Below are positions 1-64,000 of a stretch of 64,000 nt of DNA, piece after piece. Every line of letters starts with the position of its first letter. Within the stretch, counting starts at the first letter, position 1. A model generated the notes under the pieces. The model saw nothing but the letters and a program-made list of their open reading frames with translations, was not told the DNA's origin and did no database searches. This DNA comes from an uncultured Veillonellaceae bacterium (GTDB lineage: Bacteria; Bacillota; Negativicutes; Veillonellales; Veillonellaceae), in NCBI GenBank assembly GCA_945867815.1, contig CAMBIX010000001.1, forward strand, positions 372,001 through 436,000, given 5' to 3'. The translations under genes were made by a program, and so were the position numbers.

Positions 1-160
1 GAGGCAGGCCAAAAGAACTTTCATACGTTCTTTGCTCTGCTTCCTCTTGTTCCCGATTATAAGTGTCTTCGCGGCCATTCTCATCCAAGGTTACGCCCTT
101 AAAATCACGCCGTTCTTCTTCTGTTAATACCTGCGTTCGTTTTGTATCTCTTTCATCCAT
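1..160 (-). CDS. Hypothetical protein, 3' end outside window
   Basis: The open frame starts with ATG at 158-160 and runs off the left edge; 53 codons are visible. The product begins MDERDTKRTQ and is very rich in Glu, Arg and Asp, with no membrane segment or known motif. An AGGT-type ribosome binding site lies about 9 bases before the ATG. It sits 36 bases downstream of gatB on the same strand and is probably the last visible member of the gat operon. I do not recognise the family. Confidence 0.6.
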   Translation of the reverse strand, partial: MDERDTKRTQVLTEEERRDFKGVTLDENGREDTYNREQEEAEQRTYESSFGLP

Positions 161-196
161 ACGGTTACCTCACATAGCCTTACTGGCTATCGTCGA

Positions 197-1639
197 CTAT
201 TTGGATAATTCTTCTTTAAGCATTTGATTAACCATACCTGGGTTAGCTTTCCCCTTAGACGCTTTCATCACTTGGCCAACTAAGAAGCCAATCGCTTTGC
301 CTTTACCACTCTTGAAATCCTCAACAGATTTTGGATTATCGGCAATAACTTGCTTAACCAAAGCTTCAATAGCACCTGTATCCGTAATTTGTACCAGGCC
401 CTGTTCTTCTACAATCACATCTGGGTCCTTGCCAGTATCCCACATAGAAGCTAATACCTTCTTAGCAATCTTACCGGAAATTGTTCCTTTCGTAATTAAA
501 GCCATCATCTTAGCTAATTGTTCTGGCTTAACTGGTGCGTCTTTAAAAGTGATATTAGCTTCATTTACCATCTTAGATAAGTCACCTAGCATCCAATTGG
601 CTGCGCCCTTAGCATCTGCGCCAGCTTTTACTGTAGCATCTAAATAATCAGCCGTTTCCCGTAGGGCTGTCAAAATACGGCTATCTTCATTAGATAGTCC
701 ATATTCATCTTGGAAACGAGCCATCTTAGCATCTGGCAATTCTGGCAAAGTCTTACGTGCGTCTTCAATTTGTTCATCACTAATAGTCAGTGGCACTAAA
801 TCTGGTTCTGGGAAGTAACGATAGTCGTTTTCAGCCTCTTTCTTACGCATAGATAAGGTCATACCCTTACCATCATCCCAAGTCCGTGTTTCCTGTACGA
901 CCTGCCCACCGTCATCAACAAGTTCTGCTTGACGAAGAGCTTCGTATTCAACCCCTTTTTGCAAGGCCGATAAGGAGTTCATATTCTTAATTTCCGTCTT
1001 AGTACCTAACTTATCATCACCAACCAAACGGACAGAAATATTGGCATCACAGCGTAAACTACCTTCTTCCATACGTACGTCAGATACATCTAAGTACTTA
1101 AGGATAGACCGCAATTTTTCTACATAAGCCCGTGCTTCTTCACCAGATCGCATGTCTGGTTCCGATACAATTTCTAGCAAAGGCACACCTGTACGGTTAT
1201 AGTCAACATTAGACGAATCTGATGTACTAATGGTACTACCGCTATGAACAAGCTTACCTGCATCTTCTTCCATATGAATACGAGTAATACGAATACGGCG
1301 AGTCTTACCGCCGACTTCAATATCCAAATATCCATTTAAGCAAATTGGTAAATCATACTGGGACGTCTGAAAATTCTTAGGCAAATCTGGGTAGTAATAA
1401 TTCTTACGATCAAATTTATTAAAGCCTAAAATATCACAGTGCAAAGCCAAACCAACTTTAATAGCATAATCTAATACCTTTTTATTAAGGACTGGCAAAC
1501 AACCTGGTAAGCCTAGGCAAACAGGACAAACATGTGTATTTTGGTCGCCCCCGAATTCTGTAGTACAACCACAGAAAATCTTAGATTTTGTCTTCAGCTC
1601 TGTATGTACTTCCAAGCCGACTACTGTTTCATATTTCAT
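197..1639 (-). CDS. gatB: Aspartyl/glutamyl-tRNA(Asn/Gln) amidotransferase subunit B
   Basis: GatB is the kinase and tRNA-binding subunit of GatCAB, which converts Glu-tRNA(Gln) and Asp-tRNA(Asn) to the amidated forms in the cytosol. The 480-residue length is normal. The family motif GLEVHTEL is at residues 8-15, followed by the cysteine-rich CGCTTEF and CPVCLGLPG segments of the zinc-binding region. The HMEEDAGK segment near residue 122 and the C-terminal YqeY-like helical domain (about 330-478) are present. The ATG overlaps the gatA stop by 4 bases, indicating translational coupling. No glutaminyl-tRNA synthetase is seen in the window. Confidence 0.97.
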
Positions 1640-3093
1640 AGTTGTACCTCCCCTGTTGGTGCCACTTTATTACATTCTGGACGTGCTTGTTCAAACGTAT
1701 AAGCCGCCTGCAAAATAGCTTCTTCTCCCATAGGTTTTCCCATAAGCTGCATACCAATTGGCATACCATTAGAAGCAAAACCGGCTGGAATACTAATAGC
1801 TGGAATACCAGCTAAGTTAACAGGTACCGTACAAATATCTTCTAAATACATAGATAATGGATCATTAATCTTTTCACCAAATTTAAAGGCTGTATTTGGT
1901 GCTACAGGTGCTAATAAAACATCCACATCTTCAAAAGCTCGATCAAATTCTTCTTTAATTAAACGACGAGCTTTCATAGCTTTCAAATAATAGGCATCAT
2001 AATAACCAGCACTCAATACATAAGTACCAAGCAAGATACGCCGCTGTACTTCAGGTCCAAAACCAATTGTACGCGTCTTAGTTGACATTTCAACGAGATT
2101 GTCAGCTGGTACGCGAAGGCCATAGCTAACCCCATCATAACGAGCTAGATTTGAAGACGCTTCAGCTAGGGCAATAATATAATAAGCAGACAAAGCATAT
2201 TTTGTCGTAGGTAGACTTACTTCCTTAATCGCTGCCCCTAAGGACCGATACGTTTCAATGGCTTCTTCCATGGCCTTGCGAACATCTTCATGTAAACCAT
2301 CACCAAAATATTCCTTTGGTACGCCAATAGTCATACCCTTAACATCATTGACTAATGCTTTTGTATAATCTGGCCGCTGACCTGGAATCGATGTGGAATC
2401 ATGGTCATCATGACCTGTAATGGCATTTAATACAAGCGCTGCGTCAGTTACATCGCGAGCTACTGGTCCAATTTGGTCTAAAGAAGACGCAAAGGCAATA
2501 AGCCCATAACGGGATACATTACCATAGGTAGGTTTTAAACCTACCACGCCACAGTAGGAACTTGGTTGACGAATAGATCCACCTGTATCAGAACCAAGAG
2601 CCCAAATAGCACTGCCACTGCTAACCGCTGCGGCACTACCACCGGAAGAGCCACCTGGTACATAGTCAGCATTCCATGGATTGGTCGTCTTAGCGAGAGC
2701 TGAATTTTCCGTAGAACCGCCCATAGCAAACTCATCCATATTTACCTTACCAAGGCTAATGAAATCCTGTCCTTGTAAGGCTTCAATAACACTAGCATTA
2801 TAAGGAGGAATAAAGTTTTCTAACATCTTAGACGCACATGTCGCAGGCTGTCCCTTAATACAAATATTATCCTTAACAGCCCCTGGAATGCCTGCTAACG
2901 GTGCAATGGCTTCGCCTTTTGCAATTTTAGCATCAACGGCCTCAGCCACCGCTAAGGCTTGTTCATGAGAATCAGATAAATACGCATGAACTTGTCCTTC
3001 TACAGCTTCCTTATGAGCAATAACTGCCTTGGTTAATTCAAGGGCAGACAGCTCTTTATTAACTAATTTCTGATGTAATTCATGAATGGTCAC
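1636..3093 (-). CDS. gatA: Aspartyl/glutamyl-tRNA(Asn/Gln) amidotransferase subunit A
   Basis: GatA is the glutaminase/amidase subunit that releases ammonia for GatB. The 485-residue protein has the amidase signature: Lys74 in GAVKDN, Ser149 in the [11 protein letters not shown] loop and the nucleophile Ser173 in TGGSIRQP, forming the Ser-cisSer-Lys triad. Length is usual for the family. It lies 11 bases after gatC and overlaps gatB by 4 bases, so the three subunits are made from one transcript. Confidence 0.97.
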
Positions 3094-3104
3094 TTGTCTG
3101 CCTC

Positions 3105-3395
3105 CTACTCTTGTACCACACGAGGTACCTTAAAGTACCCATTATCTTCTTCTGGCGCATTGGACAAGGCCAATTCATGGTCTAAGGATGGCACGACCTT
3201 ATCTTCACGATACACATTGTACAAAGGCACAGCATGAGCCATTGGTTGTACATCAGTTAAATCCAATTCTTCCAATTGTTCTACATAAGTCAAAATATCA
3301 CTTAAGGCTTTTTCTGTTTCAGCTAACTTTTCGTCAGGAATATGCAACCGTGACAAAAGAGCTATTTTTTGTATTTCTTCATGACTGATTTTCAT
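3105..3395 (-). CDS. gatC: Aspartyl/glutamyl-tRNA(Asn/Gln) amidotransferase subunit C
   Basis: This is the small GatC subunit that clamps GatA to GatB. The product is about 96 residues, begins [17 protein letters not shown] and carries the [11 protein letters not shown] segment typical of the family. I take the ATG at 3395 over the TTG one codon upstream, because an AAAGGATG-type ribosome binding site is spaced for it. It is the first gat gene, 36 bases after ligA, so the operon appears to read pcrA-ligA-gatC-gatA-gatB. Confidence 0.95.
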
Positions 3396-3434
3396 CAATC
3401 CACATCCTTTCCATCGTGCTTATTATAACAAAGA

Positions 3435-5429
<1,995 letters not shown>

Positions 5430-7622
5430 TTACCCCTTCTTCTTAATCGGTGCAAATTTAGCCATAATGACACGAATCCCCTGCTGAGGAAACTGAATTT
5501 TAAGCTTACTATTGGTGCCATCACCAGTAACTTCTAAGACTTGTCCTTCCCCCCATTTACTATGAATGGCCGTATCGCCAACCTGCCAGTGCTCCACTTG
5601 TGTATTGCGGATAATTGGTCTAGTAACAGGCCGCTGAGATACAGACATATGTGGCGGCACATGCCGTTTAATAATATCTGGTACCTTGCGCTTCACTGCT
5701 AGCTCTTCTATTAATTCAGGTGGGATTTCCTTTAAAAAGCGAGATGGCAAATACCCATTCGTCCGACCAAATACGGTCCGCGTTGTTGCATTAGATACAT
5801 AGAGTTCTTTTTCTGCCCGCGTAATTCCTACATAACAAAGGCGACGTTCTTCTTCAATTTCCTCTGGATTCATTAGGGTCTGGCTATGGGGAAACAAACC
5901 TTCTTCGAGACCTGCTAAGAAAACAATAGGAAATTCCAACCCCTTGGCTGCATGCAGTGTCATAAGGGTTACCTTGGATTCTTCCTGTTCAAAAGAATCT
6001 ACATCATTCACAAGAGCTACTTGTTCCAAGAAATCCTGTACCGTACCTTCTGGATTCGTATCCAAAAATTCCTTAGCCACAGATAATAGTTCACCTATAT
6101 TTTCTACACGAGCTTCATCCTGTGGATCCGTACTGTCTTCTAATAATTTCAGATAGCCTGTCTGGTCTAAAATAGCCTGTAATAAGTCTAATACATTCAT
6201 TTCATTCATGGCGGAGACCAGACTAAAAATAAGGACGCCAAATTCTTCCAGCCGTTCCTTAGTCTTGCCCTTTATCGTAGGAATCAAATGTAACTGTGTT
6301 AAGGTCATAAATAAAGACGTATGCCGTTCAGCAGCAAAGTCCTGTAGCTTACCAATAGTAGCAGCCCCAATACTACGCTTAGGCACATTAATAATACGTA
6401 AAAGGCTCAAATCATCATAGGGATTAAATAAAACCTTTAAATAGGCTAATACATCCTTAATTTCCTTGCGGTCATAGAATTTTGTGCCGCCTACCATCGT
6501 ATACGGCAAAGCCTGCTTAATTAAGGCTTCTTCCAATACACGAGACTGAGCATTCGTCCGATACAAAATAGCCATGCTACCATAAGGAATATCATAGATA
6601 GTATGTTTCTTACTAATTGTATTAGCTATAAAAGCCGCTTCTTCTAGCTCAGACTGCGCCTTAAAATGATGAATCTTAGGCCCTTCTTCATGATCCGTCC
6701 ATAACACCTTTTCTGGCCGGCTCTCATTATTTTCAATAACCGCATTAGCTGCCTGTAAGATATTTTTCGTTGACCGATAATTTTGTTCCAGCTTAATCGT
6801 CTGGCAACCTGGATAATCCTTTTCAAAATCTAAAATATTCTGAATATCGGCCCCACGCCAAGCATAAATACTCTGATCCACATCACCAACAACACATATA
6901 TTGCCCCATTTTTGCGCCAATATATAAGTTAATAAATACTGGGCCCTATTAGTATCTTGGTATTCGTCAATCATAATGTACTTAAACCGTTCTTGATATT
7001 TTTCAGCAATACCTGCCTTAGCCTGTAGCATTTTTACCGTTACCAACAAGAGGTCATCAAAATCCATGGCGTTATTTTTACGAAGTTCTCGTTCATAATA
7101 TTCGTAAACATCAGCCACTTTTTGCGTATAAAAATCACGCGCCTGCTGCCGGTATTCCCGTGCAAATAAGAGCTGATTTTTAGCATCTGATATGGCCGAT
7201 TGTACAGCCCCCACCGGATAATATTTTTCATCTAGATTTAAGGCCTTAATCGCGTGCTTGAGTACTGTCTGTGAATCACCTGTATCATAGATAGTAAAAT
7301 TCTTGCTGTAGCCTAAATATTCATCCAATTCGTAGCGTAATAACTTAGCACAAAAAGAATGAAAGGTACTTAACCAAATACGATCAGCCACCGGCCCTAC
7401 TAGGTCTTCTGCACGTGACTTCATTTCCTTAGCCGCCTTATTGGTAAAGGTAATAGCTAAAATCTCATAAGGCTGAACGCCCTGCTCTAATAGATAGGCA
7501 ATACGATATGTTAACACACGCGTCTTACCAGACCCAGCACCAGCAACAACTAATACAGCACCATCTGTCGCTTCTACCGCCCGTGCTTGTTCCTTATTTA
7601 GTCCTTGTAAAAGAGGATGCAT
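5430..7622 (-). CDS. pcrA: ATP-dependent DNA helicase PcrA/UvrD
   Basis: Superfamily 1 3'-5' helicase for DNA repair and plasmid or phage replication. Visible motifs are the Q motif LNKEQ, Walker A GAGSGKT near residue 30, IDEYQDTN (Walker B), VGDVDQSIY-WRGA (motif III), LEQNYRST (motif IV), TLHAAKGLEF (motif V) and GITRAEKEL (motif VI). The C-terminal tail (HWQVGDTAIHSKWGEG) is the Tudor-like region known from PcrA to contact RNA polymerase. I prefer the ATG at 7622 (GAAAGGG ribosome binding site) to the TTG at 7628. It heads the pcrA-ligA-gat operon. Confidence 0.96.
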   Translation of the reverse strand: MHPLLQGLNKEQARAVEATDGAVLVVAGAGSGKTRVLTYRIAYLLEQGVQPYEILAITFTNKAAKEMKSRAEDLVGPVADRIWLSTFHSFCAKLLRYELDEYLGYSKNFTIYDTGDSQTVLKHAIKALNLDEKYYPVGAVQSAISDAKNQLLFAREYRQQARDFYTQKVADVYEYYERELRKNNAMDFDDLLLVTVKMLQAKAGIAEKYQERFKYIMIDEYQDTNRAQYLLTYILAQKWGNICVVGDVDQSIYAWRGADIQNILDFEKDYPGCQTIKLEQNYRSTKNILQAANAVIENNESRPEKVLWTDHEEGPKIHHFKAQSELEEAAFIANTISKKHTIYDIPYGSMAILYRTNAQSRVLEEALIKQALPYTMVGGTKFYDRKEIKDVLAYLKVLFNPYDDLSLLRIINVPKRSIGAATIGKLQDFAAERHTSLFMTLTQLHLIPTIKGKTKERLEEFGVLIFSLVSAMNEMNVLDLLQAILDQTGYLKLLEDSTDPQDEARVENIGELLSVAKEFLDTNPEGTVQDFLEQVALVNDVDSFEQEESKVTLMTLHAAKGLEFPIVFLAGLEEGLFPHSQTLMNPEEIEEERRLCYVGITRAEKELYVSNATTRTVFGRTNGYLPSRFLKEIPPELIEELAVKRKVPDIIKRHVPPHMSVSQRPVTRPIIRNTQVEHWQVGDTAIHSKWGEGQVLEVTGDGTNSKLKIQFPQQGIRVIMAKFAPIKKKG

Positions 7623-7643
7623 AATCAAACCCTTTCTGCAAAG

Positions 7644-7674
7644 CAGGCTGTAACGACTTTGTCGCTACAGCCTG
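7644..7674 (-). terminator. Hairpin after the pyrophosphatase gene
   Basis: Two 14-base arms (CAGGCTGTARCGAC and its complement) around an AAA/TTT loop form a near-perfect hairpin, with one G-U type mismatch. It is 32 bases after the pyrophosphatase stop and 22 bases before the pcrA start. It lacks a clear U-run, so it could be a weak terminator or an mRNA-end stabiliser between the two units. Confidence 0.5.
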
Positions 7675-7705
7675 TTACGATAACCCTATAATCTTATATT
7701 CTCTA

Positions 7706-8977
7706 CTATTTCATAGCCCCTAAAATTGGCGGTACAATCTGTTTCTTCCGAGACAATACATTTGGTAAGAAAACTTCATTAGCAGCTGGATCTTTGGCAA
7801 AAGCTGATTTAATAATCGCATCTACGTCACCAGCATACAATAAATTCGTGCTTTCCTTTAAAATATCCGTTACCATCAAATAGGAAGCTAAATAACTATT
7901 TTGACAACGCATAGCTTCCAAAGCCTTAATCAAAGCATCCTTACGAGATAAAACAGCATCCGCATCCATAACCTGAATCTGAGCAATAGTAAAGACCTGT
8001 CCATTAGCTTCAAATTCTTTCATATCCGTACGAACAATTTGGTCATCAGAGAAATCAGACACGTCAGCACCGGCCTTAAGCATATCCATACCATACGCTT
8101 CTAAGTCTACACCAGCAATAGTGGCTAATTCCTTAGCCATAGCCTTATCTTTATCTGTACAAGTAGGTGAACGGAACAACACTGTATCAGAAATAATCGC
8201 GGACAATAGCAAGCCAGCAATATTCTTAGGAATTTCCACACCATATTGCTTATAAAGACCAGCAATAATCGTAGAACAACATCCAACTGGTTCATAATGA
8301 ATGAAAATAGGGGCTTCTGTTGTTAAACCACCAATACGATGATGATCAATATTTTCTATGATTTCAGCATCTTCAATATCATCGATAATCTGTACCTTTT
8401 CATTATGGTCAACAAGGATGACCTTCTGTTTATCTTCCGATGCTTCTACATTTCCCTTAACCATACCCAAATAGTGAGTACCATCCACGACTGGATAAAT
8501 CCCCTTATGAGGACGATCAAACTCTCTTAATTTCATATCTGGTACTACTTGCTGACAAGGTGCTTCTTTAGCTAATGCTTCAGCTGTCGTATCCTTACCA
8601 TCTTTCCAAGCGATTAAGGCATCAATTAAATGCTTAGGCATAATTAATCCCAAGTACTGACCATCCTTAACAACTGGAATACGATTTATTTGATGAGCCT
8701 GACGCCAAGCTAAAATATCTTTCATTGTCGCTGCTGCATCAAGAGCTGGTACATCTTTCATAACATCCTTAATCCGCACAGCAAAACTCTTTACTATTTC
8801 TGGCTGTTCAAAGCCAAAATACTGTAAAGCAAACTTTGTTTCCTTATTAGCTGTTCCTGCACAAATCGCTTTTGCATCAATACCTTGCAACTGTTTCAAC
8901 TTAGCATAAGAAATAGCTGCACAAATGGAATCCGTATCTGGATTCTTATGACCGGTTACTAAAATTGGTTTCGTCAT
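7706..8977 (-). CDS. ppaC: Manganese-dependent inorganic pyrophosphatase with CBS domains (family II)
   Basis: Hydrolyses cytosolic pyrophosphate. The DHH-family catalytic part shows GHKNPDTDS near the N-terminus and the NIDHH motif, with the DHHA2 domain at the C-terminus (about 300-423). Between them, about residues 60-180, is an inserted pair of CBS domains (RIKDVM...INRIPVV and the following KGIYPVVDG repeat). In characterised CBS-pyrophosphatases these bind adenine nucleotides and tune activity. There is no sign of the longer CBS-DRTGG-CBS form; the 423-residue length fits the short type. Start chosen at ATG 8977, preceded by ATAGGAG; ten upstream codons are unlikely to be used. Confidence 0.94.
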   Translation of the reverse strand: MTKPILVTGHKNPDTDSICAAISYAKLKQLQGIDAKAICAGTANKETKFALQYFGFEQPEIVKSFAVRIKDVMKDVPALDAAATMKDILAWRQAHQINRIPVVKDGQYLGLIMPKHLIDALIAWKDGKDTTAEALAKEAPCQQVVPDMKLREFDRPHKGIYPVVDGTHYLGMVKGNVEASEDKQKVILVDHNEKVQIIDDIEDAEIIENIDHHRIGGLTTEAPIFIHYEPVGCCSTIIAGLYKQYGVEIPKNIAGLLLSAIISDTVLFRSPTCTDKDKAMAKELATIAGVDLEAYGMDMLKAGADVSDFSDDQIVRTDMKEFEANGQVFTIAQIQVMDADAVLSRKDALIKALEAMRCQNSYLASYLMVTDILKESTNLLYAGDVDAIIKSAFAKDPAANEVFLPNVLSRKKQIVPPILGAMK

Positions 8978-9007
8978 TCTATTCACTCCTATAAGCAAGT
9001 AGTTCAA

Positions 9008-9403
9008 AACACTTACTTGCGACTACACACTATAAATTGAATCCTAAGGTAAATTAACTTAATCTACACATTATACATTTTATTCATCAATTATTATAAC
9101 ACAAACAAACGTAGCGGACTACACCATTTCAGTACATACTTTTCTGTCAAAAGCTCTATGTTGCGAAGCGCCTTATACCTCTCACAGGTGACTACGCTAG
9201 TCAGGAGCCCTAGAGAAGTATAAGATGCTTCCGTTCACTGGCTTAATAAACATTGTCCGCTTCCGTACTCTGGAATTTTTCTAACATCAACTTAAATTCC
9301 ACGTCTAAAAAAACGTAGGCGCACGAAAGAAACGGTTACCACCAAGGCAGTAACCGTTTCCCTAATCATACATATACAATTAACAAGCTCTAGAAAGCAA
9401 AGC
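9008..9403. other. Intergenic region with complex inverted repeats
   Basis: This 396-base stretch between the pyrophosphatase start and the efflux pump end contains no credible gene. Nested inverted repeats are visible. AGCGGAC (9113-9119) pairs with GTCCGCT (9255-9261). Inside that, 9166-9183 pairs with 9213-9230 over 18 positions with one mismatch and some wobble. Inside that again is GACTA-gcg-TAGTC. This could be a structured RNA, an extragenic palindromic element or a mobile remnant. A terminator hairpin for the efflux operon follows at 9329-9360. Confidence 0.55.
9329..9360 (-). terminator. Terminator of the RND efflux operon
   Basis: Perfect 11-bp arms GAAACGGTTAC and GTAACCGTTTC with a 10-base loop, followed on the minus strand by TTTCTTT. 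It lies 44 bases after the stop of the pump gene. Confidence 0.7.
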
Positions 9404-12400
9404 CTATTTAGGCTGACCTTTTTCACTCTTTAAACATCCCAAGCGTTCAATCATAATGAACAACATAGGAATAACAAAAATACCGCAAGCCGTAGCTGTT
9501 GTCATACCAGCTACAACAGTAATACCCATAGACTGCCGAGCTGCCGAACCCGCACCGGATGACAATGCCAGCGGCAAACAACCGAGAATAAAAGCTAATG
9601 AGGTCATCAGAATCGGGCGTAATCGAATCTTAGAAGCTTCAATTGCCGCGTCAACAACACGCATACCTCGATTATCTACACGTTCCTTGGCATATTCAAT
9701 AATCAAAATAGCGTTCTTCGCTGACAAACCGATGATAACCAATAAACCAATCTGTAAATAAATATCATCCGTTAAATTGGCCCCAAAGAAGTTTAAAATA
9801 TACGGAGCTAACCCCGCACCCATAATCCCTGACGGGAAGCCGAACATAACGGCAAAAGGAACTTTCCAAGATTCATATAAAGCGGCCAATACCAGGAAGA
9901 CGAAAATCATGCCTAATGACAAGATAATAATTGTCTGCGATCCGGCCTTAACTTCTTCACGGCTCTGTCCGCCCCAATCATAACTATACCCTTGCGGCAA
10001 TGTCTGCTTAGCCACCTTTTCCAACTCAGCAATAGCGTCCCCGCTACTGTAGCCTATATTAGGCTGACCTTGAATCTTAACAGCCGGCGAGTTATTGAAG
10101 CGGGTAATTGTATTCGTTGCCGTTGATAAATCAGGGGAAATATAATTATCCACTGGAATCATCTTTCCTGCACTGTTCGTTACAAAAATATTTTCATTAT
10201 TTTCAGGTGATGTACGGTATTGCGGATCCGCTTCTACAACAACCTTATAATTCTTACCGTACTTAGTAAAGTCATTAACTTGAATACCGCCATAAAAACC
10301 TTGCAAAGCAGTAAAGATATTACTTACATTAACACCATCCTGTGCGGCCTTTTCACGATTTACATGGAAATCATAGGTCGGCGTATCTGTTGTATACGAT
10401 GTATAAATCTGCTGGAATATACCGGATTGACGGGCCGCTCCTAAAAAGGCATTGGCTACCTGCATCATCTGTTCCGGCGAATCACCATTCTTATTGACCA
10501 GATACATAGTAAAACCGCCCGTTGCTCCCAAACCCGGAATAGACGGTGGATTCAAGCCGATAATCGTCGCTTCCGGAACCGTCGCACCGAAGCCCATAAC
10601 CTTACCGATATTCGCGTCAACACTCTGGGTCTTAGCTTTACGCTGGCTCCAATCAGCTAACTTAACAAACATAACCCCTGAACTGGACTGTTGCGCATTC
10701 GATAGAATATCAAACCCGGAAGCACCGAAACGAGTTTCCACATCTGACTGATGACCTAAGAAATCACTCAATTTATTAATTACCGCCATAGTCCGGCTGG
10801 CGGAGGCCCCCGGCGGTAAGTTAACAGCAATCATAAAATACCCGTTATCTTCCGCTGGAACGAAGGACGTAGGTATCATCTTAAAGGTAAAACCTGCAAT
10901 ACCTACAAAAACAGCGATAAAACCTATTGTAATCCAGGCACGTTGTGCCAACCAGGCTAAATACATACCGTAATAATCCGTAGCAATAGCCAAATATTCA
11001 TTAAATTTATCCAACCCACGATGGATAAAATTCTTCCGGCTTCCTTCTTTTTGTGATTTCAACATTAGCGAACATAAGGCCGGTGTCAAACTCAAAGCAA
11101 TAAACGCGGAAATGGCAACGGATACGGCAATGGTTAAGGCAAACTGTTTATACAGAATTCCTGTCATACCGCCCAACATAGATACCGGTACAAATACGGA
11201 AATCAATACAAAAGCAATACCAATAACCGCATTTTGTACATTATCCATGGCGGCTTCCGCTGCCTCTTTAGCCAGAAGTCCATGTACCTTCATTTCATAT
11301 TCAGCCGCTTCAATAACAACGATAGCATCATCGACAACAAGGCCGATAGCTAACACCATAGCAAATAATGTCAAAGTATTGATAGAAAAATTCAATACTT
11401 CAAAAGAGGTAAAGGTTCCTAACAAAGAAACCGGTACGGCAATCATCGGTATCAATGTGGACCGCCAGGATTGCAGGAATAAATAAACAATCAAGGCCAC
11501 CAAAATCAAAGCTTCTACCAAGGTTTCGATAACTTCTTTAATGGAAGCCTGTACGAAAGTCGTACTGTCGACAACCACATTATATCGCATATCCGGTGGG
11601 AATTTCTTCGATTCCTCTGCCAGGACTTTTTTAATCGCCGTAATTGTCTTAATGGCATTCGCATCATTCGTTAAAGAAACAGAAAAACCGGCTGCACTAT
11701 GATTATCCTCTTTACCTTGGATATCATAGGTCTGTGCCCCTAACTCAATTCTTGCTACATCACGCAAATGGGTAACAACGCCATTATTATTCTTAATCGC
11801 AATATCACCAAATTCTTCCGGCGTTTCCAACCGCCCCTGTACCTTAACCGGCATAGTAAACTGCTGACCGTTTTGAATCGGTGCAGCCCCGATGGTACCG
11901 GCTGCCGCCTGCTTATTTTGCGTAGCAATGGCATTGGTAATATCCGACATAGTAATACCCAACTGCGCCATCTTAGTCGGATTAACCCACACACGCATAG
12001 CATAGTTGGCACCAAATTCGGTGATAGTACCGACACCGTTAACTTCCTTAATGGCATCGATCAAATAATTAGTGCCATAATTTTTGAGGAATGTCTGATC
12101 ATACGTATTATTAGGCGATTCTAAAGAAAAGAAAAGGGCTATATCTCCCGTGGATTTAGTTGTCGTTACTCCCAACGCCTGTACTTCTGTCGGCAGGGAA
12201 GCCTGTGCCCGGGCTACGCGGTTCTGTGTATTAACCGTATCCATATCCGCATCGGTTCCCTGCGCAAATTGCACTGTCAAGGAGTAGTTGCCGCTACTGG
12301 AACTGGTTGATTCCATATAGTCCATTTTTTCTACGCCCACAATCTGGTCTTCAATAACAGAAGCTACCGTATCAGCAACAACGCTGGCATTAGCCCCTGT

Positions 12401-12547
12401 ATAGGCAGCACTTACACGCACCTGCGGCGGCGAAATCTGAGGATAGCGTGCTATCGGCAGATTAAACATAGACACAATCCCCATCAAGGTAATAATAATA
12501 GCTATTACGATGGCAAAGATTGGTCGATTAATAAAAAACCTGGCCAC
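9404..12547 (-). CDS. RND multidrug efflux pump, HAE1 family (AcrB-like)
   Basis: Inner-membrane proton-driven drug exporter. The 1047-residue length is typical of AcrB/MexB. The start MARFFINRPIFAIVIAIIITLMG is the usual first transmembrane helix. GLVVDDAIVVIEAAE in TM4 carries the two proton-relay aspartates. Two periplasmic porter/docking loops (about 40-340 and 560-870) alternate with two six-helix bundles. It follows the membrane-fusion gene by 10 bases. No TolC-type outer-membrane channel or dedicated regulator is in the window, so the channel is probably encoded elsewhere. Substrate not predictable. Confidence 0.95.
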   Translation of the reverse strand: MARFFINRPIFAIVIAIIITLMGIVSMFNLPIARYPQISPPQVRVSAAYTGANASVVADTVASVIEDQIVGVEKMDYMESTSSSSGNYSLTVQFAQGTDADMDTVNTQNRVARAQASLPTEVQALGVTTTKSTGDIALFFSLESPNNTYDQTFLKNYGTNYLIDAIKEVNGVGTITEFGANYAMRVWVNPTKMAQLGITMSDITNAIATQNKQAAAGTIGAAPIQNGQQFTMPVKVQGRLETPEEFGDIAIKNNNGVVTHLRDVARIELGAQTYDIQGKEDNHSAAGFSVSLTNDANAIKTITAIKKVLAEESKKFPPDMRYNVVVDSTTFVQASIKEVIETLVEALILVALIVYLFLQSWRSTLIPMIAVPVSLLGTFTSFEVLNFSINTLTLFAMVLAIGLVVDDAIVVIEAAEYEMKVHGLLAKEAAEAAMDNVQNAVIGIAFVLISVFVPVSMLGGMTGILYKQFALTIAVSVAISAFIALSLTPALCSLMLKSQKEGSRKNFIHRGLDKFNEYLAIATDYYGMYLAWLAQRAWITIGFIAVFVGIAGFTFKMIPTSFVPAEDNGYFMIAVNLPPGASASRTMAVINKLSDFLGHQSDVETRFGASGFDILSNAQQSSSGVMFVKLADWSQRKAKTQSVDANIGKVMGFGATVPEATIIGLNPPSIPGLGATGGFTMYLVNKNGDSPEQMMQVANAFLGAARQSGIFQQIYTSYTTDTPTYDFHVNREKAAQDGVNVSNIFTALQGFYGGIQVNDFTKYGKNYKVVVEADPQYRTSPENNENIFVTNSAGKMIPVDNYISPDLSTATNTITRFNNSPAVKIQGQPNIGYSSGDAIAELEKVAKQTLPQGYSYDWGGQSREEVKAGSQTIIILSLGMIFVFLVLAALYESWKVPFAVMFGFPSGIMGAGLAPYILNFFGANLTDDIYLQIGLLVIIGLSAKNAILIIEYAKERVDNRGMRVVDAAIEASKIRLRPILMTSLAFILGCLPLALSSGAGSAARQSMGITVVAGMTTATACGIFVIPMLFIMIERLGCLKSEKGQPK

Positions 12548-12557
12548 AATATCCCCC

Positions 12558-13691
12558 CTATTTATCTTGTTCTATCTGTTCTTTTGTTAAAGGTTTAGCT
12601 GTTACTTTGATACCATTGCGGACTTTAGTCAAACCATCAACAACAATCGTTTCACCCGGTTTAACACCACTCGTTACAATAGTAAACATACCTTGTGTAC
12701 CGGCCGTGTTGACAACAACTTGTTTTACAATACCGTCAGCACCGATTACATAAACATAGCTCTTATTTAAAACCTGCTGTATAGATTTTGTCGGTACCAA
12801 AATAGCATTCTTAATAATATCGCCAGGAGAAATAACCGTAGCATACATATTAGGCAATAACAAATGATTTGGATTTGGGAAAGATGCCTTCAACACCAAC
12901 TTGCCTGTACCATTATTCAGATTTTGTGCCGTTTGTACCAATGTACCGTCATACGGGTAAATTTGTCCATTAGCTAATTTTAACTGCAAGCGTTTCTGAT
13001 TTTCCAGTCCTTTCAAGCCATTGTTTTTCATAAACTGTAAATATTCAGACTCACTCATACTAAACTCAACATACATAGGATCATCCGAATCAATCGTTAC
13101 CAACGTGGTAGTACCTGCTGTTACATAAGTGCCTACATCAATAGCATCCATTTCCAAGGTGCCATCAAATGGTGCATAAATAACGGTATCATCCAAGTTA
13201 TCTTGGGCAATATCAACAGCTGCTTGATTAGCTTCATAAGCTGCCTTATCCTGTTCAGCTGCACTACGCTGTGTATCATAAGTCTGACGAGCAATAGCAT
13301 CTTCAGATACTAACGTAGCGTAACGCTGCAAATCAAGCTGAGCATTCTGGTAGGCCGCATTAGACCGAGCTGCTGTGGCCTGTGCATTCGCTAAATCAGC
13401 TTGGTATTGACGAGAATCCAAACGATATAAAGGCTGCCCCTTGGTTACCTTCTCGCCACCTTTAACATACTTTTCAATAACATGACCAGACACTCTCGCA
13501 TGAACAGCCGTTTTATTTTCTGCTACGACTGTCCCCGTAAAGGATTCAGGAATCTGCGCATTTGATGATGCAATTTTATAGGAATTAACAACTACATCAG
13601 CAGACTCTTTCTGCGTATTACCGCACCCAGCCAATACGAGCATAGCTGACAAAATAACCATAAAAATGCCAGCATAACGTATTTTAGACAT
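12558..13691 (-). CDS. RND efflux membrane-fusion lipoprotein (AcrA-like)
   Basis: Periplasmic adaptor linking the RND pump to an outer-membrane channel. The 377-residue protein starts with a lipoprotein signal peptide ending in the lipobox LAGC (Cys about 23). It has the biotinyl-lipoyl-like halves (AVHARVSGHVIEKYV and VIYAPFDGTLEMD), an alpha-helical hairpin rich in Ala, Gln and Asn (about 95-165) and a C-terminal beta-barrel. It is first in the two-gene operon, with a strong promoter at 13745-13773. Confidence 0.94.
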   Translation of the reverse strand: MSKIRYAGIFMVILSAMLVLAGCGNTQKESADVVVNSYKIASSNAQIPESFTGTVVAENKTAVHARVSGHVIEKYVKGGEKVTKGQPLYRLDSRQYQADLANAQATAARSNAAYQNAQLDLQRYATLVSEDAIARQTYDTQRSAAEQDKAAYEANQAAVDIAQDNLDDTVIYAPFDGTLEMDAIDVGTYVTAGTTTLVTIDSDDPMYVEFSMSESEYLQFMKNNGLKGLENQKRLQLKLANGQIYPYDGTLVQTAQNLNNGTGKLVLKASFPNPNHLLLPNMYATVISPGDIIKNAILVPTKSIQQVLNKSYVYVIGADGIVKQVVVNTAGTQGMFTIVTSGVKPGETIVVDGLTKVRNGIKVTAKPLTKEQIEQDK

Positions 13692-13744
13692 TCTGCTTCC
13701 TCACTCTCGTTAACTAACATATGATTAAAACTTATACAAATAAA

Positions 13745-13773
13745 ACTATACCCAAATTCATCGATATTGTCAA
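13745..13773 (-). promoter_or_regulatory. Sigma-70 type promoter of the RND operon
   Basis: On the minus strand TTGACA (13768-13773) is separated by exactly 17 bases from TATAGT (13745-13750), upstream of the membrane-fusion gene, giving a leader of about 50 bases. No obvious operator palindrome overlaps it. A separate inverted repeat just upstream (AAAAGCC / GGCTTTT, about 13777-13812) may be a terminator insulating it from the island. Confidence 0.8.
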
Positions 13774-13876
13774 TTCAAAAGCCCCTATAAGGCTAGATTT
13801 TATAAGGCTTTTCGCAATAATTTTTAAGTCATTATCTATTGACATCTAAATAATTTTATGTCCACTAAAATAAAAA

Positions 13877-13916
13877 AGTCATAATAAATCGCTCTCGCAT
13901 GTAATTTATTATGACT
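13877..13916 (-). terminator. Terminator overlapping the end of the recombinase gene
   Basis: Perfect 13-bp arms AGTCATAATAAAT (13877-13889) and its complement (13904-13916) around a 14-base loop, followed on the minus strand by TTTTTTATTTTA. The recombinase stop codon (13909-13911) lies inside the second arm, so the last codons are part of the terminator. Confidence 0.8.
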
Positions 13917-14901
13917 CATATAGTATGGTGGAGCCAACGGGGAAGCAATCGAACTTGACGGTTTCCCCTTTAACAAAAGGGTCTTCCGTCTCCTCGTTCA
14001 GCACCTCCATTGGCACCTCGCGGTTGTCCTCCGAATACCAAGAGGCTACTACAAGCTTGTCCTCATACAGATAGATTTTATCGACGAAGTACTCAAGGAT
14101 GGAGTCTCGCACCTCGGCATTGTCGAAATCTGCATGAAGGAACCTGTCGAAGTACGCCTTGATGGAGTGCTCATCCTCAAAAAGCGATTGTCTGACCACC
14201 TCAGCCTCTATGGCGTCGTTCAAGGCATCTTTTCTCTCCTGAAGCTCTGCCATGCGCCTCTGCGTCGCCTCGTTGAATATGCCTGCCTCTATCGCCTTGA
14301 CGAAGTTGGCAAGTCCTTTCTCAACGTCCCTGCGCTGTTGCTCAAGGCTAGAAAGGTACTCGGTGCTCTTGTAATGCTCCTCCTCATCCACGCCATAGCC
14401 CCACACCTTGTGTCCGTTGTAAAGCGCATGCTCCGCGTTGTATGTCATGCCACGCCTTATGTTCTAGGACAGCTGCCTTGAGTAGAACTCTGCCATACCC
14501 TCCATCATCGTCTCCATAAGCACCGACTCTGGCGAGTCATCAGGCGTAGGCTCTGCGATGAAACAAATGCGGCACCCTGCATCACGGATGCGTCGCTTGG
14601 CATCCAACAGCCCGTAGCGGTCGCGCCCCAGCCTGTCCGTCTTCCACAGGATGAGGACAGCAGGCCTTATCGTGCCCACCTCGGAAAGCATGAGCTGGTA
14701 CTGAGAACGGTCGCTCGTCGTTCCTGACATGGCGGCATCCTCGTACTCCTTGACTATGTGGTATCCCTTGGCTTCTGCGAAGGCCTGCGCTTGCTCCCTC
14801 TACTGGTCTATTGACGCCTCGTTCTGGCTATGCAACGAGAAGCGATAATAGGCTATTGCGAGGTTGTTATCGTTCTGTTTGAACTTGTTGCGCTTTGCCA
14901 T
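13909..14901 (-). pseudogene. Serine recombinase interrupted by two in-frame TAG codons
   Basis: Reading through from ATG 14901 to TAA 13909 gives one continuous frame of about 330 codons. The N-terminal resolvase domain is recognisable (IAYYRFSLHSQNEASIDQ...REQAQAF, AAMSGTTSDR, LILWKTDRLGRDRYG, EFYSRQLS), followed by the RRGMTYNAEHALYNGHKVWGYG recombinase linker region and a coiled-coil-like tail. TAG at 14800-14802 and TAG at 14464-14466 interrupt it, each where the family usually has Gln (SIDQQR and SQNIRRGM contexts). The start overlaps the restriction-enzyme stop by one base. It is either a dead integrase or read through by amber suppression. Higher GC than the flanks marks it as imported. 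Confidence 0.8.
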
Positions 14902-16031
14902 CACACGTCAATCCCTACGAGATGAGCATTATCGCCAGCGTATTCCCTTGCGTTATAACGAATTACACAGTTGAGCGTAAACATCCACACTCCATCGTCT
15001 CTTTGCCATACCCGCCCGATATCTTGATATCGGCTTGTGCTCGGCGTGTCCCAATGAGTGTGCATGAGCAAGTAATCCTCGAAGGAACGTTGTCTTGAAA
15101 CCTGATATGCAAGCACTTCTTCAGAATCCGTAACCAACAAATAACCGTCTACTTGAGATGGACCCCTCCACGGCTGCCCAGGGTCCAAATCGAACACAAT
15201 GCCCCATAAATAGCGGCGTACCGCATCTTCATAATCTTCAAGCTCTTCAGGCGCATAACCCAGTGGAGTCAACTGCAGTAAGTCGGCAATGGATTCGATG
15301 ACGGGCTTTCCTCTGTGCAGCTGTCCGTATAGTAGCGCCATGGCCACAATTTCTGGTGCTTTCCAATGACACTTGCGTAGGTTTCGTTCAAAAGTATGGC
15401 TCCGAATCATTGGTCGTGGACTCTCGCCACATAGGCTAAGCACGCACTGAACCCTAGAAACCACCCACGACCGCCCCCCGATGCACATGACATCATTTGC
15501 TTTCTTAGAATTGAAGTTAGGTAGTTCGTAATCTATATAACTCTGTCGGCTTGCATTGGCCAAGGACGGGTCTCCACCGACCACCGTTTTGATGCTGTAA
15601 TCCCTTCGCGTTCTTGATGAAAGGTACCCATCATATATTCGAGCCGATAAATCGGCTTTCATCAATGATGAAGCTTTTAGACTTTCGCAGCCCAAACGTT
15701 TCAAGAACTCCTGTTCAGGGTGCGCTGCTGTCGTGCCTTGCGATTGCATGCCCAGAAACAGTCTATGAGCTGCGTTCGCAAAATCCTGTTTTGGAACTAA
15801 AAACAGCTCTTTCCCATCTTGCACAACACGAATCGTATCAGACTGAACCACAAACTCAAGGTCAATACCACTGTTTTCCGTTCTATATACAGCCTCGACA
15901 TTGCCGAACTCGGATTCGATACGACGTCCATGAGAATCGGCGTTATAAAGACGGTTATGGGCGAGAATATACAACAGGGTAAACGCTTCGCCCCATTCTC
16001 CAATATTACCTGTCCAAATATCATCACGCAT
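14901..16031 (-). CDS. Type II restriction endonuclease, HpaII family
   Basis: Probable DNA-cleaving half of a restriction-modification pair; the HpaII family recognises CCGG, which is inferred here and not visible. The 376-residue protein has the family N-terminus TGNIGEWGEAFTLLYILA and the C-terminal block FEDYLLMHTHWDTPSTSRYQ followed by LNCVIRY, which matches the conserved end of HpaII-type enzymes as I know it. The ATG overlaps the methyltransferase stop by 8 bases, and its own stop overlaps the recombinase start by one. Codon use is GC-richer than the host genes. No frameshift seen, so it may be active. Confidence 0.8.
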   Translation of the reverse strand: MRDDIWTGNIGEWGEAFTLLYILAHNRLYNADSHGRRIESEFGNVEAVYRTENSGIDLEFVVQSDTIRVVQDGKELFLVPKQDFANAAHRLFLGMQSQGTTAAHPEQEFLKRLGCESLKASSLMKADLSARIYDGYLSSRTRRDYSIKTVVGGDPSLANASRQSYIDYELPNFNSKKANDVMCIGGRSWVVSRVQCVLSLCGESPRPMIRSHTFERNLRKCHWKAPEIVAMALLYGQLHRGKPVIESIADLLQLTPLGYAPEELEDYEDAVRRYLWGIVFDLDPGQPWRGPSQVDGYLLVTDSEEVLAYQVSRQRSFEDYLLMHTHWDTPSTSRYQDIGRVWQRDDGVWMFTLNCVIRYNAREYAGDNAHLVGIDV

Positions 16032-17022
16032 TATCTAACACCTCCTTGATTCTCTCGGCTATTGCTTCAATCACAGGGACAGTGACTGTATTGCCAAGCT
16101 GCTTGTACAAATGCGTATCGGACAAAGGCAACTTGAACGTATCCGGATACCCTTGCAAACGTGCCCACTCTCGTGGCGTCAGCTTGCGCACGTCCTCCTT
16201 ATTTACTTGCCCCTTTATATTCGTTGTTGGAGTCATGCTATGCTTGCGATGGTCGATTATGAGATTTCGCTCTCTGCCCATACCGCCGCAAACACAAGCT
16301 CCAGCAATGCCATTCAAATCGCGAATAACATAACCAAACCCATTTCCCTTTGCCGCATGGCGCGCCTTATGTGCTTGCAGAGATGCCATATAAGTGTCTG
16401 ACAAATAATACTTTGTCGGAATTGGAGCTTTCTGAAGGATTTCCTTTATCTTCTTTTGAGCCCCTGCGCTCTCGGGAAATTCAAACTTATCAGGTGCAAT
16501 GTCTTTCCTGAAGCAAACAAGATAAATACGCTCTCTGTTTTGAGGAACGCCAAAGTCCTTGGAGTTGAGAACCTTATAAAAGGTCTTATAGCCTATTTCT
16601 TCGAAGGCCCCTACGATAACCTTGAACGTCCTTCCGCGGTCATGCTGCACGAGACCTTTTACATTTTCACAGAATATAACCTTAGGCTTGATTACTTCGC
16701 ATATGCGAACCACCTCGGCAAACAGCGTTCCCCTTGATTGGCCCTTGTAACTGTCTGAAAATCCTCCATGCTTTCCCGCGATGGAAAAGGCTTGGCATGG
16801 AAATCCCGCCAGACAGATATCAAAGTTAGGTACGTCCTTTGCGGCAATTTTTGTCACATCCCCCTCAATAGCAGGTGCTTTTCCAAAATTAGCTTCGTAT
16901 GTCTTATTGGCATATTCATCCCATTCTGAGATAAACACGGTATCGGCATCGTCAAAAGCCTGTTCAAAACCTAGGCGGATGCCCCCAATTCCAGCAAATA
17001 AATCAGCGAATCTTGTGCTCAT
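16024..17022 (-). CDS. DNA (cytosine-5-)-methyltransferase of an HpaII-like system
   Basis: Modifies cytosine within the recognition site to protect host DNA. Canonical C5-methyltransferase motifs are in order: motif I DLFAGIGGIRLGFEQ, motif II ISEWDEYA, motif IV GFPCQAFSIAGKHGG with the catalytic Cys, motif VI ENVKGL, motif VIII QNRERIYLV, then the target-recognition region (about 190-270), motif IX RKLTPREWARLQGYP and motif X KQLGNTVTVPV. Start chosen at ATG 17022, 332 residues, because GGAGGAGA lies just before it; an upstream ATG at 17061 overlaps the RHH gene. It pairs with the HpaII-family enzyme downstream. Confidence 0.95.
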   Translation of the reverse strand: MSTRFADLFAGIGGIRLGFEQAFDDADTVFISEWDEYANKTYEANFGKAPAIEGDVTKIAAKDVPNFDICLAGFPCQAFSIAGKHGGFSDSYKGQSRGTLFAEVVRICEVIKPKVIFCENVKGLVQHDRGRTFKVIVGAFEEIGYKTFYKVLNSKDFGVPQNRERIYLVCFRKDIAPDKFEFPESAGAQKKIKEILQKAPIPTKYYLSDTYMASLQAHKARHAAKGNGFGYVIRDLNGIAGACVCGGMGRERNLIIDHRKHSMTPTTNIKGQVNKEDVRKLTPREWARLQGYPDTFKLPLSDTHLYKQLGNTVTVPVIEAIAERIKEVLDNA

Positions 17023-17053
17023 ATATAAATCTCCTCCTGTGCCAGTTCTGGCA

Positions 17054-17236
17054 TCAGTCATCGTTTCTTTTTACATACCCCTGCTCCTCGAGGAAGCGGG
17101 TCAAAAGCTCCCTCACCACGGGAGCGTTCTTTGTGTCATTGTCCAAGCAATACTGTCCCAGTGCTCTGTGAAGCTCCGGCTCCACATAGACCTGCAAGAG
17201 CCTCGTGTCCTTGGACTTTTTCGATTTCCCAGCCAT
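17054..17236 (-). CDS. Small ribbon-helix-helix protein ahead of the restriction-modification genes
   Basis: The 60-residue protein begins MAGKSKKSKDTRLLQVYVEPELH; the VYVEPELHRALGQYC stretch looks like the beta-strand and helix A of Arc/CopG/MetJ-type DNA-binding proteins. A GAGGAG ribosome binding site precedes the ATG. It is the first gene of the island operon, 31 bases ahead of the methyltransferase, so it could be a control protein for the operon or a plasmid/ICE copy-control remnant. The role is inferred from position only. Confidence 0.65.
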   Translation of the reverse strand: MAGKSKKSKDTRLLQVYVEPELHRALGQYCLDNDTKNAPVVRELLTRFLEEQGYVKRNDD

Positions 17237-17256
17237 AAGCTCCTCCTGAATTCAAT

Positions 17257-17282
17257 TTACATAGTCATATAGTACCATGTAA
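17257..17282 (-). promoter_or_regulatory. Imperfect palindrome before the RHH gene, possible operator
   Basis: TTACATAGT and ACCATGTAA form an imperfect inverted repeat spaced by 8 bases, about 20 bases upstream of the RHH start. The size and symmetry suit a ribbon-helix-helix dimer-of-dimers site, suggesting autoregulation of the restriction-modification operon. Confidence 0.45.
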
Positions 17283-17354
17283 TTTCGTCCTCGCCAAGCA
17301 CGAACGAGTCCATAGGACTCGCGAGAGCGTATGTGCAAACAAAGGAGGATTAAC

Positions 17355-17456
17355 GTGTACAACTATCAAGAAGCACTAAAAGAAGACATTCGTAACTACA
17401 TCATCGAGAACACCGACTATGAAGGGCACACAGACAGAGATGAATTTGAGGAACAG
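17355..17456 (+). pseudogene. Truncated 5' end of a mobile-element gene
   Basis: A GTG at 17355 with a strong AAAGGAGG ribosome binding site opens a frame reading MYNYQEALKEDIRNYI then NTDYEGHTDRDEFEEQ. This looks like the start of a small protein common on Firmicutes/Actinobacteria integrative elements. After about 34 codons the frame enters a hairpin and then the antisense of a coiled-coil fragment, so the rest of the gene is gone. A stable hairpin (17305-17321, CGAGTCC-ATA-GGACTCG) lies in its leader. Confidence 0.45.
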
Positions 17457-17479
17457 CCTGTCTTACAGCTGTTCCTTTT
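17450..17479 (+). terminator. Hairpin at the junction of two gene fragments
   Basis: Perfect arms GGAACAGC (17450-17457) and GCTGTTCC (17468-17475), then TTTT. It marks the point where a plus-strand and a minus-strand gene remnant meet. Confidence 0.6.
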
Positions 17480-17578
17480 AGGTTCGAGTTCTGCAAGCTC
17501 GTTCTCGGCTTCCGCCAGTTCTCCTATTTTCTTGTTCACCTCATCGCTCAGCCTTTGGTTTTCATCCTCAAGCGCATG
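17480..17578 (-). pseudogene. C-terminal coiled-coil remnant
   Basis: The minus-strand frame reads ALEDENQRLSDEVNKKIGEL followed by AEAENELAELEPKR, a heptad-patterned coiled coil with no start codon and a stop immediately upstream at 17579-17581. It resembles the tail of a mobilisation or recombination protein and is evidently a deletion remnant. Identity unknown. Confidence 0.4.
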
Positions 17579-17710
17579 TCACTTTTCACCTGTACTTTGA
17601 TTGAGGACAACGGAGGCGCGCAGCGCCGTCGTTGTCCGACCAAACTAGCTAAAATGGCGCAGACGGCGCAGCCGTCCCGCCCCAAATCGCTCAAGTAACT
17701 TGCGGCTCAA

Positions 17711-17752
17711 ATAGCCGTTTTAAGACACAAATATAGCCGTTTTAAGGCGCAA
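17711..17752. repeat. Two tandem 22-base repeats
   Basis: ATAGCCGTTTTAAGACACAA at 17711-17730 recurs with two changes at 17733-17752. These may be iteron-like or recombination-associated repeats of the island; two copies are too few to call an origin. Confidence 0.5.
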
Positions 17753-17753
17753 A

Positions 17754-17789
17754 AAGACCTTGGACGAGGATTTCCCCATCCAAGGTCTT
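17754..17789 (-). terminator. Terminator downstream of ssrA
   Basis: Perfect 11-bp arms AAGACCTTGGA and TCCAAGGTCTT with a 14-base loop, followed on the minus strand by TTTTT. It is 113 bases beyond the mature 3' end of tmRNA and may end that transcript or belong to the island. Confidence 0.65.
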
Positions 17790-17901
17790 AAAGTCACTCT
17801 ACGAGCTTCCTAGAGCATCTTTCGCAGTCAATAATCGTCCGCGAATCTATATACAAGCGCCAACTCATTTCTAATAAAATAGAGTTCAACGCTTCCTCTT
17901 T

Positions 17902-18242
17902 TGGTGGAGACGAGGAGAATCGAACTCCTGTCCAAAAGCACTGCCCCACAGGCCTCTCCGGGTGCAGTCATTGTTTATATCTCAGGCTGCTTTCGTACAA
18001 TAACAAACTAGACAACCCCAGTCCATAGGTTCTCGCTCTCAGCATATGGACATTTGCTAAGAACCAGCCTGCGGTTTGACGCCGTCTCAATTCTTACAGG
18101 CTCAGAACTGAGGGGCGTAGCTTATGCAGCTAATGCAAAATCTTCGTTTGCGTTTAAAATGTTTTTCACCGTTTTACGGCCAGATGACACGCCGACCCGC
18201 TTCCTATGATACACGTGCCCCTGTCGAAACCTTTACGTCCCC
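17902..18242 (-). ncRNA. ssrA: Transfer-messenger RNA (tmRNA)
   Basis: tmRNA rescues stalled ribosomes together with SmpB. On the minus strand the 5' end GGGGACGTAAAGGTTTCGAC (from 18242) and the 3' end GTTCGATTCTCCTCGTCTCCACCA-type tRNA-like half (to 17902) pair as an acceptor stem of 7 bp with one wobble. CCA is encoded. The tag frame ends at TAA 18122-18124 and encodes ...ANEDFALAA; the resume codon is probably GCA at 18149-18151, giving a 9-residue tag, although an earlier start cannot be excluded. Length 341. smpB lies about 100 bases upstream on the same strand. Confidence 0.95.
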
Positions 18243-18346
18243 AAGGGTACAGTCTATTATATCCGGCACTTGCCCTTTTGTCAATTATATGTTCCCCCAA
18301 ATTAATCAGTTTCATACAGCAACTATAACAACAATACCTCCACAAA

Positions 18347-18826
18347 TCAATCGTACTTATTTTGTTCTTTCATACGACGATTCAGGTCTCGCTTAGCTGA
18401 CCGTTCAGCCATATCCTGCCGTTTGTCATACAGTTTTTTACCTGTAACAAGACCAACCGTAACCTTTACATAGCCATGACTAAAGTGAAAATTTAAAGGA
18501 ATCAGAGAAAAGCCTTTCTCCTTAACTTGCCCTAAAAGTTTACGAATTTCACTCTTATGCATAAGTAACTTACGTGTTCGCTCTGGCTCATGATTAAATT
18601 GATTACCCTGTTCATAGGGACTAATATGCACTTGATATAAAAGCATTTCCCCGTTTTCAATGCGGCAAAAACTATCTTTTAAATTTAAGCGACCCGCCCG
18701 AATGGATTTTACTTCCGTTCCCGTTAAGGCAATACCCGCTTCATAGGTTTCATGAATATTATAATCATGACGAGCCTTTCGATTATCTACAATTAAGGAT
18801 GTGCCATCCTTACCCTTCTTCCCCAC
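18347..18826 (-). CDS. smpB: SsrA-binding protein SmpB
   Basis: Binds tmRNA and delivers it to stalled ribosomes. The 159-residue protein has the conserved NRKARHDYNIHETYEAGI opening, GTEVKSIRAGRLNLKDSF and a basic C-terminal tail (AERSAKRDLNRRMKEQNK) that enters the mRNA channel. It follows rnr by 3 bases and precedes ssrA, so trans-translation components and RNase R, which degrades the released mRNA, are clustered. Confidence 0.97.
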   Translation of the reverse strand: MGKKGKDGTSLIVDNRKARHDYNIHETYEAGIALTGTEVKSIRAGRLNLKDSFCRIENGEMLLYQVHISPYEQGNQFNHEPERTRKLLMHKSEIRKLLGQVKEKGFSLIPLNFHFSHGYVKVTVGLVTGKKLYDKRQDMAERSAKRDLNRRMKEQNKYD

Positions 18827-18829
18827 GCC

Positions 18830-21172
18830 TTACTTCCTCCTTTTCTTTTTCTTGCTCACCTTAGCATACCACTTATTCTGGCCATGATTCTTACGACCAG
18901 CTTGCTTCTTTAACCGCCGCCCATCTTGCTCACCTATATGCTTTTGGCGACTCTCTTTATGCGTCTTTGCTTTTTTCCTATGCTTCTTAAGGGACGTCTT
19001 ACTTGCTGCTGGCTGATAAACTTTCTTAGGCGCCCATAAATCCTTATGGACATCACCTAACATAAAATCAATTTCTCGTCGTTCTATATCTGCTTTGACC
19101 AAAGTCACCTTAAGAGGTTGTCCCAAGTGATAAGTCTTACCTGTGCGCTGACCGACTAGCAAGAAATGTTCTTCATCAAAGAAATAATGGTCATCTTGCA
19201 TGGTTCGTACATGAACAAGTCCATCAACACCATTGTCTAATTCTACAAAAAGGCCAAAAGAGGTAATACTGCAAACCTTACCATCAAAGACTTCGCCTAC
19301 ATAAGCCTGCATGTATTCCGTGCGTTTTAAATCCTCTACATCCCGTTCTGTTTCCACCGCCCGCTGTTCACATTGCGATGTTTGCTGACCAATAGTTGTC
19401 ATAGCAGCCTGCGTAGCCTCTTGTGAACTATAGCCATTGGGCAAATGTAAGGCCTTCTTCAAGAGCCGATGCACAACCAAATCTGGATACCGCCGTATAG
19501 GCGAAGTAAAGTGAGTATAGCAAGTTGAAGCTAAACCAAAATGCCCTACATTATCGGCACTATACTTGGCTTGTTGCATAGAACGCAAGGTCATAATCTG
19601 GGCTACCTGTTCTACCTCTGTGCCCGTTACACTATCTAAAAATTCTTGTATATCTCTCGGTCGAACACTGTCACTGCCAAAAGTGAGTTCTTTACCAAGA
19701 TAAGCAACAACCTTTTGCAAAGCTTCTAACTTTTCATCCTTAGGCACCTCATGAATCCGATATAAAGTCGGTTCATGAGTATTCTTTAAATAGGTAGCTA
19801 CCGTTTCATTAGCAATTAACATACATTCTTCAATGAGCTGTTCTGCAATAGTCCGTTCTCGCTTAACAATGCGTAAAGGCACTCCCTTCTCATCTAAAAG
19901 AATTTTATATTCAGGAAAATCAAAATCCAAAGCCCCTCGTCGCTTACGCATAGCCTTAAGCCATCCAGCCGTTTCTTTTAAAAGTCTAAGCATAGGCAGT
20001 AGAGGACGCAAATCGTCAGGTATAATGTCTTCTTCTAAGGCCTTATAAACTTCTGGATAACTACACCGACGATCAACCCGTATAAGAGACGGTCCTATCT
20101 TAGAGGAAATAACCTTACCTTGTCTAGTGAGCTCCATAAGACAAGTCATAGCATAGCGGTCTTGTCCCGCATTCAAACTACACAGACCATTAGATAAAAC
20201 TTCTGGCAGCATAGGAATAACCCGGTCTGCTAAGTACACACTGGTCCCCCTTGTATAGGCTTCCCTATCTAGGGATGTATGAGGGCGTACATAATGACTT
20301 ACATCCGCAATGTGTACCCCTAGTTGCACATTACCATTAGGAAGCTGAATAGCACTTACCGCATCATCTAAATCTTTTGCATCTTCCCCATCGATTGTGA
20401 CCATAGATAGATCACGCAAATCCATGCGATAAGGGACCATTGTCACATGATTGTCAATATGCTGGCATTCCTTACTAACTTCCTTAGGAAAAACATGAGG
20501 CACTTTGTGCTCAGCTACTAAGCAAGTAATATCAAGGCCTACGTCTCCCTTGTAGCCTAGAATTTCTTCTATTTGCCCTTCTGGCAAGCGATTTTCTTCT
20601 GGCCACTTAGTTATATGCACCCGAACCTTAGCTCCACTGCGAGCCCCCATCGTTTGCTTTAAGTCCACATAAATATCTGTATGTAAGCGTTCATCATCAG
20701 GCATAACAAAGGCACATTTTTTTTGTAAATCAAAGGTGCCCACAATGTCTGTATTAGCCCGCTCTAAAATGGCTACGATGGTGCCACTAGGGTGCCCCTT
20801 ACGACCGCCAAAAGGCCCTTTTCGCATGCCCTTCATAAGATGAACACGAACTTTATCGTTATTCATAGCCGTATTACGATCTTCTGGAGCTATAAAAACA
20901 TCTTCTCCTTCTAGCTGAATAACAAAGCCAAACTGATCGCGCGACTCCTTATAAATACCTTCCACATACGAATTATGAGCCACGGCCTTATAATAACCAC
21001 TATCTAATTTTTCTAATTTACCTTCATCCACTAACTGCTGCAAATCTAAGAAAAAGGTATTTAAATCCTCACTTCGTTTTAGTCCCAGCATATAAGCGGC
21101 ATCATCCGGATAATACGCATCTGGCATAATATCCCGATAAAATGAAAGAATCTGTTCTTTCAATGTCTCCAT
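18830..21172 (-). CDS. rnr: Ribonuclease R
   Basis: 3'-5' exoribonuclease that unwinds structured RNA and works with SmpB-tmRNA. The 780-residue protein shows the N-terminal winged-helix and cold-shock domains, the RNB catalytic block (VTIDGEDAKDLDDAVS with catalytic Asp residues, HIADVSHYV, TRGTSVYL), an S1 domain (about 635-720: GEVFDGKVCSITSFGLFVEL) and a very basic Lys-rich tail. Length is usual. It precedes smpB by 3 bases. Confidence 0.97.
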   Translation of the reverse strand: METLKEQILSFYRDIMPDAYYPDDAAYMLGLKRSEDLNTFFLDLQQLVDEGKLEKLDSGYYKAVAHNSYVEGIYKESRDQFGFVIQLEGEDVFIAPEDRNTAMNNDKVRVHLMKGMRKGPFGGRKGHPSGTIVAILERANTDIVGTFDLQKKCAFVMPDDERLHTDIYVDLKQTMGARSGAKVRVHITKWPEENRLPEGQIEEILGYKGDVGLDITCLVAEHKVPHVFPKEVSKECQHIDNHVTMVPYRMDLRDLSMVTIDGEDAKDLDDAVSAIQLPNGNVQLGVHIADVSHYVRPHTSLDREAYTRGTSVYLADRVIPMLPEVLSNGLCSLNAGQDRYAMTCLMELTRQGKVISSKIGPSLIRVDRRCSYPEVYKALEEDIIPDDLRPLLPMLRLLKETAGWLKAMRKRRGALDFDFPEYKILLDEKGVPLRIVKRERTIAEQLIEECMLIANETVATYLKNTHEPTLYRIHEVPKDEKLEALQKVVAYLGKELTFGSDSVRPRDIQEFLDSVTGTEVEQVAQIMTLRSMQQAKYSADNVGHFGLASTCYTHFTSPIRRYPDLVVHRLLKKALHLPNGYSSQEATQAAMTTIGQQTSQCEQRAVETERDVEDLKRTEYMQAYVGEVFDGKVCSITSFGLFVELDNGVDGLVHVRTMQDDHYFFDEEHFLLVGQRTGKTYHLGQPLKVTLVKADIERREIDFMLGDVHKDLWAPKKVYQPAASKTSLKKHRKKAKTHKESRQKHIGEQDGRRLKKQAGRKNHGQNKWYAKVSKKKKRRK

Positions 21173-21192
21173 ATATGTTCTCCTACAAAAAA

Positions 21193-21211
21193 AGCCTGCT
21201 AAGAGCAGGCT
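21193..21211 (-). terminator. Terminator after secG
   Basis: Arms AGCCTGC and GCAGGCT with a 5-base loop, followed on the minus strand by a run of seven T. It is 15 bases after the secG stop and 20 bases before rnr, so it probably attenuates rather than isolates rnr. Confidence 0.8.
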
Positions 21212-21225
21212 CCTTCATCATTCTT

Positions 21226-21462
21226 TTAATAATTGTTAATCAACATACCTAAGACCAAGCTGCACACAGCAAACAAGATAGCTAGAGCAATCGTACACTT
21301 AGACAAAAAGGCATCCATACCACGTTCTTTACCACCGAAAGAAGCGCCCGCAGCCCCTGATACAGTGCCACCCATACCTGCGTCTTTACTGGACTGGCAA
21401 ATAATTACGACAATTAACAAAATAGAAATAATTACATCAGCGATCATTAATCCTGTTATCAT
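21226..21462 (-). CDS. secG: Preprotein translocase subunit SecG
   Basis: Small inner-membrane subunit of SecYEG. The 78 residues form two hydrophobic helices (about 4-24 and 54-75) joined by the family loop QSSKDAGMGGTVSGAAGASF. The distance to sigH is 6 bases, so it is co-transcribed with it. Confidence 0.95.
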   Translation of the reverse strand: MITGLMIADVIISILLIVVIICQSSKDAGMGGTVSGAAGASFGGKERGMDAFLSKCTIALAILFAVCSLVLGMLINNY

Positions 21463-21468
21463 GATACC

Positions 21469-22146
21469 TTACCCCTTTTTATGACTAGCTGAAATGCGTT
21501 CGCCTCTAGCTTCTAATAATTTTTCTAACTTACGTTTAACCCGTTGCAGCGCATTATCAATGGATTTTACACTACGGTCAACTTCACCAGCAATTTCCTG
21601 ATAGGTCTTTCCATCAAGATAGCCCATTAAAACTTTCCATTCTAAGGAACTAAGCACCTGCCCCATTGTCGATTCAATGTCAGAAAACTCCTCCTGACTA
21701 ATAAATAACTCTTCCGGATCTGACGCCTTCGTCCCAGTTAGGACATCCATAAGTGTCCGCTCGGATTCTTCCGTTGTATAAATAGGTTTATCTAGGGAAA
21801 CATAAGAATTAAGCGGAATATGCTTCTGTCGCGTAGCTGTCTTAATGGCCGTGATAATCTGCCGTGTAATACAGAGCTCAGCAAAGGCTCTAAAAGAAAC
21901 TTGGCGATCTAACTTAAAATCCCGTGTAGCTTTATAAAGACCAATCATACCTTCCTGTATGATATCCTCATGGTCAGCACCAATCAAAAAATAAGACCGT
22001 GCCTTAGCTCGAACAAAGTTCTTATATTTATTAACAATATAATCCGTCGCCTCTGCATCATGATGAAGTTGCGCATATTGCACAATTTCCTCATCCTTCA
22101 TCGCCTGAAAATCCATAGGCGCACCGTTAGTCTCTACGATTCGCAA
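21469..22146 (-). CDS. sigH: RNA polymerase sigma factor, SigH family
   Basis: Sigma-70 group protein, like SigH of Bacillus, which drives competence and stationary-phase genes. Region 2 (VNKYKNFVRAKARSYFLIGADHEDIIQEGMIGLYKA) and region 4 (LSSLEWKVLMGYLDGKTYQEIA, VKSIDNALQRVKRKL) are clear. I place the start at TTG 22146 (LRIVETNGAP...), because a perfect AAGGAGG lies 6 bases before it; the ATG at 22176 has no comparable site. A promoter is visible at 22190-22219. Length about 225 residues, normal. Confidence 0.92.
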   Translation of the reverse strand: MRIVETNGAPMDFQAMKDEEIVQYAQLHHDAEATDYIVNKYKNFVRAKARSYFLIGADHEDIIQEGMIGLYKATRDFKLDRQVSFRAFAELCITRQIITAIKTATRQKHIPLNSYVSLDKPIYTTEESERTLMDVLTGTKASDPEELFISQEEFSDIESTMGQVLSSLEWKVLMGYLDGKTYQEIAGEVDRSVKSIDNALQRVKRKLEKLLEARGERISASHKKG

Positions 22147-22189
22147 TGGAACCTCCTTACTACGACAAGTAATCATTCACAATATCTTT

Positions 22190-22219
22190 ATTGTACTATA
22201 AAATTTCCTAATAAAGCAA
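22190..22219 (-). promoter_or_regulatory. Promoter of sigH-secG
   Basis: Minus-strand TTGCTT (22214-22219), 18-base spacer, TACAAT (22190-22195), about 40 bases upstream of the TTG start. Confidence 0.6.
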
Positions 22220-22309
22220 GGTGACGACCTTTGCTCTTTCTTAACTATAAAGTAAGCCCAGTATTGCTAAAGCTAATCATAAGCAATAATTGACCATTAC
22301 TAACACAAC

Positions 22310-23041
22310 TTAGGCCTTTTTTAAACGCTGTCGTAAAGCCTCATACATAAGAAGTGCCGCTGCCACAGAAGCATTCAAGGAATTAAGCTGCCCTTTCATT
22401 GGAATCGTAACCAAATAATCACATAAGTCTTTGGTTAATCGACTTAGCCCCTTACCTTCATTACCAATAACTAAAACCAAAGGAACCGTCAAATCAGCCT
22501 CATACATGGTTTGGTCGCCTTCCATATGGGCTCCAGCTACCCAAAAGCCAGCCTGCTTTAGCTGCTTTATCGTCTGTGCCACATTGCCAATCTGTACTAA
22601 AGGCACAAAAGATACAGCCCCTGCTGATGTTTTTTCTACCGTTGCTGTTATAGGCGCCGTATGCCGTTTAGGCAATAGTACAGCGGTAGCACCGGCGCAT
22701 TCTGCCGTTCGTATAATAGCCCCTAAATTATGAGGATCTTCAATACCATCAGCTAACACTAGTAGTGGCGTCTGCTCTTCTGCTGCTAAAACAGCCTGTA
22801 AATCAGCAAAATCTATTTGTGCCACTAAAGCAGCTACGCCTTGATGAGGCAAGCCATCTGCCACTTGGTCTAACTGTTTATGTGATACATGACGAACAAG
22901 TATCTGTGCCTGCTTAGCCAAGCTTATAATCTCACCTAAGGAACCAGAAGCCTTGTCCTTACTAATTAAAAGCCGTTGAATAGTCCGACCTTTACGAAGT
23001 GCTTCCCGCACAGCATTCCGTCCCACTATATATTCTGCCAC
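22310..23041 (-). CDS. rlmB: 23S rRNA 2'-O-methyltransferase (RlmB/TrmH, SpoU family)
   Basis: Methylates a 23S rRNA guanosine ribose using SAM. The 243-residue protein has an L30e-like substrate-binding N-terminus (about 1-75) and the SPOUT motifs DGIEDPHNLGAIIRTAECAG, VIGNEGKGL and PMKGQLNSLNASVAAALLMYE. It lies 12 bases after mrnC, in the common Firmicutes order cysS-mrnC-rlmB. Confidence 0.93.
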   Translation of the reverse strand: MAEYIVGRNAVREALRKGRTIQRLLISKDKASGSLGEIISLAKQAQILVRHVSHKQLDQVADGLPHQGVAALVAQIDFADLQAVLAAEEQTPLLVLADGIEDPHNLGAIIRTAECAGATAVLLPKRHTAPITATVEKTSAGAVSFVPLVQIGNVAQTIKQLKQAGFWVAGAHMEGDQTMYEADLTVPLVLVIGNEGKGLSRLTKDLCDYLVTIPMKGQLNSLNASVAAALLMYEALRQRLKKA

Positions 23042-23053
23042 TATATCCTCACC

Positions 23054-23584
23054 TTACAAGCCCTTTAAACTGGTAATAAAGGCTTGTTTCATAAAAGACT
23101 GCAATCGTTTTGTCTGCTGGGTCATATACAAATAACCTAGTACCGCTTCAAAAGCTGTACTCCACCGATACTCTTGTACTGTTGCGCTCTTAGGTACATG
23201 CACATGACTGTTCCGTGCTCGCTTGGCCACTTGTAATTCCACTTCATTAAAAGAAGCTTCTAATTCTTCTAAGGCCCTTGCCTGCGCCTTAGCACATATA
23301 AAAGAGGTAACAATAGCATGCAAAACACGCACATGTAAAATGCCTACAGATACAACTAACTGTCTAATAAATAGGGAATAGACGCCATCCCCCATATAGG
23401 CCAGAGTCAAAGAATCTAATTGAACCGCCTTATCTGATGCCACCATAGCTTTCTTTAACAGAAGTGACTCATCTCCATAAAACAAGCCATCCCTGTCTAA
23501 GTCTGTATCGACCAAGGCTCTTAACTTATCTATCGTCTCTTTATGCAGAGCTTGATATTGCTTGAACTTCACGCTTTTTTCCAC
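23054..23584 (-). CDS. mrnC: Mini-ribonuclease 3
   Basis: RNase III catalytic domain without a dsRNA-binding domain; in Bacillus it matures 23S rRNA ends. Residues about 38-60 (LDSLTLAYMGDGVYSLFIR) hold the signature with the metal-binding Asp, and EAVLGYLYM near the end has the second acidic residue. The 176-residue length is slightly long because of an N-terminal extension. It overlaps the cysS end by 16 bases. Confidence 0.93.
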   Translation of the reverse strand: MEKSVKFKQYQALHKETIDKLRALVDTDLDRDGLFYGDESLLLKKAMVASDKAVQLDSLTLAYMGDGVYSLFIRQLVVSVGILHVRVLHAIVTSFICAKAQARALEELEASFNEVELQVAKRARNSHVHVPKSATVQEYRWSTAFEAVLGYLYMTQQTKRLQSFMKQAFITSLKGL

Positions 23585-25014
23585 CGTGCGCCTTGTGGCG
23601 AATCTTCAATAGTAATGCCTAACTCACCTAGCTTATCGCGAATCGCATCAGCTAAGGCATATTGTTTTTGTTCACGGCAAGCCTGACGAATGTCTAACAC
23701 GACCTGCATAAGTTGTTCATAGTCTTCACTACCTGCCTGAGCCTGACCCTGCCAAGTATCTTCGAGAACACCTAAAATATCCGTCATCGTATGAAGGATA
23801 TCCTTTACTTGACCAATCGTACTATGGCAAACCTTACCTGGCTGTGCCTGTATTTGCTGATAATAAATATTAATATCCTTAGCTAAGCCGAAAATAGAAG
23901 CACTTGCTAGTGCCGTATTAAAGTCATCACTCATAGCGTCTTCAAAGTCATTCATATGAGCCTTGGCTTTTTCCAATAAATCCGCAGCCGCTTGGTCACA
24001 AACACCTTCGTCCATAGCTTCTAAATACAATAAATTAGAAATAGCCGTACCAATACGTTCCAAAGATTTTGTTGCTTCATCCAAGCGTTCATCACTAAAA
24101 TCCAATGGACTACGATAATGGGTGCTAATCAAGAAATAACGAAGCACATCACCACTATACTGAGCCAAAATATCCTTAACTAAGAAAAAGTTATTCAAGG
24201 ACTTACTCATTTTTTCCTGATTAATAGTAATAAAGCCATTATGCAGCCAATACCGAACTGATGGATGATAACCTGTACAACCTTCTGACTGAGCAATTTC
24301 ATTTTCATGATGTGGAAAGATTAAGTCACTGCCGCCACCATGGAAATCAAATTCATCACCTAAGAATTTATGACTCATGGTTGAACATTCAATATGCCAA
24401 CCTGGGCGTCCCTTACCCCACGGACTATCCCAAGACGGTTCTCCTGGTTTAGCTGCCTTCCATAGAGCAAAGTCCATTGGATTATGCTTACGGTCATTTA
24501 CATCAACGCGAGCGCCAGCTTCCATATCTTCTAGGGTACGACCAGATAATTCACCATAGCGGTCAAAGGTTTCTACACTATAGTAGACATCCCCATCCAA
24601 TTCATAGGCATGGCCATTATCAATTAACTTTTGAACCATAGCAATAATATCTGGAATATTTTCAGATACCCGTGGATACACATCTGCCCGCTTTACATGA
24701 AGGGCATCCATAACTTCAAAGTAGGAATTAATATAGCGGTTAGCAATCGTATCCCAAGTAACGCCTTCCCCATTTGATGTATTAATAATCTTATCATCAA
24801 TATCCGTAAAATTCTGTACATACGTTACTTTATAACCAACATGAGCTAAATAGCGACGAATTACGTCCCATGTAACAAAAGGACGGGCGTTCCCAATATG
24901 GGAATGATTATAAGGCGTTATGCCACATACATAGATCTTAACCTCACCTGGCGTAACTGGTTTAAACACTTCTTTTTCTCTATGCATTGTATTAAATACA
25001 GTGATCTCTCTCAT
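23569..25014 (-). CDS. cysS: Cysteinyl-tRNA synthetase
   Basis: Charges tRNA(Cys). The 481-residue class I synthetase carries the zinc-binding Cys in YVCGITPYNHSHIGNAR (with the HIGN motif), ECSTMSHKFLG and the KMSKSLNN loop near residue 270. It sits behind its own promoter and a terminator-containing leader (25017-25183), so it appears to be regulated by attenuation although it is downstream of pepT. The last 16 bases overlap mrnC. Confidence 0.97.
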   Translation of the reverse strand: MREITVFNTMHREKEVFKPVTPGEVKIYVCGITPYNHSHIGNARPFVTWDVIRRYLAHVGYKVTYVQNFTDIDDKIINTSNGEGVTWDTIANRYINSYFEVMDALHVKRADVYPRVSENIPDIIAMVQKLIDNGHAYELDGDVYYSVETFDRYGELSGRTLEDMEAGARVDVNDRKHNPMDFALWKAAKPGEPSWDSPWGKGRPGWHIECSTMSHKFLGDEFDFHGGGSDLIFPHHENEIAQSEGCTGYHPSVRYWLHNGFITINQEKMSKSLNNFFLVKDILAQYSGDVLRYFLISTHYRSPLDFSDERLDEATKSLERIGTAISNLLYLEAMDEGVCDQAAADLLEKAKAHMNDFEDAMSDDFNTALASASIFGLAKDINIYYQQIQAQPGKVCHSTIGQVKDILHTMTDILGVLEDTWQGQAQAGSEDYEQLMQVVLDIRQACREQKQYALADAIRDKLGELGITIEDSPQGARWKKA

Positions 25015-25050
25015 TACGATGCCTCACTTCCTGTTCTATCAGTAAAAAGA

Positions 25051-25076
25051 GCCATCAATCCCTTACGGGTGATGGC
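25051..25076 (-). terminator. Leader terminator (attenuator) of cysS
   Basis: Arms GCCATCA and TGATGGC plus an inner CCC/GGG pair around GTAA, followed on the minus strand by TCTTTTT. It lies between the promoter (25154-25183) and the cysS ATG, so it would block cysS unless an upstream structure prevents it. Confidence 0.8.
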
Positions 25077-25150
25077 CCCATTAGCTACTCATCTTGTCCG
25101 TACCGTTACCACCGGTCGGTGCGCACTTGTTCTACTTAATTAGATATAGA
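25077..25150 (-). promoter_or_regulatory. Conserved-looking cysS leader upstream of the attenuator
   Basis: The roughly 75 bases between transcript start and terminator hold the perfect palindrome GTGCGCAC, the segment ACCGACCGGTGGTAACGGT with internal ACCG/CGGT pairing, and GGACAAGATGAGTAGC. GGTGGTAACGG recalls the T-box antiterminator bulge, but the leader is too short for a normal T-box and the NCCA-pairing base does not fit the tRNA(Cys) discriminator. Function unresolved. Confidence 0.4.
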
Positions 25151-25153
25151 TTA

Positions 25154-25183
25154 ACTATACCATGAATAGAGAAGAACCGTCAA
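25154..25183 (-). promoter_or_regulatory. Promoter of cysS
   Basis: Minus-strand TTGACG (25178-25183), 18-base spacer, TATAGT (25154-25159). The -35 box begins directly after the pepT stop codon. Confidence 0.75.
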
Positions 25184-26401
25184 TTACAAGGCGCAATTAG
25201 CAATATTAACAATAGTCTTAACAGATGCTTCCATATCTTCTAAGCAAGCAAATTCATGACGTCCATGCAAGTTTTCTACCCCGGTAAACAAGTTTGGTGT
25301 CGGAATGCCCATGAAGGAAATCTTTGATCCATCTGTCCCACCACGTACAGGCTGTACATCTGGTGTAATACCTGCCTTTTCCATGGCCTTCTTGGCATGG
25401 TCTACACAATCCATATGGTCTTTAATGATATCATACATATTATAATAACTATCTTTTAAGTCAACCTTAATCGCTTCCATGCCATAACGTTCATTAATAA
25501 CTTTTTCAGCCAACTTAAAAAGATCTTTTTTAACTTCAAACTTAGAACGATCATGATCGCGAATAATATAAGACATCTGCCCATGATCAACAGCTGTATC
25601 TGATTTTAAAAGCATAATAAAGCCTTCATAGTTCTCCGTACATTCTGGCACCGCACATTGTGGTAACATGCGGTCAAATTCCATAGCCACCTTATTACAG
25701 TTAACCATCGTATTTTTAGCCGAACCTGGATGCACAGAAATCCCCTTCAAGGTTACATTAGCTGCCGCCGCATTAAAGGTTTCATATTCTAAACCGCCTA
25801 ATTTATCACCATCAACTGTATAGGCATAAGCCACAGGGAAGGCCTTCACATCAAAATGATCCGCCCCACGACCAATTTCTTCATCCGGTCCAAAACCAAC
25901 ATAAATCGTACCGTGCTTAATAGATGGATTAGCCAACAAAATCTTCATAGCTTCCATGATTTCCACAATACCGGCCTTATCATCGCCACCTAACAGAGTC
26001 GTACCATCAGTAACGACTAAAGTCTTTCCCTTATAATTCTTAAGATTAGGAAAATCAGCAAGACGACTAACAATGTTCAAGGACTGATTTAATACGATAT
26101 CTTTTCCATCATAGTTTTCAATAATACGAGGTTTAATACCTTCTGAATTATAATCAGCTGTATCCATATGGGCAATAAAACCAATGGCGGGTACATCTTG
26201 ATCCGTATTAGCTGGCAAATGGCCGATTACATAACCATTATCATGTAAAGCCACATCAGACAAGCCAATTTCTTTTAAATCAGCTACCAATATTTTAGCA
26301 AACTCTGTCTGCCGCTTAGTACTCGGAATAGTCTGACTCGCTTCATCTGATCTCGTATTAATCGACGTATACCGTACAAATCGTTCTTTCATGGATTCCA
26401 T
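25184..26401 (-). CDS. pepT: Peptidase T (tripeptide aminopeptidase)
   Basis: Zinc-dependent M20B tripeptidase of the cytosol. The roughly 405-residue protein has GFIAHMDTADYN (zinc ligands His and Asp), DGTTLLGGDDKAGI, GPDEEIGRGADHF with the catalytic Glu, HPGSAKN and the C-terminal ENLHGRHEFA. I prefer the ATG at 26401 because AAGGAG is 9 bases before it and only 3 before the ATG at 26410. It follows gltX by 16 bases. Confidence 0.95.
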   Translation of the reverse strand: MESMKERFVRYTSINTRSDEASQTIPSTKRQTEFAKILVADLKEIGLSDVALHDNGYVIGHLPANTDQDVPAIGFIAHMDTADYNSEGIKPRIIENYDGKDIVLNQSLNIVSRLADFPNLKNYKGKTLVVTDGTTLLGGDDKAGIVEIMEAMKILLANPSIKHGTIYVGFGPDEEIGRGADHFDVKAFPVAYAYTVDGDKLGGLEYETFNAAAANVTLKGISVHPGSAKNTMVNCNKVAMEFDRMLPQCAVPECTENYEGFIMLLKSDTAVDHGQMSYIIRDHDRSKFEVKKDLFKLAEKVINERYGMEAIKVDLKDSYYNMYDIIKDHMDCVDHAKKAMEKAGITPDVQPVRGGTDGSKISFMGIPTPNLFTGVENLHGRHEFACLEDMEASVKTIVNIANCAL

Positions 26402-26417
26402 GGCTGCCATCTCCTTT

Positions 26418-27869
26418 TTAGGCTAAGGCTGCTTCTAAGCGAGCAGCGGTTTTATCTTTACCAAAGAGCGTAACAATGTAATTTAAGTCAGCCCCATGCA
26501 TTTGGCCCGTAATTGCTACACGGATTGGCATGAAAACAAATTTACCCTTTAATTTTGTTTCCTTCATAATTGACTTAATAGCTGCTTTAACAGCTCCTGG
26601 CGTTACCTGATCCATAGCCTGCAATTTATCCTTAAAAGCAGCCACTACCGTCTTATAAGTATCTTCATCCTTCACAGCCTGAATATCTGCCGCATGTTCT
26701 TGATCTTCTTCTATGCTATCCGTAAAGAACATCTTAACCTGATCTACAATCTGCGCTCCATAGCTAACATGGTCTCGTACACAAGTGCATAGCATCATAA
26801 GCCATGCCTTTTCATCAGCTGATGGACTTTGAGGTGCATAACCAGCTGCCTGTAAATGAGGTAAGCACAATTCATATAATTCTTCATCAGACAACTTCTT
26901 CATATAGTGGAAGTTAATCCAATTCAATTTATCAATATCAAAAACAGCAGGATTTTTAGCTACATGATCCATAGAGAATTGTTCAATCAATTGATCCATA
27001 GTAAACAATTCATCTTCCCCTTCTGGCGACCAACCAAGTAAGGCTAAGAAATTAACCAAGGCTTCCGGCAAATAACCTTGCTGCCGATACTGATCAACAG
27101 AAGTAGCGCCATGACGCTTACTCATCTTTTTCTTGTCTGCACCAAGAATCAAGGAAATATGTCCATAAGTTGGTGCCTGCCAGCCAAGCGCATCAAAGAT
27201 AACTAATTGACGTGGCGTGTTGGATACATGTTCTTCAGCCCGAATGACATGGGTAATCCCCATCGTATGGTCATCAACAACAACGGCAAAATTATAAACA
27301 GGAATGCCATCAGATTTAACAATAACAAAATCGCCAATACCGTTAGATTCAAAGGCAATATGACCACGCACCATATCATCAAAGGCTACTGTTTGATTCA
27401 AAGGTACACGAAGGCGAACCGTTGGCTTACGGCCTTCTTTCTTATATTGTTCAATTTGTTCTTCTGTTAGGTGAGCACAGTGCCCATTGTACTTAGGTGT
27501 TTCTCCTCTAGCCATCTGGGCTTCCCGTTCTTTATCTAATTCTTCTTCTGTACAATAGCAATAGTAGGCCTTACCTTCTTTGATTAGCTGGTCTACATAT
27601 TTTTTATAAATGTCTAGCCGTTCCGTCTGACGATAAGGACCATTATCGCCGCCTACATCAATACCTTCATCCCAGTTCATACCCAGCCATTTTAAGGCAG
27701 CCTTAATATTTTCTTCACTTTCCTTCGTGGAACGGGCTAAGTCTGTATCTTCAATACGTACAAGGAAGGTTCCCTTTTCCTTCTTAGCTAACAAGAAATT
27801 AAATAAGGCAGACCGAGCGCCGCCAATATGAAATGGTCCTGTTGGACTTGGTGCAAAACGAACTTTCAT
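26418..27869 (-). CDS. gltX: Glutamyl-tRNA synthetase
   Basis: Charges tRNA(Glu) and, given GatCAB, probably tRNA(Gln). Class I signature PSPTGPFHIGGARSALFN at the N-terminus, the KKMSKRHG loop near residue 245 and an anticodon-binding helical domain to residue 483. The start ATG at 27869 follows GAAGGGAAG and lies just past the ispDF stop; the TTG six codons upstream is less likely. The pairing with gatCAB in the same window fits indirect Gln-tRNA synthesis. Confidence 0.96.
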   Translation of the reverse strand: MKVRFAPSPTGPFHIGGARSALFNFLLAKKEKGTFLVRIEDTDLARSTKESEENIKAALKWLGMNWDEGIDVGGDNGPYRQTERLDIYKKYVDQLIKEGKAYYCYCTEEELDKEREAQMARGETPKYNGHCAHLTEEQIEQYKKEGRKPTVRLRVPLNQTVAFDDMVRGHIAFESNGIGDFVIVKSDGIPVYNFAVVVDDHTMGITHVIRAEEHVSNTPRQLVIFDALGWQAPTYGHISLILGADKKKMSKRHGATSVDQYRQQGYLPEALVNFLALLGWSPEGEDELFTMDQLIEQFSMDHVAKNPAVFDIDKLNWINFHYMKKLSDEELYELCLPHLQAAGYAPQSPSADEKAWLMMLCTCVRDHVSYGAQIVDQVKMFFTDSIEEDQEHAADIQAVKDEDTYKTVVAAFKDKLQAMDQVTPGAVKAAIKSIMKETKLKGKFVFMPIRVAITGQMHGADLNYIVTLFGKDKTAARLEAALA

Positions 27870-27873
27870 CTTA

Positions 27874-29187
27874 CTACTTCCCTTCAATAATCGTAGCTAC
27901 TGCTTGTGCAGCTATTCCTTCTTTATGACCTAAGGCATCTAAGCCTTCATTGGTTGTCGCTTTTATGCTGACACGTGTCAAAGGTAAGTCTAGCACAGCA
28001 GCTACATTTTCTTTCATTATCTCGATATACGGCTTTACCTTTGGTATCTCCGCAATAATCATAACATCAATATTATAGGGCGTGTACCCCTCTTTGTGCA
28101 ATAAAGTCTTCACTTTTCCTAATAAATCAAGACTCGATACATTTAAAAAGGCATCATCCTCTGGTGGAAAATAATAACCTATATCTCTAAGACCGGCAGC
28201 TCCTAAAAGGGCATCCATCAAAGCATGAACTGGCACATCCGCATCAGAATGGCCTTCTGGACCTAATTCACAAGCAAAGGTTTGGCCACATAAAATACAA
28301 GGGCGTCCCTTAACCAGCTTATGAACATCATAGCCAAAACCAACACGTGGTATACAAAACGTTTTTTGCTCTTCTTTAGAGCCATCGCCATGCCTTTGAC
28401 AGTCATCAGACTGATAATTAACCACATTTTCCTGTTCCTGCCTACCAGCCACCCCTTCTTGCTGAGTTGAAGAATTAACTTCTTTAACCAAGTTTACGCT
28501 AGGCTCTGCCCCATTTAATAGTTTCATACGCACCCATTCCCAATCAGCTGGTGTTGTTACCTTTCGATTGGTATAAGAGCCTTCTACAATATGTACAGGC
28601 TCATGCATATGCTCAACTAAAGATACATCATCCGTGCCTAGATAGTAGGTCTCCTCAGCATACGCCTGGGCCCGCTTAAAGACGTCATATTGAAAACCTT
28701 GTGGCGTCTGCACAGCATATAATTCATCACGAACTAAAGTCTCTTGCACCTGCCCATCGGACGTCACCCGTTTAATCGTATCCACAACTGGTACACCCAC
28801 AACGGCCGCTCCATATTGCTGGGCTGCTTGCGCCACTCGGTCAAATACATCAGCACTAGCCAAGGGACGAGCACCGTCATGCACAAGTACTATGGACGTT
28901 TTAGGATCAACAAGGACCATGGCATGGGCTACTGATTCTTGCCGTGTCTTACCACCTACTACATACTGTATAGCCTTAGTCAGGCCTAAGGCTTCTACCT
29001 GCTGTCTCATAAAGGCTTCTTCACCTGGCGCCACAGCAATAATAAGACTATCTACACTCCTTGCCTGCGCTACCTGTAAAAGTGTCCATTGAATAATGGT
29101 CTTATCACCTATAGGTGCAAACACCTTATTCCACTCCAGTCCCATACGTCTACCACAACCAGCAGCTAATACAATACATACGGTCAT
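27874..29187 (-). CDS. ispDF: Bifunctional IspD-IspF (MEP pathway isoprenoid synthesis)
   Basis: One polypeptide with two non-consecutive MEP-pathway activities. Residues about 1-230 are IspD (CTP:MEP cytidylyltransferase: VLAAGCGRRMG, VVGGKTRQESV, VHDGARPL, VKVTTPADW-type end). After a polar linker (about 235-280, rich in Gln, Glu, Ser) residues about 282-437 are IspF (MECDP synthase: GFGYDVHKL with metal ligands, EGHSDADVPVHALMDALLGA, NVDVMI-type, KATTNEGLD). The ATG overlaps the stop of the upstream PIN-TRAM gene by 4 bases. Fused IspDF is best known from alpha- and epsilon-proteobacteria. Confidence 0.95.
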   Translation of the reverse strand: MTVCIVLAAGCGRRMGLEWNKVFAPIGDKTIIQWTLLQVAQARSVDSLIIAVAPGEEAFMRQQVEALGLTKAIQYVVGGKTRQESVAHAMVLVDPKTSIVLVHDGARPLASADVFDRVAQAAQQYGAAVVGVPVVDTIKRVTSDGQVQETLVRDELYAVQTPQGFQYDVFKRAQAYAEETYYLGTDDVSLVEHMHEPVHIVEGSYTNRKVTTPADWEWVRMKLLNGAEPSVNLVKEVNSSTQQEGVAGRQEQENVVNYQSDDCQRHGDGSKEEQKTFCIPRVGFGYDVHKLVKGRPCILCGQTFACELGPEGHSDADVPVHALMDALLGAAGLRDIGYYFPPEDDAFLNVSSLDLLGKVKTLLHKEGYTPYNIDVMIIAEIPKVKPYIEIMKENVAAVLDLPLTRVSIKATTNEGLDALGHKEGIAAQAVATIIEGK

Positions 29188-30425
29188 GAAGCCATACCTC
29201 CTATTCGAGCAAAAATTAAGCGGCCTGCATTCGTCTGTAAGACAGACGTCACTTCTGCCACAATAGTCTTACCTATGGATTTAGCTCCATTTTCAATAAC
29301 AATCATAGTCCCATCTGGTAGATAGGCCACACCTTGATTATTTTCTTTTCCCTCTTTAACTACATGAACGGTTACCTGTTCTCCTGGCACCATAACTGGC
29401 TTAACCGCATTAGCTAATTCATTTAAATTCAAGACGGGAATTCCTTGCAAAACAGCCACCTTGTTCAAGTTGAAATCATTAGTAATAAGCTTCCAGCCAC
29501 GTTCAAGAGCTAAGCGCATCAACTTAGAGTCTACTTCCGTAATATCTTCATAGTCATCATTAATGATGCGGATAGGCAATTTCTTATCTTCCTGCATAGC
29601 ATGTAAAATATCTAAGCCTCGGCGCCCCTTATCCCGTTTTAACTGATCTGCTGAATCTGAAATGCGCTGTAATTCTTCTAGTACAAAAACCGGTACAACC
29701 AAAGGCCCTTCCAAAAAACCTGTCTTGTAAATGTCCGAAATACGGCCATCGATAATAACAGACGTATCTAATAACTTAGCCGTGGATAAGCCTTGTAACT
29801 GCCCATTAGCTCCCGCTTTATACAGAGCCATATCTCTTGGTGGCACAGGCACAACGGCACCGCCACTAGCTACTGAACTCGTTGTGGACGGCACAGAGCC
29901 TGTTTTTGCATTTATGGTCGCTGCATATAAATCTTCTAACTTACGACGCTGATCATCCCAATTACCCTTATAATTGCGATAAAACTCTGGTCCCTTTTGA
30001 ACACCTACACGGATACCAATTAAGCCTAAAATAGCACTCAAAGCAATACCTACATAAGAACCAATAATAGGAATATCACGAAAAGCCCAGCCGATAAGAT
30101 TAGCAATAATAAGTCCGAATAAAAGCCCAACTGCTCCTGCCGTTAATTCCTGCTCTGGCCGCCTAGCCAGTACTATTTCTATCCGTTTGGATACAGACAT
30201 CCCCCAATTAAGGAGCCATTTAGACACCCAGTACCCTAGCCCCGCCCCAATAAGCGGGCATATCACAAAACAAAACGCATCAACTGTAATGAGCCATACA
30301 AAACTTACGTCTGGCTGCCGCATAAGTGTCCAATTACGCAGCAAAGGCGCATAGTTCTCTCCGCCAGCAAAAACAGAAAGACCGACTAATACAGCAATGG
30401 CATATCGCAATAACCGATACACCAT
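29184..30425 (-). CDS. PIN-TRAM membrane protein (YacL family)
   Basis: The 413-residue protein has an N-terminal block of about four hydrophobic helices (1-150), a basic Ser/Thr-rich linker, a PIN nuclease domain (about 225-340: LDTSVIIDGRISDI, with acidic residues Asp, Glu, Asp, Asp) and a C-terminal TRAM domain (about 350-410). YacL-type proteins neighbour radA and ispD in many Firmicutes, as here; their RNA target is unknown. Start ATG 30425 has GGAGGT eight bases upstream. It overlaps ispDF by 4 bases. Confidence 0.9.
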   Translation of the reverse strand: MVYRLLRYAIAVLVGLSVFAGGENYAPLLRNWTLMRQPDVSFVWLITVDAFCFVICPLIGAGLGYWVSKWLLNWGMSVSKRIEIVLARRPEQELTAGAVGLLFGLIIANLIGWAFRDIPIIGSYVGIALSAILGLIGIRVGVQKGPEFYRNYKGNWDDQRRKLEDLYAATINAKTGSVPSTTSSVASGGAVVPVPPRDMALYKAGANGQLQGLSTAKLLDTSVIIDGRISDIYKTGFLEGPLVVPVFVLEELQRISDSADQLKRDKGRRGLDILHAMQEDKKLPIRIINDDYEDITEVDSKLMRLALERGWKLITNDFNLNKVAVLQGIPVLNLNELANAVKPVMVPGEQVTVHVVKEGKENNQGVAYLPDGTMIVIENGAKSIGKTIVAEVTSVLQTNAGRLIFARIGGMAS

Positions 30426-30593
30426 AAGCACCTCCTCAATACCTAGCAAGGGGTATATAACCATATACTACCTATAGTCTAACGTCCCCCTAACCACCTT
30501 ACTTACAACTATACTAACTAGAAATACAACTTCTTATGATAAGCTGCTTATCTATTGTACAATATTTTTTCTAACCTGTAAGGAGAAAGCTTC

Positions 30594-30698
30594 ATGTATA
30601 CACATAAAATTCCTTTTTCCCTTATAAAAAAGAGTGACTATCCTATTCAGGATCTAAAGATTTGTTGTAACCCTTCCAAGACTGTTGTTACACCATAA
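30594..30698 (+). CDS. Possible 34-residue small ORF antisense to the radA end
   Basis: ATG at 30594 is preceded by a strong AAGGAGAAAG ribosome binding site and by TACAAT about 35 bases upstream. The product starts MYTHKIPFSLIKKSDYPIQD and ends at TAA 30698, overlapping the last 52 bases of radA in antisense. It could be a small protein or only the stub of a lost plus-strand gene. No family recognised. Confidence 0.3.
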   Translation: MYTHKIPFSLIKKSDYPIQDLKICCNPSKTVVTP

Positions 30699-32026
30699 AT
30701 TTGAATATCAGACCGTAATTTCTTTACTTGTTTCATATTACCGGCAGGTATAACGAATTTTTTAAAGCCTAATTTAGCTGCTTCATTAATCCGTTGTTCA
30801 ATACGTGGAATACTCCGCACATTACCCGTTAAGCCCACTTCACCAAGAATAACCATATCTGATGGTATAGGTCTATCCTTTAGATTGGATACAATAGCGG
30901 CTGCCGTTGCCATATCACAGGCTGGTTCATTTACCTTTAGGCCGCCAATAACATTCACATAAACATCCTTATTACCTAGGGTTAATGAACACCGTTTTTC
31001 CAGTACAGCCAACAAAACAATTAAGCGATTCAGATCATAACCTATAGCCGTCCTTCGAGGCATACCAAAGGCCGTCGTTACCACAAGGCTCTGCACCTCA
31101 ACTAGCACCGGTCGTATACCTTCCAAGTAAGCCATAATAGCTGAACCCGTTTCCTCTTCAAATCGTTCTGATAGCAGTGCCTCCGATGGATTACTTAGCT
31201 CTTCTAACCCACTTTCCACCATGGTAAATAAGCCCGTCTCAGATGTTGAACCAAAGCGGTTCTTAATCCCCCGTAAAACGCGAAATTGATAGGACCGTTC
31301 CCCCTCAAAATAAAGGACCACATCCACCATATGTTCCAACATACGTGGGCCTGCTATATTACCTTCTTTCGTTACATGGCCAATGACAATGACCGCTATA
31401 TTCGATTCCTTGGCAAATCGTAAAAGACGTCCCGTACACTCCCTGACCTGAGCCACACTACCAGGCGCCGATTCAATATCATCAGTATAAACCGTTTGTA
31501 TAGAATCCACCACTAACAGTACTGGTTTGACCGCTTGTGCTTCTTGTAAAATCAAATCCAAATTCGTTGTCGCCATAACTGCTAACTTAGGTGTGTTAAT
31601 AGTTAAGCGCTCAGCCCTAAGTTTTAGCTGCATCTGCGACTCTTCTCCCGAAGCATAAAGAACGGCTCCTGTTTTATCAGCAATTTGTCCCGATACTTGA
31701 AGAACTAAGGTCGATTTACCAATACCAGGGTCACCCCCTAAGAGCATAAGCGCCCCAGGCACAATACCACCACCCAAGACACGATCCACTTCACCATATA
31801 CTGTTGAAATACGTTCTGTATCCGTCGTCTCTATGTTAGACAAAGCTACCGGCTTTACCTGGTCGTGGCTAACTACATTACGGCGATTAGCACTCGTCGG
31901 TTCTCGTTTTATCTCTTCTACCAAGGTATTCCACTCACCACATTGAGTGCACCGCCCCTGCCAACGAGGATATTCAGCACCACAATTATTGCAATAATAA
32001 GTGGTTTTAACCTTTGTTTTCGCCAT
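30647..32026 (-). CDS. radA: DNA repair protein RadA
   Basis: RecA-like branch-migration helicase. The 459-residue protein has a four-Cys zinc finger (YYCNNCGAEYPRWQGRC), Walker A GGDPGIGKSTL near residue 95, the RadA-specific KNRFGS motif and a C-terminal Lon-protease-like domain (VNVIGGLKVNEPACDMA to GEVGLTGNVR). It lies between clpC and the PIN-TRAM gene, a standard Firmicutes arrangement. Confidence 0.96.
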   Translation of the reverse strand: MAKTKVKTTYYCNNCGAEYPRWQGRCTQCGEWNTLVEEIKREPTSANRRNVVSHDQVKPVALSNIETTDTERISTVYGEVDRVLGGGIVPGALMLLGGDPGIGKSTLVLQVSGQIADKTGAVLYASGEESQMQLKLRAERLTINTPKLAVMATTNLDLILQEAQAVKPVLLVVDSIQTVYTDDIESAPGSVAQVRECTGRLLRFAKESNIAVIVIGHVTKEGNIAGPRMLEHMVDVVLYFEGERSYQFRVLRGIKNRFGSTSETGLFTMVESGLEELSNPSEALLSERFEEETGSAIMAYLEGIRPVLVEVQSLVVTTAFGMPRRTAIGYDLNRLIVLLAVLEKRCSLTLGNKDVYVNVIGGLKVNEPACDMATAAAIVSNLKDRPIPSDMVILGEVGLTGNVRSIPRIEQRINEAAKLGFKKFVIPAGNMKQVKKLRSDIQIYGVTTVLEGLQQIFRS

Positions 32027-32042
32027 AAAGCCTCCTATAAAA

Positions 32043-32081
32043 AAAGAACCACAAATACCTTATAGATATTCGTGATTCTTT
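32043..32081 (-). terminator. Terminator after clpC
   Basis: Fifteen-base arms with one or two mismatches (AAAGAACCACAAATA against TATTCGTGATTCTTT), followed on the minus strand by seven T. It is 74 bases past the clpC stop and just before radA, so radA probably depends on readthrough or a weak own promoter. Confidence 0.8.
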
Positions 32082-32154
32082 TATTAAATTCCTTCCAACT
32101 ACTAGTTAGAAAGAAAATTGCAGTATTAATTATATTAGACAGGGTTCAAAGACG

Positions 32155-34635
32155 TTAGTCTTCTTTTACCCGTTCAACTTCTTCATTTTTCTTGCCAGCA
32201 TCACTGACTTTAAAATCTAAATCACCGTCTTTTTCTTCGACCTTAATAAGACCTCCTTCCTCAACTTCACCTTTAAGAATAATATCCGATACAGGGTCTT
32301 CCACTAAGCGTTGAATAGCACGTTTTAATGGACGAGCACCATAAGCAAAGTCCGAACCTTCCTTAACCAAGACATCCATAGCTGGCTGAGAAATTTCGAT
32401 TTCAATATCACGTTCATGCAAGCGTTTTACTACATCCTGTAACAAAATGTTAACAATATGATGTAAGTTATCAGCTGTTAACGGATGGAAAACAATCATT
32501 TCGTCAATACGGTTCAAGAATTCTGGACGGAAGTGATGGCGTACTGCATCCAAGGACTGTTTCTTTGCTTCTTCAAAGTCAATTTCCTTCTTGCTGTCCT
32601 TATTCTTAGCGGCTAAGAAGCCCATTTCCGCACTATCCAGTTTTAAGAAGTTAGCCCCTAGGTTACTTGTCATAATAATAACCGTATTACGGAAGTCAAC
32701 CGTTCGGCCCTGACTATCTGTTAAACGGCCATCATCCAAGACTTGTAATAAGATATTGAAGAAATCCGCATGCGCTTTTTCTACTTCATCAAAGAGGATA
32801 ACACTATATGGTTTACGCCGTACCGCATCCGTTAATTGACCGCCTTCTTCGTAACCAACGTATCCTGGAGGCGCCCCAACCAAACGGCTAACGGTATGCT
32901 TTTCCATGTATTCAGACATATCTAAACGAATCATAGCATTTTCGTCGCCAAACAAACTCGATGCTAAGGCTCTAGCTAATTCCGTTTTACCAACACCAGT
33001 TGGTCCTAAGAATAAGAAGGAACCAACTGGCCGTTTCGGATCTTTTAAACCAGCCCGAGCCCGACGAACAGCTTTAGCAACAGCCGTAACTGCTTCATCT
33101 TGACCAACAACGCGTTTATGCAATTCTTCTTCTAAGTGCAACAAGCGTTCTGATTCTTCTTCGGCAATACGAGCAACTGGTACACCGCTCCAATCAGATA
33201 CAACTTCTGCAATATCTTCTTCCGTAACCACTAATTTTTCAGCAGAATCCTTCTTAGAATCTTTTTGCTTCGATTCAATTTCCTGAGTTACTTTCTTTTC
33301 TTCATCACGAAGCTTAGCAGCGTTTTCAAAGTTCTGCGCTACAATAGCTGCTTCTTTTTCCTTCTGAATATCAGCTAACTTATTTTCCAAAGCCTTTACA
33401 TCTGGTGTAGCAGAGTAAACCTTCATACGAACCTTAGATGCTGCTTCATCCATAGCATCAATAGCCTTATCTGGTAAGAAACGATCCGTAATATAGCGGC
33501 TGGTTAAATGAACGGCTGCTTCCAAAGCTTCGTCTGTAATTTTAGCCTTATGAAAGGCTTCATAACGGTCACGCAAGCCCTTTAAGATATCTAGCGCATC
33601 GTCTTCATTTGGTTCACCTACAAGAACAGGTTGGAAACGACGTTCCAAAGCGGCATCTTTTTCGATATTCTTCTTGTATTCATCAAGTGTAGTTGCCCCG
33701 ATAACACGGAATTCACCACGAGCTAAGGCTGGTTTTAAAATATTAGCCGCATCCATAGCCCCTTCCGAAGCACCCGCACCAACAATGGTATGAATTTCAT
33801 CAATGAAAACAATCATATCATCATGCTTTTGTACTTCATCAACGACTTTCTTTAGTCGTTCTTCGAATTCACCACGGTATTTCGCACCAGCGACCATAGA
33901 AGATAAGCTTAAGGAAATAATACGTTTATTCCGCAATATTTCTGGTACATTCTGATTAACAATGCGCTGTGCTAAACCTTCAGCAATGGCTGTTTTACCA
34001 ACACCAGGTTCACCAATAAGGACTGGATTATTCTTAGTACGACGGCTCAAAATCTGGATTACACGATTAATTTCATTATCACGACCAATGACAGGGTCAA
34101 TCTTACCTTGCTTAGCTCGTTCATTTAAGTCGATAGCAAAATCACCAAGACCAGCGACACCGCCACCATTCGCATTTTCTACAGGGCCGTCCGCATTACC
34201 AGACTGACCAATAATCTTCTTAATGGCTTCAATAACATCATCACGGCGAATTCCTTGCTGCTGTAAAACACCAACAGCCACACCGCCACCATCATGTAAG
34301 ATACCTAATAAAATATGTTCTGTACCTACATAGTTATGACCTAACTGATTAGCATATTGAACAGCAATTTCTAAGACCCGTTTCGTCCGTGGCGTCATAT
34401 ATAATTGACTACCACTGCTATTACCGTAACCAACGGCATCTAAGACTGATTTTTCAGCCACTTCATCCGTAAGTCCTAATTCATGAAGAGCCTTAGCAGC
34501 TATCCCTTGATTTTCACCAAGTAAACCTAAAAGCAAGTGTTCTGTCCCTACATAATCATGACCAAAGTCTTGTGCTTTTTCTTGAGCAATCTGTAAGGCT
34601 CTCTGTGCTCCTTCTGTATATCGTTGTTGCATCAT
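32155..34635 (-). CDS. clpC: ATP-dependent Clp protease ATP-binding subunit ClpC
   Basis: AAA+ unfoldase that feeds ClpP and degrades arginine-phosphorylated proteins marked by McsB. The 826 residues comprise two Clp_N repeats (about 1-145), AAA-1 with Walker A GEPGVGKT, a UVR-containing middle domain ([20 protein letters not shown], about 415-435), AAA-2 with [12 protein letters not shown] and a ClpB_D2-type C-terminus. It is the fourth gene of the ctsR heat-shock operon. Confidence 0.97.
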
Positions 34636-34656
34636 ATATTATCACCTCTAAATTAT

Positions 34657-35724
34657 TTATTGTTCTATATTAAGCGCATCACGAACGACCTTAGCCCGAT
34701 AGGCATCTCGTTCATCAGCTGTCATGCTATCTTGGCCAGCATACTTACTGAGGAAATTAGGCCGCGTAATAACGACGAGTTTATCAAAAAAGGCATTACT
34801 TTTCATATGAAGAATGCCCATATCAATACCTAACTGTACATCACTGAGTAGGGATAAGGCTTCGGCACCGCTGAGTTTACGAGCATGAGCCAAGACGCCA
34901 TAAGCACGCCATACCCTATCTTCAAAGGCATCCGAATGTTCACGAGCAATGCTTTGCCGTGCTTTTTCTTCTTCCTTAATCAGCCCTTCAATAATCTTGT
35001 TTAACTGGGCTATCGTATCCTCTTCGCTAATTCCCATAGTTACTTGGTTGGACACTTGATAAATATTACCTAAGCCTTCCGACCCTTCCCCATAAAGACC
35101 ACGAACAGAATAACCTAACTGAATGATACTGCGAACGACCCGGTTAAGTTTGCCTGTAATAGCTAAGGCTGGCAAATGTAACATAACCGAAGCCCGCATA
35201 CCAGTACCTACATTAGTCGGACAAGCCGTTAAATAACCAAACTTTTCAGAAAAAGCATAATCATACGTGCTTTCAATCGCATCATCAATCTGTACAGCCC
35301 GTTCATAGGCCTTAGTTAAATTAAGACCAGCTGCCATGGACTGAATCCGAATATGGTCTTCTTCATTAACCATAATGGCAACCGCTCCATCATCAGATAT
35401 AATAACACTGCGGTGGTTTACCTTTTCTACTAGATTAGGACTTACTAAATGCTTTTCTACTAAGACTTCTCGTTCAATACCTGATAACTTATCCAAGCTA
35501 ATATCGGAGTAAGATTTACCATCCACCTTAGTCAAAAGAGAGGGAACGCGGCGCATCATCGTATCTACCTTTTCTAATGCGTCTTCCTTATCCCGATTGG
35601 TAAAAGCAATTCCCTTAAAATTACGAGCTAGGCGGATACGACTGGATAAGACAATATGTTCTTTATCAAGCGTACCTTCTGTTTGCCACTGACTTAAAGG
35701 CTGGTCTAAAATACTATCTATCAT
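34657..35724 (-). CDS. mcsB: Protein arginine kinase McsB
   Basis: Phosphorylates arginines to tag proteins for ClpCP. The 355-residue protein has the guanido-kinase fold: LSSRIRLARNFKG near residue 27, VMVNEEDHIRIQ (loop with catalytic Glu), YLTACPTNVGTGMRASVMLHLP with the reactive Cys, and REHSDAFEDRVWRAYG. Located between mcsA and clpC, with 13- and 21-base gaps. Confidence 0.97.
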   Translation of the reverse strand: MIDSILDQPLSQWQTEGTLDKEHIVLSSRIRLARNFKGIAFTNRDKEDALEKVDTMMRRVPSLLTKVDGKSYSDISLDKLSGIEREVLVEKHLVSPNLVEKVNHRSVIISDDGAVAIMVNEEDHIRIQSMAAGLNLTKAYERAVQIDDAIESTYDYAFSEKFGYLTACPTNVGTGMRASVMLHLPALAITGKLNRVVRSIIQLGYSVRGLYGEGSEGLGNIYQVSNQVTMGISEEDTIAQLNKIIEGLIKEEEKARQSIAREHSDAFEDRVWRAYGVLAHARKLSGAEALSLLSDVQLGIDMGILHMKSNAFFDKLVVITRPNFLSKYAGQDSMTADERDAYRAKVVRDALNIEQ

Positions 35725-35737
35725 CTAAGGTCACCTC

Positions 35738-36352
35738 CTAGCTAGCGCTACTTTCATCTGTCTTGGCCCCTGCATCCTTGTGCAACGAATCTTCTAACTG
35801 TTTAATCTGATCACGAAGGGTAATAGCTTTTTCATAATCTTCACCCTTTATGGCCTTATTTAATTCTTGACGTAACCGTTTAATCTGATGACGAGTCTTA
35901 AAGACACCTGTACCTCGACTCGGTACACGCCCTTCATAGGCTAGCGATCCTTGCAAGCGTTTAACCAAGGGTGTAATTTCTTGATCAAACACTTCATAAC
36001 AATGGTCGCAACCAAACTTACCTGTCCGATTAAATTCATCAAAGGTCATACCACATTGATCACATCGTTGCGAGTGACTATCCTGCAAGAGACCATCCGG
36101 ATAGACCGCATTAGTAAAGAAATCGTTATTAAAGAAATCATTATCAAAAATGGAAGACCCCAATTGACCAAAGGATCCAGAATTAGAAAATTTAGGAAAT
36201 TGTCCAAAGGACTGATGTAGTTGTTTAAACATATCTGCATGTTCTTTTTTATTAGCACAATCCTGACACAAATGAGATTCTGTTTTCTTCCCATTCACAA
36301 TATTCGTTACATGAATTGTGGCTTCATTCTTCTTGCAATCATCACAAAGCAT
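35738..36352 (-). CDS. mcsA: McsB activator McsA (zinc-finger, UVR motif)
   Basis: Activator of McsB and modulator of CtsR. The 204-residue protein has four CxxC pairs, in two zinc-binding clusters (MLCDDCKKN...LCQDCANK and QRCDQCGMTF...GCDHCYE), and a C-terminal UVR motif (ELNKAIKGEDYEKAITLRDQI, about 168-188). It starts 3 bases after ctsR. Confidence 0.95.
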   Translation of the reverse strand: MLCDDCKKNEATIHVTNIVNGKKTESHLCQDCANKKEHADMFKQLHQSFGQFPKFSNSGSFGQLGSSIFDNDFFNNDFFTNAVYPDGLLQDSHSQRCDQCGMTFDEFNRTGKFGCDHCYEVFDQEITPLVKRLQGSLAYEGRVPSRGTGVFKTRHQIKRLRQELNKAIKGEDYEKAITLRDQIKQLEDSLHKDAGAKTDESSAS

Positions 36353-36355
36353 ATC

Positions 36356-36823
36356 TTACACCCCCTCGATGATAGCTATGATTCTGTCAAATAATTGACG
36401 CACCGCTTGATTACGGTGTTCAAAAGGTGTTGTCATAAGTACCGTTTGAAAACTGCTGTGTAACATAGCAGCTTCCCGACGAGTTAGCTGCTTGCTATTT
36501 AGCATCTGAAACAGCTGTGCATCAATATCTTCTATGGTAATCTGCCGTTCCACCAAGGCTTTGGAATCATCCACTACATTACGTGGCTGATCCATGGTAA
36601 TCCGTGTGATGCGGATAAAACCACCCAAGCCCCGACGGGACTCAACACTAAAACCTCGTTTATTAGAAAACCGTGTACTTAGTACATAACTGATTTGCGA
36701 CGGTGCACAATCCAGTTCATCGGCTAATTCATTACGCTTTAATATAACGTTCTCACTTTCCTCCAGCATCTTTGCCAATATATATTTTTCTATACGGTCA
36801 GCTAGTACGCTCATCTTGCTCAC
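36356..36823 (-). CDS. ctsR: Heat-shock transcriptional repressor CtsR
   Basis: Winged-helix repressor of clp genes that loses DNA binding on heat. The 155-residue protein contains the HTH segment ELADELDCAPSQISYVLSTRF and the glycine-rich thermosensing wing SRRGLGGFIRI. First gene of ctsR-mcsA-mcsB-clpC and so autoregulated; GTCAAA-type heptads are clustered upstream. Confidence 0.96.
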   Translation of the reverse strand: MSKMSVLADRIEKYILAKMLEESENVILKRNELADELDCAPSQISYVLSTRFSNKRGFSVESRRGLGGFIRITRITMDQPRNVVDDSKALVERQITIEDIDAQLFQMLNSKQLTRREAAMLHSSFQTVLMTTPFEHRNQAVRQLFDRIIAIIEGV

Positions 36824-36839
36824 TCCTTACGTATTAGAT

Positions 36840-37047
36840 AACCATCAAAAGGTCAAACTGACTATCTAAAAGGTGTATTCTTTATACTTAATAGCTACTC
36901 AATCTTTATATTAAGTACTTTCTATTAGGTATACTTTCTACATCTTTGACCTTTTGTTCTTACCTTGTGACTATATAATATTCGACTTTTTGACCTTTGT
37001 CAAGTGAAAAGTCAAACTTTTTTTATTTTTTTGACTTTTTATGTAAT
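36840..37047 (-). promoter_or_regulatory. ctsR promoter region with clustered GTCAAA heptads
   Basis: The promoter is TTGACA (36998-37003), a 17-base spacer and TATTAT (36975-36980) on the minus strand. The spacer contains GGTCAAA followed after one base by AGTCGAA, and the -35 box abuts the first. Further GGTCAAA/AGTCAAA heptads lie at about 36850, 36950, 37009 and 37030. CtsR boxes are normally two heptads spaced by three bases; none here matches that spacing exactly, so the operator call is inferred. The leader is about 145 bases long. Confidence 0.65.
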
Positions 37048-37388
37048 AAGCTTTTTGAAAACTTACATTTACCCTCTCAACACCTATTTTACCCAACTAG
37101 TTCCTATTTCCATCTAAAGGCTTTCTCTCTTTTTTTATAACCTAAACATAAAAATAGTCACCCTTCCTATAAATCAAAAAGTCAAAAGTAGGACAAACCA
37201 TTATATACAAATTTATCATTTTTCAATTAAATCTTCTATGGAGCAACCTAAGGTCTTTAAAATGATAAAAAACAAAGACCTCCAAAGCTTTAAGCTCCAG
37301 AAGTCTTCTAATCTTTGTCTGCTACTATGAAATTATGCCCTGACAAACAGCACCAGCTAGCAATAAAGCCTAGCCTGCCTATTTATTA
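37048..37388. other. AT-rich intergenic stretch between ctsR and the DUF2939 gene
   Basis: No credible gene. It holds another AGTCAAA heptad near 37172 and a terminator (37275-37307) for the DUF2939 gene: AAGACCTC pairs with GAAGTCTT with a wobble, and the minus strand continues into TTTGTTTTTT. Confidence 0.55.
37275..37307 (-). terminator. Terminator after the DUF2939 gene
   Basis: Hairpin with arms AAGACCTC/GAAGTCTT enclosing an AAGCTTTAAGCT inner palindrome, followed on the minus strand by TTTGTTTTTT, about 80 bases beyond the stop. Confidence 0.65.
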
Positions 37389-38030
37389 CTATTTATTCCC
37401 AGTTACCTGCGCTGGCACATCCAGCTGCTGTAATAAGGCAGGCAAATTAGGAATATCATAAATCCGCCAATACCCTTCATCCGTCTTGTGCAGCTTTAAT
37501 TCTACCGTAACCGTTTTATGTAATTTTGTATCCTCTACAACAATGGTAGACTGTGCCTCCTGACCGCCCTTATCTACCTGAGTATGCAAACTATTTAAAT
37601 CAATCCGATTCCGTTTTGTCTGCAAGGAATGAATCACATTATAGGTATCCTCAGATAAAGGAATATAAGAAGCGATATCATCACTTTGTGTATGCGACTT
37701 TGGCTGGTCTAATACCGCATTGGTAATCATATTACGAATAGCTGCCGATGTAACAGATATAACCGTCCCTTTTAAGGCCTGGGCCAGCTTATTGTCTTTT
37801 AACTTAGGATTAGTCTCAAACTCTCGATCAGCTGTTAATTTAACAATAGAATTTACATCTACATATTTAAAAACCTTAGCTACATCCTTATCTTCTACCG
37901 CCTGATAAATCCGCTGATAAGTATAAGCTGGCTGCCTCGGTACATACCACCCAAAGTAAGCGGCCAACCCTATAATAGCAAGTAAAACAATACCGCCAAT
38001 ACTGCTAAGACAGATAGTTTTTCTTGTCAC
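37389..38030 (-). CDS. DUF2939-type membrane-anchored protein
   Basis: The 213-residue protein has one N-terminal transmembrane or signal-anchor helix (about 10-30) and an extracytoplasmic domain with the pattern YQRIYQAVEDKDVAKVFKYVDVNSI, characteristic of DUF2939 as I know it. A second alpha/beta region follows. No catalytic motif is visible. It lies alone between ctsR and the DUF1848 gene and ends at a terminator. Confidence 0.65.
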   Translation of the reverse strand: MTRKTICLSSIGGIVLLAIIGLAAYFGWYVPRQPAYTYQRIYQAVEDKDVAKVFKYVDVNSIVKLTADREFETNPKLKDNKLAQALKGTVISVTSAAIRNMITNAVLDQPKSHTQSDDIASYIPLSEDTYNVIHSLQTKRNRIDLNSLHTQVDKGGQEAQSTIVVEDTKLHKTVTVELKLHKTDEGYWRIYDIPNLPALLQQLDVPAQVTGNK

Positions 38031-38177
38031 TGCCTACGCCCCTTCTAACCATTAATAACTTGATATAAGAAAGAATCAATTCACATTAAATTCATTTTAC
38101 TTGCTAACCATATCACATTTTTTACCGTCTGTATATATACTTTTATTCGTTGAACAATTGATAACAAAGAATCCAAC

Positions 38178-39104
38178 TTAAAACAAACTCTGATTGATGT
38201 CAATCCATGATACTTGGTGTACATCATGGATTATATCATTAGGCTCATAACCACCTACGAGAAAAGGGGACTGGTCGTCATGCTTCATCCTATTAGCTAA
38301 GACGGCCTGGCGACTAGTGTTAGCATAACAATAACGACAAAAATGTCGACACGTGTCATAAGCCCCAATATCGCAAGACAGATAACAAGCACATATAGGG
38401 CGGCTCGGCTTAAAAGCTGGCACAATTAATTTCTTACCAAGCGCCCGTTCATACGTCTCTATGGTCAAACAACCAGAACAATCCGCCCCATAGGAGGCCA
38501 GTAACTGCCCTTCCCCGCAGGGGGTAAGCACCATACCACAATCTTGCGCTATCTTAATCAAGGCCTTACCTAAACGAAGCTCTACATCTAAAGGTACCGC
38601 TTTTACCTGAGGAAAATTACGCCGCACCTTTACATAAAGGTCAATAAAACTAATAATTACCCTATCCACATAGCCTGCTAATTGATCCGCCATATAGGCA
38701 AACATCTTACGATGATAGACCTCCGTATATGTATCAGTCAAAAAAATAGGGTCATAACGCCAGACCACCGCCTGCTTGCCCAATCGACGAGACAAGTTCT
38801 TAATCGATGTAATTACCTCATCTACTGATGGCACATATGGCTCTATATCTGTTCCATAAGGCGTCAAGGTAACCTGCCAATACTGCCCATAAGGCCTTAA
38901 TAAATCCATATAGGGCTCCATAGGCTTTGGATTTTTGGTGCAAAAAGAAATGACATCTACTACATCTGGTGACAAACGATAGCGGCTAACTTGCCGATGA
39001 TTATAAGGATTACGCACACAAACAAGATCTTCTTGTAAGCGATTAGCCAGCCACCGAGGATAAAATGCTGGTATATCCGTCCGTTGTCCTGTATTGATAA
39101 TCAC
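38178..39104 (-). CDS. DUF1848 family protein
   Basis: The 308-residue protein starts MIINTGQRTDIPAFYPRW, the typical DUF1848 opening, and has VVWRYDPIFLT and a C-terminal Cys cluster (CSGC near 215, then CACYLSCDIGAYDTC and CRYCYAN, about 240-262), which could bind a metal or iron-sulfur centre. The CRYCYAN element recalls radical-SAM-related proteins, but the function is unknown. A 10-bp perfect inverted repeat (38201-38231) lies inside the coding end. Confidence 0.8.
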   Translation of the reverse strand: MIINTGQRTDIPAFYPRWLANRLQEDLVCVRNPYNHRQVSRYRLSPDVVDVISFCTKNPKPMEPYMDLLRPYGQYWQVTLTPYGTDIEPYVPSVDEVITSIKNLSRRLGKQAVVWRYDPIFLTDTYTEVYHRKMFAYMADQLAGYVDRVIISFIDLYVKVRRNFPQVKAVPLDVELRLGKALIKIAQDCGMVLTPCGEGQLLASYGADCSGCLTIETYERALGKKLIVPAFKPSRPICACYLSCDIGAYDTCRHFCRYCYANTSRQAVLANRMKHDDQSPFLVGGYEPNDIIHDVHQVSWIDINQSLF

Positions 39105-39226
39105 CTGGTCCTCACTTTTCTATTGACTAGCTTCATGTACTGCTAACTTATCAAAATCTCTATCCATAAAAGAATCTAGGAGAAAAGTCCCTAGCGCCAC
39201 TTCATGCTCAATACCTCAAGTCAATC

Positions 39227-39351
39227 TATTATAAATCCAAGGCCATTTCTAAAATAATCCATACCGCCTTAGCGTCTGCAAAATACGTCTATAAATCTAA
39301 GGCTGTCTCTAAAATCGTTCGTACCGCCTTAGAGCCGGTGAAATGCGTCTG
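39227..39351 (-). repeat. Tandem duplication of the 3' end of the DUF2993 gene
   Basis: The last roughly 60 bases of the gene (39289-39351, encoding THFTGSKAVRTILETALDL) recur immediately after its TAG stop (39228-39291), diverged, and in frame encode TYFADAKAVWIILEMALDL followed by TAA. Most differences are spread over all codon positions, suggesting an old duplication. Confidence 0.8.
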
Positions 39352-40050
39352 AAAAGCAATACCCCCTTCTTGTGGTATCGCCTTTGTTACCTGTACTACA
39401 TCTAATAACTTATAACCAGCAATACTATTTTTACCAACCGAGGATTGAGCCAAGGCATTTGTAAAATCAACCCGTACCGTATTCCCATGAACAGTCGTTG
39501 GCAGATTGCCTACACTAATAGAGCCCACTAATTTTTCAATTAAGGATAAGGATAAATGGGAAAACAACCAACCTTCAAGACCACCATGGTCTTCTAAATC
39601 TTTTCCCTTAATTTTATACTCTACATAGGATTCCTTAGGACCAACTACAAAGGACGTTATAGTCCCTGTCAAATCAATCCCCCCAACAGACGGCGTGTCT
39701 AAATGTACTTTTAAAGTGCCGTCTTTTTGAGACGTTACCTCAACAGCTGTCACCTTATCTTGCCCTACTAATTGCCTAGCTAACATATCATTAATAACGC
39801 TGTCTGGCACAACCACTTGACCAGCTAACAAGCCTTTGGCTGTCTGCTTATCTATAGTTGACCGTGCCATACCTTCATACGGCTGGTACTGCGATAAGAG
39901 TGGTCTATATTGATCAATAACTGAGCCAATACGGCCTAACCAAGAGGGCGTATCTGTTACATTCGTTATATCAGATGCATTAACAGCTAACGGGGCCGTT
40001 ATCATAAGAGTTACCATGGTCATCGCTGCTAACTGCTTTACTTTTTTCAT
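39289..40050 (-). CDS. Secreted DUF2993 (LmeA-like) protein
   Basis: The 253-residue protein begins with a signal peptide (MKKVKQLAAMTMVTLMITAPLAVNA, cleavage about 25-26). The mature part has the DUF2993 pattern: Gln/Gly-rich segment, VTAVEVTSQKDGTLKVHLDT, then alternating beta strands. Related LmeA proteins bind phospholipids in the periplasm; here the role is inferred only. Its final 20 codons are duplicated after the stop. Confidence 0.7.
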   Translation of the reverse strand: MKKVKQLAAMTMVTLMITAPLAVNASDITNVTDTPSWLGRIGSVIDQYRPLLSQYQPYEGMARSTIDKQTAKGLLAGQVVVPDSVINDMLARQLVGQDKVTAVEVTSQKDGTLKVHLDTPSVGGIDLTGTITSFVVGPKESYVEYKIKGKDLEDHGGLEGWLFSHLSLSLIEKLVGSISVGNLPTTVHGNTVRVDFTNALAQSSVGKNSIAGYKLLDVVQVTKAIPQEGGIAFQTHFTGSKAVRTILETALDL

Positions 40051-40289
40051 TGCTTTGTCCTGTCCTTGCTTTATTTATTGGTGTTCGTCTATGCCCTTCG
40101 AAGGAAATCCTATTTCCTTAATAATATAATTAATTCCCTGCATACCTCAATTGACTAAGTTAGTGGATTTTAAACTATATAGTATATTGCCTGCTCCCTA
40201 TCCGTTATATTTACTGCCTATAATAATAAACCATAGCCATAGAGTTATTGGCCTTATGAGGTTAGGCTTCTTACCTTATTCTTTCTTTT

Positions 40290-40481
40290 TTATTCTCCAA
40301 CATATTTACGACTTCCATCTGGATACTCCAAATATGCTTTCTCCGTTTGACTATCATATTTAGCAACCAGTAATCCCTTTATTTTCCGTATTACATTATC
40401 AATACGAATTGATGCCTTAAATCGTCTTGTTAGTTCTTCATCAGAAAGGCCATATGTTGAATCTAATTCATTAACTTCCAT
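40290..40481 (-). CDS. Small hypothetical protein, 63 residues
   Basis: MEVNELDSTYGLSDEELTRR starts the product, which is charged, without a membrane segment, and ends in EYPDGSRKYVGE. An AAGGAGAAAG ribosome binding site is well placed before the ATG, which supports real translation. Stand-alone, between the DUF2993 gene and cstA. Family not recognised. Confidence 0.65.
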   Translation of the reverse strand: MEVNELDSTYGLSDEELTRRFKASIRIDNVIRKIKGLLVAKYDSQTEKAYLEYPDGSRKYVGE

Positions 40482-40593
40482 ATCTGCTTTCTCCTTCTTA
40501 CCTAAAATATGAATGCTTTCATATATTGCTTAATACTATCGCTCTTATCTCCAGTATAACTAGTAACTCTAACTCTATCAATACATAAATGCA

Positions 40594-40668
40594 AAAATAT
40601 ATAAGCCCTTCTAACCAGTACTTTATCAGAACTAGCCAGAAAGGCTTACGCTTATATATTCTATTTTA
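40594..40668 (-). terminator. Terminator after cstA
   Basis: Long imperfect hairpin; AAGCC/GGCTT and TTCT/AGAA blocks with wobble extension, flanked by TATATA, and on the minus strand followed by TATATATTTTT. It is about 80 bases after the cstA stop. Confidence 0.65.
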
Positions 40669-40746
40669 CAGACTGTAACCACCGATAAAAGATTACTCGT
40701 TTAAGACGTATCACTACAAAATGAGCAATCACCTTAATTCGCCAAC

Positions 40747-42597
40747 TTACTCAGCCACTTGCCCCTTCTCCTGAAGAACAGGCAAGGTTTCTTCTTCTAC
40801 TTCTTCTTCATCACGATAATCTTGTGGTATATTCCAATAGCGAATCCAGCTACGTACGGCTTCTACCATAACTAAGACAATGAGGCAGAACATGAAAGCT
40901 GACATAACCACAAGCGACCATTTACCATTAGGAATATAGTTTTGGAAGACATTATCATAGTCAGCATAAATGGAAATAAAGGCCATAAACCAAGTAGGAA
41001 GACCGGTAATCCACGCATAACGCCGACGCCCCATACGAATAATAACCGTTGTCCCAATAGCCAAAGTCATAGTCGCCAAGAGTTGATTCGATACACCAAA
41101 GAGTGGCCAAATCGTTCCAATATTACCTTGTAATACTAAATATAACCAAGCAATCGAAATCAAGAAAGAGCACGTATACACGCCTACTTTCCAAGATGGA
41201 TTTAGCATAGGCTTATAAGCCTTACCAATCAGTTCCTGTAAGAGGTAACGACCTACACGCGTCCCCGCATCAATTAAGGTCATAATGAATAAAGCTTCAA
41301 ACATAATACAGAAGTGATACCAATAACCTAGCAAATGATCCAAATTAGGTAATTTAGAAAAAATATGAGCCATACCAACAGCAAGTGACACCGCACCACC
41401 TGGTCTATGCATTAAGTCTTCCCCTACCATCTGTCCTAGGACCGGTAACTCATGCACCTGTATACCTAGACTCTGAAAGGATTCCGCTGTCGAGTTAATA
41501 GCAAAATAATCATTAGGATGCAAAGCTGTCGCCGCAATTAGAGCCATAAGCGCAACAAAAGCTTCTGTTACCATAGCGCCATAACCAATCGGCAGGATTT
41601 CCTTTTCATTAGTAATCATCTTAGGGGTTGTACCCGTCGCGATAACAACATGGAACCCTGAAATAGCCCCGCAAGCAATGGTAATAAAGATAAAGGGAAT
41701 AACTGGACCCGAAATTACTGGGCCTCCACCATAAATAAAAGGTGTTAAGGCTGGCATTTGAATAACAGGCATAACAACAACAATACCTAAGGCCAAAGCA
41801 CCAATCGTACCAATCTTCATGTAAGTAGATAAATAATCACGTGGTGCTAATAATAGCCAAACCGGTAAAGCGGCTGCAAAGAAACCATATACAGCCAGCA
41901 TAAGTTCAATAGTCAATAAATCATACGTAAACCACGGTGCCAATACGGGATTAGCAGCTATATATGGACCATATACAACAGCTGCAATAATCAAAGCCAC
42001 TCCCAAGATAGTCGCTTCTTGGATTTTACCAGGACGCAACCAACGCAAGTAAATGCCAACAAACACTGCAATAGGAATGGTCATACTAACCGTAAAGAAG
42101 CCCCATGGTGAATTAGCTAAAGCATTCGCTACAACAACGGCCATACCAGCTAAGGTAACGATGAGTAAAAACAAAGTAGCTAACATAGCCCCCATACCAG
42201 CGGCTCCACTAATTTGTTCCTTAGCAATATCGGCAATAGATCGACCATCGAAGCGCATAGAGGCAAATAGGATAACCATATCATGAACAGCCCCTGCCAG
42301 CACGGAACCAATTAAAATCCATAATACACCTGGCAAATAGCCGAATTGAGCGGCAATAACAGGCCCTACTAAAGGCCCCGCTCCAGCAATAGCTGCAAAA
42401 TGATGACCAAACGTAACCCACTTATTAGTCGGTACATAGTCTGTCCCATCATTGTGCTCCACTGCTGGTGTTTCCTTGTATTTATTAATAGTTAAAACCT
42501 TAGCCGCAATAAAGGCTCCATAATAACGGTAAGCCAAGATTAAGAAGCAGGCGGCTCCAATAACTAAATAAATACCATTCATCTGAAAGTCACTCAT
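40747..42597 (-). CDS. cstA: Carbon starvation protein CstA-type transporter
   Basis: Polytopic inner-membrane transporter, family known to import peptides or pyruvate. The 616-residue protein has about 16 hydrophobic helices, the family core FGHHFAAIAGAGPLVGPVIAAQFGYLPG near residue 62, SGFHVVIATGTTPKM and the C-terminal CstA-5TM-like region, with an acidic tail (EEEVEEETLP). No LytTR or BtsSR-type two-component genes are adjacent. Monocistronic, with its own terminator. Confidence 0.93.
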   Translation of the reverse strand: MSDFQMNGIYLVIGAACFLILAYRYYGAFIAAKVLTINKYKETPAVEHNDGTDYVPTNKWVTFGHHFAAIAGAGPLVGPVIAAQFGYLPGVLWILIGSVLAGAVHDMVILFASMRFDGRSIADIAKEQISGAAGMGAMLATLFLLIVTLAGMAVVVANALANSPWGFFTVSMTIPIAVFVGIYLRWLRPGKIQEATILGVALIIAAVVYGPYIAANPVLAPWFTYDLLTIELMLAVYGFFAAALPVWLLLAPRDYLSTYMKIGTIGALALGIVVVMPVIQMPALTPFIYGGGPVISGPVIPFIFITIACGAISGFHVVIATGTTPKMITNEKEILPIGYGAMVTEAFVALMALIAATALHPNDYFAINSTAESFQSLGIQVHELPVLGQMVGEDLMHRPGGAVSLAVGMAHIFSKLPNLDHLLGYWYHFCIMFEALFIMTLIDAGTRVGRYLLQELIGKAYKPMLNPSWKVGVYTCSFLISIAWLYLVLQGNIGTIWPLFGVSNQLLATMTLAIGTTVIIRMGRRRYAWITGLPTWFMAFISIYADYDNVFQNYIPNGKWSLVVMSAFMFCLIVLVMVEAVRSWIRYWNIPQDYRDEEEVEEETLPVLQEKGQVAE

Positions 42598-42741
42598 AAG
42601 TCACTACCTTTCTTATTAATGATATAAATACATATGATGTATGATTTTATCATATACTTATCTCGTCATCAATGATGTATTTATATTTTTTGTTATACTT
42701 TTTAATCATTGTTAAATACTTTACTATTGACAGAGACTTGC

Positions 42742-42747
42742 TATAAT
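42742..42747 (+). promoter_or_regulatory. Extended -10 promoter of the thi transcript
   Basis: TTGCTATAAT gives TGN-TATAAT, an extended -10, about 15 bases before the riboswitch. The nearby TTGACA is only 9 bases upstream and cannot serve as its -35 box. Confidence 0.55.
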
Positions 42748-42760
42748 TAAACTATCCATT

Positions 42761-42857
42761 GCAGGGGTACGCTCATAGGGTCTAACCGCCCTATAAACGT
42801 TGAGAGGATAACATCCAACCCTTGACCTGATCGAGTTAAGACTTGCGTAGGCAGCAA
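42761..42857 (+). promoter_or_regulatory. TPP riboswitch (THI element)
   Basis: The aptamer shows the usual order: GCAGGGGTACGC at the 5' end, a variable arm, TTGAGAGGATAA, then CCCTTGACCTGATC and the closing GTTAAGACTTGCGTAGGCAGC. It is followed by a strong terminator at 42884-42916 and then thiM, so thiamine pyrophosphate should switch off thiM-thiE by premature termination. Confidence 0.93.
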
Positions 42858-42883
42858 TATATAGACTGATTACTAATGACGCT

Positions 42884-42916
42884 AAAAAGGACTCATCAAA
42901 TTGGTGAGTCCTTTTT
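42884..42916 (+). terminator. Expression-platform terminator of the TPP riboswitch
   Basis: Fourteen-base arms AAAAAGGACTCATC and GGTGAGTCCTTTTT with a short loop, ending in TTTTT. Position right after the aptamer and 163 bases before thiM supports transcriptional attenuation. Confidence 0.88.
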
Positions 42917-43078
42917 GTCTATTTTCGGCTATATTTTTTCTCTTATATCCATTTAATTCTCTCTAAAACAGGCTAATTAAGCTTTTAAGGCAAACCCCAA
43001 CACATGTTGTCCTATAGCCCCTAATTTATAAAGAACTGAAATATATTGCATAGTAAAACTAGAAAGGACAGCCCATTT

Positions 43079-43984
43079 ATGAGCAACAATGAATCTACTA
43101 AAACAAAGACACCTTCAACTCAAACGAATCAATTACATACATTAAGCCAAGAAATAAGCAAAGCCATAAGACAAGTGCGTCAAACCACACCTCTTGTTCC
43201 TTCAATCACTAACACCGTAACGATTAACTTTGTAGCTAACGCCCAATTAGCTATTGGCGGCAGTGCGGCCATGTGCTATATGCCAGCTGATAGCCAGCAA
43301 CTTGCACACATGGGCCAAGCCTTTTACATTAATTTAGGTACAATTATTCCTATCTATGAAGAAACCATTCCTCAAATCATCCAGTATTTACATGACCATC
43401 ACAAACCTTGGGTACTAGATCCCGTCGGTACCGGTATTGGTGACCTTCGTACCTCCCTTATCAAACAAATGAAAGACTATCCCCCAACTATTATTCGCGG
43501 CAATGCATCCGAAATTATAGCTGTTGCTAACTTATGGAATCTGCCCATAGATAACAAAACGTCTTCTCAATCTCAAGGTGTGCGCGGTGTCGATTCCACG
43601 GACTCCTCTCTTACGGCTACGCCATACGCAATAGCCTTAGCAAAACATATACAAGGAGCAGTAGCTATTTCTGGTCAAACAGATATTATTACTGACGGGC
43701 AAACGACTATTCAATGCACCGGAGGCAGTCCCTTATTCACTAAGGTAACTGGTTCTGGTTGTTCACTCGGCGGTGTCATAGCTGTCTATGCCGCTGTGAC
43801 TAATCCACTACTAGCTGCATTAACAGGAACCACTCTCTATAACTATGCCGGCCACGAAGCCCACCAAAGAGCTAAGGGACCGGGCTCTTTCCAACCTCTT
43901 TTTTTAGATGCTTTATACACAGCGGATGCTAATACCCTTGCTAAGTATTGCCTAGAGCACAGTACAATTAGTATAGCTAGATAA
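43079..43984 (+). CDS. thiM: Hydroxyethylthiazole kinase
   Basis: Salvage kinase phosphorylating 4-methyl-5-(2-hydroxyethyl)thiazole. About 301 residues. Motifs: TNTVTINFVANAQLAIGGSAAM for thiazole binding, VLDPVGTG, RGNASEI and the ATP/anion hole VTGSGCSLGG near residue 238. A 25-residue Ser/Thr/Lys-rich N-terminus precedes the domain. Start at ATG 43079 (AAAGGA ten bases upstream) rather than the TTG at 43046. Confidence 0.95.
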   Translation: MSNNESTKTKTPSTQTNQLHTLSQEISKAIRQVRQTTPLVPSITNTVTINFVANAQLAIGGSAAMCYMPADSQQLAHMGQAFYINLGTIIPIYEETIPQIIQYLHDHHKPWVLDPVGTGIGDLRTSLIKQMKDYPPTIIRGNASEIIAVANLWNLPIDNKTSSQSQGVRGVDSTDSSLTATPYAIALAKHIQGAVAISGQTDIITDGQTTIQCTGGSPLFTKVTGSGCSLGGVIAVYAAVTNPLLAALTGTTLYNYAGHEAHQRAKGPGSFQPLFLDALYTADANTLAKYCLEHSTISIAR

Positions 43985-44087
43985 TCTGAAAATAAATCCT
44001 ACTATATAATTTAAAGACACTTACTTCTATATAACTTAAAAATACCTATCATATCAACATTACGTGTATTTACTAAGGAGCACTATC

Positions 44088-44807
44088 ATGAAAACACAAG
44101 ATTATTCTTTCCCCATTCCTCCCCTTGATTTATCAGCTTACCTAGTAGTCGGCCCAGAAAACACAAAAGGCCGTCCTGTCGCCACCATTGTAAAAGCAGC
44201 CATTACCAATGGCTTCACTTGTGTGCAAATTCGTTCCAAAGTGGCTGGTGCCAGAGAGCTAATTAGCTTATGTGAAGAGGCCTCTACCGTTATCGCAGAA
44301 GCTAACCTCTCCAACAAAGTAACACTCCTCGTTGACGACCGTCTTGATGTCGTATATGGTGCCCGACAAAAAGGTATTAAAGTTGACGGCATTCATGTCG
44401 GTCAATCTGATATTCCCCCTGAAATCTGTCGAGAACTACTAGGCCCTAACGCCATTATTGGCCTATCAGCCCGCACAACAGAACTCCTGGACTATGTAAA
44501 AAAATGCGATACCTCATCGATTGACTACTTTGGTGCCGGCCCCCTCCATAAGACAGCCTCAAAACCCGACTGTGGTCTTGATGAAAATGGTCACTTTGCT
44601 ACCCGCAGCCTTAGCGAACTATCTCAGCTCCACCGCATCAGCTCTCTTCCTGTTGTTGTTGGTGGCGGTGTAAAAGAAAAAGACCTCCCCGCCTTAAAAC
44701 AAACCGGTGTAGACGGTTTTTTCTGCATCAGTGCCGTTGCTGGAGCTGATAATCCAGCCCAAGCAGCTAAACAAATGAGCAGCCTATGGAAAGAAGCTCA
44801 TAAATAA
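44088..44807 (+). CDS. thiE: Thiamine-phosphate synthase
   Basis: Joins HMP-PP and thiazole phosphate into thiamine phosphate. About 239 residues. TIM-barrel motifs visible: VQIRSKVAGARELI, LLVDDRLDV, GIHVGQSD, IIGLSARTTE, YFGAGPLHKTASKPD and VVGGGV. Two departures from typical ThiE are the ARTTE (often STHT/SVHN) and AGP segments, which still keep the fold. Start ATG 44088 follows TAAGGAG. Under the same riboswitch as thiM, about 100 bases downstream; thiD is not here. Confidence 0.92.
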   Translation: MKTQDYSFPIPPLDLSAYLVVGPENTKGRPVATIVKAAITNGFTCVQIRSKVAGARELISLCEEASTVIAEANLSNKVTLLVDDRLDVVYGARQKGIKVDGIHVGQSDIPPEICRELLGPNAIIGLSARTTELLDYVKKCDTSSIDYFGAGPLHKTASKPDCGLDENGHFATRSLSELSQLHRISSLPVVVGGGVKEKDLPALKQTGVDGFFCISAVAGADNPAQAAKQMSSLWKEAHK

Positions 44808-44826
44808 TACTGACATAACCTAAAAA

Positions 44827-44864
44827 GGACAGGTAAAAACTAGCTAACTAGCCATTACCTGTCC
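44827..44864 (+). terminator. Bidirectional terminator after thiE
   Basis: Perfect 10-bp arms GGACAGGTAA / TTACCTGTCC, extended by A/T pairs, with a CTAGCTAACTAG-type loop and TTTTA after it. It separates thiE from the convergent HepT-like remnant. Confidence 0.8.
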
Positions 44865-44887
44865 CTTTTATTATTATATCTACAATC

Positions 44888-45178
44888 TTACTCTAAATTT
44901 TCTAAAATAACTTCTAGCTTTTCTTTTAACTCAGGAATATTATATTTCAATGTATTCCATACAATATCTAAATCAACATTTTCATAATCATGTGCATGTA
45001 AATTACGCATACCTTGTATAGCACGCCATGGAATGCTAGCGTAAGCATTCTTAAGCTCATCCGAAACTCGATTACTGAGCTCACCAATCTGTATTAAACA
45101 CATATTACAAGCATATTGAAATGATATATCTTTATCATATAAAGCTCTATCAAAATTATATTTCCCCAGAGGTACTGA
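44888..45178 (-). pseudogene. hepT: HepT-like HEPN toxin remnant lacking a start
   Basis: From 45178 the open frame reads KYNFDRALYDKDISFQYACN then MCLIQIGELSNRVSDELK and the HEPN motif RNLHAHDY, ending normally in a coiled helix. HepT proteins usually begin with about 20 more residues; a TAA at 45179-45181 blocks the frame instead and no start codon is available upstream of Met at 45103. An ORF of 71 residues from 45103 would lack the first helices. I read this as a decayed toxin; a translated short form cannot be excluded. Confidence 0.6.
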
Positions 45179-45188
45179 TTATTAACTC

Positions 45189-45254
45189 TTACTCTTCCAT
45201 TATTTTCTTATATCTTTTAATTTCAGTATATCGATTTAAACGTTTGATAGCAAT
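45189..45254 (-). pseudogene. C-terminal scrap, possibly of a MntA-type antitoxin
   Basis: IAIKRLNRYTEIKRYKKIME is an open fragment without start, ending at TAA 45189, between the transporter stop and the HepT-like remnant. Nucleotidyltransferase antitoxins (MntA) normally precede hepT at this place and end in similar basic, Tyr-rich helices, so the assignment is by position and composition only. Confidence 0.3.
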
Positions 45255-45260
45255 ATAATT

Positions 45261-46220
45261 CTACTTCTTTTTTGGCACCGATACTAAGGCCACAACCATT
45301 GCTAACACCAAAAGCACAGTCAAGACCATAAAGGTCCACTGAGCCCCCATCGCTGTAGCCTGCCCAAAACTAATAGACGTATATCGACTTTGACTAAGCC
45401 CTAGCAAGCTGCCTGCTAAAGCCATACCTACGGCACCACAAAACTGCTGTAAGGTATTAAATATAGCATTTCCTTGGGCTTGTTCTTCCTCAGATAAATC
45501 CATTAAACCACTTGTCATTAAGGTACCAAAGCAAAGTCCATAACCGCTATAATACAAAGCATATAAGATAACAAGTGCCACATCACTTAACTCTCGTCCC
45601 CATATACTTAATACGCTAAGCCATACAATAGAATTAATAAGACCTATATAAATAGGTAAGCGAGGGCCTTTTATATCTAATAAACGACCAGCCCACATAC
45701 CCATGCAGGCATTTAAGATAGCCCCAGGAAAAATGATCCACCCAGCTAGAGCCACACTACTGCCATTAACTTCCTGCACATAAATAGGAATAATGAGTCC
45801 AATAGCTAAGGTCGCAATCTTAGCACAACAGTAGGCTATTAACTGGAAGCTAAAGCGATAGGATTTAAAAAGAGATATATTAATAAGCGCTTTCTTATCA
45901 TTTTTACTAATATAAACCCAAGCAATAAAACTAACAACTCCTAAGGCAATACAGCCACTCACCCAAAAACTCGTCACCCTATACACGGCTAAATTAGTAA
46001 AGCCTACAATAGAAAAAGCCAACGTCCCCACTAAAGTAAACCACTGTATAATATCTGTCGACACATTGAATTCCCGCATCAAAATAGGAAAGGTAACTGT
46101 CGTCGCTGTACTATCTAAAATACCTAAAAAAGCAAAAATCCCTGTCGCCAAAATGGCTAACACCACGCGGCTAGTCAGCCTTTTCTTTGTCAACTCTTCC
46201 ATATACAAATACCCCAACAT
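45261..46220 (-). pseudogene. DHA2-type MFS transporter with internal deletion
   Basis: The 319-residue frame joins a typical DHA2 N-terminus (first helix, then LDSTATTVTFPILMREFNVS and DIIQWFTL) directly to the second half (FWVSGCIALGVVSFIAWVY...NISLFKSYRFS). Family members are about 450-480 residues, so roughly 150 residues, covering helices 2 to 6 or so, are missing although the frame is kept. About nine helices remain. It is unlikely to work as a normal exporter; a deletion within the frame is the simplest reading. Confidence 0.65.
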
Positions 46221-46624
46221 CTCTTATTTCAGTATTAACCTAGCTATTAAACTACTTCGTATTTTACACTATCTCTATTATACAAGAAAACTGTCCAATA
46301 AAAATCATAATTTTATTAAATCACTTTTAAATTTTGCCCCTTATGCCTAGGAAGTAAAAGCAGTCCTCTACCTGCATAATATAAACAAGCTCTTACGTAT
46401 GGATTTACTCCATATATCCACTACAAACTCAGTACATAAGTTTCCTTAGCCTACCGCACATTCACTAGCAATTAACCACATCTATGCTATACTAAATACA
46501 TTGTCTCCTATATATATCCAAAACTGTTAATACAAACCTAGTCAATGCATCCAGCTTCTACAAGAAGTCGTTCCACAATGATAGGCAAAGCAGCTAAAAA
46601 ATACAAATAAAGGACGAGGTTATC
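46221..46624. other. Intergenic region before the hydrolase gene
   Basis: About 400 AT-rich bases with no credible gene. A TATACT box at about 46489 could be the -10 of the plus-strand hydrolase, which has a GGACGAGG ribosome binding site just before its ATG. No repeats noticed. Confidence 0.45.
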
Positions 46625-47389
46625 ATGGAAAAATTATTTGATATAAACGAACAAGGTTACAGCATCCGCTGTAAATTAATAACGAAAGATAACGATAAAA
46701 ATAAACGCACCTTTTCTCACGTAGCTATCGTAACCCATGGCTACGGCAGTAATAAAGACACGGCTGGTACAAGTAAATTTGGTCAGCACCTGACAAGTAA
46801 ATACAAAGACTACGCCGTTATCGCCTTTGATTGGCCTTGTCACGGCGCCGATGCCCGTAAGAAATTAACCATTGCTGAATGTCTAACCTATTTAACCCTT
46901 GTTGTCAATTATGCCAAAGAAAGCTTACAGGCAGATAAACTATATATTTACTCAACTAGCTTTGGTGGCTACATCACCTTACGGTATCTTATTGAAGTAG
47001 GCAATCCCTTTACTAAAATCGCCCTACGCTGCCCTGCCATTGAAATGCACCGTACCATCCGCGAAAATATTGATGACGCCGATCTAAATAAACTAAAAAA
47101 AGGCAAAGACATCCAAGTTGGCTTTGCCCGTAAAATGAAAATTGACCAATCCTTTTTAGATGATTTAGATGCCTTTAAAATAACTAATCATGAATATTTT
47201 GATTTTGCTGACGATATGCTTATTATTCATGGTACCAAGGATACCATGGTACCTATTGCCGACTCCAAGCAATTCGCCGAAAATAATGTAATTCAATTTA
47301 TCCCTGTGGAAGGCGCCAACCATCCCTTCCAAGATCCTAATCACATGGCCTTAGCTATCCATAAAATTGTAGAGTTTTTTAGACCATAA
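46625..47389 (+). CDS. Alpha/beta hydrolase (serine esterase/lipase type)
   Basis: The 254-residue protein has the alpha/beta-hydrolase core: THGYGSNKDT oxyanion region near 38-47, a nucleophile elbow YSTSFGG near residue 115, an acidic residue in HGTKDTMVP and the late histidine in GANHPFQDPN. The family resembles cinnamoyl/feruloyl-esterase-like S9/S33 hydrolases; substrate unknown. No signal peptide. Single gene on the plus strand, ended by a strong terminator. Confidence 0.88.
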   Translation: MEKLFDINEQGYSIRCKLITKDNDKNKRTFSHVAIVTHGYGSNKDTAGTSKFGQHLTSKYKDYAVIAFDWPCHGADARKKLTIAECLTYLTLVVNYAKESLQADKLYIYSTSFGGYITLRYLIEVGNPFTKIALRCPAIEMHRTIRENIDDADLNKLKKGKDIQVGFARKMKIDQSFLDDLDAFKITNHEYFDFADDMLIIHGTKDTMVPIADSKQFAENNVIQFIPVEGANHPFQDPNHMALAIHKIVEFFRP

Positions 47390-47461
47390 CTATACTAAAT
47401 ATAAACTTTACCTATAGTAAATAGTTTCCCATATAGATATGACTATGCCTTGCTCAAACGT

Positions 47462-47498
47462 AAAACCACTCAGTCTTTCTTAATAACTGAGTGGTTTT
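47462..47498 (+). terminator. Terminator of the hydrolase gene
   Basis: Perfect 13-bp arms AAAACCACTCAGT and ACTGAGTGGTTTT, then TTA. Confidence 0.85.
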
Positions 47499-47649
47499 TA
47501 CTTATATATTATTTAATCCACTAAACCAAACTACCTATGCCCTTACTTAGATAACATCGGTACATACTGAATAATCTTACTTACAATAACCCGCAAAACC
47601 ATAGTAGAGCATTAAAAGATATAGATGTCCCCTTCAAGCAAACCATCTC

Positions 47650-47955
47650 CTATTCTAGCGGTTCATGATTATGATTCCAGTCTTCGTTTAAGCTCTGTGT
47701 TACCTTATCATTATAATACTGGGCAAACTTCTTATCTCGCCAAGTATCACGATTTGCACAAAGAGCTAACATTTCATCCGCTATCTCTTCTGCTGACTGT
47801 GGCTGCACATGATACACATAATGAGCCAACTTATAGATGAGCTTTTCTGTCTTTAGCTCATTGGCTAGTACATAACCAAATTCCTTAGGATACCCTAAGG
47901 CCTGTAAATTTTTCATCAATACTTGTCTTGCATCTCTTGTTTGCATTACATCCAC
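47650..47955 (-). CDS. Hypothetical protein, about 100 residues
   Basis: Starts MDVMQTRDARQVLMKNLQAL; either of the two Met codons may be used. Helical, with a central FGYVLANELKTEKLIYKLAHYV and an acidic EEIADEMLALC stretch; no membrane segment. It begins 1 base after the acetyltransferase stop, so the two are translationally coupled. Family not recognised. Confidence 0.7.
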   Translation of the reverse strand: MDVMQTRDARQVLMKNLQALGYPKEFGYVLANELKTEKLIYKLAHYVYHVQPQSAEEIADEMLALCANRDTWRDKKFAQYYNDKVTQSLNEDWNHNHEPLE

Positions 47956-47956
47956 C

Positions 47957-48625
47957 TTATAAACAACACTTTATTTTTGGATAAGGAATAACCGCTTCTG
48001 GCTGCTCTCTATGTGACCCTAACATTTTTTCCATCCAAATCATGTCATACCATCGGCCAAACTTATAACCACTATCATGAAACCTACCGACCAACTGATA
48101 GCCCATATATTCATGAAAGCGGGCACTATCTTTTGTAACGTATTCGTCTTCTTCTTTTGGATACGTAATACAAGCATTAACATTGAGAATATGCATCTTC
48201 TTTAAGACCTCTTCCAAGGCCTTATATAAAGCTTTGCCAATGCCCAATCGCTCATAATCTTTATCTACATAAATACTCGTTTCCACTGACCAGTCATAAG
48301 CCTTACGCGCTTTAAAAGTCCCTGCATAAGCATAACCTACTAATTTATCACCAATAAGTGCTACTAAATAGGGATAAGTCTTCATAGTAGCCGTCATCCG
48401 CTTCTTAAATTCATCAATACTAGGCACATCCCATTCAAAGGTAATGGCAGTCTTTTCTATATAATACCGATAAATAGCAAGGATTTGCTCCGCATCCGCC
48501 AAGCTCGCCTTTCTAAGGACTATCTCTTTTTTATCCATGTGTTTACCTGTCGACCAAGCATATCCCTTCTGTCGTTTATCTGGTTCTATCTCTTGACTAT
48601 AAGCTTCAAATATATCTTTATGCAC
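47957..48625 (-). CDS. GNAT acetyltransferase, phosphinothricin-acetyltransferase-like
   Basis: Acetyl-CoA-dependent N-acetyltransferase. From Met at 48538 the sequence MDKKEIVLRKASLADAEQIL is the usual GNAT start; the acceptor loop is TAITFEWDVP and the acetyl-CoA loop is DYERLGIGKALY. Similar proteins acetylate methionine derivatives or phosphinothricin. Two starts are possible: GTG at 48625 with a GGGGGATGAAAGG site, or ATG at 48538 with a poor site; the first 29 residues have no family match. ACGTAAA repeats lie just upstream. Confidence 0.85.
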   Translation of the reverse strand: MHKDIFEAYSQEIEPDKRQKGYAWSTGKHMDKKEIVLRKASLADAEQILAIYRYYIEKTAITFEWDVPSIDEFKKRMTATMKTYPYLVALIGDKLVGYAYAGTFKARKAYDWSVETSIYVDKDYERLGIGKALYKALEEVLKKMHILNVNACITYPKEEDEYVTKDSARFHEYMGYQLVGRFHDSGYKFGRWYDMIWMEKMLGSHREQPEAVIPYPKIKCCL

Positions 48626-48665
48626 CTTTCATCCCCCCCTCTACCTCATTTACTCCCTATTCGTT

Positions 48666-48710
48666 GCGACGTAAATCCAACGTAAATTTTTACGTCGTGT
48701 TTTACGTCGC
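48666..48710. repeat. Nested inverted and direct ACGTAAA repeats
   Basis: GCGACGTAAA (48666-48675) is mirrored by TTTACGTCGC (48701-48710). Between them are a second ACGTAAA and its complement TTTACGT. Four copies of one 7-base unit in 45 bases between the kptA remnant and the acetyltransferase promoter could be an operator or a terminator. Confidence 0.7.
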
Positions 48711-48727
48711 ATTATAAGCCGTATTTA

Positions 48728-49099
48728 TTATAACTCTGCTAAATACTCTACAGGCACCTGTTTAGTCAACCACACACCATTTACAGACCGATAAAAGGTA
48801 TAACCTTGTCGATACATATCTCTACTACTTACTTTATAAACAACAGCCTTGCCATGACGACTTCCTACCATAATCGCCATTTTCTTATCACCAGATAAAT
48901 GCACATATAAACGGCCCATAGGAAGAAGCCCCTTCTGATTAATAGCCGCTACGGATTTTTCACCCGTTCCATGATACAAATATTCCAGTGGCTCCACTAT
49001 AGGCAAAGATATATCTACAGATATAGACTGCCCTTGATTAGCTCGTATCTTTGAATGATTAGCATTAAAAGAAGAGTAATGGTTTGTATTGAGTAAATA
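48728..49099 (-). pseudogene. kptA: kptA (RNA 2'-phosphotransferase) missing its N-terminal domain
   Basis: The open frame from 49099 reads SSFNANHSKIRANQGQSISVD, then LYHGTG, RLYVHLSGDKKMA, VGSRHGKAVVYKV and FYRSVNGVWLTKQVP, the complete ADP-ribosyltransferase half of Tpt1/KptA. The upstream winged-helix domain of about 60-70 residues is gone; a TGA at 49100-49102 closes the frame and only TTG 49006 could start. The break abuts the decarboxylase-cupin gene, which suggests loss when that DNA arrived. Confidence 0.75.
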
Positions 49100-49112
49100 T
49101 CAATTTGATTAA

Positions 49113-49880
49113 CTAATGCAGCTCTGAATATATCTCATCATCTACTGCTTCCAGCCATTCATTAGAACTGTCTTTGCCTGGAACTTCAATTGCTAAATGA
49201 CTGAACCAGGAATCCGGTGCAGCCCCATGCCAGTGCTTTACACCTACCGGAATGTTGATGCAATCACCTGGTTTTAATTCCACTGCATCTTTGCCCCATT
49301 CCTGATAGTAGCCGCGTCCTGCCACGCAGACGAGTATCTGTCCACCATTCTCAGAGGCATGATGAATATGCCAGTTATTTCTACATCCCGGTTCAAAGGT
49401 TACGTTAAAGATGCCTACCTGATCCGTTGATACAGGTGCCAAATAGGACTGCCCAACAAAGTATTTTGCATAAGCATCATTTGGTGCTCCGATTGGAAAT
49501 ACCATTTCCTTTGCATGAGCTCTCATAGCTTCGTCTTCATAAGGAAGATCTCCTTCTCCGGTCTTCCATACTTCTTTCGCCAGGTTGAATACAGCCCATC
49601 CCTTTGGCCATCCTACATAGAATGCCACATGGGTGATCACTGCCGCGATTTCTTTCTGGGTTACACCATGCGCCTTTGCATTCTGCAGATGATATTTCAG
49701 AGACGAATCTGTAATACCTGAAGACATGAGCGCAACTACTGTGATAATACTTCTTGTCTTTACATCGATATCCTGATTATTCCAGTTTTCCCCAAAGAGA
49801 ACATCATCATTATAGTGAGCAAACTCCGGTGCAAATTCTCCGACAGCAGCTCTACCTGCTGTCTGTACTATCTTCTTCAT
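49113..49880 (-). CDS. Carboxymuconolactone decarboxylase / cupin fusion protein
   Basis: The 255-residue protein has an AhpD/CMD-type helical domain at about 20-110 (TRSIITVVALMSSGI, EIAAVITHVAFYVGWPK) and a cupin domain at about 150-235 (metal-site style HIHHASENGGQILVCVAGRG and GVKHWHGA). In this fusion the CMD domain lacks the CxxC redox pair of AhpD. Often beside flavodoxin-like reductases, as here. The biochemical role is unknown. Codon choice (more CTG, GGA) differs somewhat from the flanks, suggesting transfer. Confidence 0.85.
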   Translation of the reverse strand: MKKIVQTAGRAAVGEFAPEFAHYNDDVLFGENWNNQDIDVKTRSIITVVALMSSGITDSSLKYHLQNAKAHGVTQKEIAAVITHVAFYVGWPKGWAVFNLAKEVWKTGEGDLPYEDEAMRAHAKEMVFPIGAPNDAYAKYFVGQSYLAPVSTDQVGIFNVTFEPGCRNNWHIHHASENGGQILVCVAGRGYYQEWGKDAVELKPGDCINIPVGVKHWHGAAPDSWFSHLAIEVPGKDSSNEWLEAVDDEIYSELH

Positions 49881-49942
49881 TATTTTTATACTCTACTTTC
49901 TAATCGTCACTAGCTTTTTCATCTTACAGAGCCTTTCCAAGC

Positions 49943-50110
49943 TCATAGGGCAAGGCATCCGATACAGAACTTAATGTCCTTCCCCTTCAGAGAAATATAT
50001 TCTACATCGTGTCCGGCTTCCCTTGCTCCTTTTTCACATTCCTTAGCAAGAATATCGGAATTACTGCCGTCACGAAGGCTTGTTGAAATAATAAGTACTT
50101 TCTTTGCCAT
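49943..50110 (-). pseudogene. NADPH-dependent FMN reductase, truncated
   Basis: MAKKVLIISTSLRDGSNSD is the flavin-binding loop of iron-sulfur flavoprotein/NAD(P)H:FMN reductases, and CIGCLA matches the family cysteine motif near residue 50, but the frame ends in TGA two codons later (55 residues in place of about 180). The remaining 60 bases to the next gene have no continuation. It is a remnant probably once co-transcribed with the decarboxylase-cupin gene. Confidence 0.75.
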
Positions 50111-50153
50111 CTTAACCTACCCCATTTTTTTCATTAATTTTACCGTCTGAAGT

Positions 50154-50171
50154 TGTCAAGATTGGTTGACA
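50154..50171. repeat. Palindrome beside the insertion sequence
   Basis: TGTCAA and TTGACA separated by 6 bases, about 25 bases outside the left end of the IS30-type element. IS30-family elements favour palindromic targets; this could be a remnant of such a site or of an older element. Confidence 0.4.
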
Positions 50172-50196
50172 CTTTTTTTACAAGAATTTATACGTA

Positions 50197-51390
50197 AATT
50201 GCAAATCGAAGTTAAACACTTTCTTAAAAGTCATCAATTACCCTAATAACCTAACTTCTTCTAGGAATGCCTCTAGTGGTGTTTTATAGCCTAAGATCTT
50301 ACGTGGTAAATTATTGCACTGACGCATAGCTCTTCTAATCAGACTTTCTGATACAGTAGAGATAGGCATTCCTTTAGGGATGAATCGTCTAAGTAATCCA
50401 TTATGCCGTTCGTTAGAACCTCGCTCCCATGAAGAGTAAGGATGGGCAAAGTAAATATCAAGTGAATCTGAGGCTAATTCAGCTATAGTACTGAACTCGC
50501 TGCCATTATCACTAGTAATACTCTTGCATATGTCCTTAAGGTTCTCAGAATCTGTAAAAGTGGATAACCAAGTTTCTAGCGTACATTTTACATCTTCAGC
50601 TCGTCCAGATTGACTTCGTAAAACGACGTATAAGCGCGTTTTACGTTCAATCAGGGTAACTAGTACCTGGTCATTTTTATTCTTAGTACCTCGCACAGTA
50701 TCTATTTCCCAGTGACCAAATTCTTCTCTAGTATCTATTGAAGAAGGACGTTCATCAATAGATGCCCCTAATCGCTTTTTATTCTGGCGAGTATGAGCTT
50801 TGCGTTGAGAGCGCTTAACTATTAGTGGCAAATCAATTGGACGTATAGATAATGAGGCCTGATGAATGTAGTTATATATTGTTTTAGTACATGCCATCTC
50901 ACACTCTTTAAACAATGCCATACGTTTAGCATGTCCGACGGTTGAATCAACAGACCAACCGTCTTTTATGAAACGTTCTTCAACCCAATCTAGGAAGCGA
51001 CCTATGCGTATAACCTTCTTATGTGAGATAGAATGACTATGCATTTTCTCATACTTAATTTGTCCAGCATCAGCACAGTAAAGAAGGCAAGATTTACCTT
51101 GCTTTATCTGCACAACTGTACCCCGCTTTAACTCTGAATATATCGTGGTACGAGACCTTTTTAAGTCTTGAGCTATTCGTGTTATGTTGCATTTAGCGCG
51201 TGTTCTTTGCTCGATGTAGAAGCGTTCAGCATAATTTAGATGTTTTCTTGAACGGGTAGACGTGATATGATTAGTGTATTCCATAGTGGGTACCTCCTTG
51301 GTTATGACATTTAATATGTGGTTACAACATAATCATATCACAGGTCACCTACTATGGAATTTTTTATGTGTTCAACTTCATTTTACAATC
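50197..51390. mobile_element. IS30-family insertion sequence
   Basis: About 1.2 kb. Imperfect terminal inverted repeats: left AATTGCAAATCGAAGTTAAA (from 50197) and right, complemented, GATTGTAAAATGAAGTTGAA (from about 51390), matching at about 20 of 25 positions. One intact transposase gene fills the inside. No clear target duplication could be read. It lies between the truncated flavoprotein gene and the RNA methyltransferase. Confidence 0.85.
50238..51284 (-). CDS. IS30-family transposase
   Basis: The 348-residue protein has an N-terminal HTH (LNYAERFYIEQRTRAKCNI, DLKRSRTTIYSELKRG) and the DDE integrase core: GHWEIDTVRG (first D), ITSDNGSEF (second D) and SWERGSNERHNGLLRRF (E). No frameshift; the AAGGAGGTACC ribosome binding site precedes the ATG, so it may be active. 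Confidence 0.95.
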   Translation of the reverse strand: MEYTNHITSTRSRKHLNYAERFYIEQRTRAKCNITRIAQDLKRSRTTIYSELKRGTVVQIKQGKSCLLYCADAGQIKYEKMHSHSISHKKVIRIGRFLDWVEERFIKDGWSVDSTVGHAKRMALFKECEMACTKTIYNYIHQASLSIRPIDLPLIVKRSQRKAHTRQNKKRLGASIDERPSSIDTREEFGHWEIDTVRGTKNKNDQVLVTLIERKTRLYVVLRSQSGRAEDVKCTLETWLSTFTDSENLKDICKSITSDNGSEFSTIAELASDSLDIYFAHPYSSWERGSNERHNGLLRRFIPKGMPISTVSESLIRRAMRQCNNLPRKILGYKTPLEAFLEEVRLLG

Positions 51391-51496
51391 AACCGCTCAA
51401 ATTTATTATTCATTGTAATAGGCTTCGTTAAAGCAATTCTATCAAACTATTTTTGGATATTATAACTTAATTATACTAAGACATTCTAATGCTTTT

Positions 51497-52894
51497 TCAG
51501 TCGCTTCGCTCCTTCACAAGCAAAGAAACTACCTCAACATGCCCCGTATGCGGAAACATATCTACTGGCTGCACTTTCTCTAATCTATACCCTAAGGGCC
51601 GTAAGACCGCTATATCTCGCGCCATTGTTGCTGGATTACAAGACACATAGACAATCCGTTTCGGCTGCATAGCCGCTCCTGCACGCAATACGGCTTCATC
51701 ACAACCAGCCCGTACTGGATCCATAATAATAACACTTGGCCGCACGCCTTCTTTGTAAAGCTTAGGCATAGCCTTAGCCGCATCAGCCACTATAAATTCT
51801 GCATTGGTAATAGCATTACGTTCCGCATTTTTACGAGCATCTAAAATAGCCGTCTCTACAATTTCAATACCAATAACTTTTTTACAAGACCTAGCAGCTG
51901 CTAAGGATATAGTCCCTGTTCCACAATAGGCATCAATAACTATATCGTCTGAACTTAAATCGGCCATCGCTAGAGCCGTCTTATATAAAACTTCTGTCTG
52001 TTTAGGATTGACCTGAAAAAAAGAATGTGGCGAAATTTGAAAATCTAAGTCAAAAATAGAGTCGCTAATCGTTTCTTTTCCCCATAACACTGTATTTTTC
52101 TGTCCTAAAATCACATTGGTCTGCTTGGGATTATAATTCTGTATAATCGCTATCACATTAGGGCAGACCTTCCGAATACCGGCTACCCATGTTTCTGCCT
52201 TAGGCAATGTCTTTGTTGCCGTTACTAGGACCAGCATCCATTCTTCTTTTTTATCCTTATGCGTATGATTTGCTATCCGGCCTACAATATGCCGCAATAC
52301 ACCTTTACCAGTCTTTTCATCATAAGGAACTGTACCTGTCTCTTTAATTAATTGCTTACAAATATGGGCTAAGCGATTATTACCTTCCATTTGAATTAGG
52401 CAATCTTGCATATCTATAATCTGATGACTGCCACGTGCATAAAAACCCATCATCGGTTTAGCTAAATTGCCACCTACCGGCAGCTGCATCTTATTACGGT
52501 AAGCCCACGGTTCCTCCATACCCAATACAGACTGAACTAAATCAGGATTATCCTTAGCTATGCGTTCAATCACATCCTTTACTTGCTGTCTTTTCTGTGC
52601 TAATTGGGCCTCATAAGATAGGTGCTGTGTCTGACAACCACCACAAGCTTCATAAATAGGACAAGGTGCTTCTACTCGATTCAGTGATGGTTCTTCTATT
52701 TTTAATAATTTAGCCGTTGCATATTTTTTCTTTACCAAATCAATTTCTACTAATACTGTCTCTTCGGGCAAGGCCATAGGCACAAAGATAGTAAAGCCGT
52801 CCACATGGCCTATACCTTCTCCATGTTGCCCCATACGTTCAATTTGTATATGCCGCTTTTCACCTACAGCGACTGGCACTTGTCCTTTTCCCAT
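51497..52894 (-). CDS. 23S rRNA (uracil-C5)-methyltransferase, RlmD/RumA type
   Basis: SAM-dependent RNA m5U methyltransferase. The 465-residue protein has an N-terminal TRAM domain (about 12-70), a [4Fe-4S] ligand set (CPIYEACGGCQTQHL plus a later Cys), the SAM motif DAYCGTGTISLAAA, DPVRAGCDE and the catalytic Cys in VYVSCNPATMARD. The exact uridine cannot be assigned. Monocistronic on the minus strand; an AT-rich stretch of about 180 bases precedes it. Confidence 0.92.
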   Translation of the reverse strand: MGKGQVPVAVGEKRHIQIERMGQHGEGIGHVDGFTIFVPMALPEETVLVEIDLVKKKYATAKLLKIEEPSLNRVEAPCPIYEACGGCQTQHLSYEAQLAQKRQQVKDVIERIAKDNPDLVQSVLGMEEPWAYRNKMQLPVGGNLAKPMMGFYARGSHQIIDMQDCLIQMEGNNRLAHICKQLIKETGTVPYDEKTGKGVLRHIVGRIANHTHKDKKEEWMLVLVTATKTLPKAETWVAGIRKVCPNVIAIIQNYNPKQTNVILGQKNTVLWGKETISDSIFDLDFQISPHSFFQVNPKQTEVLYKTALAMADLSSDDIVIDAYCGTGTISLAAARSCKKVIGIEIVETAILDARKNAERNAITNAEFIVADAAKAMPKLYKEGVRPSVIIMDPVRAGCDEAVLRAGAAMQPKRIVYVSCNPATMARDIAVLRPLGYRLEKVQPVDMFPHTGHVEVVSLLVKERSD

Positions 52895-53073
52895 TACCTA
52901 TTAACTCCTATCTTACCGCATTATATCTATCTTAACTTACATTCTATATTATTTTATGTTGCCTTTTATTACTCTATCTATTTTTAACCGTTCTCATATC
53001 GATCCCATGCCTACTTAATGACTAACAAGCTTATTGTGCATTTACTTATTAACAGCCACGCATAGAATCCCGA

Positions 53074-53724
53074 CTAGCGTAAAAACAAGGCAGCTAAAGC
53101 CATCGCATTACAAGCCCCATGAGCCAATACAGAGAAAAAGAGACTTCGTGTCTCCTTATAGACCGTCCCAAAAATAACACCTAAGCCAGCATACAAGAAA
53201 AAGGTATTGATTGACTCCGGTCCATGGAACAATCCAAATAAAGCGGATGAGCCAAATAAAGCCACGGTAGGCCATTTTCGAGGAAAGGCATTAAATAAGA
53301 TACCCCGAAATAGGAACTCCTCGACTACAGGCGCTATGCCCACAGCAAAGACAGCAAATAGCCAAAAGCTATGTTTACCTGCTTCTCGTAATAACACTTC
53401 CTGATTTCTTGGCTCTCCCGTAATAAAGAAGTTCATAAAAATTTCCCATATTAGGGCTGCTAAAGCCGAAAAAACGAGTAATTTTAAAATTTGAAATAAA
53501 TCGACTTTTACATGCCAGCCCATACGAATACGCCGCCACTTAAAAAGCCAGGCCATTAGGATAAAAAAGACAATATCTGCCAGCATTGTTAAGAGCAATA
53601 CATTCGTCATGTGCACATAGTGTTTATTTACCCAAAAAAGACCTAAAGCCGTACCAACAAAAAGGGCGAGTGCCAAGAGCCCCCACCCTAATCGTTTCCA
53701 GAATGATAAACGGCTAAATTCCAT
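53074..53724 (-). CDS. CPBP family intramembrane metalloprotease
   Basis: The 216-residue polytopic membrane protein has the CAAX-protease/bacteriocin-processing motifs: VEEFLFRG (EE...R), LFGLFHGPES (His) and SVLAHGACNAM (second His). Seven or so hydrophobic helices. Its natural substrate is unknown. It follows the TerC gene by 21 bases, so they are co-transcribed. Confidence 0.9.
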   Translation of the reverse strand: MEFSRLSFWKRLGWGLLALALFVGTALGLFWVNKHYVHMTNVLLLTMLADIVFFILMAWLFKWRRIRMGWHVKVDLFQILKLLVFSALAALIWEIFMNFFITGEPRNQEVLLREAGKHSFWLFAVFAVGIAPVVEEFLFRGILFNAFPRKWPTVALFGSSALFGLFHGPESINTFFLYAGLGVIFGTVYKETRSLFFSVLAHGACNAMALAALFLR

Positions 53725-53745
53725 TTTCTATCATCCTCACTTTTA

Positions 53746-54402
53746 CTATTTACGAACTTGATTAATAATCCATACGGCCATAAAGGTAATAATAACGGCC
53801 ACCACACTAACCCATAATTCATAGCCATTAATAAACGGCTGAATTATATTATCTGCGGCTACCATTTCACCGCCGACCCAAGCCAATACGGCACCGCCAA
53901 AATATAAAATGGCTGGATATTTATGGATAAGCTTAGCAAATAAAGAAGCGCTAAATAAAATAAGTGGTATGGTAATCAATATACCAGCTGCAATCAACTC
54001 CATCTGCCCATTAGCAGCCGCTACAATGCCAAGAACATTATCGATACTCATCATAGCATCCGCTACTAAGATAGTCACAACAGCACCCAAAAGGGAATCC
54101 TTAGCTGTCACTTCCTGCTCATCTTCACCAACTAATAATTTTACGGCAATCCATAATAGGATAATGCCACCAATAACGTGCAAGGCCGGAATATAATGCA
54201 AGGCCTCTGCTAAGACAAAGGCAAATAAAAGGCGAAGGACAATAGCGCCTCCTGTGCCCCAGAAAATGGCTTTCTTCTGCAAGTGACTATCCAATTTACC
54301 AGCTGCCATACCAATAACAACGGCATTATCACAAGATAAAACAAGGTCAATAATAATAATTTTACCAATCGCCAGCCACGTGGCCAGTTCTAAAAATTCC
54401 AT
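53746..54402 (-). CDS. TerC family integral membrane protein (YjbE-type)
   Basis: The 218-residue protein has the TerC pattern: IDLVLSCDNAVVIGMA near residue 20 and the repeated second copy VADAMMSIDNVLGIVAAA, with conserved acidic residues in membrane helices. Related YceF/YkoY proteins assist manganese export or metal loading of secreted enzymes; here that role is an inference. First gene of a two-gene unit with the CPBP protease. Confidence 0.9.
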   Translation of the reverse strand: MEFLELATWLAIGKIIIIDLVLSCDNAVVIGMAAGKLDSHLQKKAIFWGTGGAIVLRLLFAFVLAEALHYIPALHVIGGIILLWIAVKLLVGEDEQEVTAKDSLLGAVVTILVADAMMSIDNVLGIVAAANGQMELIAAGILITIPLILFSASLFAKLIHKYPAILYFGGAVLAWVGGEMVAADNIIQPFINGYELWVSVVAVIITFMAVWIINQVRK

Positions 54403-54541
54403 ACAGTTAAGCGAATCCTTTCACTAAAAATATACGTTATTTACTTACAGCTTCCTATAACAGCTTATTTCAAATTACATAACCAAAGCAAATTCTTCAA
54501 CTAGAAGTAAACAGGAAATAGCCGTCTCAACCCCTATATGA

Positions 54542-54610
54542 TATAATCGGTAACATATGTTACTTAAAACCTATCTTATAGCGGTATAATAGTAACATAT
54601 ATAGTGTATT
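54542..54610 (+). promoter_or_regulatory. Operator-promoter region of the MATE exporter
   Basis: TATAAT (54542-54547) is followed by the perfect 14-base palindrome GTAACATATGTTAC (54550-54563), and a second TATAAT (54585-54590) is followed by the half-copy AGTAACATATATAG (54591-54604). Two promoters, each with the same binding site just downstream of the -10 box, suggest control by a MarR/TetR-type repressor located elsewhere. Confidence 0.65.
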
Positions 54611-54659
54611 ATACCATACACTTACTCAATATATCGAATCTTTTCTAACCGAGGATCTT

Positions 54660-56024
54660 ATGCATCAAACCTATACAATATTACAAAAAATACTCCTTTT
54701 TCTTCGGCTGGCTGCTCCTATTACAGTCACCCAATTTGCCCTCTTGGCTGGCAGCTTTTTCGCTGTTTTCCTAACAGGACAATACAGTACAACGGCTCTT
54801 GCAGGTATGTCCATCGGCTATAATATATGGATTGCCATTTTTATGGGCATTAATGGCGTCCTTATGGGGATTATTCCGATTATTGCCCAACTATTAGGCG
54901 CTGACAAAAAAGAAAACATTCCTACCATTATCCGGCAGGGACTCTATGTAGCCACTTTCTTTGGTATCGCCTTTATTGGCCTAGGCGCTCTCTTTCTTAG
55001 ACCCGTTCTCCTTTTCTTAGGACTAGAACCAGCTGCCTATGCGGTTGCTGTTGACTATATGACAGCTATTGCTTGTGGTATCTTTCCCTTGCTTTGGACC
55101 TGCGTTCTTCGCAATACCGTTGATGCTCACGGCTATACCCATATTTCAACTATGGTCATTGTGTCCAGCTTCATTTTAAATGTTATTCTTAACTATATCT
55201 GCATCTTTGGTATTTCGGGCTTTGTCCCCGCTCTAGGCGGTTTTGGTGCCGGTGTAGCGTCTACCATTTCCTGGTGGTATAACTTCATCGTTTATAGCTT
55301 AATTATTCATTATAAAAAGCCCTTTGCTCAGTACCATGTGTTCCACCGTTTAGGTCGCCCTCTTTGGCTATTCATTCGTGAACAACTCTCCATCGGTATT
55401 CCTATTGGCATTGCTATGTTTGCTGAAGTCAGCATCTTTAGTGCGTCTACCTTACTCATGGCCCAATATGGCACCAATATCATTGCAGCCCATTCAGCAG
55501 CCCTTAGCTTCACTAACCTCTTCTATAGCCTACCTGTTAGCATTAGCGCGGCCGCTACCATCGCCGTTGGTTACGAAGTCGGCGCCAAACGCTTTAAAGC
55601 AGCCCGCTACTATTCGCATATGTCTCGCATACTAGCCATTATCTGCGCCGCCCTCATCTGTTCCTATAGCTTTACCCATATGGAACAAATCTCGGCTCTA
55701 TTTACCAATGACCCAGGCATGATTGACCTTATTGGCAGCTTCCTTACTTATGCTGTCTTCTTCACCGTTATTGATGCCTTCGGCACCCCGCTCCAAGGTG
55801 TTCTCCGTGGTTATAAGGACGTTAAAATTATCTCCTATATAGCGATAGCCTCCTATTGGGGCACAACTGTTCCTCTTGTGTACATCTGCTCCGACCGCCT
55901 TGGCTACGGCCCTTACGGCGTCTGGATTGCCCTCCTAGCCAGTGTAGCCGTTGCCAGCATCTGCTATACCATCCGCGTCTGGTACATCCAACACAAACGC
56001 TACCCAACCGAAGATATCATATAA
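54660..56024 (+). CDS. MATE family multidrug/toxic compound exporter
   Basis: The 454-residue protein has 12 hydrophobic helices in two pseudo-symmetric halves, with the NorM-like pattern GSFFAVFLTGQYSTTALAGMSIG and PLQGVLRGYKDVK. Na+ or H+ antiporter; substrate not predictable. Start ATG 54660 with GAGG site. Plus-strand single gene, ended by the bidirectional hairpin at 56118-56187. Confidence 0.92.
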   Translation: MHQTYTILQKILLFLRLAAPITVTQFALLAGSFFAVFLTGQYSTTALAGMSIGYNIWIAIFMGINGVLMGIIPIIAQLLGADKKENIPTIIRQGLYVATFFGIAFIGLGALFLRPVLLFLGLEPAAYAVAVDYMTAIACGIFPLLWTCVLRNTVDAHGYTHISTMVIVSSFILNVILNYICIFGISGFVPALGGFGAGVASTISWWYNFIVYSLIIHYKKPFAQYHVFHRLGRPLWLFIREQLSIGIPIGIAMFAEVSIFSASTLLMAQYGTNIIAAHSAALSFTNLFYSLPVSISAAATIAVGYEVGAKRFKAARYYSHMSRILAIICAALICSYSFTHMEQISALFTNDPGMIDLIGSFLTYAVFFTVIDAFGTPLQGVLRGYKDVKIISYIAIASYWGTTVPLVYICSDRLGYGPYGVWIALLASVAVASICYTIRVWYIQHKRYPTEDII

Positions 56025-56117
56025 AGCCTCTTGTGATATACACATATCTTGATAAACCTTCACAACTACAAGAAACAAAAAACAAAACTATAGTAAATAT
56101 TACTTCTAAATCACACT

Positions 56118-56187
56118 AAAAAACGTCAACTATTCCTGTAGGCGACCTTCCGATAGGACTGAGCCGAAGGAATACGTTGACGTTTTT
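56118..56187. repeat. Hairpin repeat, type 1 copy 1
   Basis: AAAAACGTCAAC (56119-56130) pairs with GTTGACGTTTTT (56176-56187), with an inner ATTCCT/AGGAAT pair and a small hairpin TTCC-GATA-GGA in the loop. Flanked by A-runs and T-runs, it can terminate transcription on both strands: the MATE gene on plus and the thioesterase transcript on minus. A diverged copy is at 56850-56914. Confidence 0.8.
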
Positions 56188-56233
56188 CCCATTTGGAGTG
56201 AGCCCTGCCGATTGACTCTTTTTTGATATGATA

Positions 56234-56308
56234 AGAAGTGCACATTATCTTCCCGTTAAAGAGCCTTGCGATAGCACCAGTTCGTGAGGGAAGATAATGT
56301 GCACTTCT
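56234..56308. repeat. Hairpin repeat, type 2 copy A
   Basis: A perfect 21-bp stem (56234-56254 with 56288-56308) closes a 33-base loop beginning GTTAAAGAGCC and containing TGC-GATA-GCA. It begins 11 bases after the thioesterase stop. The same loop recurs at 56960-56992 and 58507-58538 with different but fully complementary stems. Confidence 0.85.
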
Positions 56309-56319
56309 ACTTTTTACTA

Positions 56320-56757
56320 TCAAAAAGGTAAATCTGGCAACGCGAACGGTTCTTTGACATAAAACGTTCCCCGTCCCATATACACTACCTCACCCAATTC
56401 ATTATACATACGGCACGTAACTACCATAGTATGTGACCCATTATGCTCCACATTAGCTACACCACGAATATCCGTACCGGCCTTAGCTGCTTTTATGTAA
56501 TTACCACTAATATCCAACGTTACAACAGCCTTGCCTAAAGTAAAACAAGACGTTCCCATTAAAGTATCAGAAAAGCCAACATATGTCGCCCCATGTAAAT
56601 CCCCTCGAAAATTTGCATGCCGCCCTTCCCGCGTATGAAAGACCATTTCCAAATGTCCAGGCTTCACAGCTGTAATCTCTTGATCCCTATCCCATTCAAA
56701 GGTATTTCTTTTACGCAAATCCGTAAAAAAATCCTTCATCGTTTTCATCCTATCCAT
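56320..56757 (-). CDS. Hotdog-fold thioesterase (PaaI-like)
   Basis: Probable acyl-CoA thioesterase of about 145 residues, with the hotdog signature FRGDLHGATYVGFSDTLMGTS and VVTLDISGNYIKAAKAGTDI. The first Met at 56757 has AGAAGGAG just upstream; the longer TTG form is unlikely. Substrate unknown. The gene is bracketed on both sides by the same pair of hairpin repeats, so it may have moved as a cassette or the repeats may be simple terminators. Confidence 0.82.
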   Translation of the reverse strand: MDRMKTMKDFFTDLRKRNTFEWDRDQEITAVKPGHLEMVFHTREGRHANFRGDLHGATYVGFSDTLMGTSCFTLGKAVVTLDISGNYIKAAKAGTDIRGVANVEHNGSHTMVVTCRMYNELGEVVYMGRGTFYVKEPFALPDLPF

Positions 56758-56849
56758 TAACGCTCCTTCTATTAGCAATCAACCCATCATTATATATTTA
56801 GTATACCATTTTTTATCTTCTTCCCTAGTCCCTTTGCCACTAGGTAAAG

Positions 56850-56914
56850 AAGCGTCAACTATTCCTGCAGGCAACCTTCCGATAAGACTAAGCTCAAGAA
56901 ATACATTGACGCTT
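56850..56914. repeat. Hairpin repeat, type 1 copy 2
   Basis: AAGCGTCAA (56850-56858) pairs with TTGACGCTT (56906-56914). The loop shares CTATTCCTG, AGGC, ACCTTCCGATA and GACT with copy 1. Compensating base changes keep the outer stem (AACGTCAA to AGCGTCAA with matching change on the other arm). Confidence 0.75.
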
Positions 56915-56939
56915 TTTTATATCACAGCCACCATGATAA

Positions 56940-57012
56940 AAAGTGTACATTATCTTCCCGTTAAAGAGCCTTGCGATAGCACCAGCTCGTGAGGGAAGAT
57001 AATGTACACTTT
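56940..57012. repeat. Hairpin repeat, type 2 copy B
   Basis: Perfect 20-bp stem (56940-56959 with 56993-57012). The loop differs from copy A at one position only, yet the stem has GTGTAC in place of GTGCAC on the left with the matching change on the right. It starts 22 bases after the aminotransferase stop. Confidence 0.85.
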
Positions 57013-57033
57013 CCACCAGTTATACAAATAAAT

Positions 57034-58275
57034 TTATTTAGATACGCTTTCAAGCGCCTTCTTTATCTTAGCGGCCAACCCCTTCATTTGCCGCTTAGAC
57101 ACACCACAAGCAGCGAGTCGCAATCCATGAGCTAAAGGAATAACATAAATATGTTCCTTCATAAGTTCCTCGCAAGCCTCGATGGCCTGTTCTGTAGGAA
57201 TCGTAATGAAGAATCCCCCACAATATGGCAAACAAGTCAATTCACAAGCCTCTGCTTCTTCCATAAAAATATGAGCCCGTTCTTCAATTAACTGTCCATA
57301 TTTCATCCGTTCTGTTTCATAGTCGGCCATCTTAGCTGGATTTTCTACGATATCCGCTACTGTCCGCATAGCCGGCCGGCAAATATTAGACCAAGTAGCC
57401 CGCGACGTTAAAGTATTAATTTCCTTAAACTCTTCATCAACCTCTTTATCAGAAGTCATAGAAATAAGGGCACCTACGCGCTGTCCATACATGGTAAAAC
57501 TCTTAGAAATACTATAGCAGGCTACAACTAGTATTTCTTTTGGCAGCTGACTAAACAATCTAAAAAACTTCCGAACGTCCGTCTTGGGCCCAGAATAATC
57601 AATATAGGCTACATCCACACCAATAATAACCTTATTTTTACCCTTTGCCACTAACTCTTTAGTAAAATTAACTACCTGCTGCCAGTCTTCATCCGTTAAA
57701 CTAAACCCTGTTGGATTATGCCCTGGTGTATTAATAATTACTAATATATTTTCCTGCTGCTTAGCCAAATCTAACATAGCCTGCTTAAAAGCATCAATAT
57801 TAAAAGTAAACTCATCAGTAAACAAGGAATACGTTACTAATTCACGATGATTATCTCGGCAAATCTGTTCATACGCTCCCCAATGCCAATCAGCCGTCAA
57901 AACCTTATCACCAGGATTTGTATAATTATGGACTAAATGATGAATACAGCCTGTCCCACCAGCCGTTGCTACTGCTGAAATATAAGCATCAGGCTTACAC
58001 CCATCTAGGCATTCATCAATGGCGGCTTCTAAAAACTCAGGCAACCCCGCAATAGGCGCATAAGCCGCATACTCTTGCCGAGGTAAATGTAAGTACTCCT
58101 CTTCTACAGCCTTTAGGAAAAGAATATCCCCGTTCTCATCATAAATAGCACCTAAAGTACCATTAACAACATTTTCCTTTCCTATCTTTTTCGCATCAGC
58201 CTGCGCCTTTGTATTATAAATAAAAATGCGATCATTGGCCTTCTTGCCACTTGCATGCGATGCTGCCATCCCCAT
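57034..58275 (-). CDS. Aminotransferase class I/II (aromatic/aspartate type)
   Basis: PLP enzyme of about 413 residues. Visible motifs: YAPIAGLPEFLEAA, TAGGTGCIHH, NTPGHNPTGFSLTDEDW, the Asp in VDVAYIDYSG and the PLP lysine in YSISKSFTMYGQRVGAL. These resemble aromatic-amino-acid aminotransferases of the aspartate aminotransferase Ia group. Start taken at ATG 58275 because GAGGAAGGGG lies 8 bases before it; ATG 58308 lacks a good site. A terminator repeat follows. Confidence 0.85.
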   Translation of the reverse strand: MGMAASHASGKKANDRIFIYNTKAQADAKKIGKENVVNGTLGAIYDENGDILFLKAVEEEYLHLPRQEYAAYAPIAGLPEFLEAAIDECLDGCKPDAYISAVATAGGTGCIHHLVHNYTNPGDKVLTADWHWGAYEQICRDNHRELVTYSLFTDEFTFNIDAFKQAMLDLAKQQENILVIINTPGHNPTGFSLTDEDWQQVVNFTKELVAKGKNKVIIGVDVAYIDYSGPKTDVRKFFRLFSQLPKEILVVACYSISKSFTMYGQRVGALISMTSDKEVDEEFKEINTLTSRATWSNICRPAMRTVADIVENPAKMADYETERMKYGQLIEERAHIFMEEAEACELTCLPYCGGFFITIPTEQAIEACEELMKEHIYVIPLAHGLRLAACGVSKRQMKGLAAKIKKALESVSK

Positions 58276-58308
58276 ACATAAAACCCCTTCCTCTAAAACA
58301 TTACTCAT

Positions 58309-58635
58309 CTAGTATCTATACTACCTAAAACCCAATAGGTAATCAAGGAAAAAGGCTTATACATACTGTATACATGCCCCCATTCAGACAAGGCCTCTAA
58401 GTCTCTACGCATTTTCATATCTCTCTATCCCCTTGGCACAATATCAAGAAGCGATATACCTTATACTAAGTAGCCATCAAAGCAAAAAAAAGAGCATATA
58501 CTTCCCGTTAAAGAGCCTTACGAAGTATCAGATCGCGAGGGAAGTATATGCTCCTTTTATTTATCTATGAGAAAGCGTATACCGCTTCCGTACCCTGTGC
58601 ACAAAACAACAGAGAAATATGAAATTCGTGCTGCC
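58309..58635. other. Intergenic region between outer-membrane protein and aminotransferase genes
   Basis: No credible gene in about 330 bases; a plus-strand frame from 58567 is a shadow of the outer-membrane gene. It contains the third copy of the type 2 hairpin repeat (58492-58553), which acts as a likely terminator for the outer-membrane protein, and the upstream region of the aminotransferase. Confidence 0.55.
58492..58553. repeat. Hairpin repeat, type 2 copy C (also terminator)
   Basis: Perfect 15-bp stem (58492-58506 with 58539-58553) with the shared loop GTTAAAGAGCCTTACGAAGTATCAG; here the small internal hairpin is TAC-GAA-GTA where copies A and B have TGC-GATA-GCA, a compensating change. 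The minus strand continues into eight T, the plus strand into TTTTATTT, so it fits a bidirectional terminator. Confidence 0.85.
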
Positions 58636-59214
58636 TTAGAACGAGTAACCTACACCCGCATGCAAGCCTCTAACCGACGTATCTTTGTCCGATACATTGT
58701 ATTTATCATACTGATAATACATATTCAAATCAACGTCTGGTGCCAAACCGTAAGACACACCCGCCTGATAGGTCTGCTTAACGTCATCACCAACGCCAAC
58801 CTTAGCATAGCCTTGTAACCGATCAGCAATTGGCATATAACCAATAACCCCGCCTTGTACACCAAAATCATGGTCGCCATAAGCTTTTACATAAGTGCCA
58901 GCACCATATAAATTAATATGAGGTGTTACGGCATAGGTAGCAGCAACTTGCTGATCTTTTAAATCTGTATGTTTCATATTAACCTTGCTGAAGCTATAGC
59001 CTACATTTAAGTTATTAGTTAATCCTGTATTTAAGGACGCACCATAACCATCTTCATTAGTACCATTCCCCTGGCTGCCATGCTGAGCAAAACTATATTC
59101 AGCAGCAACTGTGCTTTGACCTTGTCCAATAGTTGTTACTGGTACAGACGCCGCAAAAGCCGTTCCTGTCATAGCGGCCGTAACCATAGCTGTTAACAAT
59201 GCTAATTTCTTCAT
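58636..59214 (-). CDS. Outer-membrane beta-barrel protein
   Basis: The 192-residue protein has a signal peptide (MKKLALLTAMVTAAMTGTAFA, cleaved about residue 21) and a mature part of eight or so alternating strands, Gly/Tyr/Asn-rich and without Cys, ending in VGYSF with terminal Phe, the usual BAM signal. This is evidence of an outer membrane. Porin-like small barrel; ligand unknown. GAGGAGGAG ribosome binding site. It lies 50 bases after ftsZ on the same strand and may share its transcript. Confidence 0.85.
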   Translation of the reverse strand: MKKLALLTAMVTAAMTGTAFAASVPVTTIGQGQSTVAAEYSFAQHGSQGNGTNEDGYGASLNTGLTNNLNVGYSFSKVNMKHTDLKDQQVAATYAVTPHINLYGAGTYVKAYGDHDFGVQGGVIGYMPIADRLQGYAKVGVGDDVKQTYQAGVSYGLAPDVDLNMYYQYDKYNVSDKDTSVRGLHAGVGYSF

Positions 59215-59264
59215 AGAACTCCTCCTCTACCTAAGCTATCTCAAGTATCCTTTATAACTAGTCT

Positions 59265-60287
59265 TTATTTTTTCATGAAAGGTGGTACATCAAAAGCTGG
59301 GCTTGTACTTGTCGTTGTTGGACGACGAGTAAACATATCAGCACCTGTCTTTGCTTGTGCGCCAAAACCAGTGGCAACAACCGTTACCTGTACACGGTCA
59401 CCTAAGTTTTCGTCAATAACAGAACCAAAGATAATATTGCAATCTGGATCAGCTGCTTCTTGAATAATTTCAGCGGCTTCATTGATTTCAAATAAGCTTA
59501 AATCACTGCTGCCAGTAATATTTAATAAAATACCCTTAGCACCATCAATGGATGTTTCTAACAATGGACTATTAATAGCCATCTTAGCCGCATCAACGGC
59601 ACGGTTTTCACCTTCGCCAACACCAATGCCCATCAAAGCTTCGCCTTGGTCTTTCATAATGGTCTTAACATCAGCAAAATCAAGGTTAATCAAGCCTGGT
59701 ACCGTAATCAAATCAGAAATACCTTTAATTCCTTGACGCAATACTTCATCAGCTGTTACAAAAGCTTCCTTTAAAGGTGTCTTCTTATCAATCACTTGTA
59801 ACAAACGGTCATTTGGTACAACGATGATGGTATCGACTTCTTTTGTTAAGGCTTCTACCCCTTTCTCAGCCGCTGTTTTACGACGTTTACCTTCAAATGT
59901 AAACGGTTTCGTTACAACGCCAACTGTTAAGGCACCTAATTCACGAGCACATTGCGCTACAACAGGAGCTGCCCCAGTACCTGTACCGCCACCCATACCA
60001 GCAGTTACAAATACCATATCAGCACCTTGTAATTCTTTAGAAATATCTTCGCGGCTTTCTTGAGCAGCTTCTTCCCCTACCTGTGGGTTAGCACCTGCAC
60101 CAAGACCTTTGGTTAATTTTTCACCAAGCTGGATTTTAACCGGTGCTTGAGAATTATCCAATGCCTGGGTTTCTGTATTGGCTACAATAAAATCAACACC
60201 TTGTAGTCCGCCTTCCATCATACGATTTACAGCATTGCTGCCGCCACCACCGACACCAATAACTTTAATTTTTGCAAATTCAGACAT
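59265..60287 (-). CDS. ftsZ: Cell division protein FtsZ
   Basis: Tubulin-like GTPase forming the division ring. The 340 residues include [14 protein letters not shown], the tubulin signature [14 protein letters not shown] near residue 100, [11 protein letters not shown] and VTVVATGF. After a very short linker (about 312-330, Thr/Ser-rich) the C-terminal peptide is DVPPFMKK, the docking site for FtsA/ZipA/SepF. GGAGG precedes the ATG. Confidence 0.97.
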
Positions 60288-60377
60288 GTAAAATCCTCCT
60301 TACCCTACACGGGAGCTATGTTTAACTCTATTTACGATTGACTTACTTATGATACACAACTCATAGAGTCGTATATA

Positions 60378-60407
60378 CTTATATTCTATTTTACAATAAA
60401 TTTTCAA
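60378..60407 (-). promoter_or_regulatory. Promoter upstream of ftsZ
   Basis: Minus-strand TTGAAA (60402-60407), 18-base spacer, TATAAG (60378-60383), in the 129-base gap between ftsQ and ftsZ. The leader would be about 85 bases. Confidence 0.5.
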
Positions 60408-60416
60408 ATTTTTCTA

Positions 60417-61478
60417 CTATTCTGTTTTGACATAAGGTGCGGCTACATTTACATCGATATACTGAACCGGTGTATTCTTCTTTTCTACGTCTGCTACCAT
60501 ATCTTCGGACAATTTAGCTTTTTCCTTAAGCTGTGAATCACTGCCTAAACGTAAAGGAATGCCCGTCGTAGAATAAGCCACCAAGCCATTAGGGGTGCCA
60601 ATATTCACTTCCGCAATTTCCTTCTTGCCTGTTGGTGATAAAGCAGCCAAATAAGTAAGTGCACTTTGTACGCCCTTATCACTAATCGTATCACCTAACA
60701 AAATATTCCCCAGTTTAGCCCCAGAAATAATAGGGACACTCGGATCCGTAATAGCTGGTGACAACTGAATGACTTGTCCATTTTTATCTAAGGTAGCAAA
60801 ACCAAAGCTTGTAGCTACAACAGCTACAGGCTGACGGGCTTCAATGTTGACAACTAACGTCGCTGGAAATTGATAAGATGTGCTAACCGTATCCACTCGT
60901 AAATCTTTTGCCAAGGCATCACGCAAGGAACTTGGCCAAACCCTAAGCAAATTAACTGGTGTCCGCAAGTGACCTGCTGTAATCACATCTTCCTCAGTTA
61001 ACTTACTATTGCCCGTTACGGCAATCGTTCCTAGTGGAATGGGAAGTACATACAAAAGAATCATCAGAACAATAAAACCTATGATACCTTTTACGATATG
61101 GCTGCGCATACGAAAAAAACGTTCCTGCGGCCTTCTTCGCTTTTTAGGAAGAACTTGTTTAGACCTGTGGCGCCGCCTACCAAGATTCGCCTGCAGCGAA
61201 TCATACTGTCCTGTATGTGTGTCCCCTAAGGTCATTTCTGGCGTCTTACGTCTAGCACGCACTTCTTCAAGCGCACTTTGATGTAAGCTATCAGCCGCAT
61301 TTCTTCTATCCTCCACTGGCCTAACAGCAAAACGTCGCCGTTCTTCTTCTAACTGTCGCTGCCGACGTTCCAGCTCTTTTTGCATAGGTGGAACATAAGA
61401 GCCTGTCCCATGATGTGAACGAAGTTCCCTCTTATTGAATTGTTTATGTTTAGTACTATGCCTATCCTTTTTATCCAT
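60417..61478 (-). CDS. ftsQ: Cell division protein FtsQ/DivIB
   Basis: Bitopic division protein of about 353 residues. A long, very basic N-terminal cytoplasmic tail (about 1-125, many Arg, Lys and Gln) precedes one transmembrane helix (about 129-150), the POTRA domain (ITVTGNSKLTEEDVITAGHLR) and the beta domain (AALSPTGKKEIAEVNI, PLRLGSDSQLKEKA). The tail is longer than in E. coli FtsQ. It follows ddl by 17 bases. Confidence 0.92.
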   Translation of the reverse strand: MDKKDRHSTKHKQFNKRELRSHHGTGSYVPPMQKELERRQRQLEEERRRFAVRPVEDRRNAADSLHQSALEEVRARRKTPEMTLGDTHTGQYDSLQANLGRRRHRSKQVLPKKRRRPQERFFRMRSHIVKGIIGFIVLMILLYVLPIPLGTIAVTGNSKLTEEDVITAGHLRTPVNLLRVWPSSLRDALAKDLRVDTVSTSYQFPATLVVNIEARQPVAVVATSFGFATLDKNGQVIQLSPAITDPSVPIISGAKLGNILLGDTISDKGVQSALTYLAALSPTGKKEIAEVNIGTPNGLVAYSTTGIPLRLGSDSQLKEKAKLSEDMVADVEKKNTPVQYIDVNVAAPYVKTE

Positions 61479-61495
61479 TCTTATTATCCAAATGA

Positions 61496-62443
61496 TTAAA
61501 ATTTACCCAATCCAGCTGATTGCAAGATTTTTTCACATAATTCAGGGAAGGAAATGCCTATAGCCTTAGCAGCCTTTGGCACTAAAGACGTCGCTGTCAT
61601 ACCAGGAATCGTATTATATTCCAGCACATATACCTTATCACTATCTTTGTCCATCATAAGGTCTACTCGAATCGTGCCTTGGCATTGCATAGTTGTATAT
61701 ACATCTTGTGCAATCGACTGCATCCGCTTAGCTAAGGCTTCATCAATAGGAGCTGGCACCAAATAATCGGTAGCACCTGATGTGTATTTAGAAGCATAGT
61801 CATATTCGCCAGAATGAGGGCGAATTTCGATAACAGGAAGAGCCTGTCCATTTAATACAGCCGCTGTAAATTCACGGCCAGTAATATATTGTTCGACAAC
61901 TAAAATAGGGTCAAATTCCAAAGCCGTTTTAACCGCTTTTTCTAATTCTTCTACACTGCGAGCGATAGTAACACCTATACTAGAACCTTGCGTAGCTGGT
62001 TTTAGTACAACAGGAATAGTGAAATTATTTTTTATATGTCCAATAATAGCTTCTACTGACTCTTTATTGCCATCATAAGAAATAAAACGAGCTGTTGGAA
62101 TACCAGCCCCTTGGAATACATCCTTGCTAACCTTTTTATTCATACCAACCGCATGAGCCATAACACCTGGACCTGTATAAGGGATGCCAGCCATTTCCAA
62201 AGCACCCTGCAAAGCGCCATCTTCACCAAACTTACCATGGATGGCATTAAATACGACATCTCCATGAGCAGCCTTAATATCTTCTACGACATGATCTGGA
62301 TGTAGTTCCATAGGTACCACCTTATAAGATAAGGCTTGTAAGGCTTCCACAATAGCAGCCCCTGTCCGTCTTGATACTTCCGCTTCTTTAGATGGACCAC
62401 CCATCAATACAACGATTGTTTTATCCTTCATATCCTGTATCAT
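61496..62443 (-). CDS. ddl: D-alanine--D-alanine ligase
   Basis: Makes D-Ala-D-Ala for peptidoglycan. The 315-residue ATP-grasp protein has VVLMGGPSKEAEVS, HGKFGEDGALQGALE, PVVLKPATQGSSIGV and VLEYNTIPGMTATSL with metal ligands. The ATG overlaps the murC stop by 4 bases and GGAGG is just upstream. Confidence 0.96.
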   Translation of the reverse strand: MIQDMKDKTIVVLMGGPSKEAEVSRRTGAAIVEALQALSYKVVPMELHPDHVVEDIKAAHGDVVFNAIHGKFGEDGALQGALEMAGIPYTGPGVMAHAVGMNKKVSKDVFQGAGIPTARFISYDGNKESVEAIIGHIKNNFTIPVVLKPATQGSSIGVTIARSVEELEKAVKTALEFDPILVVEQYITGREFTAAVLNGQALPVIEIRPHSGEYDYASKYTSGATDYLVPAPIDEALAKRMQSIAQDVYTTMQCQGTIRVDLMMDKDSDKVYVLEYNTIPGMTATSLVPKAAKAIGISFPELCEKILQSAGLGKF

Positions 62444-63813
62444 TTTTCATCCTCCAAGAGCGACACTAATTTAGGACCATATTGATTAACCGTACCAGCC
62501 CCCATAGTCAACACCAAATCACCAGACTGCACTAATTCCTTAAGCTTAGCTGGCGCATCATTAATATCCGCTACGTATATAACCTTTTTACCTGTTGCTT
62601 CCACTGCATCAGGAATCGACCGGCCTGTAATCCCCTGAATGGGTTCTTCGCCTGCCGCATAAATGTCTGTCATCATAAGCACATCCGCTGCGTCAAAAGC
62701 ATGTTGATACTGCTTTAATAACAACGATGTTCTCGTATACCGATGCGGTTGGAAGAGGCAAACCACGCGATGTGTCCCCATGGACTTAGCCGCCCGCAAG
62801 GTAGCCGCAATTTCCGTCGGATGATGGGCATAATCGTCAACCACCCATACACCCTTTACATGCCCCTTAGTTTCAAAACGACGTTTGGCTCCCTTAAACT
62901 TACCAAGCGCACCTATAATCGCTTCTACTGGTACACCTAATTCATAGGTCATAGCAAATGCACCAAGCGCATTCAAAACATTATGTTTACCTGGCACCTG
63001 TAAAACCACTTGGCCTAAGTTTTTTTGCCCTTTCATAACGGTAAAATGCAGTTTGCCTTCTTCATAATGTAAATCATCATACCAATAATCATTAGCCGAA
63101 GACGAACCATAGGTGATAAAGGTGCGATCCACATCAGGCATAATTTGTTGAAGCGCCGTATTATCACCGCAAACAACAGCCACACCATCTTTAGGCAATT
63201 TACAAATGAACTCTTTGAAGGCATTCCATAAATTTTCAATAGTACCATAATGATCCATATGGTCATTTTCTATATTCGTTATCAAAACGCGATAGGGATT
63301 GAGCTTCAAAAAGGACCCATCACTTTCATCAGCTTCGGCTACACTATATTCCCCATGGCCCCATTGGCTGCTACCATTAAGGTAATCCACTTCGCCACCA
63401 ATAATAACACTCGGATCCATATCAGCTTCTACCAAAATCTGTCCAATCATAGATGTTGTTGTAGTCTTACCATGAGCACCAGCTACGGCAATGCCCTTGG
63501 TCATATCAAGTACATTTTTAACAATATCAGACCGATGTAAAATAGGCAGCCCTAACCGTTTAGCTTCTACGATTTCTGGATTATCATCATGTATAGCCGT
63601 TGACCGTACTACCACTTCCGCATTGGCTACATTCTTAGCTTCTTGTTTTAAATAAACCGTAACCCCCTGCTGACGAAAGCGTTCAATCGCTGCTGAATCA
63701 TGCACATCTGAGCCAGTTACTTCATAACCTTGACTCACTAAAATCTGAGCAATAGCACGCATGCCTGCTCCACCTATACCTATTACATGTATTCTGTGAA
63801 TACCTTCTAACAT
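62440..63813 (-). CDS. murC: UDP-N-acetylmuramate--L-alanine ligase
   Basis: Adds L-Ala to UDP-MurNAc. The 457-residue Mur ligase shows IHVIGIGGAGMRAIA at the N-terminus, the ATP loop GAHGKTTTTSMIG, ESDGSFL, and DDYAHHPTEI in the C-terminal domain. It begins 14 bases after murG and overlaps ddl by 4 bases. Confidence 0.97.
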   Translation of the reverse strand: MLEGIHRIHVIGIGGAGMRAIAQILVSQGYEVTGSDVHDSAAIERFRQQGVTVYLKQEAKNVANAEVVVRSTAIHDDNPEIVEAKRLGLPILHRSDIVKNVLDMTKGIAVAGAHGKTTTTSMIGQILVEADMDPSVIIGGEVDYLNGSSQWGHGEYSVAEADESDGSFLKLNPYRVLITNIENDHMDHYGTIENLWNAFKEFICKLPKDGVAVVCGDNTALQQIMPDVDRTFITYGSSSANDYWYDDLHYEEGKLHFTVMKGQKNLGQVVLQVPGKHNVLNALGAFAMTYELGVPVEAIIGALGKFKGAKRRFETKGHVKGVWVVDDYAHHPTEIAATLRAAKSMGTHRVVCLFQPHRYTRTSLLLKQYQHAFDAADVLMMTDIYAAGEEPIQGITGRSIPDAVEATGKKVIYVADINDAPAKLKELVQSGDLVLTMGAGTVNQYGPKLVSLLEDEK

Positions 63814-63827
63814 ATATTAACTCCTAA

Positions 63828-64000
63828 CTATTTTGCGATTTCTAATGCTAGCTCTGCCAAATCTCTTGCTGCTTGTGGTCGACCTATTCCTTTAGCAGCA
63901 GCTGCCATATGAGCTAATTCCTCTCTATGCGTCTTAAAATACTCAATCTCAGAGATTAAGTCCTGCCCTGTCAACATTCGATCAACAATTAATCGTGCTG
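63828..64000 (-). CDS. murG: UDP-N-acetylglucosamine transferase MurG, 3' part only
   Basis: The last 57 codons before the window edge end at TAG 63828 and read ARLIVDRMLTGQDLISEIEY ... GRPQAARDLAELALEIAK. The pattern fits the C-terminal helix of MurG, and murC follows it in a normal dcw order. The catalytic part is outside the window, so the name rests on the short tail and context. Confidence 0.7.
   Translation of the reverse strand, partial: ARLIVDRMLTGQDLISEIEYFKTHREELAHMAAAAKGIGRPQAARDLAELALEIAK

What the first reader, a model, noticed from the sequence alone, without database searches (positions are those of the whole stretch)
56234..58553. Three copies of a hairpin with conserved loop and covarying stem
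Copies at 56234-56308, 56940-57012 and 58492-58553 share a 32-33 base loop beginning GTTAAAGAGCC, but their stems of 15-21 bp differ while staying perfectly complementary (GTGCAC/GTGTAC change on both arms; unrelated outer part in copy C). A small inner stem also covaries: TGC-GATA-GCA in two copies, TAC-GAA-GTA in the third. Each sits 11-83 bases after a minus-strand stop codon. Covariation argues for a selected RNA structure, beyond a plain terminator, which needs no loop sequence.
Basis: seen in the sequence. Interest (0 to 1): 0.75.

Follow-up and report, generated by a model that had tools for sequence, protein, structure and literature searches.

The report
Capped terminator hairpins with swapping stems
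The three hairpins belong to a large family of repeated terminator-like hairpins at the ends of genes in two related genera of Negativicutes bacteria, with a conserved structured tip on stems that differ from place to place yet stay paired, often inside a larger palindrome that holds a backward copy of the neighbouring gene's end.

Summary
The host genome has at least 75 matches (58 clusters), not three; two more, of a diverged type, lie in the window at 56118-56187 and 56847-56916. Sister genus g2 has 13-43 per genome, g3 and g4 only weak traces, and nothing else was found in 380 genomes of the class or in Rfam. Stem identity between loci is near chance beyond about 13 nt from the cap, yet about 90% of pairs are standard; cap helices covary too. 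66 of 75 face the same way relative to the adjacent gene. In one-way contexts, stem mismatches favour G.U over A.C on the transcribed strand 25:7, as in ordinary terminators (73:14), but not between convergent genes (12:13). So they are most likely intrinsic terminators with a structured cap, dispersed as palindromic repeats. Unexpectedly, 11 of 50 isolated copies sit at the centre of a larger inverted repeat (0.5 expected; ordinary hairpins 0 of 80), usually holding an inverted copy of the neighbouring gene's last codons; some copies sit inside the apex of another. Fold-back copying is my preferred, unproven origin.

The parts
56234..56308 (-). Copy w1: 21-bp stem, cap type A, 3' of the 4HBT thioesterase-family gene 56320-56778(-)
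   Evidence: (86.8 bits)
56940..57012 (-). Copy w2: 20-bp stem, cap type A, 3' of the aminotransferase gene 57034-58308(-)
   Evidence: (88.9 bits)
58492..58553 (-). Copy w3: 15-bp perfect core of a longer stem (58487-58558), cap type A variant, 3' of gene 58636-59214(-)
   Evidence: (81.7 bits)
56118..56187 (-).
   Evidence: 23.7 bits with a model that did not contain it; 51 bits, but that model's alignment includes it
56847..56916 (-). Second type-D member, partly degraded
   Evidence: (35.9 bits, E 5.5e-6)
56206..56233 (.). Far-side outer arm of w1: inverted, diverged copy of the coding end of gene 56320-56778
   Evidence: 20 of 24 positions match; 20 nt of coding sequence
56309..56339 (.). 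Gene-side outer arm of w1, including the stop codon and last codons of gene 56320-56778(-)
58413..58462 (.). Outer arm of w3; contains GGCACAATATCAAGAAGCGATATAC, resembling the conserved arm of type C/D copies
58572..58624 (.). Outer arm of w3 on the gene side; contains GTATACCGCTTCCGTACCCTGTGC

Best explanation
A lineage-specific family of dispersed palindromic repeats that lodge just downstream of genes and act there as intrinsic transcription terminators or 3'-end hairpins: one-way where the next gene runs the same way, two-way between convergent genes. Steps shown: family size, position and orientation, conserved cap with covarying P2 and P3, locus-specific but complementary stems, G.U bias on the transcribed strand in the host genome, larger inverted repeats that often contain the neighbouring gene's coding end, and nesting at hairpin apices. 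Steps inferred: (a) selection acts on pairing rather than sequence of the stem because the RNA hairpin terminates transcription or protects the 3' end; (b) arms are kept or made perfect by intrastrand template switching, in which a strand carrying the hairpin folds back and copies itself, sometimes running on into the gene and leaving an inverted copy of its last codons beyond the hairpin; (c) the cap is conserved because something, a protein or the copying process, recognises it.
For: 75 matches in 58 clusters in one genome; 13-43 per genome in g2. Orientation 66 of 75, p about 8e-12, clusters not fully independent. Stem identity between loci for type A: 0.40 (3-8 nt from the cap), 0.33 (8-13), 0.36 (13-18) against 0.21-0.35 out of register. 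Covariation: 570 cells changed on both sides against 164 in shuffles; double changes in 3 of 4 P2 pairs and 2 of 3 P3 pairs; cap helices also in a MAFFT alignment not fitted to the structure. G.U versus A.C: codirectional 19:5, opposite-facing 2:6, convergent 12:13 (25:7 on the transcribed strand in one-way contexts, p 0.002), with ordinary terminators 73:14. Outer inverted repeats: 11 of 50 above the 99th percentile of cross pairs; controls 0 of 25 and 0 of 55. In 11 of the 13 best sites the arm includes 6-37 nt of coding sequence, while 1 of 50 ordinary terminator stems starts more than 10 nt inside a gene. All six g2 species carry the capped hairpin at the leuB 3' end, most with an inverted copy of leuB's last codons beyond it; that C-terminus aligns with those of other genera.
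Against: The U-tract after the sense stem is modest (about 4 T in 8 nt for type A against 3.1 on the other side). In g2, stem mismatches are A.C on the sense strand 70:8, probably a few inherited positions, but opposite to the host-genome result. Pooled over contexts the strand bias is not significant. Nested copies at hairpin apices fit targeted insertion better than fold-back. No RNA data exist here, and genes were called as open reading frames, not annotated.
Confidence: 0.6

Rival explanations
1. Miniature mobile elements that insert into the apex of existing hairpins, so the outer palindrome is what remains of the target hairpin. The locus-specific stems would then be the target's.
For: Copies of one type sit inside the cap of another: E inside an A cap (L143), D inside a C-like cap (L114), A inside an older stem (C11:24057) and inside C/D-like arms (window w3). 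Types C, D and E share outer arms GGCACTATGTCACGAAGC...GCTTCCATACTCTGCG, and g2 copies have longer shared arms. From memory, EFAR repeats of Enterococcus faecalis use stem-loops as integration targets.
Against: Ordinary terminators rarely reach into coding sequence (1 of 50), but the outer arms usually do (11 of 13); in one g2 locus three copies of a terminator arm exist rather than two (L105, L106). No transposase or target-site duplication was identified.
Confidence: 0.35
2. A purely DNA-level palindrome: complementarity is maintained only by template-switch correction during replication, with no function of the RNA.
For: Such correction is established in E. coli (PMC7202029). Pooled mismatches show no significant strand preference.
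Against: In one-way contexts the bias follows transcription, 25:7; strong orientation bias; conserved cap with its own covariation.
Confidence: 0.15
3. A regulatory 3'-UTR RNA whose cap binds a lineage-specific protein or ligand that changes termination or mRNA stability.
For: Cap sequence UGRUAC...GUWAGG is shared between g1 and g2 while its helix changes GAGC:GCUC to AAAC:GUUU. Terminators with conserved tips exist as riboswitches (HMP-PP, guanidine-IV; candidate HRC-8-4; PMC8632094).
Against: Adjacent genes seen in the window have no common function; caps come in several types that look interchangeable; no binding partner identified.
Confidence: 0.2
4. Ordinary terminator duplicated locally three times.
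For: Copies w1 and w2 are 95% identical.
Against: At least 75 copies genome-wide and tens in six other species.
Confidence: 0.01

Closest known systems
Intrinsic (Rho-independent) terminators
   Same: 3' end of genes, stem often followed by T-rich DNA, G.U bias on the transcribed strand in one-way contexts, apparently bidirectional between convergent genes
   Different: Long stem (mostly 15-27 bp), large conserved and covarying cap, dispersed homologous family, larger inverted repeats with coding ends
EFAR repeats of Enterococcus faecalis (Venditti et al. 2007; recalled, paper not in the held library)
   Same: Dispersed palindromic mosaic repeats associated with stem-loops, apparently lodged at hairpin apices
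   Different: Different lineage; here stems are locus-specific and inverted copies of gene ends occur; not tested by alignment to EFAR sequences
Stem-loop sequence families of bacterial genomes (PMC1590033, PMC2267715) and REP elements (PMC3733652)
   Same: Intergenic repeated hairpins in tens of copies
   Different: Those families are defined by shared stem-loop sequence; here the cap is shared and the stem is not
Terminator-embedded riboswitches such as HMP-PP, guanidine-IV and the candidate HRC-8-4 motif (PMC8632094)
   Same: Terminator stem with conserved nucleotides at the tip
   Different: Those riboswitches control downstream genes; these hairpins lie behind genes

Membership tests
Intrinsic terminator | Hairpin just downstream of a gene end | tested here: met
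   66 of 75 have the gene 3' end facing the element on the expected side
Intrinsic terminator | U-tract after the stem | tested here: inconclusive
   Only moderate T enrichment; some copies have T5-T8, others little
Intrinsic terminator | Pairing selected on the transcribed strand | tested here: inconclusive
   Met in the host genome in one-way contexts, 25:7; opposite in g2
Intrinsic terminator | Transcription actually ends there | not testable with these tools
   Needs term-seq
Known Rfam family | Match at the curated score | tested here: not met
   No family near its threshold in the window region; none in six further loci
EFAR-like miniature element | Insertion into stem-loops with remnants of the target stems at the ends (recalled) | tested here: inconclusive
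   Nested copies and outer arms fit; no clean empty site seen
EFAR-like miniature element | Sequence homology to EFAR | not tested
   EFAR sequences were not compared
MITE | Terminal inverted repeats shared between copies | tested here: inconclusive
   Seen by eye for types C, D, E and g2 copies; type A and B stems are not shared between loci
MITE | Target-site duplication and cognate transposase | not tested
   Not searched systematically
REP element | Stem sequence shared between copies | tested here: not met
   Stem identity between loci near background
REP element | GTAG or CGTC tag at one end | not tested
   Not examined
Terminator-embedded riboswitch | Position upstream of the regulated gene | tested here: not met
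   Elements face the 3' ends of adjacent genes

The most novel reading that the evidence does not exclude
A self-templating class of mobile terminator: a conserved cap spreads through the genome and, at each new gene end, primes fold-back synthesis that writes a new, locus-specific, perfectly paired stem from local sequence and leaves an inverted copy of the host gene's last codons. That would be a repeat whose stem is copied from the target rather than carried by the element.
Probability: 0.2. Interest if true: 0.85.

Novelty: new variant of a known kind. Interest (0 to 1): 0.6.

Why it matters
It gives a set of 75-88 natural terminator-like hairpins in one genome with one conserved tip and many different stems, a ready test of what a terminator's loop can do. 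It is also a case where covariation, the usual proof of RNA structure, must be separated from DNA palindrome correction; the G.U versus A.C test by transcription context does part of this. If fold-back copying is right, it shows how bacteria can make new palindromic terminators from gene ends.

Tried and rejected
Local duplication of an ordinary terminator: rejected by copy number. Known Rfam family: none. Integron attC-like site: considered by eye and dropped because the conserved part is the apex, not the ends. A UUCG tetraloop as RNA evidence in type C: dropped, the stem closes a UUC triloop equally well. Exact-cap scan of genome contigs found nothing, although that collection may leave out the host genome. 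Filled versus empty sites in g2: sites are too rearranged, with caps and stems exchanged at orthologous places, so insertion and fold-back could not be told apart. A possible separate capped terminator family in G011 (g3) proved to be four copies within about 400 bp. The source organism was not identified by name.

Full report
Observation. The three hairpins are at the stated coordinates with perfect stems of 21, 20 and 15 bp and a shared cap. Two further hairpins of a diverged type D lie beside them at 56118-56187 and 56847-56916. The first scored 23.7 bits with a model that did not contain it; in the second model 56118-56187 is part of the training alignment, so its 51 bits there are partly by construction, while 56847-56916 scores 35.9 bits without having been included.

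Family. The loop 13-mer occurs 19 times exactly and 22 times with one mismatch in the host genome, against one reversed control match. A covariance model from 18 copies gives 75 matches at E up to 1, in 58 clusters; the weakest may be remnants. A second model built from 85 aligned matches gives 88 in the host, 13-43 in each of six species of genus g2, 0-4 weak ones in g3 and 0-2 in g4. In 380 genomes of the class only g1, g2 and two g3 genomes match at E 0.001 (stricter filters). Rfam has no match. Reading the matches shows several cap types, which I call A, B, C, D and E.

Structure. Read on the gene-sense strand the type-A cap is UCGCGAGC-UGG-UAC-UAUC-GUA-AG-GCUC-UUUAAC between the arms. P2 (GAGC:GCUC) becomes GGAAGC:GCUUCC, GUGAGC:GCUCAC, GUAAGC:GCUUAC in the host and AAAC:GUUU in g2. 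In a MAFFT alignment not fitted to the structure, P2 and P3 pairs have 22 double-changed cells against 5.8 in shuffles. In the model-fitted alignment the whole structure has 570 against 164. These counts include shared ancestry and, lean towards the model.

Stems. Between loci the type-A stems are barely more alike in register than out of register, and not at all beyond about 13 nt from the cap. In g2 a block of the stem differs completely between copies whose caps and outer arms are otherwise similar, for example GACCGCAAC, GAGCACGGC, AGGCGTGGC and ACGAGCAAC, each with its complement on the other arm.

Position and strand. With gene calls from open reading frames, 66 of 75 copies have the same orientation relative to the adjacent gene whose 3' end faces them. 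As a test for RNA I compared G.U with A.C mismatches, all mismatches scored alike. Ordinary terminators give 73:14 when the next gene is codirectional and 15:4 when convergent. Capped elements of the host give 19:5 where both genes run in the sense direction, 2:6 where genes run the other way, and 12:13 between convergent genes. On the transcribed strand of one-way contexts this is 25:7, p 0.002; the cap helices show the same tendency with small numbers, 12:3. This fits a terminator read one way or both ways. In g2 the mismatches are 70 A.C to 8 G.U on the sense strand, apparently a few inherited positions, so the strand result does not generalise.

Larger inverted repeats. For 50 isolated copies, the flank on one side was aligned to the reverse complement of the other, leaving out the hairpin and 4 nt on either side. 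11 exceed the 99th percentile of cross-site pairs (0.5 expected), 4 of 9 type-D copies likewise; ordinary hairpins give 0 of 25 in the host and 0 of 55 in a g4 genome. In 11 of the 13 best sites the gene-side arm includes coding sequence, up to 37 nt, including window copy w1. Ordinary terminator stems start more than 10 nt inside a gene in 1 of 50 cases. At leuB in g2 the last codons recur inverted beyond the hairpin, for example CATAGCGCACTTAGG in G013, and the protein end aligns with that of other genera, so the copy probably runs from gene to flank.

Nesting. A type-E copy lies in the P3 loop of a type-A cap (L143), a type-D copy inside a C-like cap (L114), and copies w3 and C11:24057 inside older arms. 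This favours insertion into apices. Fold-back copying better explains coding ends in the arms. Both may act; orthologous sites in g2 are too rearranged to decide.

Conclusion. I file these as terminator-like, dispersed palindromic repeats with a structured cap: what they work like is an intrinsic terminator; what family they belong to is new. The function of the cap and the way the family spreads are inferred, not shown. EFAR is cited from memory.

Noticed in passing
L192, L193, L201, L202 (genomes G016 and G010, genus g2): Short genes for small hydrophobic peptides (Hol_Tox, PF16935; one at E 1e-7, one below the cut-off) lie in the same intergenic stretches as the g2 copies, with nearby inverted repeats, suggesting type I toxin-antitoxin modules.
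   Followed up: partly
G011:C5:69689-70071 (L224, L238-L241): leuB of one g3 species ends in a capped hairpin whose cap GCCCTGCGTGGCTAAGGCG recurs four times within about 400 bp.
   Followed up: yes
L201:4187 (G010) versus L192 (G016): At an orthologous site with closely matching flanks the two species carry hairpins with different cap and different stem, as if the whole hairpin had been swapped.
   Followed up: partly
   Followed up: partly
L159, L160, L161 (ends of host contigs C15, C16, C17): Type C/D/E-like repeats lie at or near three contig ends, so the assembly probably breaks at longer repeats beside them.
   Followed up: no
window 9165-9231: A further large-loop hairpin (GAAGCGCCTTATACCTCTC...GAGAAGTATAAGATGCTTC) resembles the type C/D arms with another cap.
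   Followed up: no
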